Positions 1 through 64,000 of a DNA stretch of 64,000 nucleotides are shown piece after piece (position 1 is the first letter of the stretch; every line of letters begins with the position of its first letter). A program made the translations under genes and the position numbers. The stretch is from Microbacterium sp. M28 (GTDB taxonomy: Bacteria; Actinomycetota; Actinomycetes; Actinomycetales; Microbacteriaceae), in the NCBI RefSeq assembly GCF_025836995.1, contig NZ_CP107546.1:2232001-2296000 (forward strand), written 5' to 3'. The notes below the pieces were generated by a model. That model was not told the origin of the DNA. It saw nothing but the letters and a program-made list of their open reading frames with translations, and did not search any database.

Positions 1-2
1 AG

Positions 3-1382
3 GGCGTCAAGTTCACCGACTACTACGGCGAACAGAGCTGCACGGCCGGTCGTGCCGCGTTCATCACCGGGCAGAACCCGTACCGCACCGGCCTCACCAA
101 GGTCGGCATGCCGGGCGCGAAGCTCGGCCTGCAGCCGGAGGACCCGACCATCGCCGACGCACTCAAGCACCACGGCTACGCCACCGGGCAGTTCGGCAAG
201 AACCACCTCGGCGACCGAGACGAGCACCTGCCGACCGCGCACGGGTTCGACGAGTTCTTCGGCAACCTCTACCACCTCAACGCCGAGGAGGAGCCGGAGC
301 ATCCCGACTACCCCACGGACGAGGAGTTCCCCGGCTTCAGCGAGCGGTTCCGGCCCCGCGGCGTCATCCACTCCTGGGCGAACGAGGACGGCACCCAGCG
401 GATCGAGGACACCGGCCCGCTGACGAAGAAGCGCATGGAGACCGTGGACGAGGAGTTCCGCGACGCCGCAGCGGACTTCATCCGCGCCAAGGCGGACGAG
501 GACACCCCGTTCTTCGTCTGGTTCAACTCCACGCACATGCACTTCCGCACGCACACGAAGGAGGAGAGCAAGGGTCGCGCCGGACGCTGGCAGTCCGAGT
601 ACCACGACACCATGCTCGACCACGATGACGTCGTCGGCAGCCTGCTCGATCTGCTCGACGAGCTCGGTCTGGCCGAGAACACGATCGTCATGTACTCCAC
701 CGACAACGGCCCGCACATGAACAGCTGGCCGGATGCCGGGATGACCCCGTTCCGCAACGAGAAGAACTCCAACTGGGAGGGCGCGTACCGCGTCCCCGCG
801 ATGGTGCGGTGGCCTGGACGAATTCCGGCGGGGACCACCCTGAACGGCATCGTCAGCCACAACGACTGGTTCGTGACGCTGCTCGCGGCCGTCGGCGACG
901 GCGACATCGCCGCCCGGCTGAAGGACGGCACCGAGCTGCACGGCACCGAGTTCAAGGTGCACCTGGACGGTCACAACCAACTGGACTACATCACGGGCGG
1001 GGCCGAGCACAGCCCGCGGCGCCACTTCTTCTACGTCTCGGACGACGGCGACCTCACGGCGCTGCGATTCGAGAACTGGAAGCTGGTGTTCCTCGAGCAG
1101 CGCGCGGTCGGCACACTGCAGGTGTGGCAGGAGCCGTACATCGAGCTGCGGTTCCCGAAGCTGTTCAACCTGCGCACTGACCCGTTCGAGCGCGCCGACA
1201 TCACGTCGAACACGTACTGGGACTGGGTGCTCGAGCACATCTTCCTGATGATCCCCGCGCAGGCGTACGTGGGCAGGATGCTGCAGAGCCTGGTGGAGTT
1301 CCCGCAGCGACAGGAATCCGCATCGTTCACGATCAATCAGGTCATGAAGAAGCTCGAGAACGCCACGACCGGCGCGTCCTGA
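3..1382 (+). CDS. Sulfatase (arylsulfatase family), 5' end missing
   Basis: Hydrolyses sulfate esters; the natural substrate cannot be told from sequence. The frame is open from the left edge, giving 459 residues of a protein whose N-terminal metal-binding strand lies outside the window. The motif C-T-A-G-R at residues 13-17 of the visible part matches the (C/S)-x-(P/A)-x-R signature whose Cys becomes formylglycine, so this is a Cys-type enzyme needing a formylglycine-generating enzyme. Further family features are the STDNGPH metal-binding stretch and the downstream EGAYRVPAMVRWPG segment. No signal peptide can be judged. A strong hairpin follows the stop. Family call is firm; substrate unknown. 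Confidence 0.88.
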   Translation, partial: GVKFTDYYGEQSCTAGRAAFITGQNPYRTGLTKVGMPGAKLGLQPEDPTIADALKHHGYATGQFGKNHLGDRDEHLPTAHGFDEFFGNLYHLNAEEEPEHPDYPTDEEFPGFSERFRPRGVIHSWANEDGTQRIEDTGPLTKKRMETVDEEFRDAAADFIRAKADEDTPFFVWFNSTHMHFRTHTKEESKGRAGRWQSEYHDTMLDHDDVVGSLLDLLDELGLAENTIVMYSTDNGPHMNSWPDAGMTPFRNEKNSNWEGAYRVPAMVRWPGRIPAGTTLNGIVSHNDWFVTLLAAVGDGDIAARLKDGTELHGTEFKVHLDGHNQLDYITGGAEHSPRRHFFYVSDDGDLTALRFENWKLVFLEQRAVGTLQVWQEPYIELRFPKLFNLRTDPFERADITSNTYWDWVLEHIFLMIPAQAYVGRMLQSLVEFPQRQESASFTINQVMKKLENATTGAS

Positions 1383-1395
1383 GCCGATGACGACG

Positions 1396-1429
1396 AAGGC
1401 GGGGTCCGGATTCTGCCGGGCCCCGCCTT
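1396..1429. terminator. Bidirectional terminator hairpin
   Basis: AAGGCGGGG pairs with CCCCGCCTT, extended inward by TCCGG/CCGGG around a 6-nt loop (about 14 bp). It sits between the convergent sulfatase and ABC-F genes and can serve both. No long U-tract, as usual in high-GC actinobacteria. Confidence 0.8.
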
Positions 1430-1436
1430 CCGCGTG

Positions 1437-3242
1437 TCAACCGATCTGCTCGGTGAGTTCGAACCAGCGCAGCTCGAGTTCTTCGATCTCGTCCTGCTGC
1501 GCCTGGATCGCCTTCATCTTCTCACCGAGTCCCGCATAGTCCGCCTGGTCGTGCTCGGCGAGGGCGTGCTTGGCCCGGTCGACCTGATCCGTCAGCTTCT
1601 GGATGCGGCGCTCGAGAGCCGAGACCTCCTTCTGCGCGGTGCGCAGCGCTGCGCCGTCCAGCCCCTTCGGCGCTGATGACGCCCCCTGGGGCTTCTGCGG
1701 CTCGGCATCCTGCAGCGCCCGCAGCCGCAAGTACTCGTCGACTCCCCCCGGCAGATGCCGTAGATAGCCGCCGAGGACCGCGTACTGCTGGTCCGTGACC
1801 CGCTCCAGGAAGTACCGGTCGTGGCTCACGACCAGCAGGGTCCCAGGCCACGAGTCCAGCAGGTCCTCGATGGCCGCGAGCATGTCGGTGTCCATGTCGT
1901 TGGTCGGCTCGTCCAGGATCAGCACGTTCGGCTGGTCGAGCAGGACGAGCAGCAGTTGCAGACGGCGCTGCTGACCGCCGGAGAGGTCCTTGACCGGCGT
2001 GGAGAGCTGCGCGGTCGAGAACCCGAGACGTTCGAGCAGCTGCCCTGGCGTCAGATCCTGGCTCTTCGAACCGGTCCCGAAGGTGTAGTCCGTGCGCAGC
2101 CCCGAGATCACGACGCGCACGGGATCGTTCCAGTGCTGGGCGAGCTCGTCGATGCGCTGCGTGAGCGTGCGCACCTGCACGGTCTTGCCGCGCTTGACCC
2201 GCCCGCTGGTCGGCTCGACCGTCCCGGCGACGAGGCCGAGCAGCGTCGACTTGCCTGCGCCGTTGACGCCGAGGATGCCGGTGCGCTCCCCCGGCGCGAT
2301 GCGCCACTCGACGTCGCGCAGCACTTCGCGCGCCGGGGACGCCGCCGTCGCGGGGTACGTCACCCCGGCATCCAGCAGGTCGACCACGTCCTTGCCGAGG
2401 CGGGCCGTGGCCAGCGACTGCAGCGAGACGGTGTCGCGGATCTCCGGGACGTCCTCGATGAGCTGGTTGGCGGCATCGATGCGGAACTTCGGCTTACTCG
2501 TGCGGGCCGGTGCGCCGCGGCGCAGCCAGGCGAGCTCCTTGCGCGCGATGTTCTGGCGCTTGGCCTCGGATGCCGCTGCCATCCGGTCGCGCTCGACGCG
2601 CTGCAGGATGTACGCGGCGTACCCGCCTTCGAACGGTTCGACGATGCGGTCGTGCACCTCCCAGGTCTCGGTGCACACCTCGTCGAGGAACCACCGGTCG
2701 TGGGTCACGACGAGGAAGGCGCCGGCATTCGCGGGCCAGCGCTTCTTCAGGTGGGCGGCGAGCCAGGTGATCGCCTCGACGTCGAGGTGGTTGGTCGGCT
2801 CGTCCAGCGCGATGATGTCCCAGTCCTGGGCGAGCAGGGCCGCGAGGGCGACCCGGCGCCGCTGGCCGCCGCTGAGGGCGTCGACCGGCGCGTTCCAGTC
2901 CAGATCGCGCAGCAGACCGTGGATGACGTCGCGGACGCGGGCGTCGCCCGCCCACTCGTGCTCAGCGGTGTCGCCGACGACCGCCTGCGCGATCGTGTGC
3001 GCATCGTCGAGCGTGTCCGCCTGGTCGAGCACGCCGACCCGTGTCCCCGCACGCATCGTGACGCGTCCGGCATCCGGTTCCTTGCGGCCCGCGAGCATCG
3101 CCAGCAGCGAGGACTTGCCGTCGCCGTTGCGTCCGACGATGCCGATCCGGTCGCCCTCCTCGATGCCGAGGGTGATGGAGTCGAAGACGACCTTGGTCGG
3201 GTATTCGAGGTGGAGGCCTTCGGCCCCGAGAAGATGTGCCAT
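1437..3242 (-). CDS. uup: ABC-F family ATPase, Uup-like
   Basis: Soluble twin-ATPase protein of the ABC-F group, which acts on ribosomes or, for Uup, has been linked to ribosome and DNA-structure functions; it has no membrane domain. The 601 residues show NBD1 (Walker A GRNGDGKSS near residue 37, signature LSGGQ near 123, Walker B with DEPTNHLD near 150), a linker with the Uup-typical AWLRRG segment, NBD2 ([25 protein letters not shown]) and a charged C-terminal coiled coil (about 545-600) as in Uup. The start ATG has GGAGAGG just upstream. A resistance-type ABC-F cannot be wholly excluded, but the C-terminal coiled coil favours Uup. Confidence 0.88.
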   Translation of the reverse strand: MAHLLGAEGLHLEYPTKVVFDSITLGIEEGDRIGIVGRNGDGKSSLLAMLAGRKEPDAGRVTMRAGTRVGVLDQADTLDDAHTIAQAVVGDTAEHEWAGDARVRDVIHGLLRDLDWNAPVDALSGGQRRRVALAALLAQDWDIIALDEPTNHLDVEAITWLAAHLKKRWPANAGAFLVVTHDRWFLDEVCTETWEVHDRIVEPFEGGYAAYILQRVERDRMAAASEAKRQNIARKELAWLRRGAPARTSKPKFRIDAANQLIEDVPEIRDTVSLQSLATARLGKDVVDLLDAGVTYPATAASPAREVLRDVEWRIAPGERTGILGVNGAGKSTLLGLVAGTVEPTSGRVKRGKTVQVRTLTQRIDELAQHWNDPVRVVISGLRTDYTFGTGSKSQDLTPGQLLERLGFSTAQLSTPVKDLSGGQQRRLQLLLVLLDQPNVLILDEPTNDMDTDMLAAIEDLLDSWPGTLLVVSHDRYFLERVTDQQYAVLGGYLRHLPGGVDEYLRLRALQDAEPQKPQGASSAPKGLDGAALRTAQKEVSALERRIQKLTDQVDRAKHALAEHDQADYAGLGEKMKAIQAQQDEIEELELRWFELTEQIG

Positions 3243-3270
3243 GTCCTCTCCAGGGTAGTCGCCGGATACG

Positions 3271-3307
3271 CGGCGAGCCGCCCGGGCTGGACCCGGGCGG
3301 CTCGCCG
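3271..3307 (-). terminator. Strong terminator hairpin after chvE operon 1
   Basis: A perfect 16-bp inverted repeat (CGGCGAGCCGCCCGGG and its complement, 5-nt loop) lies between the end of the substrate-binding protein gene and the ABC-F gene start. It probably ends the sugar transporter transcript; there is no clear U-tract. Confidence 0.78.
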
Positions 3308-3324
3308 TGCTGTGCGCGTCGTGC

Positions 3325-4446
3325 TTACTGGTACGACTCGACGATCTCGAGGAGGCTCGGGACGTTGGCGTACGCCTCTGCCGCGTTCTCCTGCGTGACG
3401 ATGACCGGGTCGAGCAGGTAGGCCGGGACGATCTTCTCGCCGTTGTCGTACGACTCGGTATCGTTGACCTCGACCTCTTCGCCCCCCTGCAGCTGCTGCA
3501 CCATCTTGATCGACTGCTCGACGAGCAGCGTGGTGTCCTTGTTGATCGTGGAGTACTGGATGCCCTCCATGATCGACTTGACCGACTCGACCTCGGAGTC
3601 CTGGCCGGTCACGACCGGAACAGGCTTGCCGGCCTGCTGCACGGAGGTGATGATGGCGCGGGCCAGCGTGTCGTTCGGCGACAGGACGCCGTCGAGCACC
3701 GTGTCACCGCTGTACGAGCTGGTGAGCAGGGTGTCCATGCGGTTCTGCGCGTTCTCGGCGAGCCAACCCTCGGTCGCCGTCTGAGCGATCTCGGTCTGAC
3801 CCGACACCACGTTGAGCGTGCCGTCCTCGATCTTCGGCTCGAGGACGCTCATCGCGCCGTCGAAGAAGACCTTGGAGTTGGCGTCGTCGGGCGAACCCGA
3901 GAACAGCTCGATGTTGTACGGCGCCTCGTGACCGGCGCGCTCGGCGAGACCCTCGAGGAGGGCCGTGCCCTGGAGCTCGCCGACCTTGAAGTTGTCGAAC
4001 GCGACGTAGTAGTCGACGGCCTCGGTGTTCTCGATCAGACGGTCGTACGCGATCACGGAAGCGCCGGCGTCCTTGGCCGCCTGCACCTGCGTGGCCAGCT
4101 GCTTGCCGTCCTTCGCGCCGATGATGATGACCTTGGCGCCGCCGGTGACCATCGCCTGGATCTGGTTCTGCTGCTCGGCGACCGTGTTGCTGGCCGGGGC
4201 GTACTGGACGTCGGCCTTGAAGCCGGCCTCTTCCAGTCCGTCCTTGAACAGCTGGCCGGCGAGAACCCAGTTCTCGCTGGTCTTGTCCGGAAGCGCGACG
4301 CCGATCGTGGAGCCGGCCTCGAAGCCCGTGGTCTCCTCGGCGCCCGAACCCTCGTCGGTTCCGCCGCCTCGTTCGCCGGAGCAGCCGGTGAGGGCGAGCG
4401 CTGCTGCGGCGACCAACGCTGTCGCCGTGACTGCCATTCTCTTCAT
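3325..4446 (-). CDS. chvE: Multiple-sugar ABC transporter substrate-binding lipoprotein (ChvE-like), operon 1
   Basis: Extracellular sugar receptor delivering monosaccharides to the MmsA/MmsB transporter. The 373-residue precursor has a lipoprotein signal peptide with lipobox LTGC (Cys22), so the mature protein is anchored to the outer face of the membrane. The body is a type I periplasmic-binding fold; segments such as QNQIQAMVTGGAKVIIIGA and the paired AYDRLI are typical of ChvE-like proteins for xylose, arabinose, glucose or galactose. It is the last gene of the operon, 46 nt after mmsB, with a purine-rich GAGAAAGAG before the ATG. The exact sugar is not visible from sequence. Confidence 0.9.
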   Translation of the reverse strand: MKRMAVTATALVAAAALALTGCSGERGGGTDEGSGAEETTGFEAGSTIGVALPDKTSENWVLAGQLFKDGLEEAGFKADVQYAPASNTVAEQQNQIQAMVTGGAKVIIIGAKDGKQLATQVQAAKDAGASVIAYDRLIENTEAVDYYVAFDNFKVGELQGTALLEGLAERAGHEAPYNIELFSGSPDDANSKVFFDGAMSVLEPKIEDGTLNVVSGQTEIAQTATEGWLAENAQNRMDTLLTSSYSGDTVLDGVLSPNDTLARAIITSVQQAGKPVPVVTGQDSEVESVKSIMEGIQYSTINKDTTLLVEQSIKMVQQLQGGEEVEVNDTESYDNGEKIVPAYLLDPVIVTQENAAEAYANVPSLLEIVESYQ

Positions 4447-4492
4447 GCGATCTCTTTCTCTGGTGGTTTCTCTTGTGGTGCGGGGACTGCCG

Positions 4493-5841
4493 TCACTCGG
4501 ACGGAGTCTCCTTCTTCCCGCTCGCGGTGCCCGCGGCGGAGGTCGGGTAGTCGGTGAGGTTCGGCGCGTCCTTCTGGTGGCGACGGCGCGTCAGCAGACC
4601 GGTGAGCGACGGGCGGCCCTGCTGCTTGTTCCAGACGTCGATGCCGACGGCGAACAGCAGCACGATGCCCTTGATCATCGCGACGACGTCGGCGCCCGCG
4701 CCCAGCAGTGCGAGACCGTTGTTGAGGAAGGCCATCACCAGGCCACCGATGATCGAGCCGATCACGGTGCCGATGCCGCCGGCGACAGCCGCACCGCCGA
4801 TGAACACGCTGGCGATCGCGTCGAGCTCCCAGCCGGTTCCGTCGTTCGGCCCGGACGCCTGCGAACGGGCCACGAAGATCATGCCGGCCAGGGCCGCCAT
4901 CATCGACATGTTCATCATGACGAAGAAGTCGACCCAGCGGTCCTTCACGCCGGACAGGCGGGCGGCGTGACGGTTGCCGCCGACCGCGTAGATGTGACGG
5001 CCGAAGATCGTGTTCCGGGTGATGAACGAGTAGATGATGACCAGCGCGAGCAGGATGAGACCGGGAACCGGGAAGCTGGTGCCTGGGCGTCCGGTGGCGA
5101 ACATCCAGCCGGCGGCGAGCACGACGATCGAGAGCAGCACGACCTTGGTGATGCTCACCCACAGCGGAGCGCTCTCCGAGCCCATCCTGTGCTGGATGCG
5201 CCGTGTGCGGATCTCCCAGAAGATGAGCCATGCCACACCGAGCAGCGCCAGCACCATCGTGAGCACGTTGAAGTCCAGCGGGACGGCGAGTTCGGGCAGG
5301 TACCCCGTGCCGATGACCTGGAAGCCCTTGGGGACCGGGATGGTCTGTGCGTCGCCGATGAACTGCTGGGCGCCGCGGAAGAACAGCATTCCCGCCAGCG
5401 TCACGATGAAAGCCGGCACACCGACGTACGCGACCCAGAATCCCTGCCATGCGCCCACGAGTGCACCGACGCCGAGGCCGAGGAGGATCGCCGCCGGCCA
5501 GGGGAGGTTCCAGTCAGCCATCGACTTGGCGACGATGATGCCGACGAACGCGGCGACGGAACCGACCGACAGGTCGATGTGCCCCATGATGATGACCATC
5601 ACCATGCCGATCGCGAGGATCAGGATGAACGAGTACTGGTTGACGACGTTGATGAGGTTGCCGGGGGTCAGCGTCGCACCGGCCGGGTTGCGCAGCAGGG
5701 TGAGGATCTCGAACAGCGCGATGATGACGATCAGGCTGCCGAGGATGCCGAACTGCCGCATCGACGACGTGTTGCCGCCGAACATCTTCCTGATGTCGCC
5801 GAAGTGGAAGCCCTGCTTCGGAGTCGGGGTGGTCGTGGTGC

Positions 5842-5845
<4 letters not shown>
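4493..5845 (-). CDS. mmsB: Multiple-sugar ABC transporter permease MmsB-like, operon 1
   Basis: Membrane channel subunit of the sugar importer, BPD_transp_2 family. The chosen ATG gives 450 residues and overlaps the stop of the ATPase gene by ATGA; the longer open frame upstream only shadows that gene. About ten hydrophobic segments are visible, with the conserved [10 protein letters not shown] motif in the N-terminal half and [19 protein letters not shown] in the C-terminal half, both typical of MmsB/XylH-type permeases. The long loop near residues 200-250 fits the MmsB subgroup, which is longer than RbsC. Works with the flanking ATPase and lipoprotein. Confidence 0.9.
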
Positions 5846-7410
<1,565 letters not shown>

Positions 7411-7442
7411 GGATCTTCCTCGATACTTGACGGCCAGTCCCA

Positions 7443-7458
7443 ATGTGACCGTTCACAT
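7443..7458 (-). promoter_or_regulatory. LacI-type operator before mmsA operon 1
   Basis: ATGTGACCGTTCACAT is an inverted repeat (TGTGA.....TCACA) centred on CG, as expected for a LacI-family site. It begins a few bases after the -10 box of the operon promoter, so binding would block initiation. A near-identical site precedes the adjacent lacI-type gene. Confidence 0.75.
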
Positions 7459-7466
7459 GAGACACA

Positions 7467-7495
7467 ATATTGCGCCTCCGTCGGCCCGCTGTCAA
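7467..7495 (-). promoter_or_regulatory. Promoter of sugar operon 1
   Basis: On the minus strand TTGACA (7495-7490) is followed after exactly 17 nt by CAATAT (7472-7467). This near-consensus sigma-70 promoter is one of the best in the window and directs transcription into the operator and mmsA. Confidence 0.75.
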
Positions 7496-7517
7496 GTGGA
7501 CCTCGGAATCCGACGCT

Positions 7518-8531
7518 CTAACGAGATGCGCTGGACGATCGGATGCGCAGCAGCGGCTCGACCGGACCGAACTGCGGCGCGGGTTCTCTGCGGATCTCGG
7601 CGAGCAGGATGCCGACCGCTCTCCGACCGAGTTCGGGGAAGTCCTGGTGGACCGTCGTCAAGGGCGGCCAGACGTGAGCGGCGACGGGGATGTCGTCGAA
7701 TCCGACGACGCTGACATCGCGCGGCACATCGAGTCCGGCATCGCGGAAGCCGTGCATGAGACCGATGGCCATCAGATCGTTCGCCGCGAAGACCGCCGTG
7801 AAATCGCGGCGGCGCGCGAGTTCCGTACCGGCGAAGTATCCGAAGTCCGCCGTCCAGTCGCCGCGGATCGGAGGGATCGTCGGCAGGTCCGCCTCACGCA
7901 GCGCCTCGAGGTAGCCACGCATCCTCGACTCCGCTTCGATCCAGTCCTGCGGACCGGCGAGATGCAGGATGTCGACGTGCCCCTGCGCGATGAGGTGCTC
8001 GGTGACCGAGCGCGCACCGGCCACCTGGTCGGCGGAGTGCGTGAACCCGTCGGACCCCGATGCCGTCTGCAGACTGACCAGCGGCACGCCCACGGCCATG
8101 CCCCGCAGCACGTTGAACACGCGCACCTGCGGCGCGAGCGCGACGATTCCGCTGACCTGTTCGCGGCCGAGCTGCCTGATCGCCTCGCCGATGGCCTCCG
8201 GTGAGGTGGTCGGCAGGTTGACGGTGCTGACCGAATACCCCTCCGCCCGCGCGGCATCCTCGATTCCGGCGATCGACGAGGTCGGCCCGAATTCGCCGAT
8301 CGTCGCCGAGAGGATGCCGATGGTCGTCGTCGTGCTGGTGACCAGCGCACGGGCGGCGAGGTTGGGCCGGTAGTCGAGGACCGCGATCGCGTCCTGGACG
8401 CGCTTCTTGGTCTCCGGGCGGATGCTCGGATGGTCGTTCAGCACCCGGGAGACGGTCTGATGCGAGACGCCGGCCAACCGCGCGACGTCGCGGATGCTGG
8501 GGACGCGTGCTCGCTCGCCGGAGGCCGCCAT
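7518..8531 (-). CDS. LacI-family transcriptional regulator
   Basis: Sugar-responsive repressor, 337 residues. The N-terminal helix-turn-helix (IRDVARLAGVSHQTVSRVL, residues 13-31) and the following hinge helix are canonical LacI; the rest is a periplasmic-binding-protein-like effector domain. It lies immediately upstream of mmsA-mmsB-chvE on the same strand, and matching palindromes lie before both its own start and mmsA. It very probably represses the transporter and itself until the sugar or a derivative binds. GAGGGAGG precedes the ATG. The effector is not identifiable from sequence. Confidence 0.9.
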   Translation of the reverse strand: MAASGERARVPSIRDVARLAGVSHQTVSRVLNDHPSIRPETKKRVQDAIAVLDYRPNLAARALVTSTTTTIGILSATIGEFGPTSSIAGIEDAARAEGYSVSTVNLPTTSPEAIGEAIRQLGREQVSGIVALAPQVRVFNVLRGMAVGVPLVSLQTASGSDGFTHSADQVAGARSVTEHLIAQGHVDILHLAGPQDWIEAESRMRGYLEALREADLPTIPPIRGDWTADFGYFAGTELARRRDFTAVFAANDLMAIGLMHGFRDAGLDVPRDVSVVGFDDIPVAAHVWPPLTTVHQDFPELGRRAVGILLAEIRREPAPQFGPVEPLLRIRSSSASR

Positions 8532-8549
8532 GGCATCGCCTCCCTCGCG

Positions 8550-8564
8550 TGTGCACGGTCACAT
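8550..8564 (-). promoter_or_regulatory. LacI-type operator before the regulator gene
   Basis: TGTGCACGGTCACAT matches the reverse complement of the mmsA operator at 14 of 15 positions. It lies 19 nt upstream of the lacI-type start and just after a CATAAT -10-like box, suggesting autoregulation. Confidence 0.7.
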
Positions 8565-8574
8565 CGATCATCCC

Positions 8575-8580
8575 ATTATG
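8575..8580 (-). promoter_or_regulatory. -10 box of the lacI-type gene
   Basis: CATAAT on the minus strand, 10 nt upstream of the operator. No convincing -35 is visible. Confidence 0.45.
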
Positions 8581-8672
8581 TATCCAGCGCACAGCGCGCG
8601 CATCCCGACGGGCGCGATCGTCGTCGGATGCCGACAGGAACGCCCGGCGCGCCTGGTCGGATGCGGCCGGCG

Positions 8673-9901
8673 CTAGAACCGTGGCGCGCGGGCGACCGGG
8701 TCGTTCAGCAACGGCTCGAACGCCAGTTCGGCCGGTGCGATCTGCATCAGGTGCGAGCGCATGTGCGCGCGCTCGAGGCGCACCGTACGTCCCTCCGCCC
8801 CGACAGGGTGTATCCGCACCGCCGCCGACAGCCGCTCCCGACTCGTCGCGAGCAGGACGCCGAGATAGCCGGAGAGCACGACCATCTCGGGGGCGAACGC
8901 GTTGACGAAGTTGGTGAGCGCTACCGACAGCACATCGACCTGCCTGGCGACCTCTGCCAGGATCACCGGGTCCCGGACGAGCCCGAGTTCGATGTCGAGT
9001 TCGTCCTCGTCCAGCCCGCGCCGCCCCAGCAGCGCCAGCACCTTGGCGGGGTGGACCTCGACCTGGAGGCACCCGCGACGTCCGCACGAGCAGAGGGCTC
9101 CGGACGTGTTCACGACGGTGTGGCCGAACTCGCCGGCGAATCCGGATGTGCCGCGCAGCAGCGCGCCGTCGAGGACCAGGCCTCCCCCGATGCCGTTCAT
9201 CGACCCGCTGAGGTACAGGACGTTGTCGATGCCTCGGCCGATGCCGAACCGCGTCTCCGCCATGGCGCCGACGCTGGCGTCGTTGCCCACGGTCACCTCC
9301 ATGCCGAGCGCGTCCGTGAGGCGGTGCGCCATGTGCTCGCGCCGCCAGCCCAGCGAGGGCGACAGCACCACCGTGCCGCCGTGATCGACGAGTCCTGGCA
9401 CGGCGACGCCTGCGCCGATCAGTCGGTAGTGACGATCGATGTCGGCGCGCATTCCGGCGACGAGGGAGGCGGCGACCTGGGCGAAGCGGCGAGGGCTCGG
9501 CGGCCGCGCGAGATCGTGGCGGACGCGGGAATGGACAGCGCCGCCCAGGCCGACCAGCGCCACCGACACCGCGAGCGGATCCGCCGTCACGCTGAGCGCC
9601 ACGACGCGATCCTCGGCGGCGACACCCAACGACGGCCGCCCGACACGACCCGTCGGCTTGACCGCGGTCTCGCAGACCAGCTGCAGGTCCAGCAGCTCCT
9701 GCACGAGCCCTGTGACGGTGGACCGGTTCAGCCCCGTCGACGCCCCGATCTCGGAACGCGAGGTGGCCCCAGCCCCGTGCACCAGCTGCAGCACGGCGGC
9801 AAGATTCTGCTGGCGCACGTCCTCGTTCGTCGTGCGCGCGGCCGGACGCGCCACGACCGAGGAGGTCGGGAACTCGGGCGGCGCGGCTGTGCGTCTCGGG
9901 G

Positions 9902-9905
<4 letters not shown>
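8673..9905 (-). CDS. ROK-family transcriptional regulator
   Basis: Repressor/kinase-fold regulator of sugar genes (NagC/XylR type), 410 residues. Residues about 30-80 form a winged helix-turn-helix (ATSRSEIGASTGLNRSTVTG). The ROK domain shows FAGEFGH (His262) followed by the zinc motif C-x-C-G-x-x-G-C (Cys272, 274, 279). The ATG overlaps the stop of the upstream ATPase gene (ATGA), so both are translated from one transcript that diverges from the second chvE operon. It is the natural candidate to control that divergent promoter region. No direct evidence identifies the ligand. Confidence 0.88.
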
Positions 9906-11431
<1,526 letters not shown>

Positions 11432-11477
11432 CGCGCCACCTCTCCACGCCGATCGGATGCTGACATCGTACCGAGAA

Positions 11478-11503
11478 AAATAATTTGTATGCAGGTGCGT
11501 CAA
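11478..11503. promoter_or_regulatory. AT-rich palindrome and candidate promoter between divergent sugar genes
   Basis: AAATAATTT (11478-11486) is a perfect palindrome in an otherwise GC-rich 175-nt gap. On the minus strand TTGACG (11503-11498) stands 15 nt from TATTTT; on plus, TTGTAT (11485-11490) stands 18 nt from CATGCT. This is a plausible divergent promoter with a ROK operator. The assignment is inference. Confidence 0.4.
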
Positions 11504-11606
11504 TATGCCATGCTTCGGGAGCGTGAGGCGCAGTCGCGCATCGCACAGCGGACAACGGCGGTCCGCCAGCACGGCCCGCTGACCTTTCAAGGAAGAGAGA
11601 TTTGCA

Positions 11607-12755
11607 ATGAGAAGAAACGTCCTGCGCACAGTGGCGGCCACGGGTGCCATCGTCTTCGCCTTCGGGCTCGCGGCGTGCTCGAACGGTGCTGCTCCCGAAT
11701 CCGAGGGCGGCGCCGAGGCCGAGGACATCACCGTCGGCGTCGCGATGCCGACCGAGACGTCCGAGCGATGGATCGCGGACGGCGATGCGGTCAAGTCGCA
11801 GCTCGAGGAGGCCGGGTACGAGGTCGACCTGCAGTTCGCGAACGACGACATCCCCCGCCAGCAGCAGCAGCTCGACCAGATGATCACGAACGGCGCCGAC
11901 ATCCTCATCGTCGCCTCGATCGACGGCACGGCTCTGGCGACACAGTTGGAGAACGCCGCGAGCAAGGGCATTCCGGTGATCGCCTACGACCGACTGATCA
12001 ACGGCACCAAGGACGTGGACTTCTACGTCACGTTCGACAACTACACCGTCGGCGTCCAGCAGGCGCAGTCCCTGCTGCGCGGGCTCGGCTTCCTCGATGA
12101 GAACAACGAGGAGACCGACGCGACCGAGCCGAAGGCGATCGAGCTGTTCGCCGGGTCCCCCGACGACAACAACACGAAGTTCTTCTACCAGGGCGCGATC
12201 GACACCCTGCAGCCGTACTTCGACGACGGTCGCATCACGGTGCCGTCCGGCCAGATCGACATGGACACCGTCTCGACGCTGCGTTGGGACCAGGCCACGG
12301 CGCAGAAGCGCATGGAAGACCTCCTCACCAGCACCTACGACGGCGGCGCCAAGCCGCTCGACGGCGTCCTGGCCCCCTACGACGGCATCTCCCGCGGCAT
12401 CATCACGGCCCTGGAGAACGCCGGCTACGGATCGACCATCGCCGATGGACTGCCGATCGTGAGCGGTCAGGACGCCGAGATCGCCTCCGTGAAGATGATC
12501 GCGGACGGCGTCCAGTTCGCCACGATCTTCAAGGACACGCGCAAGCTCGCTACCCAGGCCGTCGCGGCCGCTGACGCCTTCGCGAAGGGCGAGGAGCCCG
12601 AGGCGAACGATACCGAGACGTACGACAACGGCGAGAAGATCGTGCCGTCCTACCTGCTCGAGTCGGACATCGTCGTGGCGGACAACATCACCTCGCTGCT
12701 GGTCGACTCCGGCTACTGGACCGAGGAAGAGGTCGCCGCGGGCGTCGCTGACTGA
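11607..12755 (+). CDS. chvE: Multiple-sugar ABC transporter substrate-binding lipoprotein (ChvE-like), operon 2
   Basis: Sugar receptor of the second transporter, 382 residues. The signal peptide ends in lipobox LAAC (Cys24), followed by an acidic, flexible linker and the type I binding-protein fold. It resembles the operon 1 receptor (shared AYDRLI, FDNYTVG, ELFAGSPDDNN, DNGEKIVPSYLLE) but differs through much of the sequence, so the two probably have different sugar preferences. AAGGAAGAG lies ahead of the ATG. First gene of chvE-mmsA-mmsB; a strong hairpin follows the stop. Confidence 0.9.
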   Translation: MRRNVLRTVAATGAIVFAFGLAACSNGAAPESEGGAEAEDITVGVAMPTETSERWIADGDAVKSQLEEAGYEVDLQFANDDIPRQQQQLDQMITNGADILIVASIDGTALATQLENAASKGIPVIAYDRLINGTKDVDFYVTFDNYTVGVQQAQSLLRGLGFLDENNEETDATEPKAIELFAGSPDDNNTKFFYQGAIDTLQPYFDDGRITVPSGQIDMDTVSTLRWDQATAQKRMEDLLTSTYDGGAKPLDGVLAPYDGISRGIITALENAGYGSTIADGLPIVSGQDAEIASVKMIADGVQFATIFKDTRKLATQAVAAADAFAKGEEPEANDTETYDNGEKIVPSYLLESDIVVADNITSLLVDSGYWTEEEVAAGVAD

Positions 12756-12769
12756 TCGCGCCGGACGAT

Positions 12770-12802
12770 GCCCGGCCGCCGGAGGCGACTCCGCGGCCGG
12801 GC
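12770..12802 (+). terminator. Intercistronic hairpin between chvE and mmsA
   Basis: GCCCGGCCGC and GCGGCCGGGC enclose a second GGAG/CTCC stem with a GCGA loop, one bulged C. It lies in the 87-nt gap inside the operon and probably acts as a partial terminator or 3' mRNA stabiliser, giving more binding protein than ATPase and permease. Confidence 0.6.
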
Positions 12803-12842
12803 GTCGCCGACAGCCGTCATCCACTCACAGACAGGAGCAGCG

Positions 12843-14393
12843 ATGTCTGACGCGATCCTCGAGATGCGCAACATCACCAAGAAATTCCCCGGCGTCACGG
12901 TGCTCGACGATGTCACGCTGACCGTCGCGCGCGGCGAGATCCACGCGATCTGCGGCGAGAACGGGGCAGGGAAGTCCACGCTGATGAAGGTGCTGTCGGG
13001 CGTGTACCCGCACAACTCCTTCGACGGCTCGATCGTCTTCGACGGCGAGCCGCAGCGCTTCAACGCGATCAAGGACTCCGAGCACACCGGCATCGTGATC
13101 ATCCATCAGGAGCTGGCGCTCGTGCCGCACCTGTCGATCGCCGAGAACATCTTCCTCGGCAACGAGGTCGTCCACCGCGGCCTGATCGACTGGCACGAGG
13201 CGAACGCGCGAGCCGCAGCCCTCATGGAACGCGTCGGCCTGCACGAGAATCCGACCACACCCGTCGGCCAGATCGGCGTCGGCAAGCAGCAGCTCGTCGA
13301 GATCGCCAAGGCCCTCACGAAGGACGTCCGCCTGCTCATCCTCGACGAGCCGACGGCCGCACTCAACGACACCGACTCGGAGCACCTCCTCGGGCTGCTG
13401 CGCGGTCTGCGCGAGCACGGCATCACCTGCATCATCATCAGTCACAAGCTCGGTGAGATCGTCGAGATCGCGGATTCGACGACCATCATCCGCGATGGCA
13501 GGACGATCGAGACCATCGACATGCACGGCCCGGACGCCACGCAGGATCGGATCATCCGAGGCATGGTCGGACGATCCCTGGATCGCCGATTCCCCGAGCG
13601 CACCCCGGAGATCGGCGCGGAGATCTTCCGTATCGAGAACTGGCACGTGCTGCACGCGACGCAACAGGACCGCATCGTCGTGGACGATGCGTCGCTGTCC
13701 GTGCGTGCCGGTGAGATCGTCGGCATCGCCGGGCTCATGGGCGCCGGTCGCACCGAGTTCATGATGAGCGTCTTCGGACGCAGCTACGGGAAGGATGCCT
13801 CCGGGAAGGTCTTCCTGCACGGCGAGGAGATCTCCACGCGCACCGTCAAGGATGCGATCGCCAACCGCATCGCCTACGTCTCGGAGGATCGGAAGGAGTA
13901 CGGGCTCAACCTGATCACCGACATCAAGACGAACATCTCCGCGGCCGCGCTGGACAAGCTGACCTCCGGGCCGTTCATCGACGCGAACCGCGAGGTGGAG
14001 GTCGCCGAGACGTACCGCACCGATCTGAACGTCAAGTCGCGGACCGTCGCTCAGATCGTCGGCAACCTCTCCGGCGGCAACCAGCAGAAGGTCGTGCTGG
14101 CGAAGTGGCTCTACACGGATCCGGAGGTCCTGATCCTCGATGAGCCGACCCGCGGCATCGATGTGGGTGCGAAGTACGAGATCTACGAGATCATCGGCGC
14201 ACTCGCGGCCGCTGGCAAGGCGGTCATCCTGATCTCCAGCGAGCTGCCCGAGCTGCTGGGTCTGTCCGACCGCATCTACACGCTCGCCTACGGGCGAATC
14301 ACCGGTGAGCTTCCCGTCGCCGATGCGACGCAGGAAACGCTCATGTCCCTCATGACGATCGAAAACTCTGCCAAGAAGGAGGCCGCGGCATGA
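12843..14393 (+). CDS. mmsA: Multiple-sugar ABC transporter ATP-binding protein MmsA-like, operon 2
   Basis: Double ATPase of the second sugar importer, 516 residues. First domain: GENGAGKST near residue 38, [12 protein letters not shown]; second: [27 protein letters not shown]. The ATG ([11 protein letters not shown]) is chosen because AGGAGC lies 6 nt upstream; an earlier in-frame ATG lies within the hairpin region. It overlaps the permease start by ATGA, showing translational coupling. It is closer to the operon 1 ATPase (shared KEFPGV/KKFPGV, ALN-DS) than the neighbouring ROK-linked copy is, by eye. Confidence 0.9.
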
Positions 14394-15613
14394 ACAACGT
14401 GTTCACCGAGGTCAAGGACCTGCTGACTCACAACCTGCGCACGTCCGGGATCTACATCGCGTTCGCCGCGATCATCCTGCTGTTCACGATCCTCACCGGA
14501 GGAACGCTGCTCAGCCCCGAGAACGTCACGAACATCGTGCTGCAGAACGCGCACATCCTGATCATGGCGCTCGGCATGATCCTCGTCATCGTCGGCGGGC
14601 ACATCGACCTGTCGGTCGGCTCCGTCCTCGCATTCGCGTCGGCGGTCTCGGCCGTGCTCGTCATCCGCATGGGGATGCCGTGGTGGGTGGGCGTGATCGC
14701 GGCCATCGTCACCGGCATCCTGGTGGGGCTGTGGCAGGGCTTCTGGGTCGCATACGTCGGCATCCCCGCCTTCATCGTCACCCTGGCCGGCATGCTCCTG
14801 TTCCGCGGTCTGACCTGGATGGTCCTCGCGAACGTGTCGCTGTCGCCGTTCCCGACCGAGTACCGCGAGGTCGCGAGCGGGTTCATCGACGGGATCTTCG
14901 GCACGATCACCGTGGGGCAGGGCGAGGGTCTGAAGGCCGTCCCGCCGACCCTCGACGTGTTCACGCTCGTGATCGGCGTGCTCGCCGTCGGCGGCGTCAT
15001 CGTGTCGTCGCTGCGCAGTCGGCGCACGCGTCAGGGCTACAACCAGACCGTCGAGTCGATGCCGCTGTTCGTGCTGAAGCTCGTCGTGATCTCGGCCCTG
15101 CTGCTGGCCTTCGCGTGGGCGCTCGCTTACAACCGCGGTTTCCCGATCGTGCTGATCGTCGTCGCCGTGCTCATCCTCGTCTACCAGGTGATCGCGAACC
15201 GGACCGTCTTCGGGCGGCACGTGTACGCGGTCGGCGGCAACCTCTCCGCCGCCCGGCTCTCGGGTGTGAACGTGCGGAGCGTGAACTTCTGGATCTTCGT
15301 CAACATGGGCTTCCTGACGGGCATCGCCGCTGCCGTGTTCTCCTCGCGCTCGAACGGCGCGCAACCCGGCATGGGGAACATGTTCGAGCTCGACGTGATC
15401 GCGGCCTGTTTCATCGGCGGCGCATCGACCATGGGCGGCGTCGGTCGTGTCGGCGGTGCCCTCGTCGGCGGCCTGGTCATGGCCGTCATGACGAACGGCA
15501 TGCAGCTGATGGGCGTTCCGCAGTCGAGTCAGCAGGTCGTCAAGGGGCTCGTGCTGCTCGCGGCCGTCGCGTTCGACATCTACAACAAGCGCCGCGCCGG
15601 CACGGTGCGCTGA
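14390..15613 (+). CDS. mmsB: Multiple-sugar ABC transporter permease MmsB-like, operon 2
   Basis: Membrane subunit of the second sugar importer, 407 residues, BPD_transp_2 family. About ten hydrophobic segments, with [10 protein letters not shown] near residue 66 and [19 protein letters not shown] near 270, match MmsB-type permeases. It starts within the ATGA overlap with mmsA and ends the operon just before a strong terminator hairpin. The loop at about residues 145-225 is long, as in the operon 1 permease. Confidence 0.9.
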
Positions 15614-15624
15614 CCGCGGGTGAA

Positions 15625-15654
15625 CGAGGGCCGGGGCGAAAGCTCCGGCCCTCG
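15625..15654. terminator. Terminator hairpin between mmsB and ispE
   Basis: CGAGGGCCGG pairs with CCGGCCCTCG, with an inner GC/GC pair closed by a GAAA tetraloop. It lies between convergent genes and can act in both directions. Confidence 0.82.
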
Positions 15655-15659
15655 TCGCG

Positions 15660-16595
15660 TCAGGCCGAGAGGATGCGCGCTCCGCTGACGGGGCCGTGCA
15701 CGTGCAGCGCTTCACGACCCTGTGCCTCGAGTTCGTCCTGCACGTAGCGGGCGGTCTCGGGCGTATCGCACAGGAACGCGACCGTCGGCCCCGACCCTGA
15801 GACGATGCCGCTGAGCGCGCCGGCGTGCAGGCCCTCGCGGATGATCTCCTCGAGCACAGGACGCTCTTCGAGCGAGGCCGCCTCGAGGTCGTTGTGCATG
15901 CACGCGGCCAGCGAATGCGGGTCGCCGGCGCGCAGCGCCTGCAGCACGGGGATCGGGACCTCCAGCGACTGCGGCGGGTCGTCGGCCAGGGCCTCACCGC
16001 GCGAACGCTGCTCGTCGAGACGCTGGTAGATCACCGGGGTCGACAGGCCCTCGTCGCTGGTCACCAGCACCCAGTCGAACCGGCCACGCGCGAGGGCGGG
16101 ATTGAGCTGGTCTCCCCTGCCGGTGCCCACGGCCGTCCCGCCGTGCAGGGCGAAAGGCACATCCGCGCCGAGCCGGGTCGCGAGCTCGTGGAGCCGCGCG
16201 GGCGAGAGCCCCGTCCCCCACAGCGCATCGCACGCGACCAGGGCGGCAGCGGCATCCGCCGACCCTCCGCCCATGCCGCCGGCGACCGGGACGCTCTTGC
16301 GCAGTTCGAGCGCCACGCCGCCGTCGTACCCGGTCGCCGAGGCGAGCAGTTTGGCCGCGCGCATGGCGAGGTTCCGATCGTCCAGGGGAACGGCGCCAGG
16401 ATCGACCGCTCCCTTCACGACGATGGAGAACCCGTCAGAGGGCCGCGCGATGACGTCCTCGTACAGCGACACCGCCTGGAAGACGGTCGCCAGGGCGTGA
16501 TAGCCGTCGTCATGCCGATCGCCCACGCCCAGATACACGTTGATCTTGCCCGGCGCGCGCACATGCACGGCATCCGGAAAGGGCAACAGGGTCAT
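15660..16595 (-). CDS. ispE: 4-diphosphocytidyl-2-C-methyl-D-erythritol kinase IspE
   Basis: Phosphorylates CDP-methylerythritol at the 2-hydroxyl in the non-mevalonate isoprenoid pathway; cytoplasmic. The 311 residues show the GHMP-kinase pattern: substrate-binding PGKINVYL near residue 15, the ATP loop PVAGGMGGGSADAAAAL near 105, and a C-terminal GSGPTVAFL motif. It is the last gene of rsmA-aldo/keto reductase-ispE. rsmA and ispE are commonly neighbours in actinobacteria. GAGAGG stands upstream of the ATG. Confidence 0.95.
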   Translation of the reverse strand: MTLLPFPDAVHVRAPGKINVYLGVGDRHDDGYHALATVFQAVSLYEDVIARPSDGFSIVVKGAVDPGAVPLDDRNLAMRAAKLLASATGYDGGVALELRKSVPVAGGMGGGSADAAAALVACDALWGTGLSPARLHELATRLGADVPFALHGGTAVGTGRGDQLNPALARGRFDWVLVTSDEGLSTPVIYQRLDEQRSRGEALADDPPQSLEVPIPVLQALRAGDPHSLAACMHNDLEAASLEERPVLEEIIREGLHAGALSGIVSGSGPTVAFLCDTPETARYVQDELEAQGREALHVHGPVSGARILSA

Positions 16596-16626
16596 CTCGA
16601 GATCCTCTCGGGGCGGCGCGTCGTCG

Positions 16627-17694
16627 TCAGAGGGTGGAGGACTTCGCCCACAGGTCGACGTCGATGCCGCTCGACAACGCGTCGATGCGGGCGAGCTGGT
16701 CTGCGGTGAAGTCGGGTCCGGCCAGCGCCGCGACGTTCTCGTCGAGCTGCTCGGGTCGCGAGGCTCCGATCAGCGCCGAGGCGACGACGGGATCACGCAG
16801 CGTCCACTGCAGCGCCATCTGGGCGAGGGACTGATCGCGCTCCACGGCGATGTCGTTGAGCGCGCGCACGATCGACAGGCCCTCCTCGCTCAGCGGGCGG
16901 TCCGGAAGCGAGCGGCGCTTCTGCGCGCGCTCCGCAGTGCCGCCGGACAGGTACTTGTCGGTGAGCAGTCCCTGGGCGAGCGGGGTGAACGCGATCGCCC
17001 CCACGCCCTCGGTGCGCAGCGTCTGCGTGAGCCCGTCCTCGATCCAGCGGTTCAGAATCGAGTACGACGGCTGGTGGATCACCAGCGGGGTGCCGAGCTC
17101 GCGGGCGACGGCGACCGCCTTCTCCGTGCGCTCCGCACTGTACGACGAGATGCCCACGTACAGGGCCTTGCCCTGGCGCACGAGGGTGTCCAGCGCGCCG
17201 ACGGTCTCCTCGATCGGCGTCACCGGGTCCGCCCGGTGCGAATAGAAAATGTCGACGTAGTCCAGGCCCATGCGGGTCAGCGACTGCTCGGCACTGGCCA
17301 GGAGGTACTTCCGGCTCGCGAAGTCCCCGTAGGGGCCCGGCCACATGTCATAGCCGGCCTTCGACGAGATGATCAGTTCGTCGCGATACGGCCTGAGATC
17401 CTCCGCGAAGATGCGCCCGAAGTTCTTCTCCGCCGATCCGTACGGCGGGCCGTAGTTGTTCGCGAGATCGAAGTGCGTGATGCCCAGATCGAACGCGTGG
17501 CGCAGCAGCGTGCGCTGGTTGTCCATCGGGATGTTGTCGCCGAAGTTCCACCACAGCCCGAGCGAGATGGGCGGCAGGTAGAGACCCGATGAACCCACCT
17601 GGCGATAGTCGAAGCGGCCGTACCGGTCGGCATCCGCCACGTAGGGACGGTGCAGTTCAGGAATGTCGGGGCGGAAGCGCGGGTTCTCGGTCAC
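16627..17694 (-). CDS. Aldo/keto reductase, YghZ/Gpr-like
   Basis: NADPH-dependent carbonyl reductase, 355 residues, closest in appearance to the YghZ (L-glyceraldehyde 3-phosphate reductase) group. The catalytic tetrad is visible: Asp and Tyr in HFDLANNYGPPYG, Lys in ISSKAGYD and His in FYSHRAD. A C-terminal GASRPEQLDENVAAL matches the cofactor-binding end. The ATG overlaps the rsmA stop (ATGA), and ispE follows after 31 nt, so it is translated within the rsmA-ispE operon. Physiological substrate not known. Confidence 0.9.
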   Translation of the reverse strand: MTENPRFRPDIPELHRPYVADADRYGRFDYRQVGSSGLYLPPISLGLWWNFGDNIPMDNQRTLLRHAFDLGITHFDLANNYGPPYGSAEKNFGRIFAEDLRPYRDELIISSKAGYDMWPGPYGDFASRKYLLASAEQSLTRMGLDYVDIFYSHRADPVTPIEETVGALDTLVRQGKALYVGISSYSAERTEKAVAVARELGTPLVIHQPSYSILNRWIEDGLTQTLRTEGVGAIAFTPLAQGLLTDKYLSGGTAERAQKRRSLPDRPLSEEGLSIVRALNDIAVERDQSLAQMALQWTLRDPVVASALIGASRPEQLDENVAALAGPDFTADQLARIDALSSGIDVDLWAKSSTL

Positions 17695-18551
17695 GACTCC
17701 AGGCTAGTCGCCTGCGCGTGCGCGATCTTCACGAAGTCGTCGATGGTCAGCTGTTCGCCTCTGGCGGTCGGTGCGACGCCTGCGCGCTCGAGCACCGCCG
17801 TCGCCTCGGCGGATGAACCGGCGAACAGACCGGAGAGCGCCTGCCGGAGCATCTTGCGGCGCTGCTGGAACGCGGCATCCACGATCCTGAACGTCGCGCG
17901 GCGGAGATCCTCGTCCCCCCTCACCTCGGCGGAGCGCTGGAACGCGACCAGGACGCTGTCGACGTTCGGCACCGGCCAGAACACCTGACGCGAGATCGTC
18001 CCGGCGAGCCGCCACGGTCCGTACCAGGCCGCCTTGACGCTCGGCGCGCCGTACGCCTTGCTCCCCGGAGGAGCGGCGAGACGCTCGCCGACCTCGGCCT
18101 GCACCATGACCACGCCGCGCTGCAGACTCGGGAAGGTCTCCATGAAGTGCAGCAGGACCGGCACCGAGACGTTGTACGGCAGGTTCGCGACGAGCACTGC
18201 GGGGTCCCCGGGAAGCTCCGTGACCCGCAGGGCATCGGCGTCGACGACGGTCAACGCATCCGCAGGGACGCCGTGCTCGGCGGCGGTCTGCGGCAGCCGG
18301 GCGGCGAGGCGGTGATCGATCTCGACGGCGGTGACCGTCGCACCTGTCTCGAGGATGGCGAGCGTCAGGGAACCGAGTCCTGGGCCGACTTCGACGACGC
18401 GCTCGCCCGCCTCGACCGCGCCGGCCTGCACGATCTTGCGGACGGTGTTCGCGTCGACGACGAAGTTCTGCCCGAGCTTCTTCGTGGGGGTCACGTCGAG
18501 GTCTGCGGCAAGCCTGCGGATCTCGGTCGCGCCGAGCAGAGTGACGGTCAT
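17691..18551 (-). CDS. rsmA: 16S rRNA dimethyladenosine transferase RsmA (KsgA)
   Basis: Dimethylates the two adjacent adenosines near the 3' end of 16S rRNA during small-subunit assembly, using S-adenosylmethionine. The 286 residues show KKLGQNFVVD at the N-terminus, the SAM-binding VVEVGPGLGSLT and the catalytic NLPYNVS motif. The start is set at the ATG preceded at 6 nt by GACAAT; a longer frame would run through the divergent MFS gene's promoter. First gene of rsmA-aldo/keto reductase-ispE. Confidence 0.95.
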   Translation of the reverse strand: MTVTLLGATEIRRLAADLDVTPTKKLGQNFVVDANTVRKIVQAGAVEAGERVVEVGPGLGSLTLAILETGATVTAVEIDHRLAARLPQTAAEHGVPADALTVVDADALRVTELPGDPAVLVANLPYNVSVPVLLHFMETFPSLQRGVVMVQAEVGERLAAPPGSKAYGAPSVKAAWYGPWRLAGTISRQVFWPVPNVDSVLVAFQRSAEVRGDEDLRRATFRIVDAAFQQRRKMLRQALSGLFAGSSAEATAVLERAGVAPTARGEQLTIDDFVKIAHAQATSLES

Positions 18552-18557
18552 CTCACC

Positions 18558-18563
18558 ATTGTC
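18558..18563 (-). promoter_or_regulatory. -10 box for rsmA (leaderless type)
   Basis: GACAAT ends 6 nt before the rsmA ATG with no spaced Shine-Dalgarno sequence. Its companion on plus (18575-18580) is 12 nt away. Confidence 0.45.
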
Positions 18564-18574
18564 CCCTACCGGGA

Positions 18575-18580
18575 TACGCT
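18575..18580 (+). promoter_or_regulatory. -10 box for the MFS gene (leaderless type)
   Basis: TACGCT ends 6 nt before the ATG; no Shine-Dalgarno sequence. Confidence 0.55.
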
Positions 18581-18586
18581 GGACGG

Positions 18587-19840
18587 ATGCCCACCATCGG
18601 TGACCTGATCGCGCCGCGCCGGATGGGCCGGGATTTCCGCTGGCTGCTGGCCTCGTCATGGACGAGCAACGTGGGCGACGGCGTCGCGCTCGCAGCCGCT
18701 CCGCTGCTGATCGCCTCGATGACCTCGTCGCCGATCCTGGTCGCGTCCGGCGCCATCCTGCAGTTCCTCCCCTGGCTCGTGTTCGGTCTGCACGCCGGCG
18801 CCATCGCCGACCGGTTCGACCGTCGTCGTCTGGTCATGTTCGCGAACGCCGCCCGCGCGATCGTGCTCGCCGCGCTGTGCGTGTTCCTCATCACGGACAC
18901 GGCGAACATCTGGATCGTGCTCGCGGTGGCGTTCCTGTACGGCACGGCCGAGGTCTTCGTCGACACCGCCGGCAGCACGCTGCTGCCGATGATCGTGAAG
19001 CCGGCGGATCTCGGCATCGGCAACGCGCGCCTGCAGGCCGGCTATCTCGTCGCGAACCAGTTCGCCGGTCCCCCTCTCGGCGCCTTCCTGTTCGCCGCCG
19101 GCACCGCCTGGCCGTTCCTCGTGGAGGTGCTCTGCGTCACTCTCGCGATCGTGCTCGTCTCGCGGATGGCTCGTACGCCCGTACCACCGCGCGAGGAGCA
19201 CGCGCCGGTGCACACCGACATCGCGCAGGGTCTGAGGTGGCTGTGGCGCAATCCGCCCGTGCGGACGCTCGTGCTGATCATCCTGGTGTTCAACGTCACG
19301 TGGGCGGCGCCGTGGGGCGTGCTCGTGCTCTACGCCACGGAGCATCTGCACATGGGCGCGGTCGGCTACGGCGCGCTGACCACGGCATCCGCCGCCGGAG
19401 GCCTGCTCGCCACGATGAGCTTCGGCTGGCTGGAGCGGCACATCTCCTTCGCCACGCTCATGCGCGTCGTGCTGTCGCTCGAAGTGCTCATGCATCTCGC
19501 CTTCGCCCTGACGACGACCGGCTGGGTGGCGCTGGTGATCATGGTCGTGTTCGGGTTCTACGCCTTCATCTGGGGCACGATCTCGACCACCGTCCGTCAG
19601 CGCCTGGTTCCGACCGAGCTGCAGGGTCGGATCGCCTCGGTGAACATGGTCGGCGTCTTCGGCGGCATGGTGCTCGGCCAGGCGCTGGGCGGAGTGATCG
19701 CCCAGTTCTGGGGCCTCACGGCTCCGTGGTGGTTCGCCTTCGTCGGTGCGGCGATCACGCTGCTGCTCGTGTGGAAGCCGATCTCGCACATCGTCAGCGC
19801 GAAGCCGGTGAGCGACGCGCACCCGGACCCGGTGGCGTGA
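18587..19840 (+). CDS. MFS transporter, probable exporter
   Basis: Twelve-segment membrane transporter, 417 residues, resembling the MFS_3 / macrolide or siderophore efflux group. The N-terminal ASSWTSNVGDGVALAAAPLLI segment and the loop between segments 2 and 3 (HAGAIADRFDRRRLVMF) are typical of that group. The second half repeats the pattern (TTTVRQRLVPTELQGRIASVN). It stands alone, divergent from rsmA and convergent with the TatD gene (3-nt gap). Substrate cannot be inferred. Confidence 0.88.
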   Translation: MPTIGDLIAPRRMGRDFRWLLASSWTSNVGDGVALAAAPLLIASMTSSPILVASGAILQFLPWLVFGLHAGAIADRFDRRRLVMFANAARAIVLAALCVFLITDTANIWIVLAVAFLYGTAEVFVDTAGSTLLPMIVKPADLGIGNARLQAGYLVANQFAGPPLGAFLFAAGTAWPFLVEVLCVTLAIVLVSRMARTPVPPREEHAPVHTDIAQGLRWLWRNPPVRTLVLIILVFNVTWAAPWGVLVLYATEHLHMGAVGYGALTTASAAGGLLATMSFGWLERHISFATLMRVVLSLEVLMHLAFALTTTGWVALVIMVVFGFYAFIWGTISTTVRQRLVPTELQGRIASVNMVGVFGGMVLGQALGGVIAQFWGLTAPWWFAFVGAAITLLLVWKPISHIVSAKPVSDAHPDPVA

Positions 19841-19843
19841 GTC

Positions 19844-20731
19844 TCAGTCCCCGAACGCGCCGTAGACCGCGAGCGTGTTCGCCGCGACCCGCGCGCTGAA
19901 CTCGTCGACGTCGAGGCCGAGCTCGGCCGCCATGAACCGCACCGTGATCGGCACGAGGTACGGTGCATTGGGCCGCCCCCGCAACGGCACAGGGGTGAGG
20001 AAGGGCGCGTCGGTCTCGACGAGGATCCGTTCCACCGGGGTGACCTTCAGCGCGTCCCGCAGGTTCTGCGCGTTCTTGAACGTCACGTTGCCGGCGAACG
20101 AGAGGTAGTACCCGGCATCCGCCGCGATGCGGGCCATCGCGGCGTCGCCGGAGAAGCAGTGGAACACCGTCCGTTCGGGTGCACCGACGCGGGTCAGCGT
20201 GTCCAGCACGGCCTCGTGCGCATCCCGGTCGTGGATCTGCATGGCGATGCCGTGCTTCTTCGCCAGCGCGATATGCGCCTCGAAGCTCTCGAACTGCCCC
20301 GGGCGTCCGTGCTCGTCTGTGCGGAAGAAGTCGAGCCCCGTCTCGCCGATCGCCCGCGTCCGAGGATGCGCCGCCAACTCGTCGATGACCGCGATGGCCT
20401 CGTCCAACCGGCCGGCCGCGGCATACGTCGGGGCGTCGTTCGGATGAATGGCGACAGCGGCCAGGACGCGGGGGTCCTGCTCGGCTGCGGCCACGGCCCA
20501 GCGGGATGATTCGATGTCACCGGATGCCTGCACGACGCCGGCGATGCCGACTGCCGCGGCGCGGTCGAGTTGCTCGGTCAGGCTGAGCGGCTCGTCGCCG
20601 TCGAGGATCTCGAGGTGCGCGTGGTTGTCGTACACCGGCACGCGCAACGGCTCAGGCGCCGCCGGATACCGCAGGTCCTTGCGACCGCTCGTCGAGCGCT
20701 CGCGGACGTACGTTGCGGGGGTCTCGGTCAA
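19844..20731 (-). CDS. TatD-family metal-dependent DNase/hydrolase
   Basis: Metal-dependent hydrolase of the TatD family (3'-5' nuclease activity on DNA is known in the family), 295 residues. The metal-binding YDNHAHLEI opens the domain; AIGETGLDFFR, IHDRDAHE, FHCFSGD and ETDAPFLTP follow in family order. The TTG start overlaps the metG stop as TTGA, giving an N-terminal extension TETPATYVRERST before the catalytic domain; an internal GTG near VPVYDNHA is an alternative. Close linkage to metG is common in bacteria. Confidence 0.9.
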   Translation of the reverse strand: MTETPATYVRERSTSGRKDLRYPAAPEPLRVPVYDNHAHLEILDGDEPLSLTEQLDRAAAVGIAGVVQASGDIESSRWAVAAAEQDPRVLAAVAIHPNDAPTYAAAGRLDEAIAVIDELAAHPRTRAIGETGLDFFRTDEHGRPGQFESFEAHIALAKKHGIAMQIHDRDAHEAVLDTLTRVGAPERTVFHCFSGDAAMARIAADAGYYLSFAGNVTFKNAQNLRDALKVTPVERILVETDAPFLTPVPLRGRPNAPYLVPITVRFMAAELGLDVDEFSARVAANTLAVYGAFGD

Positions 20732-22305
20732 GCCTGCGACTCCACGCGGGGGAACAGCGGGGCAAGACCGTTGACGTTCGTCCCCGGCTTCAGGATGCCC
20801 CATGCGCCGGCCTCGCGGATCGGCTGATCCCGCAGCCTGCCGATGCTCTCGGCGGCCCCCAGCGAGATCCACAGCTTCTCGGTGGCCTGCGGCATGACGG
20901 GCGAGAGCAGCACGGCGAGCGCGCGCAGCCCCTCGGCGCAGGTGTAGAGGACCGTGCCGAGACGGGAGCGCTGCTCGTCGTCGCGGGCGAGGGCCCACGG
21001 CTCGTTCTCGGTGATGTAACCGTTGAGAGCATCGACGATGGTCCAGATCCGCGTGATCGCCTCGTCGATGCGGAACTGATCGATCGCGGCATCCGCGGCT
21101 GTCGCGGCATCCGCGACGATCTTCTGGATCGCGAGATCGGCCTCGGTGTATTCGCCGGCCGGCGGAACGATCCCCTCGAAGTAGCGCTCGATCATGGCGA
21201 CCGTGCGCGACGCGAGATTTCCGAAACCGTTGGCGAGCTCGGCCTGGTACCGGGCGGAGAGGTCCTCCCAGCTGAACGAGCCGTCCTGGCCGAACGCGAT
21301 CGCGGACAGGAAGTAGAACCGGTAGGCGTCGGAGCCGAACACATCGGTGATCTCGGTCGGCGCGATACCCGTGAGCTTGGACTTGGACATCTTCTCGCCG
21401 CCGACCAGCAGCCAGCCGTGCGCGAAGACCCCCTTGGGCACGTCGAGCCCCGCGGCCATCAGCAGCGCGGGCCAGATGACGGCGTGGAAGCGCAGGATGT
21501 CCTTGCCGACCACGTGATAGGCGGGCCAACGGCGCTCGAACTGCGCCTCATCCGAGCCGTAGCCGACCGCGGTGGCGTAGTTGAGCAGCGCGTCCACCCA
21601 CACGTAGATGACGTGCGACTCGTCCCAGGGCAGCGGGATGCCCCAGTCGAACGTGGAGCGCGAGATCGAGAGGTCCTTCAGGCCCTGGCTGACGAACGAG
21701 ACGACCTCGTTGCGCGCGGAGTGCGGGCGCACGAAGTCGGGTTCGGTCTTGTACAGCTCGAGCAGCCGGTCCTGGAACTCGCTGAGCTTGAAGAAGTAGT
21801 TCTTCTCCTGCAGCAGCTCGAGCGGCTTGGAGTGGATCGCGCAGACCTTCAGGCCTTCGAAGGGGCCGGTGCCGTCGACGATCTCGGACTCCGGCTTGAA
21901 CTCCTCGCAGCCGACGCAGTACAGCGCCTCGTACTCGCCCGCGTAGATGTAGCCGGCGTCGTACAGGCGCTGGAAGAACACCTGCACGTTGGTCTCGTGC
22001 CGCTCCTGCGTGGTGCGGATGAAGTCGTCGTTGGCGACGTCGAGGGTGTTCAGCAGCGGGAACCAGCTCTCGGTGACGAGCTTGTCCACCCACTCCTGCG
22101 GAGTGACGTTGTTGGCGGCGGCGGCCCGCAGCATCTTCTGACCGTGCTCATCGGTGCCGGTGAGCATCCACGTGTCATCGCCCGCCTGGCGGTGCCAGCG
22201 CGCGAGCGTGTCGACGGCCACCGACGTGTACCCGTGGCCGATGTGGGGCACGTCGGACGGGTAGTAGATGGGCGTGGTGATGTAGAAGGATTCGCCTGCG
22301 GGCAT
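20728..22305 (-). CDS. metG: Methionyl-tRNA synthetase
   Basis: Charges tRNA-Met; class I synthetase, 525 residues. The HIGH motif appears as HIGH in PSDVPHIGHGY near residue 20, a zinc-knuckle-like segment as YCVGCEEF near 130, and the KMSKS loop as EKMSKSKLTG near 310. The anticodon-binding helical domain follows; no C-terminal tRNA-binding extension is present, as is usual for short actinobacterial MetG. A TAGAAT box lies 6 nt before the ATG. The TatD gene overlaps its stop. Confidence 0.96.
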   Translation of the reverse strand: MPAGESFYITTPIYYPSDVPHIGHGYTSVAVDTLARWHRQAGDDTWMLTGTDEHGQKMLRAAAANNVTPQEWVDKLVTESWFPLLNTLDVANDDFIRTTQERHETNVQVFFQRLYDAGYIYAGEYEALYCVGCEEFKPESEIVDGTGPFEGLKVCAIHSKPLELLQEKNYFFKLSEFQDRLLELYKTEPDFVRPHSARNEVVSFVSQGLKDLSISRSTFDWGIPLPWDESHVIYVWVDALLNYATAVGYGSDEAQFERRWPAYHVVGKDILRFHAVIWPALLMAAGLDVPKGVFAHGWLLVGGEKMSKSKLTGIAPTEITDVFGSDAYRFYFLSAIAFGQDGSFSWEDLSARYQAELANGFGNLASRTVAMIERYFEGIVPPAGEYTEADLAIQKIVADAATAADAAIDQFRIDEAITRIWTIVDALNGYITENEPWALARDDEQRSRLGTVLYTCAEGLRALAVLLSPVMPQATEKLWISLGAAESIGRLRDQPIREAGAWGILKPGTNVNGLAPLFPRVESQA

Positions 22306-22311
22306 AGGTCG

Positions 22312-22317
22312 ATTCTA
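22312..22317 (-). promoter_or_regulatory. -10 box for metG (leaderless type)
   Basis: TAGAAT ends 6 nt before the metG ATG; no Shine-Dalgarno sequence. Confidence 0.6.
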
Positions 22318-22335
22318 GGTGCGATCGCCGGTGCG

Positions 22336-22971
22336 TTACGCGCCTGCCGGCGCGGTGGCGGTGTGGAGCGTCGCCGTCACAGAGCCGTGCGGGCGTGCAC
22401 TCGCCTCCCCGGCGGTCCGCTCGCGGCGTTCCTGCGCGGTGACGACGAATCCGGCATCCCTGAGCAGGACGCCGAGCGCGTCGGCATCCCAGAAGTATGC
22501 GGTCGTGACGGCATGCGCGAACGGTTGCCGCGGGATGCCGTCGAAGAAGCCGATCAGCACGGAGCCGCCCGGCCGCAGCACGCGGGCGAGCTCCGCGAGA
22601 ATCTCGGGGAGCTCGGCCGGCGGCGTGTGGATCAGCGAGTACCAGGCGAGGATGCCGTCGAACGAGGCGTCCTCGAACGGGAGCGCTCGGAGGTCGGCCT
22701 GCTCGAACCACGGGTCGGGGAATCGCGTCCGCGCCGCCGCGAGGAGCTGCGAGGACAGATCGGCGCCGACCGCATCACGATCGCCGTCGTGCAGGAACTG
22801 CGTCCAGTGCCCTGGCCCGCAGCCCGCGTCGAGGAGCCGACCAGGAGTGGCGTCGCGCCAGGCTTCGATGCCGCGCCGGTCGACGGCATCCATCTGGTCG
22901 AGCGAACCGAGGATCGCGGTGTACTCGGTTGCGCGGGCGTCGTAGGCATCCGCGATCGAGGCATCGGTCAT
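22336..22971 (-). CDS. Class I SAM-dependent methyltransferase
   Basis: Small-molecule-type methyltransferase, 211 residues, target unknown. The SAM-binding motif I is LLDAGCGPGHWTQFL, followed by acidic AVGADLSSQLL and a motif near FDGILAWYSLIH, all in the order expected for the Methyltransf_11/25 group. The ATG (MTDASIADAYDARA) is chosen over an upstream in-frame ATG that lies in the repeat-rich gap. It has a TAGGCT box 7 nt upstream. It stands alone between metG and rsmI. Confidence 0.82.
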   Translation of the reverse strand: MTDASIADAYDARATEYTAILGSLDQMDAVDRRGIEAWRDATPGRLLDAGCGPGHWTQFLHDGDRDAVGADLSSQLLAAARTRFPDPWFEQADLRALPFEDASFDGILAWYSLIHTPPAELPEILAELARVLRPGGSVLIGFFDGIPRQPFAHAVTTAYFWDADALGVLLRDAGFVVTAQERRERTAGEASARPHGSVTATLHTATAPAGA

Positions 22972-22978
22972 GACGACG

Positions 22979-22984
22979 AGCCTA
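22979..22984 (-). promoter_or_regulatory. -10 box for the methyltransferase gene (leaderless type)
   Basis: TAGGCT ends 7 nt before the ATG. Confidence 0.5.
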
Positions 22985-23045
22985 CGAGCGCCGGTGCAAC
23001 GTCGGCGTTGTGCGCCATCCCCGGACGATTCGAGCGAATCTCGCC

Positions 23046-23064
23046 GGAGATGGCGTACATCTCC
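23046..23064. repeat. Short inverted repeat upstream of the methyltransferase
   Basis: GGAGATG and CATCTCC separated by GCGTA. Perfect 7-bp arms; could be a hairpin or a protein site. Confidence 0.4.
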
Positions 23065-23105
23065 GCGCGAAGCGTACGGGTGCAACCGCGGCGGACCCGC
23101 CATGG

Positions 23106-23174
23106 TTCTCGCAGAACGACACTGACCTCGCAGAAAAGCGGCGGATTCCTGCGAGATCCTCGCAGTTCTGCGAG
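23106..23174. repeat. Cluster of five CTCGCAG/CTGCGAG heptamers
   Basis: CTCGCAG occurs at 23108, 23127 and 23159, and its complement at 23149-23155 and 23168-23174; the last pair forms the palindrome CTCGCAGTTCTGCGAG. The 244-nt gap between rsmI and the methyltransferase holds no credible gene; a 73-codon frame through it has no ribosome-binding site and only reflects the repeats. Either a REP-like element or a regulatory array. Confidence 0.6.
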
Positions 23175-23215
23175 ATCCGCGCTGCAGGAGAACCGCGCTG
23201 CACGGGATCCGTGCG

Positions 23216-24037
23216 TCAGCGCGTTCGGGCGGCGAGGGCCTGCTGATAAAGGTCGCGCGAGCTCAGCCCGGTGGCGGCGGCGACCTCGGCGCAGGCGTCC
23301 TTGAGCCGGATGCCGGAGGCGACGAGCGCCTGGACCTGCGCGGAGGCATCCTCTGCGGAGGTCTCGACGGGCGCGGCGCCTTCGACCACGACGACGATCT
23401 CGCCTTTGACGCCCTGCTCGGCCCAGGCGACGAGTTCGGATGCCGTGCCGCGACGCACCTCTTCGTACAGTTTCGTCAGCTCGCGGCAGACCGCGATGCG
23501 GCGGTCATCGCCGAAGGCCGCGCCCATGTCAGCCAGGCTCGATGCGAGCCGGGAGGGAGATTCGAAGAAGACCATGGTGCGCTGTTCACCGGCGAGCGCG
23601 ACGAGCGCGGAGCGCCGCTCCCCCGGTTTCCGCGGCAGAAAGCCCTCGAACGCGAACCGGTCTGTCGGCAGCCCCGAGATCGCGAGCGCCATGAGCACCG
23701 CGCTCGGGCCGGGGATCGCGGTGACGGTGACTCCGGCCTCGACGGCAGCGGCGACGACGCCGTATCCGGGATCGCTGACCGCCGGCATCCCCGCGTCGCT
23801 GACGAGCACGACGTCCTGCTCGGCGGCGAGGGCGACCAGTTCCGCGGCCTTGTGCTTCTCGTTGTGATCGTGCAGGGCGATCAGGCGCGGGCGGTTCTCG
23901 ATCTTCAGGGCCTGCAGCAGCCGTTGCGTCGTTCGGGTGTCCTCGGCTGCGACCACCTCGGCGTTCTCGAGGACCTCGATCAGGCGCCGGGACGCGTCGC
24001 CGAGATTGCCGATCGGTGTGGCGGCCAGGATGATCAC
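23216..24037 (-). CDS. rsmI: 16S rRNA (cytidine-1402-2'-O)-methyltransferase RsmI
   Basis: Adds the 2'-O-methyl group to C1402 in the decoding centre of 16S rRNA. The 273 residues belong to the tetrapyrrole-methylase fold: TPIGNLGD at the N-terminus, the EDTRTTQRLL segment, LVSDAGMPAVSDPG and GPSAVLMALAISGLP in family order. The start is GTG, supported by TAAGCT 6 nt upstream. Divergent from the protein mannosyltransferase gene with overlapping promoter zones. Confidence 0.95.
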   Translation of the reverse strand: MIILAATPIGNLGDASRRLIEVLENAEVVAAEDTRTTQRLLQALKIENRPRLIALHDHNEKHKAAELVALAAEQDVVLVSDAGMPAVSDPGYGVVAAAVEAGVTVTAIPGPSAVLMALAISGLPTDRFAFEGFLPRKPGERRSALVALAGEQRTMVFFESPSRLASSLADMGAAFGDDRRIAVCRELTKLYEEVRRGTASELVAWAEQGVKGEIVVVVEGAAPVETSAEDASAQVQALVASGIRLKDACAEVAAATGLSSRDLYQQALAARTR

Positions 24038-24043
24038 ACGTTC

Positions 24044-24049
24044 AGCTTA
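24044..24049 (-). promoter_or_regulatory. -10 box for rsmI (leaderless type)
   Basis: TAAGCT ends 6 nt before the GTG start; no Shine-Dalgarno sequence. Confidence 0.6.
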
Positions 24050-24061
24050 GGTCGTGAGCCA

Positions 24062-24067
24062 TAGGCT
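24062..24067 (+). promoter_or_regulatory. -10 box for the mannosyltransferase gene (leaderless type)
   Basis: TAGGCT ends 6 nt before the GTG start. It faces away from the rsmI box 12 nt to the left. Confidence 0.6.
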
Positions 24068-24073
24068 GGTGGC

Positions 24074-25630
24074 GTGACCGCATCCGTGCCCCTGCTGCCG
24101 CCTCCGGCCGCGCGGTCGACGCTGTGGGGACGCTTCCGCACGCGCTTCCTGGAGGATCCGGAGTGGTCCGGGCTCCTGCGCTGGTTCGTGCCGCTGATCA
24201 TCACGGCGCTGGCCGCCGTGCTGCGCCTGGTGAACCTCGATCGACCGCACACGCTGGCCTTCGACGAGACGTACTACGTCAAGGACGCCTGGTCGCTGCT
24301 CGCGCTCGGATACGAAGGCACCTGGGGCGATGGGGCGAACGAGCAGCTCCCGGCTGGAGACACCGGCGCGCTCGGTGAGCAGGGCAGTTTCATCGTCCAC
24401 CCTCCGCTGGGAAAGTGGATCATCGCGATCGGCATGGCCCTCTTCGGCCCCGGTTCGAGCGGCGGGTGGCGGCTGACCACGGCGATCCTCGGCGCTGCGA
24501 CGGTGCTGGTCGTGCACCTGATCGCGCTCGCCCTGACGCGATCCCTGCCTGTTGCGGCGATCGCGAGCGGGCTGCTGGCGATCGACGGACTGAGCATCGT
24601 GATGAGCCGGATCGCGCTGCTCGACGGCATCCTCACCTTCTTCCTCGTGCTGGGCGTCCTGTTCGTCGTGCTGGATCGACGCAGGACCATTCCGCGAGTG
24701 GAACGACGGGATGCCGAGGCACCCGACCCGCTGTGGGGACGCGTGCTCTGGCGACGCCCGTGGATCGTCGCGGCCGGCCTCGCGCTCGGCGCCGCGACGG
24801 CTGTGAAATGGTCGGGGCTGTACGCGCTCGCAGGTCTCGGGATCTACCTCGTCGTCACGGATGCGCTCGCTCGTCGCCGGGCGGGCGTCGTGTTCTGGCC
24901 GACGGATGCCGCGGTGCGCCAGGGCCCCGTGACATTCCTGCTGCTCGTGCCGCCGGCACTGCTCGTGTATCTCGTCTCGTGGACGGGCTGGCTCGTCACG
25001 AGCGCGGGGTACGACCGGGGCAGCGACGCGAACCCGCTGACGGCGCTGTGGAACTATCACCAGGCCATGTATGGCTTCCACGTCGGGCTCGCCACCGGGC
25101 ATCCGTACGCCAGTCCGGCCTGGCAGTGGCCGCTGCTGCTGCGGCCGACAGCCGTGTGGGTCGACAGCGCCGACCAGTCCTGCTGGGGAACCGACCACTG
25201 CATCGCGGTCATCACCGCCGTGCCGAACCCGCTCATCTGGTACGGCGGCGTCGCAGCGGCCGTGTACCTGCTGTACCGCTTCGTGCGCGGTCTCGTCCGC
25301 CGTGCCCCGATGCCGTGGCAGTACGGCATCCCGCTCGTCGGTCTCGCCGTCACCTACGTGCCGTGGCTGCTCGTGCCGGGGAGGACGATCTTCCAGTTCT
25401 ATACGGTCGCGATGATGCCGTTCCTCGTGATCGCGCTCGCCCTGGCGCTCCGCGATCTGGCGGGGCACCGGCGCGATCCGCTGCACCGCCGACAGGCCGG
25501 CGAGCGGACGATCATGGTGTTCCTCGTGCTCGCGGTCCTCGTCTCGGCGTTCTTCTATCCGCTCTGGACCGGCATCAACGTCCCGTACACGTTCTGGCTC
25601 ATCCACAACTGGCTGCCGGGCTGGGTGTGA
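24074..25630 (+). CDS. pmt: Polyprenyl-phosphate-mannose protein mannosyltransferase (GT39)
   Basis: Membrane glycosyltransferase that moves mannose from a polyprenyl-phosphate donor to secreted proteins, as in actinobacterial O-mannosylation. The 518 residues contain about ten hydrophobic segments. The first external loop holds the acidic FDETYYVKDAWSL motif expected for PMT catalysis, with the MSRIALLDG and ATAVKWSGLYAL segments typical of the family. Start is GTG. The adjacent rsmI gene is a common neighbour of pmt in actinobacteria. Confidence 0.9.
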   Translation: MTASVPLLPPPAARSTLWGRFRTRFLEDPEWSGLLRWFVPLIITALAAVLRLVNLDRPHTLAFDETYYVKDAWSLLALGYEGTWGDGANEQLPAGDTGALGEQGSFIVHPPLGKWIIAIGMALFGPGSSGGWRLTTAILGAATVLVVHLIALALTRSLPVAAIASGLLAIDGLSIVMSRIALLDGILTFFLVLGVLFVVLDRRRTIPRVERRDAEAPDPLWGRVLWRRPWIVAAGLALGAATAVKWSGLYALAGLGIYLVVTDALARRRAGVVFWPTDAAVRQGPVTFLLLVPPALLVYLVSWTGWLVTSAGYDRGSDANPLTALWNYHQAMYGFHVGLATGHPYASPAWQWPLLLRPTAVWVDSADQSCWGTDHCIAVITAVPNPLIWYGGVAAAVYLLYRFVRGLVRRAPMPWQYGIPLVGLAVTYVPWLLVPGRTIFQFYTVAMMPFLVIALALALRDLAGHRRDPLHRRQAGERTIMVFLVLAVLVSAFFYPLWTGINVPYTFWLIHNWLPGWV

Positions 25631-25637
25631 TCGCGGT

Positions 25638-26402
25638 TCAGCCTCCGTGCTGAACCGCGGACGAGGTGCGCGCCCTGGCGCGCAGACGCGCCGCATCGCG
25701 GTCGTACATCGCCGCGTGACCCGCCAGTTCGGGGCGGTCCGACGCGTGCACCCGCGAGTGCGCCGCGAGCGCATCCAGGCGATCCGCCATCATCCGCCAG
25801 AGCTCCTCGGCGGATGCGGACGACCCGTAGGCCGCCATGAGCAACTCCCGACGCCTGCTCTCCGCTGCGAGGATCTCGGCCGGCGCATCGGCATCCTCGA
25901 CGTAAGGGATCAGACGGTAGGCGAGGTACGCGAGATCCCAGAGCCTCGGGCCAGGGGATGCCGTGTCGAAGTCGATGACGCCGACGAGCCGCTCGCGATC
26001 GAACACGAAGTTGTACGGCGCGAAGTCGTTGTGGCAGATGACCTCGACGGGTTCACGCGCCGGCAGCTGCCAGCCCGTTCTCCTTTCGGCGAGATCTCCG
26101 GTCGCGTCATGGATGCGGCGGAGCAACCGGCCGGCATCCTGCAGGATCTCCTCGCGCCACAGCCACGACGGAAGCGGATAGTGGCCCACGTCGCCCGCGA
26201 CGAACGAGAGCCGCTCGTGACCGTCCTCCGTGACACCGATGACCCGCGGCACGTGATCGATGCCGGCGCTCTCGAGCGCGTCCAGGAGCGCGTGCACGTT
26301 CGGCGTCCACGGGCCTGTGGGGCGCCGAACCTCATCGCCGACGCGGACGACGGCGTTCATGTTGCCGCCGGTGAGCGGGATCTGCTCGTCTGGGTCGGTC
26401 AT
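25638..26402 (-). CDS. Aminoglycoside phosphotransferase-family kinase
   Basis: Protein-kinase-like small-molecule phosphotransferase (APH family), 254 residues. The catalytic loop reads HNDFAPYNFVF and the metal-binding motif VIDFDTASPGPRLWDLAYL, both intact. Family members phosphorylate many substrates, and nothing here indicates aminoglycoside resistance. It is convergent with the mannosyltransferase gene (7-nt gap). TACGAT lies 6 nt before the ATG. Confidence 0.87.
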   Translation of the reverse strand: MTDPDEQIPLTGGNMNAVVRVGDEVRRPTGPWTPNVHALLDALESAGIDHVPRVIGVTEDGHERLSFVAGDVGHYPLPSWLWREEILQDAGRLLRRIHDATGDLAERRTGWQLPAREPVEVICHNDFAPYNFVFDRERLVGVIDFDTASPGPRLWDLAYLAYRLIPYVEDADAPAEILAAESRRRELLMAAYGSSASAEELWRMMADRLDALAAHSRVHASDRPELAGHAAMYDRDAARLRARARTSSAVQHGG

Positions 26403-26408
26403 GCCCTG

Positions 26409-26414
26409 ATCGTA
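26409..26414 (-). promoter_or_regulatory. -10 box for the phosphotransferase gene (leaderless type)
   Basis: TACGAT ends 6 nt before the ATG. Confidence 0.5.
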
Positions 26415-26457
26415 CGCACCGCCGGGGGTGAGAGGTTGACGTGCTGCGGCAGGCAGC

Positions 26458-26492
26458 GCGTTTCGACTCGCTCCGCTCGCTCAAACGAGCGA
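26458..26492. repeat. GCGTTTCGACTCGCTCCGCT-type repeat, intergenic copy
   Basis: Short repeat with internal CGCTCCGCTCGCTC symmetry, in the 127-nt gap between two minus-strand genes. The same GCGTTTCGACTCG sequence, in both orientations, occurs inside hrpA at 31.7 kb, so this belongs to a dispersed family. Confidence 0.65.
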
Positions 26493-26529
26493 CGGGTGAA
26501 CGAGGGGGCGAGGGAGGGAGCCAGACGGC

Positions 26530-28332
26530 TCAGCGGGTCCGCGGGATCTCCGCGGGGTCCGACGTCGGCAGCCGGCACACGAACGACCGGCAGTCGTAGG
26601 CGACGCCGTCGGACTGCCCCTTTCCGTCGAACAGTTCGAATCCGGCATCCGTGAAGGCGCGCGCCTGCGCCGGTGTCACGACGGCCACCACGTCGGCATC
26701 CGCACCGCGCGCCGCGTCGGCCAGGGCGGACTCGCCATCCGAGGTCACCACCACCAGCTGTCGCGGCGCCTCGACCAGCCCGGCGGCGACCGCGAGCATC
26801 GTGCCGTGCCCGAACGGATGTCGCAGAGCCGATTTCCCATGCAGGCGTACGCGCTCCTCCGCGGCGGCGCGGTAGCGCTCCCCCGCCCCGAGCCGCCACG
26901 CCGTCAGCGCCGCCTGCGCGACGGCGGCAGAGCCCGAAGGCAGGTCGCCGTCGGTCTCATCCGGCGCGACCGCGATGCCCTGGGCACTCAGCACCGGGTC
27001 CGGCTCGGCGCCGTCCGCGAGGACATCGTCGAGCAGGGACCTGGCGGTCTCCGCCCATGAACTCTCGCCTGTCGCGACGGCGAGAGCGAAGAGCCCGTCG
27101 GCGAGCAGCCCGATGTCGGCCGCCGTCGCGACGGCGGCCGATGCCACCGCATCGAGTGAGAGACGCACCAGCCGACCGTCGCGCCCGCGATTCGTGGCGA
27201 GCACGAAGGTCGCTGCACCCGCCGCGGCGTCGATCCAGGCTTGCTCCCCCGTCGCTGCCCCCGCACGCGCGAGCGCACCGATCGCCAGCCCGTTCCAGGC
27301 CGAGATCACCTTGCCGTCGACCGCCGGCGGTTCCAGGTGCCGGCGCTCGTCGAGGTCGCGCAGGTAATAGCCGCCCTCACTGCGCTCCCCGTCGATCCAG
27401 GATTCCGAGTCCTGGGCTGCCCCGAATCCGCCGCCGTCCAGGCGGAGCGTGTCGAGCAGGAACGATGCGACCCCGCGAGCTGTGGCGTGATCGCCCTCAC
27501 GGCACGCGACGTCCAACAATTGGGCGTTGTCGGTCAGCATCCGCTCATAGTGCGGAACGCTCCAGTCCCGTTGCGTCGCGTACCGGAAGAAGCCCCCGTC
27601 GGCGTCGCGCAGCGCCGAGCCCGCCATGGCCTCGAGCGCGCGGGAGCCGGATGCCGCGGCATCCGGTGCGCCCGAGCGCACGAGCGGCGACTGCAGGAAC
27701 GACAGGGTCGTGGCGACGGGGAACTTCGGCGCGCCGCCGAACCCGCCGAATGCCCGATCCTCCTGCGCCGCGATCGCGTCGGCGGCCGCAGTCAGATCCT
27801 CGGCGGTCGGCAGATCCGCCGGCGCGGAGGCGGATGCTTCGGCGAGCGCGTTCGCGACGGCATCCGCCGATTCGACCACGCGGTCGTGGCGGATCGTCCA
27901 TGCCTCCTGCACCGCCGCAAGCACGTCGCGGAACGCCGGCATCTGTCCGCGCGCTTCCGGCGGCCAGTACGTACCGGCGAAGAAGGTGTGCCCCTCGCCG
28001 GTCGTGAACACGGTCAGTGGCCAGCCGAGGTTCTGCGTGAAGGCCGAGGCTGCGGCCATGTACGCGCCGTCGACATCCGGATGCTCCTCGCGGTCGACCT
28101 TGACGTTGACGAAATCGCGATTCATGATCTCGGCGATCGCGTCGTCCGAGAACGACTCCCTCGCCATGACGTGGCACCAGTGGCACGTGGAGTAGCCGAT
28201 CGAGATCAGCATCGGCACGCCGCGCCGTCGAGCCTCCGCGAACGCCTCGGGACCCCAGGGCCACCAGTCGACCGGGTTGTCGGCGTGCGCCCGCAGGTAC
28301 GGGCTCAGGGTGTCCGCGAGCCGATTCGTCAT
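26530..28332 (-). CDS. DUF255 / YyaL-like thioredoxin-domain protein
   Basis: Member of the conserved spermatogenesis-associated-protein-20 / YyaL family; function unknown, probably cytoplasmic. The 600 residues begin with a thioredoxin-like domain ([18 protein letters not shown], then the redox-like STCHWCHVM motif near residue 50), followed by an alpha-helical barrel related to N-acylglucosamine epimerases. TACCGT lies 6 nt before the ATG. The gene stands apart from its neighbours. Confidence 0.88.
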
Positions 28333-28338
28333 GACCCC

Positions 28339-28344
28339 ACGGTA
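28339..28344 (-). promoter_or_regulatory. -10 box for the DUF255 gene (leaderless type)
   Basis: TACCGT ends 6 nt before the ATG. Confidence 0.5.
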
Positions 28345-28365
28345 CGCCCGCCGCGCGGTCGCGCG

Positions 28366-28935
28366 TCACCCAGCGAGGACCTCGACCGGTCGCGTCGTCG
28401 CGTAGCCCACGAGAGGGAGGGACCGCTCGGCGGCGACCGCGATGCGCTCCCGCAGGAGCTCGGAGGCCACGACGTAGCCGTCGAAGTCCGTGGTGCTCGC
28501 GTACACGCCGATCGGCAGCGTCAGCGCCTGGAAGAACGCGAACAGGGGTCGCAGCTGATGCTCGATGATGAGCGCGTGCCGCTCCCCGCCGCCTGTCGCG
28601 GCGAGCAGCACCGGCTTGCCGACGAGCGCGTACTGTCCGATGAAGTCGAACAGATGCTTGAACAGTCCTGTGAACGACGCCCGATACACCGGGCTTCCGA
28701 CGATGAGGAGGTCGGCCTGCTCGATCGCGACGAGCTGCGCCTCGACGTCGGCGGGAAGCTCCTCCCGGCGGAGCGCGCCGGCCAGGGCGGGACCGACGGC
28801 CGTCAGTTCGACGACGGTCACCTCGGCCGGCGCGCGTTCTGCCACGGCATCGGCGATCGCGCGGACGAGAGCGGTCGTCTTGCTGGGCTCGTGGAGAGAA
28901 CCGGATACGGCCACGATGCGATAGGGAGCTGTCAT
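28366..28935 (-). CDS. NAD(P)H-dependent FMN reductase
   Basis: Flavin reductase of the SsuE/MsuE type, 189 residues. The N-terminal [14 protein letters not shown] segment binds FMN phosphate, and [19 protein letters not shown] is the conserved second motif. Such enzymes supply reduced flavin to monooxygenases (e.g. sulfonate use), but no monooxygenase gene is near, so the role is open. TACCGT lies 8 nt before the ATG. Confidence 0.85.
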
Positions 28936-29009
28936 GTGTCAGGACGGTACTCGCGACGACGCCCCGTGCCGCACGAGGCGACACGGGGCGTCATGTGACG
29001 TCTGATGAC

Positions 29010-29858
<849 letters not shown>

Positions 29859-29932
29859 GGACGGCAGCCGCGACGATGCACGGGTGACGCGCCTCGCGAT
29901 CGACCTCGTCGCGCGTCGTACGATGGAGGGCT

Positions 29933-32900
29933 ATGTCCTCTCCCGTGATCTCCTATCCCGCCGAGCTGCCCGTCAGCGCGGCCAGGGAGGAGATCGCCGA
30001 CGCCATCCGCGCGCATCAGGTCGTGATCGTCGCCGGCGCCACCGGGTCGGGAAAGACCACGCAGCTGCCGAAGATCTGCCTCGAGCTGGGTCGCGAACGC
30101 ATCGCGCACACGCAGCCGCGTCGTCTGGCCGCGCGGACGATCGCGGAGCGCGTCGCGGAGGAGCTGCACGTCGAGCTCGGCGGCCGCGTCGGCTACAAGG
30201 TCCGCTTCACGGACCAGGTCTCGGATGCCACGCAGATCGCGCTGATGACCGACGGCATCCTCCTGAACGAGATCCATCGCGATCGGCTGCTGCGGCGTTA
30301 CGACACGATCATCATCGACGAGGCGCACGAACGGTCGCTGAACGTCGACTTCCTGCTGGGGTATCTCACGCGCATCCTGCCGGAGCGGCCGGATCTCAAA
30401 GTCATCATCACGTCGGCGACGATCGACCCGGAGAGCTTCGCGCGGCACTTCGCCGACGCGAACGGCGAGCCGGCCCCGGTGATCGAGGTGTCGGGGCGGA
30501 CGTTCCCGGTGGAGATCCGGTATCGGCCGCTGGACGACGCGCCCACAACTCCTCAGCAATCGCCCCCGTCGACGCCGAATCGTCCGAATCCGGGCGGATC
30601 CAAGCCATCGATGAGGAGTTCTGAACCGGAGGACGAGGTCTCGGCGATCGTGACCGCGTTGCGCGAACTCGATCGCGAGGCTCCGGGCGACGTGCTCGTC
30701 TTCCTCCCCGGTGAAGCCGAGATCCGCGACGCGGCGGATGCCGTGCGCGCGGCGTATGCGAAGGACCGCTCCCCCACCGAGGTGCTCCCGCTGTACGGCC
30801 GGCTGTCGGCGGCCGAGCAGCATCGCGTCTTCGAGCGCAGCCGTGTCGCCGGCGTGCGCCGCCGCGTCGTGCTCGCCACGAACGTCGCCGAGACCAGCCT
30901 CACGGTCCCCGGCATCAAGTACGTCATCGATGTGGGCACGGCTCGCATCTCCCGGTACAGCAACCGATCGAAGGTGCAGCGGCTCCCGATCGAAGCGATC
31001 TCCCAGGCATCGGCGAACCAGCGCTCCGGCCGCGCCGGCCGCACCAGCGACGGCATCGCCATCCGGCTGTATTCGGAGGAGGACTTCGAGAAGCGCCCGG
31101 AGTTCACCGAGCCGGAGATCCTGCGGACGTCGCTCGCCTCGGTCGTGCTGCAGATGCTGTCGCTCGGCTTCGGCGACATTCAGGCCTTCCCGTTCCTGAC
31201 GCCGCCGGATTCCCGCGGCATCAAGGCGGCGTTCGACCTGCTCACCGAACTCGGCGCCGTCTCACTGACCGGCGACTCCCCTCGGCTGACCCGCATCGGG
31301 CGGGACATCTCCCGGATGCCGATCGACCCCCGATTCGCCAGGATGCTGGTCGAGGCCGCGAAGAACGGCGTGCTGACCGACGTGCTCGCGATCGTGGCCG
31401 GTCTGTCCATCCAGGATGTGCGCGAGCGCCCTTCGCAGGATGCCCCGCAGGGCATACGCGACGAGGCCGACCGCATGCACGCGCGCTTCGCGGACCCCAC
31501 CAGCGACTTCCTCACGATCCTCAACCTCTGGAACCACCTGCGCGAGCAGCAGCGCGAGCTGGGCTCCAGCGCGTTCCGCCGGATGTGCCGCAGCGAGCAC
31601 CTGAACTACGTACGCGTCCGGGAATGGTTCGACGTGCATCGTCAGCTCCGGTCGCTGGTGCCCTCTCGTTCGTCGAGCGAGCGGAGCGAGTCGAAACGCG
31701 GTCGCGACGAGGAGCGCGTTTCGACTCGGTCGGCTCCGCCGTCCTCGCTCAACGAACGCGGAACGAGCGACCCCGATGCCGTGCACCGCGCGCTGCTGTC
31801 CGGGCTGCTGTCGCAGATCGGCATCCTGGACGAGCGAACGTCCGCCGCGAAGGGGACGAACAAGACACCGCCGAAGGATGCCAAGCGGCGAGTCACCGAG
31901 TACCGCGGCGCCCGCGGCATCCGGTTCTCGATCTTCCCCGGCTCCGCCCTGCGCAAGAAGAGCCCGAGCGCCGTGATGGCGGCCGAGATCGTCGAGACCT
32001 CGCGCATGTTCGCCCGCACGGCAGCGGCGATCGATCCGGCGTGGGCGGAGGCGCTGGCCGGCGACCTCGCCAAGCGCCAGGTGTCCGAACCGCACTGGTC
32101 GAAGGATGCCGGAGCGGCCGTCGCCTTCGAGAAGGTCATCCTCTTCGGCGTCGAGATCATCCCGCGCCGCCGGGTCCAGTTCGCCCGCATCGATCGTGCA
32201 GCGGCCAGGGAGCTGTTCCTTCGGCACGCGCTGGTCGAGGGCGAATGGGATCCGACCAGGATCGACAAGAGGGTGAGCGCGTTCTGGCGCAGCAACGGCG
32301 AACTGCGCAAGCGCCTGGAGAAGCTCGAGGAGCGCGAGCGTCGCCGCGACATCCTCGCGGGCGATGAAGCCGTGTTCCGGTTCTACGACGAGCGCATCCC
32401 CGCCGATGTCTTCGACGTGCGCTCCTTCGAGCGCTGGTGGCGCGAGACGCTGCAGAAGACGCCGAAGCTCCTCGTCATGCGGGAGAGCGACCTGCTCGAC
32501 GACACGGACCGGGCCGATCAGAGCGAGTTCCCGACCCGGTGGACGCAGGGCGACCAGGTGCTGGGGCTCGCCTACCGGTTCGAGCCGGGGGCGCCCGATG
32601 ACGGCGTGAGCGTGGTCGTCCCCCTCGCCCTGCTCGCCCAGATCGACGACCGCGGCTTCGACTGGCAGGTCCCCGGTCTGCGTGCCGAACTCGTCACCGC
32701 GCTCCTGCGTGCGCTGCCGAAGGCGATCCGTCGCCACGTCGTCCCCGCCGCCGACTGGGCGGAGAAGTTCGGGGAACAGCTCGCCGCCGATGGACCGGAG
32801 CATCACAACGGGCTGCCGCCGCGTTCGCTGAAGGAATCGCTGGCACGGCTCATCCAGCCGCTCGCCAATCAGCCCGTCTCCGCAGCCGATTTCGACGACG

Positions 32901-34024
32901 ACCGGGTCGCCGGGCATCTGCGGATGAACTTCCGCGCCGTCGACGAGCGCGGTCGCGTCGCCGGCTCCGCGCGCGACCTCACCCGTCTGCAGCAGGAGCT
33001 GGCCGATCGGGCGCGCGCGAGTGTCGCCCGTTCCATCGCACGACCGACGACCGAACGGGGACGGCGTCCCGAGACGGCGATGGCCGATGCCCTCCGGCAG
33101 GCGCAGGTGGCCGGCGTATCGCCGACCGGATCGTCGAACGCACCGACCGTGCGCGAGCAGGACGGCCTGACCGCGTGGACGTTCGGCGAGCTTCCCGAGG
33201 TCCTCGACACCCGGGTCGCCGGTGGTGTGGTGCGCGGCTACCCCGCCGTCGTGGACGCGGGCAAGACCGTGTCGGTCCGGGTGGAGGCCACGGCGGATGC
33301 AGCCGCGAAGGCGACCCGCGACGGCATCCTGCGTCTCGTGTTGCTCAATGTCCCTTCGCCGTCGTCGTACATTCAGGGGCATCTGACCAGCCAGGAGAAG
33401 CTGGCGCTCGCGGCTTCGCCCTACCAGAACGTCGCCGCGCTGATCGAGGATGCCCGCGCCGCCGTCGTCCGCGCCATGATCGAGGCCGAGGCGCCGGGCG
33501 GCATCGTCCGGACCGAAGCCGAGTTCACCCGCGTGCGCGACGCGGTCAACGCCGGGCTCGTCGATCGGCTGTTCACCTGCGTGTCGCTCGTGGCGAAGAT
33601 CCTCACCAAGGCGCGTGACGTCGAACGCGCCCTCAAGTCCCAGAACTCGCTCGCACTGCTCGGGCCTCTCAACGACGTGCGCTCGCAGCTCGCCGGCCTC
33701 GTGCGCCCCGGTTTCATCTCGGCGACGGGGACGGAGCGGCTGGCGCACCTGCCCCGCTATCTCGACGGGATGCTCGAACGCCTGAACACCCTCGCGAACG
33801 ATCCGGGCAAGGATCGCTCGCGCATGACCGAGTACGAGCGGATGGCCCGGGTATTCGAGGACGCCGGCGGAACCATCCCCCTGCACCAGGACGCGCCGCC
33901 ATCTCTCGTCGAGACGCGCTGGCTGCTCGAGGAGTACCGCATCAGCGTCTTCGCGCAGCGGCTGGGCACCGCGCAGCCCGTCTCTCCGCAGCGGATCCAG
34001 AAGGTGCTCGCCGGCGCGCGCTAG
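29933..34024 (+). CDS. hrpA: ATP-dependent helicase HrpA
   Basis: Large DEAH-box helicase acting on RNA or ribosome complexes, 1363 residues. The motor shows GATGSGKTT near residue 35, DEAH near 130, TSAT and the QRSGRAGR motif near 365; HA2 and OB-fold segments follow, then a long DUF3418 C-terminal region. Two stretches interrupt it: about residues 205-231, Pro/Ser/Gln-rich, and about 578-613, Ser/Arg/Glu-rich. Each is encoded by a palindromic repeat and both keep the frame open. TACGAT and GGAGG both lie close before the ATG. Function probably intact, since all motor motifs remain. Confidence 0.93.
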   Translation: MSSPVISYPAELPVSAAREEIADAIRAHQVVIVAGATGSGKTTQLPKICLELGRERIAHTQPRRLAARTIAERVAEELHVELGGRVGYKVRFTDQVSDATQIALMTDGILLNEIHRDRLLRRYDTIIIDEAHERSLNVDFLLGYLTRILPERPDLKVIITSATIDPESFARHFADANGEPAPVIEVSGRTFPVEIRYRPLDDAPTTPQQSPPSTPNRPNPGGSKPSMRSSEPEDEVSAIVTALRELDREAPGDVLVFLPGEAEIRDAADAVRAAYAKDRSPTEVLPLYGRLSAAEQHRVFERSRVAGVRRRVVLATNVAETSLTVPGIKYVIDVGTARISRYSNRSKVQRLPIEAISQASANQRSGRAGRTSDGIAIRLYSEEDFEKRPEFTEPEILRTSLASVVLQMLSLGFGDIQAFPFLTPPDSRGIKAAFDLLTELGAVSLTGDSPRLTRIGRDISRMPIDPRFARMLVEAAKNGVLTDVLAIVAGLSIQDVRERPSQDAPQGIRDEADRMHARFADPTSDFLTILNLWNHLREQQRELGSSAFRRMCRSEHLNYVRVREWFDVHRQLRSLVPSRSSSERSESKRGRDEERVSTRSAPPSSLNERGTSDPDAVHRALLSGLLSQIGILDERTSAAKGTNKTPPKDAKRRVTEYRGARGIRFSIFPGSALRKKSPSAVMAAEIVETSRMFARTAAAIDPAWAEALAGDLAKRQVSEPHWSKDAGAAVAFEKVILFGVEIIPRRRVQFARIDRAAARELFLRHALVEGEWDPTRIDKRVSAFWRSNGELRKRLEKLEERERRRDILAGDEAVFRFYDERIPADVFDVRSFERWWRETLQKTPKLLVMRESDLLDDTDRADQSEFPTRWTQGDQVLGLAYRFEPGAPDDGVSVVVPLALLAQIDDRGFDWQVPGLRAELVTALLRALPKAIRRHVVPAADWAEKFGEQLAADGPEHHNGLPPRSLKESLARLIQPLANQPVSAADFDDDRVAGHLRMNFRAVDERGRVAGSARDLTRLQQELADRARASVARSIARPTTERGRRPETAMADALRQAQVAGVSPTGSSNAPTVREQDGLTAWTFGELPEVLDTRVAGGVVRGYPAVVDAGKTVSVRVEATADAAAKATRDGILRLVLLNVPSPSSYIQGHLTSQEKLALAASPYQNVAALIEDARAAVVRAMIEAEAPGGIVRTEAEFTRVRDAVNAGLVDRLFTCVSLVAKILTKARDVERALKSQNSLALLGPLNDVRSQLAGLVRPGFISATGTERLAHLPRYLDGMLERLNTLANDPGKDRSRMTEYERMARVFEDAGGTIPLHQDAPPSLVETRWLLEEYRISVFAQRLGTAQPVSPQRIQKVLAGAR
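30544..30623. repeat. Palindromic element inserted in frame in hrpA (insert 1)
   Basis: CA-c-AACTCCTCA and TGAGGAGTT-c-TG form 11-bp arms at the ends; inside, ATCGCCC faces GGGCGGAT as a second stem. The encoded residues (TTPQQSPPSTPNRPNPGGSK) are low complexity and fall between two helicase motor strands. No stop codon is introduced. Confidence 0.65.
31668..31758. repeat. Inverted GCGTTTCGACTCG repeat pair in hrpA (insert 2)
   Basis: CGAGCGGAGCGAGTCGAAACGC (31678-31699) and GCGTTTCGACTCGGTCGGCTCC (31716-31737) face each other across 16 nt, continuing into CGCTCAACGAACG. The right arm matches the intergenic repeat at 26458. It encodes a Ser/Arg/Glu-rich tract within the frame. Confidence 0.65.
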
Positions 34025-34027
34025 CCT
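34022..34027 (+). promoter_or_regulatory. -10 box for the quinone oxidoreductase gene (leaderless type)
   Basis: TAGCCT ends 6 nt before the ATG and contains the TAG stop codon of hrpA. Confidence 0.5.
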
Positions 34028-34033
34028 GGCTGC

Positions 34034-34978
34034 ATGGCACGCGCGATCGTCTACACCGAAATCGGCACCCCCGACGTCCTGCATCTCGTGGAGGTCCCCG
34101 ACCCCGTCGCCGGCCCCGGCGAAGCCGTCGTGCGGATCGAAGCGGCAGGTGTGAACCCGCTCGACGCGAAGCTGCGCCGCGGTGCGCGCCCCTCTCCGCC
34201 GATCGCCGAGCCCCGGCGCGTCGGATTCGATGGTGCGGGTGTCGTCGAGAGCCTCGGCGACGGCGTCACCGGCGTCGCCGTCGGCGACCGGGTCGCCGTC
34301 CGCGACGCCGTCGGCACCTACGCCACGCATCTGGCCGTCCCCGCCGAGCGCCTGTCGGCGCTCCCGGATGCCGTGACCGCCGCCGAGGGCGCGAGCCTGG
34401 GCATCCCGATCGGAACGGCGTACCAGTGCCTGCGTTCGCTGGGGGTCGGTGACGGCGACACGCTGCTCGTGCACGCGGGTTCCGGTGCGGTCGGGCAGGC
34501 CGCCATCCAGTTCGCGGTGTCCTGGGGCGCGACCGTCATCGCGACCGGCAGCCCTTCGCGCCACGAGCAGCTGCGCGACCTCGGCGCCATCCCCGTCGCC
34601 TACGGGGACGGGCTCGCCGATCGCGTTCGCGAAGCCGCGCCGACCGGTGTCACCGTGGCGCTGGACTGCATCGGCACGGATGAGGCGATCGAGGTGTCCA
34701 AGCAGCTGGTCGCCGATCACGATCGCATCGTGACGATCGTCCGAGGCCCCGACGCCGCCGAGCTCGGCATCCGCGCCTTCAGCGGTGGCGCTCCGCAGCC
34801 GCTGACCGCCGAGGAGCTCGCCTGGCGCGCCGAGGCGGTTCCCATCGCGATCGGCCTGCTCGCCGACGGCGACTTCCAGATCGAGCTCGGTCCCGAGCTT
34901 CCGCTGTCCGAGGCCTCCCACGCCCACGAGCTGATCGAGGCGCATGCGGCAAGGGGCAAGATCGTCCTGGTGCCGTAA
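34034..34978 (+). CDS. NADP-dependent quinone oxidoreductase, zinc-free MDR family
   Basis: Medium-chain dehydrogenase/reductase of the quinone oxidoreductase type, 314 residues. The N-terminal GroES-like domain has the AAGVNPLDAKLRRG motif; the cofactor domain has HAGSGAVGQAAIQFA. The zinc ligands of alcohol dehydrogenases are absent, which fits an NADPH:quinone or enoyl reductase. It starts 9 nt after hrpA. Substrate unknown. Confidence 0.88.
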   Translation: MARAIVYTEIGTPDVLHLVEVPDPVAGPGEAVVRIEAAGVNPLDAKLRRGARPSPPIAEPRRVGFDGAGVVESLGDGVTGVAVGDRVAVRDAVGTYATHLAVPAERLSALPDAVTAAEGASLGIPIGTAYQCLRSLGVGDGDTLLVHAGSGAVGQAAIQFAVSWGATVIATGSPSRHEQLRDLGAIPVAYGDGLADRVREAAPTGVTVALDCIGTDEAIEVSKQLVADHDRIVTIVRGPDAAELGIRAFSGGAPQPLTAEELAWRAEAVPIAIGLLADGDFQIELGPELPLSEASHAHELIEAHAARGKIVLVP

Positions 34979-35036
34979 GCCCGCGGGCCTGCCGCAACAC
35001 TTCGACACACGCACGCGTGCGCGTGAGGCGCGCCAG

Positions 35037-35042
35037 GACAAT
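35037..35042 (+). promoter_or_regulatory. -10 box for metY (leaderless type)
   Basis: GACAAT ends 6 nt before the ATG. The 70-nt gap is too short for a SAM riboswitch and none is seen. Confidence 0.4.
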
Positions 35043-35048
35043 GGACGG

Positions 35049-36377
35049 ATGACCGCTTCCGCCGAGCCAGGCTCGACCGCATTCGCCACCCGGCAGATCC
35101 AGGCCGGGTATGTGCCCGGCGCCCCGCAGAACAGCGCCGTTCCGCCGATCTACCAGACCGCAGCCTTCCAGTTCGCCTCGCTGGCGGATGCCGCGGACCT
35201 GTTCGCGCTCCGCAAGGCGGGCAATCTGTACAGCCGTAACGCGAGCCCGACGCAGCAGGTGCTCGAGGACCGTGTCGCCGCGCTCGAGGGCGGTGCCTCC
35301 GCGGTCGCCGTGGCCTCCGGGCAGGCCGCTGTCGCGGTCACGCTCCTCGCGCTCGCCGGCCGCGGCGGCCACATCGTCGCCGCCGACCAGCTCTACGGCG
35401 GCACGGTCGACCTGCTGCAGGAGACGTTCGACGACTTCGGCATCCCGGTGACCTTCGTCGACCAGGATGACGCGGCCGCCTGGCGCGCCGCGATCCGCCC
35501 CGAGACCCGCGCGCTGTTCGCCGAATCCGTCGCGAATCCGATCGCCCAGGTGCTCGACATCCGCCTCGTGGCCGACATCGCGCACGAGGCCGGCGTGCCG
35601 CTCGTGATCGACAACACGGTCGGCACCCCGTACCTCGTGCGGCCAGGCGAGCACGGGGCCGACTTCGTCGTCCACTCGGCGACCAAGTTCCTCTCCGGGC
35701 ACGGCACCTCGCTCGGCGGTGTCGTCGTCGATCAAGGCACGTTCGACTTCGGAGCCGAGCCGCAGCGCTGGCCGCAGTTCACCGCCCCCTACGCGCGCTT
35801 CGGGGAGCTCGTGCTCTGGGAGCGCTTCGGAATCGGCCAGGCCTTCGGCGCCCTCGTGAAATCCAAGTACGTGCACGACCTCGGACCGTCGCTGTCGCCC
35901 TTCAACGCCTGGCAGATCCTGCAGGGCATCGAGACGCTGGATCTGCGGGTGTCCCGCCAGAGCGCGACGGCACTGACGATCGCGGAGCACCTCGCGCAGC
36001 ACCCGAAGGTCGCCGCGGTCCACCATCCAGGACTGTCGGGAAACCCGTGGAACGCCCTCGCACAGCAATACCTCCCGCGCGGCGTACCCTCGGTGTTCTC
36101 GTTCGATCTCGCGGGCGACATCGACGGAGACGAGGACCCCGCAGCCCACGCGCGCGCGGCTCTGGTGATCGACAACCTCGCCGTGGTCCGGCTGATCGCG
36201 AACATCGGCGACGCGCGCAGCATGGTCGCGCATCCGGCATCCATGACCCACTCGCACCTGAGCCCGACGCAGCGTGCGGCCGCCGGCATCTCACTGAACA
36301 CGATCCGCTTCTCGGCGGGTCTCGAGGACCCGACCGACCTCGTCGCTGACCTGAACCAGGCGCTGGCCCGGCTCTGA
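35049..36377 (+). CDS. metY: O-acetylhomoserine sulfhydrylase (MetY)
   Basis: PLP enzyme that makes homocysteine from O-acetylhomoserine and sulfide in methionine synthesis; cytoplasmic. The 442 residues show YSRNASPTQQVLEDRVAALEGG near residue 60, the DNTVGTPYLVRP segment near 195 and the PLP-lysine motif HSATKFLSGHGTSLGG near 215. The ATG is preferred to an earlier in-frame one, which overlaps the upstream gene. metX is not in the window. An O-acetylserine-side activity is possible in this family. Confidence 0.92.
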   Translation: MTASAEPGSTAFATRQIQAGYVPGAPQNSAVPPIYQTAAFQFASLADAADLFALRKAGNLYSRNASPTQQVLEDRVAALEGGASAVAVASGQAAVAVTLLALAGRGGHIVAADQLYGGTVDLLQETFDDFGIPVTFVDQDDAAAWRAAIRPETRALFAESVANPIAQVLDIRLVADIAHEAGVPLVIDNTVGTPYLVRPGEHGADFVVHSATKFLSGHGTSLGGVVVDQGTFDFGAEPQRWPQFTAPYARFGELVLWERFGIGQAFGALVKSKYVHDLGPSLSPFNAWQILQGIETLDLRVSRQSATALTIAEHLAQHPKVAAVHHPGLSGNPWNALAQQYLPRGVPSVFSFDLAGDIDGDEDPAAHARAALVIDNLAVVRLIANIGDARSMVAHPASMTHSHLSPTQRAAAGISLNTIRFSAGLEDPTDLVADLNQALARL

Positions 36378-36402
36378 CGGAATCCGGACGCGGTGCGGCC
36401 GG

Positions 36403-36408
36403 TACGCT
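36403..36408 (+). promoter_or_regulatory. -10 box for the Gfo/Idh/MocA gene (leaderless type)
   Basis: TACGCT ends 6 nt before the ATG; no Shine-Dalgarno sequence. Confidence 0.55.
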
Positions 36409-36414
36409 GAGTGC

Positions 36415-37398
36415 ATGACTGCACTGCGCTGGGGAATCCTCGCCACCGGCGGCATCGCCGCCGCGTTCGCCTCCGATCTGCGCACCGCCGGTCTCGATCT
36501 CGTCGCCGTCGGCTCGCGTTCCCAGGAATCCGCCGACGCGTTCGCCGCCCGGTTCGACATCGCCCGCGCGCACGGCTCGTACGAAGCGCTGGCGACCGAT
36601 CCGGACGTCGACATCATCTATGTGGCCACGCCGCACCCGATGCATCACGCCGATGCCCGCCTCGCGCTGGAGAACGGCAAGCACGCCCTCGTCGAGAAGT
36701 CGTTCACGGTGACCCGCGCCGAGGCCGCGGACCTGCAGCGGCTCGCGGCGGAGAAGGGCCTGCTCGTGATGGAGGCGATGTGGACGCGTTACCTGCCGCA
36801 CATGGTCCGCATCAGGGAGTTGATCGCCGACGGCGCTCTCGGCGAGATCCGAGCCGTCACCGCCGATCACACCCAGAAGATCACGGCCGACCCCGCGCAC
36901 CGGCTGAACGCCCTCGAACTCGGCGGCGGCGCCCTTCTGGACCTCGGCATCTACCCGATCTCGTTCATCTGGGACATCCTCGGCGAACCGGAGACGATCA
37001 AGGCGGTCGCACGCCTGGGCGAGACCGGAGCGGACACCGAGATCGCCACCGTGATGACGCACGCCGGCGGCGCCGTGTCCACGAGCGTCTCCTCCGCGAG
37101 AGCCGTCGGGCCGAACACGGCATCCGTCATCGGCACCGAGGGACGCATCGACATCGATCGGGTCTGGTACGCGCCGACCTCGTTCCGCCTGGTCGCCCCG
37201 GACGGCACGGTCCGCGAGAGCTACGAGTCGGCGATCGACGGACGCGGCATGCAGTATCAGGCGCTGGCAGCAGAACGACTCGTGGCCACCGGCACACCAG
37301 AAGGCGACATTCTCCCGATCGCCGAGAGCGTCGCCATCATGGCCACACTGGATGAGATCCGCGCCCAGATCGGCGTGCGGTACCCGAACGAGGGATGA
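36415..37398 (+). CDS. Gfo/Idh/MocA-family oxidoreductase
   Basis: NAD(P)-dependent dehydrogenase of sugars or sugar derivatives, 327 residues. The N-terminal Rossmann motif is WGILATGGIAAAFASDL; the conserved VEKSFTVT lysine motif follows near residue 98, and GGGALLDLGIYPISF, with the catalytic-type histidine replaced by Tyr/Pro context, near 170. The nearby minus-strand paralogue at 38.4 kb shares this layout. The NYN-domain gene follows after 4 nt. Substrate unknown. Confidence 0.9.
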   Translation: MTALRWGILATGGIAAAFASDLRTAGLDLVAVGSRSQESADAFAARFDIARAHGSYEALATDPDVDIIYVATPHPMHHADARLALENGKHALVEKSFTVTRAEAADLQRLAAEKGLLVMEAMWTRYLPHMVRIRELIADGALGEIRAVTADHTQKITADPAHRLNALELGGGALLDLGIYPISFIWDILGEPETIKAVARLGETGADTEIATVMTHAGGAVSTSVSSARAVGPNTASVIGTEGRIDIDRVWYAPTSFRLVAPDGTVRESYESAIDGRGMQYQALAAERLVATGTPEGDILPIAESVAIMATLDEIRAQIGVRYPNEG

Positions 37399-37402
37399 CC
37401 TT

Positions 37403-38371
37403 ATGGCCGAGACACAGGACACCCGCGTCGCCGTCTACCTGGACTTCGACAACATCGTCATCTCCTGGTACGACCGCGTCCACGGGCGCAACGCCTACGG
37501 CAAGGACCGACAGCGCATCACGGAGAACCCGAACGACCCCGAGGTCGCCGAGCGGCTGAAGCGGGCCACGATCGAAGTCGGCGCCATCATCGACTACGCG
37601 GCCTCGTTCGGCACGCTCGTGCTCACGCGGGCGTACGCGGACTGGTCCTCCCCGGTGAACGCGGTCTACCGGTCGCAGCTCGTGGCACGGGCCGTCGACC
37701 TCGTGCAGCTGTTCCCCGCGGCGGCGTATGCGAAGAACGGCGCGGACATCCGCCTCGCGGTCGACGCCGTGGAGGACATGTTCCGCCTCCCCGATCTCAC
37801 GCATGTCGTGATCGTGGCGGGCGACAGCGACTACGTGCCGCTCGCGCAGCGGTGCAAGCGCCTCGGACGCTACGTGATCGGCGTCGGCGTCGCCGGCTCC
37901 ACCGCGAAGTCGTTGGCCGCGGCATGCGACGAGTTCGAAGCGTACGATTCGCTCCCCGGCGTGGTGCGCCCGGCAGCCAAGGCTCCGGCGGCGCCCGCTC
38001 CGGTCCCCGAGCCGGAGACTCCGGCGGAACCGGATGCCGCCGCGGAGGCGCCCGTCAAGGCGAAGGCCCCTCGATCACGCGCGAAGAAGGCTGCACCCAA
38101 GGTCGTCGAGCCGGAGGCGCCGGCGCTGACCGAGCAGGAGGAGGCGACCCAGTTGCTGGAGCGCGCTCTGCGCCTGGGGCACGACAAGGCGGATGCCGAC
38201 GAGTGGTTGCACAGCTCAGCCGTCAAGACGCACATGCGACGCATGGATCCCTCCTTCAGCGAGAAGGCGCTCGGGCACCGGTCGTTCTCCGACTTCCTGA
38301 AGTCCCGCGACGACATCGCGGAGCTGGAGGAGACCGGACACGAGCGGCTGGTCCGCCTGCGCGAGCGCTGA
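37403..38371 (+). CDS. NYN-domain ribonuclease-like protein
   Basis: Probable RNA-processing or RNA-binding protein, 322 residues. Residues about 8-165 form a NYN (PIN-like) nuclease domain: the metal-binding Asp in VYLDFDNIVISWY, another in DIRLAVDAVEDM and a third in VVIVAGDSDYVPL. A Pro/Ala/Glu-rich linker (about 185-240) leads to a C-terminal helical domain (about 245-318) resembling OST-HTH/LOTUS, which binds RNA. The ATG is 4 nt after the oxidoreductase stop, so they are co-transcribed. Target RNA unknown. Confidence 0.85.
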   Translation: MAETQDTRVAVYLDFDNIVISWYDRVHGRNAYGKDRQRITENPNDPEVAERLKRATIEVGAIIDYAASFGTLVLTRAYADWSSPVNAVYRSQLVARAVDLVQLFPAAAYAKNGADIRLAVDAVEDMFRLPDLTHVVIVAGDSDYVPLAQRCKRLGRYVIGVGVAGSTAKSLAAACDEFEAYDSLPGVVRPAAKAPAAPAPVPEPETPAEPDAAAEAPVKAKAPRSRAKKAAPKVVEPEAPALTEQEEATQLLERALRLGHDKADADEWLHSSAVKTHMRRMDPSFSEKALGHRSFSDFLKSRDDIAELEETGHERLVRLRER

Positions 38372-38386
38372 CGCGCCGCGCGGCGA

Positions 38387-39409
38387 TCACTCGGCGTGAC
38401 GACGAATCTGCCGACGGACGTCATCGAGCACGCGCAGCACGGCGATCGAGTCGTCGAGCGAGTGCAGCGGCGACTGCGTACGCCCCTCCGCCACGTAGGC
38501 GGCGAGCGCCGTCGCCTGCCAGGCCAGGCCGTCGCGACCGGCCAGGCCGCTCTCGTCGGCCCATTCGTGCTCGCCACCGTCGCTGAGGATCCTCAGGCGT
38601 GCCGGGAAGACGAAGCTCGAGTCGAACAGGATGCTTCCCGTCGTGCCGTACACGGACGCCAGCCCCGGGGTCGTCGTCGTGGCGGATGCCGAGAGCGAGG
38701 CCAGGGCTCCTGAGGCGCTGCGCAGTGCGATGACCGCTTCGATCTCCGCGGTGGTCGGTGCGACGCTTCCGATCGCGTGCACGCTGTCGATCGGTCCGAG
38801 AACGGAGTGCGCGAACCAGAGCGGGTAGACGCCGGCGTCGATCATCACGCCACCGCCGATCGTCGGGTCGAAGCGCGGGTCGCCTGCCGAATACTCCCAC
38901 CGCCATCCCAGATCCGCAGTGACCGTGCGCACCTCCCCCACGGCTCCGTCCGCGAGCAGCCGGGAGACGAGGTCGGACTGCGGGAGGTACCGCGTCCACA
39001 TCGCCTCCATCGCGAAGACCCCCGCCGCCTTCGCCGCCTGAGAGATCTCCTCGGCCTCCTGCGCGTCGAGCGCCATCGGCTTCTCGATCAGCACGTGCTT
39101 GCCCGCGGCGATCGCGGCGAGTGCCAGCGGACGGTGCTGCGCGTGCGGAGCCGCGACGTAGACGACGTCGACGTCGGGCGACGCGAGCAGCGCCTCATGA
39201 CCTTCGAACGCGTGCGGGATGCCGTGACGCACGGCGAACGCCTGCGAGCGGTCACTCGAGCGCGATGCGACGGCGACGACGCGCTGGTCGGTGTGCCGGT
39301 GCACCGTGCTGACCCAGTCCTGAGCGATGCCTCCGGGGCCGAGGACGCCCCAGCGCAGCGTCGGTCCACCGCGCAGCGGCGTGACGGACGGCTCGGGCAG
39401 CGTCAGCAC
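38387..39409 (-). CDS. Gfo/Idh/MocA-family oxidoreductase
   Basis: NAD(P)-dependent sugar-type dehydrogenase, 340 residues. Rossmann motif WGVLGPGGIAQDW, conserved IEKPMALDAQEAEE lysine motif and GGGVMIDAGVYPLWFAHSVLG are in family order. GTG is chosen as start because AGAGGGG lies 6 nt upstream; the open frame continues further back but only over the divergent gene's control region. It is a paralogue of the plus-strand oxidoreductase at 36.4 kb. Substrate unknown. Confidence 0.85.
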   Translation of the reverse strand: MLTLPEPSVTPLRGGPTLRWGVLGPGGIAQDWVSTVHRHTDQRVVAVASRSSDRSQAFAVRHGIPHAFEGHEALLASPDVDVVYVAAPHAQHRPLALAAIAAGKHVLIEKPMALDAQEAEEISQAAKAAGVFAMEAMWTRYLPQSDLVSRLLADGAVGEVRTVTADLGWRWEYSAGDPRFDPTIGGGVMIDAGVYPLWFAHSVLGPIDSVHAIGSVAPTTAEIEAVIALRSASGALASLSASATTTTPGLASVYGTTGSILFDSSFVFPARLRILSDGGEHEWADESGLAGRDGLAWQATALAAYVAEGRTQSPLHSLDDSIAVLRVLDDVRRQIRRHAE

Positions 39410-39545
39410 GACGACCCCTCTGCCGGGCGGAGATCGTGGTCGTGTCTGCGCATCAGTGCTCCCGTCCTCGCCGCGCGGACGGCGCGGCGCTCTCACTCTA
39501 GGACGCACCGCGGAGCCCCGGCCAGGAGCGAGCCGTCCGCACGAG

Positions 39546-39551
39546 TACGCT
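39546..39551 (+). promoter_or_regulatory. -10 box for the DUF4166 gene (leaderless type)
   Basis: TACGCT ends 6 nt before the ATG. Confidence 0.5.
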
Positions 39552-39557
39552 CGAAGC

Positions 39558-40175
39558 ATGCGGCATCCCTCCACGTCCCCGTACGCACGAGCGCTGGGGG
39601 CCAGGATCCGTCTGCTCGATCCGCCGACGCAGAGCTACTTCGCCGCGATCCCCGACGGTCACGTCGGCATCGGAGAGGGCGTGTTCGACCGGGTCGGCAC
39701 GCGGCGCCGGTGGCTCGCACGCCTGCTCCGTCCGTTGCAGCGGCGCGGCATCCTCGTCGCCGGCTGGCACACGGACGTCCCCTTCCGGATCGAGAACCGC
39801 ACGGTCGCCGGTCGGGCGATCGCGGAGCGGACCCTCACCCTGCCCCAGGGCGAGTGGGTCATGCGCGATGCCGTCGCGCTGAAGCCGCACGGGCGTCTGG
39901 TCGACGAACTCGGCGAGCCTCCGCTGCTGGCGGTGAGCTTCGACGTCGACGTGGAGGCAGGCGCGATGCGCCTGACCAGCCGCGCGGTGGGAATGCGGCT
40001 GGGTCGCCTGCGCCCGCGGCTTTCCGGGTGGCTCGCGCCGCGGGTCCGCCTGCGCGAGGGACTCGAAGCGGACTCGGATCGCCAGTGCATCGAGCTCACG
40101 ATCGACATGCCCCTGCTCGGCCGCGTCTACGAGTACGGCGGCACCTTCACCTACCGGATCGAGCAGGAATCATGA
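39558..40175 (+). CDS. DUF4166-domain protein
   Basis: Unknown function, 205 residues, most likely DUF4166. Features are the N-terminal PYARALGARIRLLDPPTQSYF, followed by repeated beta-rich segments (VPFRIENRTVAGRAIAERTLTL) and a C-terminal YEYGGTFTYRIE. No signal peptide or membrane segment. The stop overlaps the start of the TIGR01777-like epimerase gene by ATGA. DUF4166 is known next to or fused with such short-chain dehydrogenases, so the pair probably acts together. Confidence 0.75.
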   Translation: MRHPSTSPYARALGARIRLLDPPTQSYFAAIPDGHVGIGEGVFDRVGTRRRWLARLLRPLQRRGILVAGWHTDVPFRIENRTVAGRAIAERTLTLPQGEWVMRDAVALKPHGRLVDELGEPPLLAVSFDVDVEAGAMRLTSRAVGMRLGRLRPRLSGWLAPRVRLREGLEADSDRQCIELTIDMPLLGRVYEYGGTFTYRIEQES

Positions 40176-41143
40176 CCGCTGGACGCGTCGTGATCGGCGG
40201 CTCCTCGGGATTCATGGGGCGCCATCTGGTGCGGAAGTATCGGAACGCAGGGCGCGAGGTCGTGACCATCTCGCGTTCCGGCGCCGACTTCGGCTGGGCG
40301 GATCAGAAGGAGATCGACGCCGCCGTCGACGGCGCGGCACTCGTGATCGGCCTCGCCGGCAAGAGTGTGAACTGCCGGTACACGCCGGAGAACAGAGCTG
40401 AGATCTTCGCCTCACGGGAGGAGACGACCGCCGCGCTCGGCGGCGCGATCCTGCGGGCCGAGAATCCGCCCCCGCTCTGGATCAACTCCTCCACCGCCAC
40501 GATCTACCGGCACGCCGACGACCGCCCGATGACCGAGTCGACCGGCGAGATCGGCACGGGTTTCTCCGTCGAGGTCGCGAAGGCGTGGGAGCGGGCGCTG
40601 TTCGCCGACGATCTCCCGCTGACCAGGCGAGTGGCGCTGCGCAGCACGATCGTCCTGGGCCACGGCGGTGTGCTCGGACCCCTGCGTTCGCTGGCCCGGC
40701 TCGGCCTCGGCGGCGCGCAGCACGACGGCTGGTGGCCGGTCGGCAGACGGCGCAGAGAGGCCGGAACCGCTCACTTCCCCGGGGCGCGGCGCGGTCGGCA
40801 GCGGTTCAGCTGGGTGCACATCGACGACATCGCGGGCATCATCGATTTCCTCGAGGATCACCCCGAGATCAGCGGTCCCGTGAACGCCGCATCCCCGAAT
40901 CCGGTCGACAACACGACGTTCATGGCGACCGTTCGCGACGTCCTCGGCGTGCGGTTCGGCCCACCCATGCCGCGATGGATGCTGGAGATCGGCGCCATCG
41001 GCATCCGCACCGAAACCGAACTCATCCTCAAGAGCCGCTGGGTGCTGCCCGAGAAGCTCACCGCGGCCGGCTACGCGTTCCGCTACCCGGTGCTCGAGCC
41101 GGCGCTCCGGGAATCCTTCGACGCCGAGTCCGTCACCCGCTGA
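40172..41143 (+). CDS. TIGR01777/DUF1731-family NAD-dependent epimerase
   Basis: Extended short-chain dehydrogenase-like protein, 323 residues. The N-terminal GGSSGFMGRHLV is the nucleotide-binding Gly motif; INSSTATIYRHADDRPM holds the STATIY active-site-type stretch, and FSWVHIDDIAGII and PNPVDNTTFM match TIGR01777 proteins (YfcH/SULA group). The C-terminal RSRWVLPEKLTAAGYAFRYP segment is the DUF1731 end. Substrate not known. Translated with DUF4166 (ATGA overlap). Confidence 0.88.
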   Translation: MTAGRVVIGGSSGFMGRHLVRKYRNAGREVVTISRSGADFGWADQKEIDAAVDGAALVIGLAGKSVNCRYTPENRAEIFASREETTAALGGAILRAENPPPLWINSSTATIYRHADDRPMTESTGEIGTGFSVEVAKAWERALFADDLPLTRRVALRSTIVLGHGGVLGPLRSLARLGLGGAQHDGWWPVGRRRREAGTAHFPGARRGRQRFSWVHIDDIAGIIDFLEDHPEISGPVNAASPNPVDNTTFMATVRDVLGVRFGPPMPRWMLEIGAIGIRTETELILKSRWVLPEKLTAAGYAFRYPVLEPALRESFDAESVTR

Positions 41144-41149
41144 CCGGGC

Positions 41150-41524
41150 TCAGTCTTCGCCGCGCTCCTGCCGGCGCTTCTCGATCTCCTGCCGCAGCCG
41201 CCACTCCTCGATCTCCCGATCGAGATCCGCGATCTGCTGCTCGGTGGTGCGAGTGTCGACCGGCCTCGGCGGAGCCTGGGGCGGCGCGGATGCAGGCCCG
41301 GCTGAGCGCGCTCGACGCGGAATCCTCGGCATCGAGACCCCGTCGGACGAGTACTCCCGGCCGAGCGCGAACCACAGGATGCTGCCGATCAGCGGCAGCA
41401 GGATGACGATGATGATCCACACCATCTTCGGCAGGAACCGCACGCGCGAATCGTCGCGGGTGATGATGTCGATCAGGGCACCGATCATCAGGGCGATGAC
41501 CAGCAACGAGAAGATGAACGGCAT
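41150..41524 (-). CDS. PLDc_N-domain membrane protein
   Basis: Small membrane protein, 124 residues. The first segment (about 1-20) and second (about 35-53, WIIIVILLPLIGSILWFALG) are the two helices of the PLDc_N module, usually found at the N-terminus of cardiolipin synthases but also as stand-alone proteins in actinobacteria. The rest is a Pro/Ala linker and a charged coiled coil. Function unknown. TACTCT lies 6 nt before the ATG. Confidence 0.82.
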   Translation of the reverse strand: MPFIFSLLVIALMIGALIDIITRDDSRVRFLPKMVWIIIVILLPLIGSILWFALGREYSSDGVSMPRIPRRARSAGPASAPPQAPPRPVDTRTTEQQIADLDREIEEWRLRQEIEKRRQERGED

Positions 41525-41530
41525 GGCTAC

Positions 41531-41536
41531 AGAGTA
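41531..41536 (-). promoter_or_regulatory. -10 box for the PLDc_N gene (leaderless type)
   Basis: TACTCT ends 6 nt before the ATG at 41524. Confidence 0.5.
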
Positions 41537-41557
41537 GAGGACGCTGGCAGGCGGGGG

Positions 41558-42487
41558 TCAGGGCAGCGTGTGGCCTGCAGCCCGATACAGCTCGTACCAT
41601 TCGGTCCGGGTGAGCTCGACCTCCGCTCCCTCGGCCGCCGCCACGATGCGCTCCGGACTCGTCGTCCCCATGACGACCTGCATGCGGGCGGGATGCCGCG
41701 TGATCCACGCGACGGCGATTCCGGTGGGCGTGCTGCCGTGCGCGTCGGCGATGCGCTCGAGTGCGATGTTCAACTCGGGGAGGGCGGGGTTGCCGACGAT
41801 CGGACCCCGTCCTGCGCCGGCCTGCATGGGCGACCAGGCCTGGATCGTGATGCCGTTGGTCCGGCAGTACTCGAGGATTCCGCCGCCGTCACGGGTGATG
41901 CTCTGATCGGTTTCCTCGCGGTTGGCGGCGATCGGTCCGGCGATCATCGACGCGTGGGTGAGGGAGAGCTGCAGCTGGTTCGCGACGAAGGGCTGCTTCA
42001 CAGCCGTACGCAGCAGATCGATCTGCCGCGGAGTGTGGTTGGAGACGCCGAAGGCACGGACCTTGCCTGCGGCGGCGAGCTCGTCGAACGCGCGGGCGAC
42101 CTCATCCGGCTCGACCAGGGCATCCGGCCGGTGCAGCAGCAGGACGTCGATCCGGTCGGTCCGCAGCGCCGCGAGCGATCCGTCCACCTGATGCATGATG
42201 TGCTCGTACGAGAAGTCGTATGCGCCGTCGGCCGGCACGATGCCGCATTTGGTCTGCAGCGTGATCTCGTCGCGTTCGGCCGGGGTCAGCTGCAGCGCCT
42301 CGGCGAAGCGCGCCTCGCACACGTGCATCCCGCCGCCGTAGATGTCGGCATGGTCGAAGAAATCGACCCCCGCTCCACGTGCCGCGTCGTAGAGCGCACG
42401 GATCTCGGCATCGTCCTTGTCGTGGATGCGCATCATTCCGGCGACGACGGCGGCAGCGGATGCGGTGGCGAACGGCACTGTCTTCAT
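41558..42487 (-). CDS. Aldo/keto reductase, YdhF-like
   Basis: NADPH-dependent reductase, 309 residues, resembling YdhF. The tetrad is seen in FFDHADIYGGG (Asp, Tyr), LQTKCGI (Lys) and LLLHRPD (His); FGVSNHTPRQIDLL and GIAVAWITRHPARMQVVMGT complete the pattern. The ATG MKTVPFA is preferred, with TAGCGT 7 nt upstream; an earlier ATG adds only ten residues. Third aldo/keto reductase in the window, not a close copy of the others. Confidence 0.9.
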   Translation of the reverse strand: MKTVPFATASAAAVVAGMMRIHDKDDAEIRALYDAARGAGVDFFDHADIYGGGMHVCEARFAEALQLTPAERDEITLQTKCGIVPADGAYDFSYEHIMHQVDGSLAALRTDRIDVLLLHRPDALVEPDEVARAFDELAAAGKVRAFGVSNHTPRQIDLLRTAVKQPFVANQLQLSLTHASMIAGPIAANREETDQSITRDGGGILEYCRTNGITIQAWSPMQAGAGRGPIVGNPALPELNIALERIADAHGSTPTGIAVAWITRHPARMQVVMGTTSPERIVAAAEGAEVELTRTEWYELYRAAGHTLP

Positions 42488-42494
42488 GCCAGCC

Positions 42495-42500
42495 ACGCTA
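42495..42500 (-). promoter_or_regulatory. -10 box for the aldo/keto reductase gene (leaderless type)
   Basis: TAGCGT ends 7 nt before the ATG at 42487. Confidence 0.45.
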
Positions 42501-42525
42501 GCGCGGAACGGGGACACACCACTGG

Positions 42526-42531
42526 TTGAAT
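42526..42531 (+). promoter_or_regulatory. -10 box for the GNAT gene (leaderless type)
   Basis: TTGAAT ends 6 nt before the ATG. It includes a possible upstream TTG start, which is less likely for this reason. Confidence 0.4.
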
Positions 42532-42537
42532 TACCGT

Positions 42538-43140
42538 ATGGCCTTCCTCATCGACCCCGCTCCGCTGACTCTCACAGGCCGACTCGTCGAGCTGCGACCG
42601 CTCGAACGGGCGCACCACGACGGCCTGGTGGAGGCCGCGTCGGAGGGCGAACTGTGGAAGACCGCCTGGTACACGTCGGTTCCCGAGCCCGGCGGGGTCG
42701 CCGCAGCGATCGACCAGCGTCTGGCGATGGCGGAGAAGGGCGAGATGATCCCTTTCACCGCGTTCGACGCGACGGGGCGCATCATCGGAGTGACGTCGTT
42801 CTACGACCTGGTCGCCGACGTCCCGCGGCTGCACATCGGCTACACGTGGAATCGTCCATCCGCCCACGGCACGGGGACGAACGCGGAGTCCAAGTACCTG
42901 CTCATGCGGCACGCGTTCGAAGAACTCGGGGTCTACCGCGTCGGGCTCACGACGCAGTGGGTGAACTTCCAGTCGCGCACGGCGATCGAACGCCTCGGTG
43001 CCAAGCAGGATGGCGTGATGCGCGCCGTCATGCGCTACCGCAACGGCGCGCTGCGCGACAGCGTCGAGTACTCGATCATCGAACCCGAATGGCCCGCGGT
43101 GAAGGCCAACCTGGAGATGCGGCTGGCGAAGCGCAGCTGA
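42538..43140 (+). CDS. GNAT-family N-acetyltransferase, RimJ/RimL-like
   Basis: Acetyl-CoA-dependent acetyltransferase, 200 residues, Acetyltransf_3 type. The opening LTGRLVELRPLERAHHDGL, the HIGYTWNRPSAHGTGTNAESKYLLMRHAFEELG core and NFQSRTAIERLGAKQDGVMR match the family order (acceptor side, CoA-binding helix, asparagine motif). Substrate unknown; protein N-terminus or small amine both possible. Confidence 0.88.
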   Translation: MAFLIDPAPLTLTGRLVELRPLERAHHDGLVEAASEGELWKTAWYTSVPEPGGVAAAIDQRLAMAEKGEMIPFTAFDATGRIIGVTSFYDLVADVPRLHIGYTWNRPSAHGTGTNAESKYLLMRHAFEELGVYRVGLTTQWVNFQSRTAIERLGAKQDGVMRAVMRYRNGALRDSVEYSIIEPEWPAVKANLEMRLAKRS

Positions 43141-43146
43141 GCGGGA

Positions 43147-43356
43147 TCAGCTCGCCGCCGGTCCGCCGTCCCAGTTCTTCGAGCGCCGGGTCGCGCCGCT
43201 GCGGCCCTCGCGCATCATGAACGCGAGGGAGATGCAGATCAGCAGGAGTCCGCCGATGAACACCAGCGCCTGGAAATCCGGCAGCCCGAACGAGATGCCC
43301 ATCACCCAGAACCCTCCGAGGAAGAGGATCATGAAGAAGATGAAGCTGAGGATCAT
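43147..43356 (-). CDS. Small two-helix membrane protein
   Basis: Unrecognised 69-residue protein. Two hydrophobic segments (ILSFIFFMILFLGGFWVMGI and LVFIGGLLLICISLAFMM) are followed by a basic, hydrophilic tail. The ATG is chosen because CAGGAG lies 8 nt upstream and the longer frame upstream is GC-rich noise. Convergent with the GNAT gene; divergent from the flavodoxin-like gene. Function unknown. Confidence 0.7.
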   Translation of the reverse strand: MILSFIFFMILFLGGFWVMGISFGLPDFQALVFIGGLLLICISLAFMMREGRSGATRRSKNWDGGPAAS

Positions 43357-43475
43357 CGGGCGCTCCTGACGTCGGGAAATCTCGCTCGGTCCAGGATACC
43401 CGTGCGCGGGCCCGCCGCCGCATAGCGCAGAGGATCGGCGCACGAAACCCCCTCCACGCCGCGGAGGTCCGCACC

Positions 43476-43481
43476 TAGCCT
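43476..43481 (+). promoter_or_regulatory. -10 box for the flavodoxin-like gene (leaderless type)
   Basis: TAGCCT ends 6 nt before the ATG. Confidence 0.55.
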
Positions 43482-43487
43482 GGCCGC

Positions 43488-44099
43488 ATGGACGCACAAC
43501 TGACGGCACTCGCGATCAACTGCACGCTCAAGCCCTCCCCCGGTGATTCCAGTTCGGAACTGCTGGGCAGGCAGATCCTCGCCGCCCTCGCCGAGCACGG
43601 CGTGATCGGCACGATGGTGCGCGCGGTCGACCATACGCTGCTTCCCGGCGTGGGGAAGGACATGGGCGAAGGCGACCAGTGGCCCGCACTTCGCGAGCAG
43701 GTCCTCGCCGCAGATGTCCTCGTGTTCCTGACGCCGACGTGGCTCGGCCAGCACTCCAGTGTCGCCCAGCGCGTGCTCGAGCGTTTGGATGCCGAGCTCA
43801 GCGAAACGGATGCATCAGGACGCCCGACACTGTTCGACAAGGTCGCGATCGCGGGCATCGTCGGCAACGAGGACGGCGCGCATCACATCGCCGCCATCCT
43901 GTTCCAGTCGCTCAACGACGTCGGCTTCAGCATCCCGGCGCAGGGCTCGGTGTACTGGAACGGCGAGGCGATGCAGCAGACCGACTACAAGGATCTGCCC
44001 TCGACGCCGGAGAAGGTCGCACAGGCGACGGCGACGGCGGCGGCCGACGCGGCGCATCTGGCGGGGCTCCTGCGCGGGCAGAAGTACCCGGTCGGATGA
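43488..44099 (+). CDS. Flavodoxin-family NAD(P)H-dependent oxidoreductase
   Basis: FMN-binding reductase, 203 residues. The N-terminal INCTLKPSPGDSSSELLGRQIL resembles the FMN phosphate loop; VLVFLTPTWLGQHSSVAQRVLERLDAEL is the second flavin-binding motif; KVAIAGIVGNEDGAHH follows. This fits the NADPH-dependent FMN reductase/flavodoxin_2-like group. It stands alone. The next 166 nt before the DUF7882-like gene hold nothing I recognise. Confidence 0.82.
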   Translation: MDAQLTALAINCTLKPSPGDSSSELLGRQILAALAEHGVIGTMVRAVDHTLLPGVGKDMGEGDQWPALREQVLAADVLVFLTPTWLGQHSSVAQRVLERLDAELSETDASGRPTLFDKVAIAGIVGNEDGAHHIAAILFQSLNDVGFSIPAQGSVYWNGEAMQQTDYKDLPSTPEKVAQATATAAADAAHLAGLLRGQKYPVG

Positions 44100-44265
44100 C
44101 CGGCGGCCCACCCATCGGCAGGGATGGATGAGCCACCGGCGCGCGGAAGTTCAGACCCGAAAGTGCTCCCGCCCCCGCGAGAGCGCCCGAACGACTCCGA
44201 GGATCACGTTACGCAGGATCGGTGATAAGCCGCAGGGGGTTGCTTTGTCGGCGCCGCGTGCGCTA

Positions 44266-44565
44266 TCAGCCGAGCTGATCCAGAACCAGTTCGCCTCGCA
44301 CGTTCAGGTTCTCCATCATGCGCTCGATCCGTGCGGGGTCGATCGCCGGCATGGTCGGGTTGTCGAACGCGATGATCAGCGGGATGCTCGGGTTCATCCA
44401 GATCGTGAGCCGGCCGGGCGCCTTGTCCTGATCCTCGGGCAGCCAGGTCATCATGAAGCTCTCCTGCCGGCGCAGCTTCGTCCCGATCACGATCTTCAGA
44501 TGCGCCAAAGTTTCGTCATCCACGCCGATCGCGGGGCGCGTGCTGTTGTATTCGAGAGTTCCCAT
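44266..44565 (-). CDS. DUF7882-like conserved protein
   Basis: Short protein of 99 residues resembling the DUF7882 family of Microbacteriaceae (sometimes mislabelled DNA ligase): GTLEYNSTRPAIGVDDETLAHLKIVIGTKLRR at the start, then a beta-rich RLTIWMNPSIPLIIAFDNP. No catalytic motif. The start at MGTLEYN is supported by TAGTGT 7 nt upstream; GTG nine nt earlier is possible. Function unknown. Confidence 0.72.
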   Translation of the reverse strand: MGTLEYNSTRPAIGVDDETLAHLKIVIGTKLRRQESFMMTWLPEDQDKAPGRLTIWMNPSIPLIIAFDNPTMPAIDPARIERMMENLNVRGELVLDQLG

Positions 44566-44572
44566 GGACAGC

Positions 44573-44578
44573 ACACTA
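44573..44578 (-). promoter_or_regulatory. -10 box for the DUF7882-like gene (leaderless type)
   Basis: TAGTGT ends 7 nt before the chosen ATG. Confidence 0.45.
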
Positions 44579-44595
44579 CGCCCGCGACGCGGTCA

Positions 44596-44961
44596 TCACG
44601 CCTCCTGCGGCTGCTCCCACGGCAGCGTCACGATCGGAAGGATGTACATCCGCCCGGCCACCGCCGTCGGGTGAACGGCCATGTACGCGGCAGCCTGGTC
44701 GATCGAGTCAGCCTCGATCAGGTCGTAGCCGGCGAACCACTCCTTGAACTCGGGGAACGGTCCGTCTGTGATGAGCAGTGCGCCGTCGCGGATCGCGACG
44801 GACTTGGCCTGCTCAGGGCCCGCGACGGGCGCGCCGGGGCCGAGCATGCCGGCCTGGTTGCCGCGTTCCGCCCACGCGTCGAGCTTCTGCCGATCCTCCG
44901 ACTCCGGCAGGGCTGTTCCCTGCGCATCGGTCATGTGGATGACGAGGTACGGGCTGGTCAT
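44596..44961 (-). CDS. YCII-domain protein (DGPF type), downstream of the sigma factor
   Basis: Small protein of the YCII superfamily, 121 residues, with the TDGPFPEFKEWFAGYDLIEA motif that defines the DGPF subgroup. Start overlaps the sigma-factor stop (ATGA). Genes of this type are known as partners of ECF42-type sigma factors, where their biochemical role is not settled. A second copy precedes the sigma gene. Last gene of YCII-sigma-YCII. Confidence 0.87.
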   Translation of the reverse strand: MTSPYLVIHMTDAQGTALPESEDRQKLDAWAERGNQAGMLGPGAPVAGPEQAKSVAIRDGALLITDGPFPEFKEWFAGYDLIEADSIDQAAAYMAVHPTAVAGRMYILPIVTLPWEQPQEA

Positions 44962-46271
44962 GAGAGTTCTCCTTCATCGGTGGTTCCATCGGTTTGGGAT
45001 GCCGCCGCGACCTGATCCCGGCGACGGGTGAGATGCGTGATCTCGGCGGCGTTGACCGCCAGGTCGATCGCGCGATCGTAGGCGCCGCGAGCGGCATCCG
45101 ATCGCCCGGTCAGGCGCAGCAGTTCTGCGCGCGTCGTGTGGAAGGCGTGATGCTCGGCCAGGTCATCGCCGAGCTCGTCGACGAGCGCGAGCGCGACGTC
45201 GGGCGAGTCGTACTCGGAGATCGCGATCGCCCTGTTGAGCCTCACGATCGGACTCGGGTCGATGCGCTCGAGTGCGTCGTACAGTGCGACGATCCGGGAC
45301 CAATCGGTGTCCTGCGCCCGAGGTGCGGACACGTGCACGGCGTTGATCGCCGCCAGCAGCTGGTAGCGCCCCAGCGCGCCGACATCATGCCCGCCGGCTT
45401 CGAGCCGTTCATCCACAAGCGCGATGCCCTCCCGGATCAACGTGCGATCCCAGGCGTTGCGCTCCTGCTCGTCCAGCCGGACCAGCTCGCCGCCGGCGGA
45501 CAGCCGGGCGTCGGCGCGCGCCTGAGTGAGGAGCATCAGCGCGAGCAGACCGGTCGCCTCGGCATCCTCGTCGGAACCCGAAGGGAGCAGTTCCCGGACG
45601 AGCCGTGCCAACCGGATCGCCTCCTCGGCGAGGTCGCGGCGAATCGGGTCGACGTTCTCGCCGGATGCGAAGTAGCCCTCGTTGAAGATCAGATACAGCA
45701 CCGCGAGCACGTCGGACACGCGCGGCGCTATATCTTCGCGTCGCGGCACGACGTACGGCACCCGGGCGGCCTTGATCCTGGCCTTGGCTCGGCTGATCCG
45801 CTGACCCATCGTCGTCTGCGGCACCAGGAACGCCCTGGCGATCTCCGCGACGGTGAGTCCGCCGACCATCCGCAGTGTGAGCGCGATGCGGTCCTGGATG
45901 GAGAGCACCGGGTGACAGCACGTGAAGATCAACCGCAGCCGATCGTCCTCGATGTATCCCGTCGGCTCCGCGGGCGAGTCGTCCTGCAGCATGAACGCCT
46001 CCCTCTGCTTGTCGTCCCGCCTGGCCTCGCGGCGCAGTCGGTCGATGGCCTTGCGGTGGGCTGTCGTGGTGATCCACGCGCCCGGACTGGGCGGCACCCC
46101 GTCGATCGGCCAGCGCTCGACGGCGGTGGCGAACGCCTCAGCAGCCGTCTCCTCCGCGATGTCGAGGTCGGCGTAACGACGCACGAGGCCGGCCACGATC
46201 CTGGTCCACTCCTCGCGATGCGTTCGGGCGAGCTCGGCGTCGACGTCGATCGCCCCGCTCCTGTCGGTCAC
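44958..46271 (-). CDS. ECF42-like RNA polymerase sigma factor
   Basis: Extracytoplasmic-function sigma factor, 437 residues. The sigma-2 region covers about residues 10-80 (DIAEETAAEAFATAVERW), sigma-4 about 130-190 (GLTVAEIARAFLVPQTTMGQRISRAKARI). A DUF6596 and tetratricopeptide-like helical extension (about 200-430) makes it much longer than ordinary ECF factors, as in ECF42. GTG start overlaps the upstream YCII stop (GTGA). No anti-sigma gene is adjacent, so control may come through the C-terminal extension, as proposed for ECF42. Confidence 0.88.
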   Translation of the reverse strand: MTDRSGAIDVDAELARTHREEWTRIVAGLVRRYADLDIAEETAAEAFATAVERWPIDGVPPSPGAWITTTAHRKAIDRLRREARRDDKQREAFMLQDDSPAEPTGYIEDDRLRLIFTCCHPVLSIQDRIALTLRMVGGLTVAEIARAFLVPQTTMGQRISRAKARIKAARVPYVVPRREDIAPRVSDVLAVLYLIFNEGYFASGENVDPIRRDLAEEAIRLARLVRELLPSGSDEDAEATGLLALMLLTQARADARLSAGGELVRLDEQERNAWDRTLIREGIALVDERLEAGGHDVGALGRYQLLAAINAVHVSAPRAQDTDWSRIVALYDALERIDPSPIVRLNRAIAISEYDSPDVALALVDELGDDLAEHHAFHTTRAELLRLTGRSDAARGAYDRAIDLAVNAAEITHLTRRRDQVAAASQTDGTTDEGELS

Positions 46272-46621
46272 TGGTCGCCGCGAGCCGGGATGACGTACAT
46301 CCGCCCGATGCGCGCCGTTGAATGCTCGGCGAGCATCCGCGTCGCCTCGTCCATGTCGGCCGCTTCGATCCACTCGACACCGAGGAACCACTCGGTGAAC
46401 TCCGGGAAGGGACCGTCGGTCACGACGACGTCTCCGCCGTGCGCGGTGATGCGGCGCGCCTGGTCGGGACCTGCGACGGTCTCGCCGTTGGGCTCCCACC
46501 CGTTCGGGCCTTCGCGGAGCTCCAGCCAGCGCTGGAGCCGGGCACCGTCGACGTCCGGATCCCATTCGGCACCTGCGGGGTCGCTCATGTGGATGACCAG
46601 GAACTTCTGTCGCGCGGTCAT
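46268..46621 (-). CDS. YCII-domain protein (DGPF type), upstream of the sigma factor
   Basis: YCII-family protein of 117 residues with VTDGPFPEFTEWFLGVEWIEA, the DGPF signature, near residue 70. It shares the layout of the second copy downstream of the sigma gene, but differs at many positions. The ATG has GAGAGGAG 5 nt upstream. First gene of the YCII-sigma-YCII operon; the stop overlaps the sigma start (GTGA). Confidence 0.88.
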   Translation of the reverse strand: MTARQKFLVIHMSDPAGAEWDPDVDGARLQRWLELREGPNGWEPNGETVAGPDQARRITAHGGDVVVTDGPFPEFTEWFLGVEWIEAADMDEATRMLAEHSTARIGRMYVIPARGDQ

Positions 46622-46807
46622 GACGCTCCTCTCGATCGCACGTGCGGCGATCCTCATCATCACCACGAACACGTTCACGTCGATTCGACAGGAGTCGGAA
46701 AAGAAGTTGCAACATTTTCTTCAGCGCAGGGTGTCGAAAGACGGTCGAGCCGTTCGTGGTCCTCACGAGGGCGGTCGAGGAGCGCCGCCACGAGGAGAGG
46801 ATCCGCC

Positions 46808-46993
46808 ATGCGCGGCGACATCATGAGCGCGGCCGAGGCCCGCGAGTACAGCGACCGCATCCGCGAGATGCGCTGGGAGCGGCTTGAGGAGCGCGCGGCG
46901 CAGAGGCAGGCCGCTGCTGCGCGCCGAGCGGCCTTCGTGCGATCGACCCGGGCATCCGCAGCCCTGCTCCTGCGAACGAAGCGTCGCGCGTGA
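46808..46993 (+). CDS. Small basic Arg/Ala-rich protein, hypothetical
   Basis: Possible 61-residue protein with GGAGAGGA about 8 nt before ATG. It is strongly basic and helical-looking (SAAEAREYSDRIREMRWERL, then RRA-rich). No family recognised. It diverges from the YCII-sigma operon across a 186-nt gap. A hairpin follows the stop. Real translation is uncertain. Confidence 0.45.
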   Translation: MRGDIMSAAEAREYSDRIREMRWERLEERAAQRQAAAARRAAFVRSTRASAALLLRTKRRA

Positions 46994-46999
46994 CGCGCG

Positions 47000-47030
47000 G
47001 CCCCCGATCAACGGTGCGCCCGCCGGGGGC
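47000..47030 (+). terminator. Possible terminator of the small basic gene
   Basis: GCCCCCG (47000-47006) and CGGGGGC (47024-47030), 17-nt loop, directly after the small gene. Weak evidence; no U-tract. Confidence 0.35.
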
Positions 47031-47247
47031 TGTGGGTCCCGTAGGACGACGGACGCACCTGGACACCAACGTGAACGGCTGAAGGGCTCTCGCTTAGCGG
47101 GCATCATATGGACCACGAGGCAAGAGCCCCCGCGTAGAGCGACACCGTCGGGTCCCCCAGAGTCCCAGGGTCGCGGCCAAAGCGAGGAGCGGCGCACGCG
47201 AGGCGGCCGTCGCGTGGACGCGTGGGCTAAACGTGGGCAGACGTGAA
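47031..47247. other. Non-coding stretch with a hairpin, no gene recognised
   Basis: The 336-nt gap from 46994 to 47329 holds no credible coding frame. Within it GGGCTCT (47084) pairs with AGAGCCC (47123-47129) around a 32-nt loop containing CATCATATGG. It could be a small RNA or a decayed sequence. Not matched to a known family. Confidence 0.35.
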
Positions 47248-47294
47248 AAGGCCCTCGGTCAGCAGCTCGTGATGAGCAGCCGGCCGAGGGCCTT
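47248..47294 (-). terminator. Terminator after nrdF
   Basis: AAGGCCCTCGG pairs with CCGAGGGCCTT, and inner GCTC/GAGC extends the stem. It lies 36 nt after the nrdF stop and ends in a short T-run on the minus strand (CTTTTCACG). Confidence 0.78.
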
Positions 47295-47329
47295 CCGTTG
47301 TCAGAGAATCAGCCTCTGACCAGCGTTTT

Positions 47330-50482
<3,153 letters not shown>

Positions 50483-50486
<4 letters not shown>

Positions 50487-50917
50487 TGAAGTTCCCACCG
50501 TCGTTCCAATCCGTCGGTCACCCGATCGACATCGTCCTGTGTGCCGAAGATTTCCAGCCGATACAAGTGAGGCACGTGGCACTTGCGGCTGATGATGTCA
50601 CCGGCGAGGCAGAAGGCGTCGCCGAAGTTGGTGTTACCTGCGGAGATGACTCCCCGAAGGTGACGCCGGTTGCGCTCGTCGTTGAGGAACCGGATCACCT
50701 GCTTGGGTACGGCGCCCTTCTCCTCGCCGCGCCCCTGCCCGCCCCCGTACGTCGGGGTGACGAGCACGAACGGCTCGTCCACGACGAGATCCTCGTCCGT
50801 GCGGTGCAACGGGATGCGGCGGGAGGGAAGGCCCAGCTTCTCGACGAAGCGCGCCGTGTTCCCGGAGACGCTGGAGAAGTAGACCAGGAGCGGCGCTGCT
50901 GTCGCGACGGCGCTCAT
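50483..50917 (-). CDS. nrdI: Class Ib RNR flavodoxin NrdI
   Basis: Flavodoxin-like protein that supplies the oxidant for assembling the Mn cofactor in NrdF; 144 residues. The FMN loop is [28 protein letters not shown] and [17 protein letters not shown] are the later flavin motifs. Translation is coupled to nrdE (GTGA overlap). AAGGAGAAG precedes the ATG. Confidence 0.95.
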
Positions 50918-50929
50918 GACTTCTTCTCC

Positions 50930-51163
50930 TTACGCCAGGCGAGCCGCGAGCTCGTCGATCTTGTCGGGACGGAAGCCCGACCAGTGGCCTTCGTCGGTCA
51001 CGACGACCGGAGCCTGCATGTAGCCGAGCGCCTTGACCTGCTCGAGCGCCGCGGCGTCTTCGGAGAGGTCGTGGATCTCGTACTCGATGCCCTTGGCATC
51101 CAGTGCGCGGTAGGTGGCATTGCACTGCACGCACGAAGGCTTGGTGTAGACCGTGATCGACAT
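50930..51163 (-). CDS. nrdH: Glutaredoxin-like protein NrdH
   Basis: Small thiol carrier that reduces NrdE; 77 residues. Redox motif C-V-Q-C at residues 11-14 and the C-terminal GHWSGFRPDKI segment are typical of NrdH (thioredoxin reductase-dependent). The ATG (MSITVYTKPS) is selected because AGGGGAAG is 5-6 nt upstream; a longer frame runs into the promoter. First gene of nrdHIEF. Confidence 0.95.
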   Translation of the reverse strand: MSITVYTKPSCVQCNATYRALDAKGIEYEIHDLSEDAAALEQVKALGYMQAPVVVTDEGHWSGFRPDKIDELAARLA

Positions 51164-51215
51164 ATCGCTTCCCCTCAAATCCTGGTTTTCCGGCAGGCCC
51201 CCCGCCGGGACTTCA

Positions 51216-51231
51216 ATACTACATATAGGGA
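51216..51231 (-). promoter_or_regulatory. NrdR-like box upstream of nrdH
   Basis: Minus-strand CCCTATATGTAGTATT contains CTATATnTAG, the core of the NrdR consensus (ACACTATATNTTGTGT-like). It lies 53 nt before the nrdH start, in an AT-rich zone that probably holds the promoter. A weaker partner (TACA-4 nt-TGTA) is at 51265-51276. Confidence 0.5.
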
Positions 51232-51277
51232 CGGACATTCGGACCGACCACAAGGGATAGTAGTTACATCCGTGTAG

Positions 51278-51406
51278 TTTTCCACCGCTCTCCACTGATA
51301 CAACACAGGTTGTCCACCGTTTCATCCACAACCGGCGACCTTTCTCGAAGGCCCGCGAACCGCGTCAGATCGCGCCTCGCGGACGTCGGTCCGGAATCTA
51401 TCCACA
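51278..51406. promoter_or_regulatory. Cluster of DnaA-box-like sites between nrdH and the MFS gene
   Basis: TTTTCCACC (51278), TTGTCCACC (51310), TCATCCACA (51322) and CTATCCACA (51398), all in the same orientation; three differ from TTRTCCACA at one position. The 357-nt gap otherwise holds only promoters. DnaA binding would connect dNTP supply with replication, as known for nrd in E. coli. Confidence 0.4.
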
Positions 51407-51508
51407 GGCCGGACGCTACCCGGGGCCTCGGACATCGGATTTCCTGTGGAGAGGGGTCTTCGGCGTGTCGCGCGGAGGCCCCGTGCCGACCCCTGCGAGG
51501 CACCCCGG

Positions 51509-51514
51509 TACCGT
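51509..51514 (+). promoter_or_regulatory. -10 box for the MFS gene (leaderless type)
   Basis: TACCGT ends 6 nt before the GTG start. Confidence 0.45.
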
Positions 51515-51520
51515 TGTCTG

Positions 51521-52732
51521 GTGGCGGGATATCGGGACCTTCTTCGCACGCCTGGTGTGGCGCGCATGATCGCGGCGCAGCTGACGGCGCGATTCCCCAA
51601 CGGGATGGCGTCGTTGGCGATCCTGCTGCATGTCGAGCAGCAGACCGGCTCGTACGGCGCCGCGGGGCTCGTCCTCGCCGCGACTTCCGTCGGCCAGGCA
51701 GTCGCCGGCCCGGTGACCAGTCGGTGGATGGGCGCCTGGGGGATGCGGCGCGTCCTCACGCTCACCGCGGCCGTGTGCATCGGAGCGATGCTCTGCCTCG
51801 CGCTGCTGCCGCTGACGCTGCCGGGCTACATGTTCTTCGGTCTGATCGCCGGCCTCTCCACTCCGCCGATCCAGTCCGCCGTGCGCACCATCTACCCCAA
51901 GCTCGTCAACTCCTCCCAGCTGACGCCGCTGTTCTCGCTGGACGCTTCCCTGCAGGAGATCATCTGGATCCTCGCGCCGGTGGTCATCACTCTCGTGTCC
52001 ACCCAGATCGGAACGACGCAGGGGCTCCTGCTCGTGGCAGCGTTCCTCGTCGCGGGCTGCGGATGGTTCATCCTCTCCCCCGAGGTCGGACGGGTGCGCA
52101 TCCCCCGCAGCCGCCGCGCATTCGGTCGTGTCGTACTGAAGCCGCCGGTGCTGCTGGCGACCGTGATCGGATTCCTGCTGATCGGCGCATGCTCGGCGGT
52201 CGAGGTCGGCGTCGTCGCGACGTTCGAGCACGGCAGCCTGGAAGCAGGACTCGTGCTGGCGGTGTTCGCGGTCGGCAGTCTCGTCGGCGGCCTGTCGATG
52301 GGGCACATCCCGATCGGCCAGTGGGCCATGGCCCGTCGACTCGTGATCGTGACGATCGGTCTCGCGCTCACGATGGTCTCGTTGAACGTGTTCTGGCTCG
52401 GCGGAACCCTCCTGATCGCCGGCATCGGCATCGCCCCAGCGCTGGCCGTACTGTTCGCGATCACCACCGCCAGCGTGAAGTTCAGCGAGACGGCCGAGGC
52501 GTTCGGCTGGGCCGGCACGGGGCAGCTGATCGGCGCAGCCGCGGGTTCGGCCATCGCCGGCTTCCTCGTCGACAGCACCGGCGGTCCGCAGGGCGCGTAC
52601 CTGGCTGCGACACTGTTCGCTATCGTCGGTGTGGTCGTCGCGATCGTCTTCGTCCGGGCCTTCCCCGACCTCCGGCACCGCGATCCGAGCCCCTTCCCCG
52701 ATACCGAACCTGTGGCGGTCACCCCTTCATGA
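51521..52732 (+). CDS. MFS transporter
   Basis: Major-facilitator permease, 403 residues, about twelve hydrophobic segments. The start is set at GTG (VAGYRDLLRTPGVARMIAAQLTARFPNGMASLAI), which fits the usual N-terminus of actinobacterial MFS_1 proteins; the upstream frame is basic and unlike a protein. The loop TSRWMGAWGMRRVL is the position-2/3 motif. It overlaps the sugar-kinase gene by ATGA. Its substrate may be a sugar acid or sugar handled by that kinase, by context only. Confidence 0.85.
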   Translation: MAGYRDLLRTPGVARMIAAQLTARFPNGMASLAILLHVEQQTGSYGAAGLVLAATSVGQAVAGPVTSRWMGAWGMRRVLTLTAAVCIGAMLCLALLPLTLPGYMFFGLIAGLSTPPIQSAVRTIYPKLVNSSQLTPLFSLDASLQEIIWILAPVVITLVSTQIGTTQGLLLVAAFLVAGCGWFILSPEVGRVRIPRSRRAFGRVVLKPPVLLATVIGFLLIGACSAVEVGVVATFEHGSLEAGLVLAVFAVGSLVGGLSMGHIPIGQWAMARRLVIVTIGLALTMVSLNVFWLGGTLLIAGIGIAPALAVLFAITTASVKFSETAEAFGWAGTGQLIGAAAGSAIAGFLVDSTGGPQGAYLAATLFAIVGVVVAIVFVRAFPDLRHRDPSPFPDTEPVAVTPS

Positions 52733-53625
52733 GCACTGCATCCCCCGAGATCGTCTGCATCGGCGAGACGATGATCCTCGTCACCCCGACCGACGCCGCG
52801 CTCGCGTCGGCATCCGAGGCATCGATCGGGCTCGCCGGCGCCGAGTCGAACGTGACGGCCGGCATCGCCGCTGCGGGTCACCGCGTCGCCTGGGCGTCGC
52901 GGGTCGGAGACGACCCGCTCGGCATCCGCATCACGGACGAGCTCGCCCGCCGCGGCGTCGAACTGTGGGTCGAGCGGGATGCCGAGGCTCCGACGGGCGT
53001 CATGTTCAAGGACCCAAGCGTCGAAGGATCGTCGGTGCACTACTACCGACGCGGCTCTGCAGCGTCACGGATGGCTTCGGGCTTCCTTGCCGCCGAGCGT
53101 CTGACCGGGGTGCGCATCGTGCACACCACCGGCATCACCCCCGCTCTGTCCGCCTCGTGCCGGGACATGATCGACCGGCTCTTCGAAGACGCCCGCACCG
53201 CCGGCGCCCTGGTGTCGTTCGACGTGAACGACCGGCGCGCGCTCTGGTCGCTCGAGGACGCAGCCGCGACTCTCGCCCGGCTGGCGGATGCCGCGGACAT
53301 CGCCTTCGTGGGACGCGACGAGGCCGAGCGGATCTGGGGCACGGCGACCGCGTCCGAGATCCGGGCCTTCCTGCCGAACTGCGCCCTGCTCGTCGTCAAG
53401 GACGGCGACGTCGGGGCCACCGCCTACGCCGGTGACGACGAACCGGTGTTCGTCCCCGCGCCCGTGGTCGACGTCGTCGAGCCGGTGGGGGCCGGAGACG
53501 CGTTCGCGTCCGGGTTCCTGGCTGCCGCGCTCGAGGGCGTTCCGCTGGCGGAGCGGCTGTCGGCCGGACACGAGGCGGCGGCCCGTGTGCTGACGATCGC
53601 GGCGGACATGCCGCCGCACCCCTGA
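52729..53625 (+). CDS. PfkB-family sugar kinase, 2-keto-3-deoxygluconate kinase-like
   Basis: Ribokinase/PfkB carbohydrate kinase, 298 residues. IVCIGETMI at the N-terminus, the GAESNVTAGIAAAG substrate region and the ATP/anion hole EPVGAGDAFASGFLAAAL near residue 245 (catalytic Asp in GAGD) are in place. KDG-kinase-like by the GETMILVTP opening; fructokinase or other sugar kinase remains possible. Co-transcribed with the MFS gene (ATGA overlap). Confidence 0.87.
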   Translation: MSTASPEIVCIGETMILVTPTDAALASASEASIGLAGAESNVTAGIAAAGHRVAWASRVGDDPLGIRITDELARRGVELWVERDAEAPTGVMFKDPSVEGSSVHYYRRGSAASRMASGFLAAERLTGVRIVHTTGITPALSASCRDMIDRLFEDARTAGALVSFDVNDRRALWSLEDAAATLARLADAADIAFVGRDEAERIWGTATASEIRAFLPNCALLVVKDGDVGATAYAGDDEPVFVPAPVVDVVEPVGAGDAFASGFLAAALEGVPLAERLSAGHEAAARVLTIAADMPPHP

Positions 53626-53646
53626 GGCGACGTCGACGCCGATCAG

Positions 53647-53652
53647 TAGGCT
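53647..53652 (+). promoter_or_regulatory. -10 box for the alpha/beta hydrolase gene (leaderless type)
   Basis: TAGGCT ends 7 nt before the GTG start. Confidence 0.5.
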
Positions 53653-53659
53653 GAGGGTC

Positions 53660-54415
53660 GTGGCTGCTGTGACTCTCCCCCGCCTCTCCTGGGGCGCACC
53701 GGATTCTGCGAAGACCGCCCTTCTCGTGCACGGCCTCGGCTCGTCCGGTGCCCTGATGTGGCGCATCGGCGACGCCCTCGCGAACGCGGGCTGGCGCGCC
53801 GTCGCCGTCGATCTGCGCGGGCACGGCGATGCGCCGCGCGCTCTCGACTACACGGTCGGCGCGTATGCGGAAGACCTCGGATCGACCCGCCCGCAGCATC
53901 GCGAGTCGTGGGATGCCGTGATCGGTCACTCCCTCGGCGGCGCCGCGAGCACGGTGGCCGCGGCATCCGACCCGTCCTGGACGAGGCGCTTGCTCCTGAT
54001 CGACCCGGCCATTCTGGTCGACGGCAGGGATGCGACGATCGTCCGGCGCAGTCAGGAGCGCGCCTTCGCGGACAATCGCATCGAGGTGGTCCGCGAGGAG
54101 CATCCGCACTGGCACGAGCAGGACCTCGAACTCAAGATCGACGCCGTGACGCGCGCGAGCGGATGGGCGATCGAGCAGACCAGTGCGCAGAACAAGCCCT
54201 GGGATGTCCGCGATGCGGCGGCCAGGCTCACCGTCCCCACGCACGTGATCGGCGCCGACCCGGCGGTCTACAGCCTGTTCACCGGCGACGTCGCCGACGG
54301 CGTCCTCGCCGCGAATCCGCACATCTCGATGTCGATCGTCGCGGGCGCAGGCCACTCCCCGCACCGCGACAAGCCGGACGAGACGATGCAGCAGATCCTG
54401 GAGGCGCTCTCGTGA
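53660..54415 (+). CDS. Alpha/beta hydrolase
   Basis: Serine hydrolase of the alpha/beta fold, 251 residues. The oxyanion region LLVHGLGSSGALMWRI, nucleophile elbow GHSLGG (Ser near residue 95) and late His in GAGHSPHRD complete the triad pattern. Substrate unknown. GTG start. Overlaps the acyl-CoA dehydrogenase gene by GTGA, suggesting a linked step in an acyl or lactone pathway. Confidence 0.88.
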   Translation: MAAVTLPRLSWGAPDSAKTALLVHGLGSSGALMWRIGDALANAGWRAVAVDLRGHGDAPRALDYTVGAYAEDLGSTRPQHRESWDAVIGHSLGGAASTVAAASDPSWTRRLLLIDPAILVDGRDATIVRRSQERAFADNRIEVVREEHPHWHEQDLELKIDAVTRASGWAIEQTSAQNKPWDVRDAAARLTVPTHVIGADPAVYSLFTGDVADGVLAANPHISMSIVAGAGHSPHRDKPDETMQQILEALS

Positions 54416-55569
54416 GCTTCGACCCGCTGGTCCACCTGCCGGACGACCTGCTCGAGCGCGTCCGCGAGCGCGCGCCGATCCATGACCGGGAGAACACGTT
54501 CCCGCAGCAGGATCTGGACGAACTGCGCGACGCCGGCTACCTCAGCATCCTGGTGCCGAAGGAGCGCGGCGGCGCGGGGCTCGGCCTCGAACAGGCCGCC
54601 GTGCTGCAGCAGCGTCTCGCGACGGCCGCGCCTGCGACGGCCCTGGCGATCAACATGCACCTGGTGTGGACCGGCGTGGCGAAGGTCTTCAGCGACCGCG
54701 GCGTCGCCGGGCTCGAGTTCCTCCAGGACGGCGCCGTGGCAGGCGACGTGTTCGCCTTCGGAATCAGCGAGGGCGGCAACGACCTGGTGCTGTTCGGCAG
54801 CGACACGGATGCCGCACCGCAACCGGACGGCGGCTACGCCTTCACCGGTACGAAGATCTTCACCTCGCTCGCTCCCGTGTGGACGAAGCTCGGGCTGCAC
54901 GGACTGGACACGACCTCCGCTGACGCACCGAAACTCGTGTTCGCCTTCGTCGATCGCACGGATGCCGTGTCGACGAGCGACGACTGGGACACGCTCGGAA
55001 TGCGTGCGACGCAGAGCCGGACCACGCGGCTGGACGGCGCGGCGGCCCGCCCGGAGCACGTCGTCCGCCGGATCGACCCTGGGCCGAACCCGGATCCGAT
55101 CGTGTTCGGCATCTTCAGCGTGTTCGAGATCCTGCTCGCCTCGGTGTACACCGGGATCGCCAGGCGTGCACTCGACCTCGCGGTCGAGACCGTGCAGAAG
55201 CGTCGATCCAAGAAGACAGGGGCGACGTACAGCCAGGACCCGGACATCCGCTGGCGCATCGCCGACATGGGCCTCGCCTACGACGCGCTGCCCCCGCAGA
55301 TCGCGGCGCTCGCGCGCGATGTCGATTCTCTCGCCGACCACGGCGGTCGCTGGTTCACGCTGCTGTCCGGGGTCAAGCACCGAGCCGTGACGATGGCCAA
55401 GAGCGTCGTCGACGACGCGATCCTCACCGCAGGCGGCGGCTCCTACTTCTCCTCGAACGAGCTGTCCCGGCTCTACCGCGATGTGCTGGCCGGCATGTTC
55501 CACCCCTCGGACCCGGAGTCGGCGCATTCCACCGCGGCGAGCGCGTGGTTGGGTCCGCTGAAGAGCTGA
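54412..55569 (+). CDS. Acyl-CoA dehydrogenase-family protein
   Basis: Flavoprotein of the acyl-CoA dehydrogenase fold, 385 residues. LGLEQAAVLQQRLATAAPATALAINMHLVW (N-terminal helices), FGISEGGNDLVLFG and TGTKIFTSLAPVWTKLG (middle beta-domain), and the C-terminal helical domain TILTAGGGSYFSSNELSRLYRD-like stretch fit. The usual catalytic Glu cannot be placed with certainty, so it may be a flavin monooxygenase of the DszC/HsaA type. GTG start overlaps the hydrolase gene. It converges on the regulator gene with a 4-nt gap. Confidence 0.82.
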   Translation: MSFDPLVHLPDDLLERVRERAPIHDRENTFPQQDLDELRDAGYLSILVPKERGGAGLGLEQAAVLQQRLATAAPATALAINMHLVWTGVAKVFSDRGVAGLEFLQDGAVAGDVFAFGISEGGNDLVLFGSDTDAAPQPDGGYAFTGTKIFTSLAPVWTKLGLHGLDTTSADAPKLVFAFVDRTDAVSTSDDWDTLGMRATQSRTTRLDGAAARPEHVVRRIDPGPNPDPIVFGIFSVFEILLASVYTGIARRALDLAVETVQKRRSKKTGATYSQDPDIRWRIADMGLAYDALPPQIAALARDVDSLADHGGRWFTLLSGVKHRAVTMAKSVVDDAILTAGGGSYFSSNELSRLYRDVLAGMFHPSDPESAHSTAASAWLGPLKS

Positions 55570-55573
55570 CGGC

Positions 55574-55846
55574 CTACTTGCGATCGAAGTCGAACGCCTT
55601 GAGCAGTTCCGTGACCGCCTGATCGCGCTCGTCTCCGCCCTGCTCGAACATGTGCGTGACGTGCGTGCGCAGGTGGTTCTCGAGCAGCAGCCGGTTCAGA
55701 GACTCCAGGGACTTCTGGATCGCGCGGGACTGCGTGATGATGTCCATGCAGTACTCCTCGTTCTCGATCATCCGCGCGACGCCGCGCAACTGACCCTCGA
55801 GGATGCTGGTGCGGTGCATGGCGCGCTTCTTGATGTCTTCGATCAC
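55574..55846 (-). CDS. CsoR/RcnR-family metal-sensing regulator
   Basis: All-helical DNA-binding repressor (DUF156), 90 residues. Cys33, His58, His62 and His65 have exactly the spacing of RcnR ligands Cys35, His60, His64 and His67; copper CsoR would need a Cys at position 62, so a nickel/cobalt-like or another site is likelier. The RcnR His3 has no clear equivalent. GTG start, with TACCCT 7 nt upstream; an internal ATG gives 81 residues. No metal transporter gene is adjacent. Confidence 0.82.
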   Translation of the reverse strand: MIEDIKKRAMHRTSILEGQLRGVARMIENEEYCMDIITQSRAIQKSLESLNRLLLENHLRTHVTHMFEQGGDERDQAVTELLKAFDFDRK

Positions 55847-55858
55847 CCTTCCGAGGGT
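55845..55858. promoter_or_regulatory. CsoR-type operator over the regulator's promoter and start
   Basis: ACCCTTCCGAGGGT: perfect ACCCT/AGGGT arms around TCCG. It covers the -10-like TACCCT (minus strand, 55859-55854) and the start codon of the regulator. G-rich palindromes with similar arms are known CsoR/RcnR targets. Confidence 0.5.
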
Positions 55859-55859
55859 A

Positions 55860-55889
55860 CTCGCGTGCGAGCGCGTGCTCGCGTGCGAG
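55860..55889. repeat. Tandem CTCGCGTGCGAG repeats
   Basis: The 12-mer CTCGCGTGCGAG (CTCGC/GCGAG arms) occurs at 55860-55871 and 55878-55889, 18 nt apart. It fills the gap between the CsoR-like and DUF445 genes. Confidence 0.55.
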
Positions 55890-55898
55890 GATGACGAC

Positions 55899-57176
55899 AT
55901 GGCGCGCACACCGATGGCTCTGCTCTCCCCTGCCGATCAGGAACGCGCCAGGGCGCTGCGGCGGATGAAGGCCGTCGCCCTCGGTGCCCTGATCGCCATG
56001 GCGGTCGCGTTCGTGATCGCGTTCTGGTTGCAGGAGCGCCACACCTGGTTGCAGTACGTGCGTGCCGCGGCCGAGGGCGGCATGGTCGGCGCACTGGCCG
56101 ACTGGTTCGCGGTCACCGCGCTGTTCCGCCGTCCCCTGGGTCTGCCGATCCCGCACACCGCGATCATCCCGAACCGCAAGGATGAGATCGGGCGCACACT
56201 CGGCGAGTTCGTCGAGACGAACTTCCTCGCAGCAGACGTCGTCCGCGAGAAGCTCTCGCGGACCCGTATCGCCGAGCGTGCCGGCGAGTGGCTGCGCGTC
56301 CCTGCGCACGCGGATCGCGTCGCCGCCGAAGGGGCGACCGTGGCCACGGCCGTGCTCAACGCGCTCAGCGACGACGACGTCCGCGACCTCATCGGAGACC
56401 TGGCCCGCGAGCACCTGATCGACCCCGACTGGGGGACACCGGCCGGTGTGTGGCTGCAGCGCATCATCGAGACCGACGCCCACCACGGCGCCGTCGATCT
56501 CGCGGTGGACAGCATCGCGAACTGGCTCGACGCCAACGCCGAGGCCTTCACAGGGCTCGTCTCGCGTCGGCTCCCGACGTGGGTGCCGAAGCTCGCGCAC
56601 CGCTTCGTCGACGACACCGTGTACCGCGAGGCCGTGACGTTCGTCAGCGCCGTGCAGTCCGATCCGCAGCATCCGGCCCGCATCGCGATCGACGGATACC
56701 TCGGCCGCCTGGCGGACGGCCTGCAGCACGACCCGGTGACGAGGGCGAAGCTCGAGAACGCGAAGTCCGCCCTGTTCGACAGCCCGCGCGTCGCGGCCTT
56801 GGCCGCCGAGGCCTGGCACACCGCCAAGACAGGCCTGCTCACGTCGCTCGCCGACCCCGCGAGCGGGCTGCGTCAGCGAGCGGCTCAGGCGGTCCGCGAG
56901 ATCGGTGAGCGCCTGACGACCGAGGAGTCCCTGCAGCGCCGTGTCGACACGTGGATCACGGATGCGGCCGTGTTCCTCGTCGATCGCTATCGACACGACA
57001 TCGCCTCGATCATCACCGACACCGTCGAGCGCTGGGACCCCGCGGAGACCACCGAGAAGATCGAACTCATGGTCGGCCGGGACCTGCAGTACATCCGGCT
57101 CAACGGCACCGTCGTCGGTGCGCTCGCGGGACTCGCCATCTTCACCGTCGCCCACAATCTGATCCCCGGAGTCTGA
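55899..57176 (+). CDS. DUF445-family membrane protein
   Basis: Conserved protein of unknown function, 425 residues. A basic N-terminus leads to a transmembrane segment (about 25-45, ALGALIAMAVAFVIAFWL), a GALADWFAVTALFRRPLGLPIPHTAIIP motif that defines the family, a long helical region and a final hydrophobic segment (GTVVGALAGLAIFTVAHNLIPGV). It probably spans the membrane at both ends. The ureohydrolase gene starts 1 nt after its stop. Confidence 0.87.
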   Translation: MARTPMALLSPADQERARALRRMKAVALGALIAMAVAFVIAFWLQERHTWLQYVRAAAEGGMVGALADWFAVTALFRRPLGLPIPHTAIIPNRKDEIGRTLGEFVETNFLAADVVREKLSRTRIAERAGEWLRVPAHADRVAAEGATVATAVLNALSDDDVRDLIGDLAREHLIDPDWGTPAGVWLQRIIETDAHHGAVDLAVDSIANWLDANAEAFTGLVSRRLPTWVPKLAHRFVDDTVYREAVTFVSAVQSDPQHPARIAIDGYLGRLADGLQHDPVTRAKLENAKSALFDSPRVAALAAEAWHTAKTGLLTSLADPASGLRQRAAQAVREIGERLTTEESLQRRVDTWITDAAVFLVDRYRHDIASIITDTVERWDPAETTEKIELMVGRDLQYIRLNGTVVGALAGLAIFTVAHNLIPGV

Positions 57177-57177
57177 C

Positions 57178-58065
57178 ATGGCCCTCTCCCACGATCCGCT
57201 CTGGCCCCGTGCCGGCGCCTGGCCCGCACCAGACGGTGCCGCTGACGCCGCGATCATCGGCGTCCCCGCCTGGCGCACATCGCTCTCTCCGACCGGCGCG
57301 CATGCGACCCCCGCGGCGATCCGCGAGGCGCTGCGACGCTACAGCACGACGCTCATCGGTCCGCCTGTGGTCGATCTGAACGAGGCGCTGCGGATCGTGG
57401 ATGCCGGAGACGTCGCGGATGCGGACACCGACGTCGAGGGCGTCGTGGCACGTGTTCGCGCGCTGCGACCGGCGTTCGCGATCGCGCTCGGCGGGGACAA
57501 CTCCGTCACGTATCCGGTTGCCAGAGGCGCGGGTGCGACCGGGCTCATCACGTTCGACGCGCACTTCGACCTGCGCGACGGGGTCTCCAACGGCTCCCCC
57601 GTGCGCCGTCTCGTCCAGGACGCACCGGACGGCGAACGCATCGACGGCTCGCGCATCGTGCAGATCGGCATCGCGGACTTCGCCAACTCGGCGGCCTACG
57701 CCCGGCGAGCGGCCGACTGGGGCATCCACGTCATCACTCTGGATGACGTGCGCCGACGCGGCATCGCGGACGTCGTCACGGAAGCCCTCGACGTCGCCGG
57801 AGCGGATGCCGCGGCGCGGATCCATCTCGACATCGACGTCGATGTGTGCGACCGCTCGGTCGCCCCCGGATGCCCGGCGAGCGTCCCCGGCGGGCTCGCC
57901 GCGTGGGAGCTGAGGGCACTCGCGCGCGGCGTCGCGTCCGATCGACGGGTGGTGAGCGCCGACATCGCCGAGGTCGATGCCACCGCCGATGCGCCTGATG
58001 GGCGGACCGTCCGTCTGGCGGCGCTGTGCGTGCTCGAACTCCTGGCAGGACTCGCCTCCCGCTGA
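57178..58065 (+). CDS. Ureohydrolase (arginase/agmatinase/formiminoglutamase) family protein
   Basis: Binuclear-manganese hydrolase of guanidino or related compounds, 295 residues. DAHFDLR near residue 122 and HLDIDVDVCD near 217 supply metal ligands, but the GGDHS motif reads GGDNS near residue 103, replacing the first metal-binding His by Asn. This may shift metal use or substrate; HutG-like formiminoglutamase is the nearest guess by the N-terminal layout. Follows DUF445 directly. Confidence 0.82.
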   Translation: MALSHDPLWPRAGAWPAPDGAADAAIIGVPAWRTSLSPTGAHATPAAIREALRRYSTTLIGPPVVDLNEALRIVDAGDVADADTDVEGVVARVRALRPAFAIALGGDNSVTYPVARGAGATGLITFDAHFDLRDGVSNGSPVRRLVQDAPDGERIDGSRIVQIGIADFANSAAYARRAADWGIHVITLDDVRRRGIADVVTEALDVAGADAAARIHLDIDVDVCDRSVAPGCPASVPGGLAAWELRALARGVASDRRVVSADIAEVDATADAPDGRTVRLAALCVLELLAGLASR

Positions 58066-58157
58066 GCGTACGCCTGTCCTGCCGTCGAAGCCACCCCCTT
58101 CGACGAGGGCGGTCTGCCGAGGCATCCTGAGTCCTCATCGAGACGAAGGAGAGCATC

Positions 58158-58397
58158 ATGACCGCCGCACCTGCATCGGCGATGAAGGACAAGAACTACA
58201 ACCTCGTCGCCGTCCTGGAATCCAGCCTGCGCAACGCATGGACGATGCAGACGTACGCCGAGGACGCCGACCGCGCGGGCGACACGGAACTCGCGGAGTG
58301 GTTCCGCAAGATCCAGCACAACAGCCTCAAGGCCGGTGAGCAGGGCAAGCGGATGCTGCTCGCTCGGCTCGAGGAGGAGGACGAGGCAGGATCATGA
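58158..58397 (+). CDS. Small conserved helical protein, unknown
   Basis: Unrecognised 79-residue protein, helical-looking, with YNLVAVLESSLRNAWTMQTYAEDADRAGDTELAEWFRKIQ. The spacing of acidic residues and His (QHNS) resembles a truncated ferritin-like helix pair, but the metal motif is not complete. AAGGAGAG lies 7-8 nt before the ATG. It overlaps the Cys-rich gene by ATGA. Confidence 0.7.
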   Translation: MTAAPASAMKDKNYNLVAVLESSLRNAWTMQTYAEDADRAGDTELAEWFRKIQHNSLKAGEQGKRMLLARLEEEDEAGS

Positions 58398-58663
58398 GCA
58401 TGACCGGCACCGCCCAAGGCGGCACGATGACCGCCACGTGCGACACGTGCGGAAACGTCTACGACAAGGTGTTCACGGTCGCACGCGGAGACCACGTCGG
58501 CACGTTCGACAGCTTCGAGTGCGCCATCCAGGCGATGGCTCCCACGTGCGCGCACTGCGGATGCCGCATCATCGGGCACGGTGTCGAGGCGGAAGCGCAG
58601 ATCTTCTGCTGCGCGCACTGCGCGCGCCTGCAGGGCGAGCCCCAGCTCGTCGATCGGGTCTGA
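58394..58663 (+). CDS. Small zinc-ribbon-like Cys-rich protein, unknown
   Basis: 89-residue cytoplasmic protein with paired cysteines: CDTC near residue 16, then a single FECA, CAHCGC and CCAHC near 50-76. It probably binds zinc. No family recognised. ATGA overlap with the small helical gene upstream; the ATG 33 nt further in is an alternative start. Followed after 11 nt by a membrane-protein gene. Confidence 0.72.
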   Translation: MSMTGTAQGGTMTATCDTCGNVYDKVFTVARGDHVGTFDSFECAIQAMAPTCAHCGCRIIGHGVEAEAQIFCCAHCARLQGEPQLVDRV

Positions 58664-58674
58664 CGGGAGCACAC

Positions 58675-59055
58675 ATGGACGATCGCACCGGCGGGACGCC
58701 GCACCACGCGCGCCGGCGCGGATCCACGGATGAGACGCTGGTGCGCAACCAGCCGGCTCTGCGCACCTCGGACGGCACGATCTGGGTCCTCGTGGCCGGC
58801 GCCTTCGCGATCGCGTGCGCGATCCCGCTCGTCCTGATCCTCGCGAATCCCGGTGGCGCGGGACCGGTCGCGTGGATGACGCTCGTCCTGGTGGCGCTGT
58901 CGTATGCGGGCCTGGTGGCGACGCGGTTCCTCATCGAGGACCGCACGCGTCGCCTGCGCGTGCTGGCGGTGCTCATGCTCGCGATGGCAGCGGTGGCCCT
59001 CGCCGGACTGTTCGCGTGCGTGATGATCGCGTGGTCGGCGGTGCCGACGGCGTGA
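58675..59055 (+). CDS. Small membrane protein, unknown
   Basis: 126 residues: a hydrophilic, basic N-terminus (about 1-40), then three hydrophobic segments near residues 41-60, 64-84 and 97-120. No family recognised. ACGGGAGC lies upstream of the ATG. Third gene of the helical-Cys-membrane trio; ends 7 nt before the convergent carbonic-anhydrase-like gene. Confidence 0.68.
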   Translation: MDDRTGGTPHHARRRGSTDETLVRNQPALRTSDGTIWVLVAGAFAIACAIPLVLILANPGGAGPVAWMTLVLVALSYAGLVATRFLIEDRTRRLRVLAVLMLAMAAVALAGLFACVMIAWSAVPTA

Positions 59056-59062
59056 CGTCGCG

Positions 59063-59659
59063 CTATGCCGGTGAGTCGTCCGCGTGCCTGGCCAGCGAGC
59101 GGGCATAGCGCTCGGTCAGCTGGACCATGACATCCGGGGTCTCCCGGTCCACGCCGAAGACGTACCCCGGGAAGTCGAGTTCCTGCTGGGCCGCGGCGAT
59201 CTCCTCGTGCCGATCGGGCGGCAGCACCAGAAGCGGGTCGCCGACGGCCACCCAGCCGATCGGCACCACCGCATCCTCCGGCAGAATCGTGCGCAGATGC
59301 ACGACCGCGTTGATGCGGACCTCCGCACGGTCGCCGATGTGGGCGCCGTTGAAGACCCGCGTTCCGGTGGCCAGGAACACCTCGTCGCCGACGATCGCGC
59401 CGGAGACCGACGCACCGGGTCCGATCAGCACGTGATCGCCGATGTGCACCGGGTTGGCTGAACTGGCGCGGACGATCGCGTTCTCCATCACGATCACGTT
59501 CTCGCCGAGCGTGATGGGTCCGCCCTCCGCCGTGATCACGGCGCCGTGCAGCACCTGGCAGTCCGCTCCGATCGTCACGTCGCCGGAGATGACGGCGGTG
59601 GGCGCGATGACGGCGGTGTCGTCGATACGGGGGCGAGCCCCGAGGTGCTCGTACAGCAT
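59063..59659 (-). CDS. Gamma-carbonic-anhydrase-like hexapeptide-repeat protein
   Basis: Left-handed beta-helix protein, 198 residues, with hexapeptide repeats (IAPTAVISGDVTIGADCQVLHGAVI; VHIGDHVLIGPGASVSGAIVGDEVFLATGTRVF). Members such as PaaY/YrdA bind zinc and may be thioesterase- or carbonic-anhydrase-like; the His pattern here is incomplete. MLYEHLG is chosen as start since TACGCT lies 6 nt upstream; an ATG 21 nt earlier exists. Confidence 0.82.
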   Translation of the reverse strand: MLYEHLGARPRIDDTAVIAPTAVISGDVTIGADCQVLHGAVITAEGGPITLGENVIVMENAIVRASSANPVHIGDHVLIGPGASVSGAIVGDEVFLATGTRVFNGAHIGDRAEVRINAVVHLRTILPEDAVVPIGWVAVGDPLLVLPPDRHEEIAAAQQELDFPGYVFGVDRETPDVMVQLTERYARSLARHADDSPA

Positions 59660-59665
59660 GCCGTC

Positions 59666-59671
59666 AGCGTA
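59666..59671 (-). promoter_or_regulatory. -10 box for the hexapeptide gene (leaderless type)
   Basis: TACGCT ends 6 nt before the ATG at 59659. Confidence 0.5.
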
Positions 59672-59725
59672 CTCCGGCATCCGTCCGGTTCGGCGGAACG
59701 TGCCGTACCGCCCCGATCGCCGGGA

Positions 59726-62700
59726 TCAGGATGCCGCGGGCACCGGCTCGGGGAACAGTGCCGTGAAGAGCTGAGCGACCCACTCCAGCAGTCCGGCATC
59801 CGTCGGCGCCTCGCCACCGGGGCGCGGCAGCGGCACGACGAGCGCTTCTCCCCCGCCGACCAGCTTGGCGTTCGGATACAGGCGCTGCAGGCGCACCTTC
59901 ATCGAGTCCTCGAGGCGCGCTGGCGCGACGCGGAGGTTCGAGCCCATCGCCACGACGTCCGCGAGGCCGGCCTTGGCGGCGCGTCGGCGCAGGCGCGCGA
60001 TAGCGAACAGTCCTTCGACCTCGTCCGGCGGCGTCCCGTAGCGGTCGACGAGCTCCTCGCGCACGAGGTCGATGGCATCGTCCTTGGCCGTCGCGGCCGA
60101 CGCCGCGGAGAGCTTCTGATAGGCCTCCAGGCGCAGCCGCTCGCTGTCGATGTACGTCTCGGGGATGCGGGCGTCCACCGGCAGCTCCATACGCAGCTCG
60201 GTGCCGGTCTCCGTCTCCTCTCCGCGGAACGTCGCCACCGCCTCGCCGATCATGCGCAGGTAGAGGTCGAATCCGACCCCGGCGATGTGACCGGCCTGCT
60301 CGGCGCCGAGCAGATTGCCCGCACCGCGCAGCTCGAGATCCTTCAGGGCGACCTGCATGCCGGAGCCGAGGTCATTGTTGATCGCGATGGTCTGCAGCCG
60401 ATCGGCCGCCGTCTCGGACAGCTCTTTGCCGTCGTCGTAGAGGAAGTAGGCGTATGCGCGCTCACGGCCTCGGCCGACGCGGCCGCGGAGCTGGTGCAGC
60501 TGACTGAGACCGTACTTGTCCGCACGGTCGATGATGATCGTGTTCGCGTTGGAGATGTCGAGGCCCGTCTCGACGATCGTCGTGCACACGAGCACGTCGT
60601 ACTTGCGCTCCCAGAAGTCGTCGACGACCTGCTCCAGCTGGTGCTCGCCCATCTTGCCGTGTGCGACGGCGATCCGGGCCTCCGGGACGAGTTCGGCGAG
60701 CTCGCTCGCGATCCGCTGGATGGACTGCACGCGGTTGTGGACGAAGAAGACCTGGCCCTCGCGGAGGATCTCGCGCCGGATCGCCGCGGCGATCTGCTTG
60801 TCGCTGCGCGCACCGACGAAGGAGAGGATCGGATGCCGGTCCTCCGGCGGCGTCTGCAGGGTCGACATCTCGCGGATGCCGGTGACAGCCATCTCGAGCG
60901 TCCGCGGGATCGGCGTCGCGCTCATCGCGAGGATGTCGACGTTCGTCTTCATCTTCTTGAGCGCATCCTTGTGCTCGACGCCGAAGCGCTGCTCCTCGTC
61001 GATGATCATGAGGCCGAGATCCTTGAACATCACCTGGTCGGTGAGGATGCGGTGCGTGCCGATGACCATGTCGACCGAACCGTCGATCAGGCCCTGCAGC
61101 GTCAGGCGGACCTCCTTGTCGCTCTGGAAGCGCGACAGCGGACGCACCTTGACCGGGAACCCGGCGAAGCGCTCGGTGAACGTCTCGAGGTGCTGCTTCA
61201 CCAGCAGCGTCGTCGGGACGAGCATCGCCACCTGCTTGCCGTCCTGGATCGCCTTGAACGCGGCGCGGACGGCGACCTCGGTCTTGCCGAAGCCGACATC
61301 CCCCGACAGCAGGCGGTCCATCGGGATGGGCCGTTCCATGTCGGCCTTGATCTCGTCGATCGTCTGCAGCTGGTCGGGCGTCTCGGCGAACGGGAACGCC
61401 TCCTCCAGCTCGCGCTGCCACGGCGTGTCGGGTCCGAACGCGTGTCCCTTTGCCGACATCCGCGCCGAGTACAGCTTCACGAGCTCGACCGCGATGTCGC
61501 GGACCGCCTTACGCGCCTTGCCCTTCGCCGCCGACCAGTCGCTGCCGCCCATCTTGGACAGCACAGGGGCCTCGCCGCCGACGTACTTCGACAGCAGGTC
61601 GAGCTGATCGGTGGGCACGTAGAGCTTGTCGCCGGGGTAGCCGCGCTTGGATGGCGCGTACTCGAGGACGAGGTAGTCGCGCGTGGTCTTGGTGGCGTTG
61701 CGGCCGCCGGTGGAGACCTCGCGCTGGGTCATCTCCACGAATCTGGCGATGCCGTGCGTGGAGTGCACCACGTGATCGCCCGGCTTCAGCTGCAGCGGGT
61801 CGACGACGTTCTTGCGCCGCGACGCGAGCTTCTTGACGACGCGCTGGTCGCCGCCGATCGTCCGACCGTAGAACTCGTTGTCGGTGAGGACGGCGAGCTT
61901 CGCCTCCGGTACCTGGAAGCCGCTCTCGACCGATCCGGTGACGAGCGTCGCGACCCCCGCCGCCGGCGCGTCGTCCAGGCTCTCCACGATGCGCGCCGCG
62001 ACACCGCGGTCGCTGAGCACGTCGCGTGCGCGTTCGACAAGCCCGGCACCGGAGGCGATGACCACGACCCGCCAGCCGTCGGCGACGCGCGCGTCGACGA
62101 ACGCGATCGCCCCGTCGACGTTGCCGTGGAAGGACGGGATGATCGAAGCGTCGATGTTCTCGGCATCCGTGTCGTCCGTCGCGAACGGGCTCAGGCGCCA
62201 GAAGACTCCATCGCGCTCGGCGACGACCTCGCGCAGCTGCGCGACCGTGAGGAAGTCGCCGGCGCCCAGGTCGATCGGTGCCGATGCGCCCGAGGTGGCG
62301 GCGCTCCACGCCGCGTCCAGGAACTCGCGGTTCGTGTCGCCGAGGCTCTGCGCCCTGTTCGTCGAGCGCTCTGGATCGACCAGTGCGGTGGCCGAACCCT
62401 CGGGGAAGTATTCCACGAGCGACACGAGCGGACCGGCGACCGCCGGCAGCAGCGACTCCATGCCCTCGACCGGGATGCCCTCGGCCATCTTCTCCAGCAT
62501 CCCCGCGATGGCGGGGAAAGCGCCCACGAGTGCTCGGGCCCGCTCGCGCACGTCGGCGGTGAGCAGCAGCTCGCGGCTCGCGGGCAGCTCGACCCGATCG
62601 ACGTCACCCGGGAGCGAACGCTGATCGGCGACCGAGAACGCGCGGATCTGGTCGACCTCGTCGCCGAAGAACTCCACGCGGTAGGGATGCTCCGACGCGG

Positions 62701-63274
62701 CGGGGAAGACGTCGAGGATGCCGCCTCGGACGGCGAACTCGCCGCGCCGCGACACCATGTCGACGCGGGTGTAGGCGCGCTCGACGAGCTGCTCGACGGC
62801 GTGCTCGAGTTCGATGCCGCGTCCGCCGAGGGTGAGTTCGAGCGGTGCGGCGTCGCCGAGGTTGCCGGCGATGGGCTGCAGGGCCGCCCGCACGGATGCC
62901 ACCACGACGAGCGGACGCTCTCCGGACCATTGCGTGATGCGGCGCAGGGTCTCGAGCCGTCGACCGACCGTGTCGGGGCTCGGGCTCAGCCGCTCGTGCG
63001 GGAGGGTCTCCCATGCGGGGAAGCCGAGGATCTCGGCATCCGGGAGGTAGGCCTCCAGCGCCTGCGCGAGCGACTCGGCACGGCGCCCGGTGGGTGCCAC
63101 GACGAGCAGCGAAGCGGGCTTCCCGCTCTGCGCCCGTCGATCGAGCAGCCCGGCGAGCGCGGGCGCGTCGAGACCGTCGACCAGGCCGAGGTCGGCGTCG
63201 GTCTGCGCCCAGGTCAAGGCGTCGCGATACAGAGACGCCTCTTCCAAGGCGCGCAGAATCCCCGGAACAGTCAC
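59726..63274 (-). CDS. mfd: Transcription-repair coupling factor Mfd
   Basis: Removes RNA polymerase stalled at DNA lesions and recruits UvrAB; 1182 residues. UvrB-homology domain at the N-terminus, RNA polymerase-interacting region around DHVVHSTHGIARFVEM (near residue 510), Walker A GDVGFGKTEVAVRAAF near 655 and the DEEQRFGV motif near 755. TRCF C-terminal domain follows. GTG start with TAAGCT 6 nt upstream. Length and all motifs are normal. Confidence 0.96.
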   Translation of the reverse strand: MTVPGILRALEEASLYRDALTWAQTDADLGLVDGLDAPALAGLLDRRAQSGKPASLLVVAPTGRRAESLAQALEAYLPDAEILGFPAWETLPHERLSPSPDTVGRRLETLRRITQWSGERPLVVVASVRAALQPIAGNLGDAAPLELTLGGRGIELEHAVEQLVERAYTRVDMVSRRGEFAVRGGILDVFPAASEHPYRVEFFGDEVDQIRAFSVADQRSLPGDVDRVELPASRELLLTADVRERARALVGAFPAIAGMLEKMAEGIPVEGMESLLPAVAGPLVSLVEYFPEGSATALVDPERSTNRAQSLGDTNREFLDAAWSAATSGASAPIDLGAGDFLTVAQLREVVAERDGVFWRLSPFATDDTDAENIDASIIPSFHGNVDGAIAFVDARVADGWRVVVIASGAGLVERARDVLSDRGVAARIVESLDDAPAAGVATLVTGSVESGFQVPEAKLAVLTDNEFYGRTIGGDQRVVKKLASRRKNVVDPLQLKPGDHVVHSTHGIARFVEMTQREVSTGGRNATKTTRDYLVLEYAPSKRGYPGDKLYVPTDQLDLLSKYVGGEAPVLSKMGGSDWSAAKGKARKAVRDIAVELVKLYSARMSAKGHAFGPDTPWQRELEEAFPFAETPDQLQTIDEIKADMERPIPMDRLLSGDVGFGKTEVAVRAAFKAIQDGKQVAMLVPTTLLVKQHLETFTERFAGFPVKVRPLSRFQSDKEVRLTLQGLIDGSVDMVIGTHRILTDQVMFKDLGLMIIDEEQRFGVEHKDALKKMKTNVDILAMSATPIPRTLEMAVTGIREMSTLQTPPEDRHPILSFVGARSDKQIAAAIRREILREGQVFFVHNRVQSIQRIASELAELVPEARIAVAHGKMGEHQLEQVVDDFWERKYDVLVCTTIVETGLDISNANTIIIDRADKYGLSQLHQLRGRVGRGRERAYAYFLYDDGKELSETAADRLQTIAINNDLGSGMQVALKDLELRGAGNLLGAEQAGHIAGVGFDLYLRMIGEAVATFRGEETETGTELRMELPVDARIPETYIDSERLRLEAYQKLSAASAATAKDDAIDLVREELVDRYGTPPDEVEGLFAIARLRRRAAKAGLADVVAMGSNLRVAPARLEDSMKVRLQRLYPNAKLVGGGEALVVPLPRPGGEAPTDAGLLEWVAQLFTALFPEPVPAAS

Positions 63275-63280
63275 CGCACC

Positions 63281-63286
63281 AGCTTA
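63281..63286 (-). promoter_or_regulatory. -10 box for mfd (leaderless type)
   Basis: TAAGCT ends 6 nt before the GTG start. Confidence 0.55.
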
Positions 63287-63350
63287 TGCCGCCCCTCCGA
63301 CACCGGCGCGATGGGGTGCGGCACGGATCGGACGCCCCGCTGTGACCTCA

Positions 63351-63356
63351 TAGGAT
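63351..63356 (+). promoter_or_regulatory. -10 box for the GNAT gene (leaderless type)
   Basis: TAGGAT ends 6 nt before the ATG at 63363. Confidence 0.5.
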
Positions 63357-63362
63357 GCCGGG

Positions 63363-63929
63363 ATGGAAACCGTCGTTCTGACCACCGACCGCCTCGAGCT
63401 GCGCGTTCCGACGGCATCCGATGTCGATGCCATCAACGAGGCCTGCCAGGACCCGGAGATCCCGCGGTGGACGACGGTCCCGAGCCCCTACACGCGCGAG
63501 CACGCCGAGGATTTCGTCGGCTCCGTCGCCGGTGGGTGGGCGGAGGAGAAGGACTTCGTGTGGGCGATCCGCGCCGACGGCCGCCTCGTGGGGATGATCG
63601 GTCTGCACCACGTGAACCCGGACCCGGCCGGAACGGACGCCGAGATCGGATTCTGGGTGGTCTCCGATGCCCGGGGGAAGGGCTATCTCACGGAGGCGGC
63701 GCGCACGGTCATCGACTGGGCGTTCACCGACCGCGGCATGGTGCGGCTCGGGTGGAGGGCGGTCGCGGGGAACATCCCGTCGGCTCGCACCGCGAGGACG
63801 CTCGGCTTCCACTACGAGGGACTGCAGCGCCAGGCGCTCACAGGACCACGTGGTCGCGACGACGGCTGGTTCGCCGGTCTGCTGGCGAGCGACGACCGCA
63901 CACCCGTCGACTGGCCGGTGCTGAGCTGA
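63363..63929 (+). CDS. GNAT-family N-acetyltransferase
   Basis: Acetyl-CoA-dependent acetyltransferase of the RimJ/RimL type, 188 residues. LTTDRLELRVPTASDVDAINEACQD opens the fold, GFWVVSDARGKGYLTEAARTVIDWAF carries the CoA-binding R-G-K-G-Y loop, and NIPSARTARTLGFHYEG is the Asn motif. Probable target an amine or protein N-terminus; unknown. Diverges from mfd. Confidence 0.88.
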   Translation: METVVLTTDRLELRVPTASDVDAINEACQDPEIPRWTTVPSPYTREHAEDFVGSVAGGWAEEKDFVWAIRADGRLVGMIGLHHVNPDPAGTDAEIGFWVVSDARGKGYLTEAARTVIDWAFTDRGMVRLGWRAVAGNIPSARTARTLGFHYEGLQRQALTGPRGRDDGWFAGLLASDDRTPVDWPVLS

Positions 63930-63978
63930 GCCGGCTCGAGGGGGTGACGATGTCGGATGCCGGTGACAGGATGGCACC

Positions 63979-64000
63979 ATGCCTGAGATGCCGGAGGTCC
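63979..64000 (+). CDS. Fpg/Nei-type DNA glycosylase, first codons only
   Basis: The window ends after ATG and MPEMPEV. PEMPEVE/PELPEVE with Pro as residue 2 is the catalytic N-terminus of formamidopyrimidine-DNA glycosylase and endonuclease VIII, which remove oxidised bases. CAGGAT lies 6 nt before the ATG. Only seven residues are visible. Confidence 0.65.

Follow-up and report, generated by a model that had tools for sequence, protein, structure and literature searches.

The second repeat tract of hrpA in Microbacterium sp. M28 is very probably an in-frame copy of R1, a genus-wide REP-like dispersed hairpin whose copies are filtered by the tolerance of the proteins that receive them. The gene lies in the window that we analysed, a stretch of 64,000 nucleotides that spans positions 2232001-2296000 of a closed genome of 3.37 Mb in a single contig. 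What is new here is the repeated filling of one gene by several repeat families, which is more surprising than a single insertion. The features that matter for the argument are collected in Table 1.

Table 1. Positions, in the window, of hrpA, its two inserts, and a single R1 arm outside the gene.
Feature	Position	Strand	Remarks
hrpA, DEAH-box RNA helicase, 1363 aa	29933..34024	+	ORF, Pfam, and structure matches
Insert 1, in-frame R3 copy, linker between DEAD and Helicase_C	30545..30622	+	Dispersed palindromic family
R1 doublet, two inverted arms, in frame, linker preceding the OB-fold domain (residues about 579-609)	31667..31758	+	
Left R1 arm, reads GCGTTTCGACTCGCTCCGCTCGCTCGACGAACG on the - strand	31667..31699	-	One mismatch to the 28-nt arm
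Right R1 arm, longer middle variant GGTCGGCTCCGCCGTCC	31716..31758	+	
Single R1 arm, gap between two - strand genes	26458..26487	+	L019, intergenic tandem

The in-frame R1 doublet of hrpA

The product of hrpA matches the Pfam domains DEAD, Helicase_C, HA2_C, OB_NTP_bind, and DUF3418, and is similar in sequence to E. coli-type HrpA structures (9ggr, 9gft, and 6zww). Among named organisms, its closest hrpA relatives come from Microbacterium. The R1 tract is open and in frame, encodes VPSRSSSERSESKRGRDEERVSTRSAPPSSLNERG, and adds about 30 residues to the protein. Its two arms are separated by 20 nt from foot to foot. They form two sets of inverted repeats, an inner one (31679-31703/31712-31736, 25 nt, 88% complementary) and an outer one (31667-31681/31744-31758, 15 nt, 93% complementary). 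As single-stranded DNA, positions 31660-31765 fold at -39.4 kcal/mol (z -3.5), and none of 200 dinucleotide shuffles was equally good.

The first-pass annotation had attributed the tract to a dispersed family, because GCGTTTCGACTCG occurs here in both orientations and again in an intergenic gap. We found this motif at 31716-31728 (+), 31687-31699 (-), and 26458-26470 (+), and the attribution is borne out by much longer identities. Positions 31717-31755 are identical over 39 bp to an intergenic copy (L342) and positions 31666-31699 over 34 bp to another intergenic copy (L006), while 36 bp of the tract are identical to an R1 copy within another gene (L343). All six frames of the hrpA doublet are free of stop codons. 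Five intergenic doublets have two to four of their six frames open, and a doublet in the gene of a FAD protein has five. Each of the three frames of a composite consensus doublet is interrupted by a stop; the spacer of the hrpA doublet is shorter.

The AlphaFold2 model of HrpA shows residues 584-610 as coil with pLDDT <50, and the alignment to 9ggr, the best structural match, is interrupted at residues 586-648 and 202-233, i.e., at both inserts. The R1-bearing linker is probably floppy, with the proviso that the model is also poor at residues 341-395, a conserved part, so that low pLDDT does not equal disorder everywhere in this protein.

Dispersal, anatomy, and placement of R1

The 28-nt R1 arm matched 20 places of the M28 genome at ≤3 mismatches, and the same pattern read backwards matched none. 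Arms with a variable or longer middle were found in four further places, which gives a total of 24. The absence of other copies, which the first-pass annotation had named as evidence against a dispersed origin, is therefore not observed. The R1 unit is an arm of 28-37 nt that occurs as singles, tandems, and inverted doublets. Under the strict pattern, seven doublets were identified in the 24 loci, with 20-34 nt between arm feet; the other arms stand alone or next to a degraded partner. No close inverted partner was seen in the sequence next to the arm at 26458. We detected R1 in 86 of 149 Microbacterium genomes (M28 included), with 0-107 arms each. Outside Microbacterium, 245 genomes of the same bacterial family were searched at ≤1 mismatch, and four of them had R1, with one arm apiece, which makes R1 essentially a Microbacterium family at this stringency. 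Regular tandem arrays were found at G037:C12:95679-95877, G136:C3:379080-379215, and G044:C1:3081076-3081377, with spacings of 57, 54, and 137 bp, respectively.

The anatomy of the arm was studied in genome G098, which has 57 R1 arms and gave 144 distinct pattern matches for the analysis of covariation, some of them chance matches. The triplets of the outer stem covary (CGT/ACG in 57, GGC/GCC in 21, and GGT/ACC in 11 of the 144 matches). Positions 1-3 were paired in 73, 89, and 85% of the matches, against shuffled maxima of 56, 81, and 60%, and pairing ended after position 3 (5, 16, and 31% at positions 4-6). The R1 arms of M28 alone (21 matches) showed no excess of outer-stem pairing. Judged by eye, the inner part in G098 ranges from GC-GNA-GC up to GGCGGC-GCA-GCCGCC. 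The view that the arm is not itself a hairpin was dropped, since these inner parts are variable and palindromic. The arm is, with the same high probability as the explanation of which it is part, a hairpin with a covarying 3-bp outer stem, TGAG...CGAA, a variable inner stem, and a GNA loop. The constancy of TGAG and CGAA counts as no evidence because both were fixed by the search pattern. Tandem sheared G-A pairs are possible between TGAG and CGAA, and loops of the GNA type have a high stability. Two unlike arms often lie in tandem in G098 (L232-L261), with feet GGC/GCC and CGT/ACG, and in places a mirrored pair follows.

R1 is not the only family built in this way: R2 (GGTCCCTGAGCYTGTCGAAGGG) follows the same architecture, with CCC/GGG, TGC/GCA, and CGC/GCG as its outer triplets. 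In the 21 R2-type matches of genome G280, only one of the three positions was paired more often than in the shuffled maximum. Of 120 genomes of the bacterial family, 15 have R2, the highest count being 516 copies. At ≤1 mismatch, genomes of other genera had 516 (G436), 442 (G415), 81 (G386), and 48 (G402) copies, and the backwards control had none. We rejected R2 as a component of the hrpA tract of M28, whose genome has just two R2-like places at ≤3 mismatches. The hrpA linker of genome G128 contains a hybrid unit (L114) with R2-like feet (CCCTTCG / CTCAGGACC) and an R1-type middle, which suggests that R1 and R2 recombine or have a common origin. Several G280 proteins include in-frame R2 sequence (L265, L266, L268, L270, L272, L277, and L278), which is translated as GSLSLSKG, PSTGSGT, LRQAQGP, or PEPVEGP.

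To place the copies relative to genes, we called genes with a purpose-made codon model, which agrees with the open reading frames of the window around hrpA. Nineteen of the 24 R1 loci of M28 are intergenic, four lie in good coding frames, and one (L017) lies in a doubtful short frame, a weak one of 84 aa, and was left out of the coding count. This answers the question of copy number and coding share, which had been proposed as a check of the dispersed origin. Nine of 18 intergenic copies are between convergent genes, nine between tandem genes, and none between divergent genes; one further copy is tandem. The coding hosts are hrpA, the FAD protein, which has fumarate-reductase-type domains and which we read as NadB-like, a biotin carboxylase, and a DUF2520 protein. 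We could class 53 of the 57 arms of G098 (hrpA included, some arms lying side by side): 26 are convergent, 18 tandem, and one divergent, for a total of 45 intergenic arms, and eight are coding. As a background, the G280 stretches have 217 gaps of 30 bp or more, of which 43 are convergent, 119 tandem, and 55 divergent.

The genomes of M28 and G098 have together 12 coding copies, of which we excluded L104 (hrpA again), L299 (no Pfam domain), and L301. The nine that were tested all lie outside every Pfam domain used, against 2.9 expected, with one assumed boundary, that of the first ABC domain of L290. Their hosts are HrpA, the FAD protein, the biotin carboxylase, the DUF2520 protein, a glycine cleavage P-protein, a dual ABC ATPase, an ABC exporter, DnaX, and a carboxyltransferase. 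In dnaX of G098 (L295), the peptide encoded by R1 is located past the recognised domains of DNA polymerase III gamma/tau, and in the biotin carboxylase of M28 (L344) it lies between domains. Coding avoidance is not general, since in 400 kb of G280 the matches are commoner in coding than in intergenic DNA (18 of 31 R1/R2-type matches are coding, about three of the 18 being chance-like, with long loops). Six of these 18, i.e., six of the 15 credible ones, lie in hrpA, which has six R1/R2 units in this genome (L278), and G280 was picked for its hrpA. The first-pass annotation had offered two alternatives, that this helicase tolerates loops or that such elements spread into coding DNA; both hold together, as the elements enter coding DNA elsewhere too.

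Occupation of hrpA linkers across relatives

We compared the same linker in 130 loops of the genus (M28 included), made of 30 loci and 100 further places among the matches listed; 365 of 366 genomes match, and, since the R1 tract was part of the BLAST query, the sample leans to R1. All comparisons are between genomes of different species. At a score of at least 15, R1 was found in 13 and R2 in seven of the 130 loops, against five and 22, respectively, of 1524 control windows of the same loci. The matches at this score that lie outside the linker are, among those listed, copies in other hrpA loops. Such filled loops are found after SATIDPESFA, RYRPLV, LGAV, FARMLVEA, and LDER, in FPGSALR, and near residue 1040. 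With a looser score of 14, the conserved stretch DEAHERSLN also gives chance matches. At a score of at least 13, the cut-off used for the tree, 17 loops have R1, eight have R2, and 105 have none. The 25 loops with this score surpass their own codon-shuffled versions (p 0.005-0.01, 200 shuffles each), and none of the 130 loops has a stop codon. Within the genus, the site is used repeatedly, and the residues, the orientation, and even the repeat family vary from case to case.

The situation is different in other genera. None of 20 hrpA loci scored above 12 for R1. Eighteen of these loops span 21-30 residues, and those of Agrococcus (L050) and Pseudoclavibacter (L083) are long and not R1-like. 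Hence, we did not find a tract with conserved residues at the same site in distant relatives, an outcome that had been put forward as an argument against insertion.

The linker is occupied in several lineages. When loops with and without a repeat were mapped onto a quick tree built from the flanking protein, 18 changes were required, of which at least nine are forced by starred branches; R1 requires 12 (eight forced) and R2 seven (four forced), gain and loss being indistinguishable. Genomes with R1 in the hrpA linker have a median of 20 R1 arms, against 1 in the others (n = 9 vs 50; p = 0.003, uncorrected for kinship), as expected if supply drives occupation.

The hrpA gene carries repeats of three families, R1, R2, and R3. 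In 29 genomes, hrpA (about 3.7 kb each) had 37 R1/R2 matches in 108 kb, spread over 14 of the genomes. By comparison, mfd, which encodes the transcription-repair coupling factor, had one match in 100 kb, and the coding parts beside mfd had two matches in 74 kb. This comparison favours hrpA to some degree, as the 29 genomes were those that best matched a tract-containing query in BLAST, and mfd, the sole control gene, may simply have shorter linkers. The more frequent filling of hrpA probably results from its several long linkers, which would be disordered and tolerant to changes in length.

A single housekeeping gene of one genus thus comes with numerous natural insertions, which belong to at least two families and occupy the same as well as different linkers. 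Together with the repeat-free hrpA alleles of relatives and a control gene, they make it possible to ask from sequence alone how often dispersed repeats become protein, and whether protein tolerance or target preference decides the site of insertion. The hrpA linker is in this sense a natural record of repeat tolerance inside proteins.

Origin of the copies and comparison with known repeat systems

The sequences suggest the following mechanism. A mobilising enzyme may spread R1 copies by single-strand hairpin transposition in trans, or copies may spread by recombination with each other. Selection would then purge those that break genes or promoters. The survivors would be found between gene ends, or, when stop-free and in frame, between protein domains, where they would be translated as extra residues. 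Tolerance of the protein would thus be the cause of the retention of R1 in hrpA.

Other origins can be considered for the tract and its relatives. A hypervariable, low-complexity linker might have drifted, the Ser/Arg/Glu-rich tract being a product of protein evolution and its likeness to the repeat one of codon bias. The 130 loops do vary in length and sequence, and charged residues abound in many of the loops without repeats too. Yet, such drift is contradicted by exact identities of 39, 36, and 34 bp to other places of the genome, by the loops that surpass their codon shuffles, and by the R1 scores of the linker relative to those of control windows, where the high-scoring matches, as listed, are themselves copies in other hrpA loops. 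We regard it as extremely improbable. It is unlikely, if less so, that one ancient insertion was inherited and then scrambled or lost, in place of repeated insertion. Some loops share their arrangement (L105 and L109) or have similar tandem arms (L103 and L112), R1-bearing loops cluster on the tree (12 changes versus 16.2 with shuffled labels), and each change could be a gain or a loss. However, at least eight R1 and four R2 changes are forced by the starred branches of this quick tree, two families occupy the same linker, other hrpA loops are filled in other species, and the hrpA copy of M28 matches copies of its own genome.

The hairpins might also have been kept for a function. If they controlled the hrpA message at the RNA level, one would expect the enrichment of hrpA over mfd and its neighbours, and the presence of R1, R2, and R3 in this gene. 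We find this very unlikely, because the copies vary in place, number, and orientation, 15 of the 29 relatives lack any at that score, linkers of unrelated enzymes take R1 too, and the enrichment rests on one control gene. In E. coli, HrpA is described as a factor that rescues ribosomes after collision (Campbell et al. 2025, as cited in PMC13159725). It is a long shot that hrpA is for this reason a favoured and useful target, whose message would take up hairpins of several repeat families time after time; there they would slow ribosomes and let HrpA sense the need for itself, and an autoregulatory circuit of hrpA would have been built from mobile hairpins. It is just as improbable that R1 copies are bidirectional transcription terminators spread by selection and not mobile elements. 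Their strong bias to convergent gene ends and their stable hairpin would fit this role, but none of 50 arms is accompanied within 25 nt, on the side where a terminator would need it, by four consecutive T or A, copies share long exact identities, and some lie in frame inside genes, where termination would be harmful.

We therefore retain the dispersed REP-like hairpin as the most probable source of the tract, and searched for its mobiliser and carriers. The TnpA-REP transposase that the first-pass annotation had suggested looking for was not found: the Y1_Tnp profile (PF01797) had no match in the M28 genome and matched one of 148 genomes of the genus. This genome (G040) has two R1 arms. Hence, the Y1 family is not the present mobiliser in the genus, and we rejected RAYT/TnpA-REP in this role. 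R1 had no match in 50,697 phage records and was found in one plasmid record, in two places, so these collections give no sign of a carrier. A search of Rfam with ten loci (E up to 0.5) retrieved no family; one match to a microRNA family, which at 27.2 bits stays far under the gathering score of 90 bits, was taken as chance. An attC-like recombination site (GTTGAGC) was rejected because its partner side does not seem to fit.

The Rickettsia palindromic elements (RPE) of these obligate intracellular proteobacteria are found in frame inside protein-coding genes. R1 is also palindromic, in frame, and intragenic, a likeness that concerns the mode of insertion alone. REPIN/RAYT systems consist of inverted doublets of hairpin arms with a short spacer, in high and variable copy number. 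R1 likewise has inverted arms with a spacer and a high and variable copy number, but Y1/RAYT was not found in 147 of 148 Microbacterium genomes, whatever the number of copies. The short mobile MITE-like units with open frames described by Delihas (2007, PMC2759123) are placed between and inside genes with the frame kept; they differ from R1 in being enterobacterial and 103-168 bp long.

The closest comparison is with the GTAG/CGTC REPs, presented in the main text of Di Nocera et al. (2013, PMC3733652) as small palindromes that form dimers and groups, mainly between convergent or unidirectional genes. Some are reported there in frame inside genes, RNA helicases among them, and recB of two Xanthomonas species has a REP at about the same site; intragenic REPs had thus been documented there across many genes and species. 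The same text states that CGTC REPs lack a dedicated transposase and equates RPE-4 and RPE-6 with them. R1 shares with REPs the dispersed hairpin unit, which in REPs measures 20-40 bp, the bias to gaps between convergent or unidirectional genes, and a covarying stem, the latter in G098 and not in M28 alone. It differs by the lack of a constant GTAG/CGTC end tag: GTAG (on either strand) lies within 10 nt of the arm end in three of 50 R1 arms, and CGTC is inside the arm in 29 of 50 (seven of 20 in M28), hence not a constant end tag. Moreover, here one gene bears repeats of three families in many species, and R1 belongs to Microbacterium, whereas the word actinobacteria is absent from the main text of that paper. 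Since R1 lacks both the tag and the RAYT, we class it as a REP-like variant and not as a member of the REPs. With R1, a REP-like family is present in a genus that has next to none of the known REP transposase. In the library searched, and among the papers listed there on REP, RAYT/REPIN, palindromic in-frame elements, and intergenic repeats or MITE in Microbacterium, Microbacteriaceae, Actinobacteria, and other phyla, we found no account of these repeats.

The idea of two independent palindromic insertions in hrpA, also proposed from the first reading of the window, holds in a stronger sense, as insert 1 belongs to a different dispersed family, R3. This family is MITE-like, about 100 bp long, and has the ends TTCACAACTCCTCA / TGAGGAGTTGTGAA (L303-L306 and L310). 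These ends matched 16 places of the M28 genome at ≤3 mismatches versus one in the backwards control; among the ten R3 loci inspected some, e.g., L307-L309, look like chance. The residues of insert 1 (197-232) are modelled by AlphaFold2 as coil with pLDDT <50. In the same linker of the relatives L028, L031, and L111, the R3 stem is altered on both sides (AACTCCGGA / TCCGGAGTT), and L025 has yet another version (AACTCAGTCG / CGACTGAGTT).
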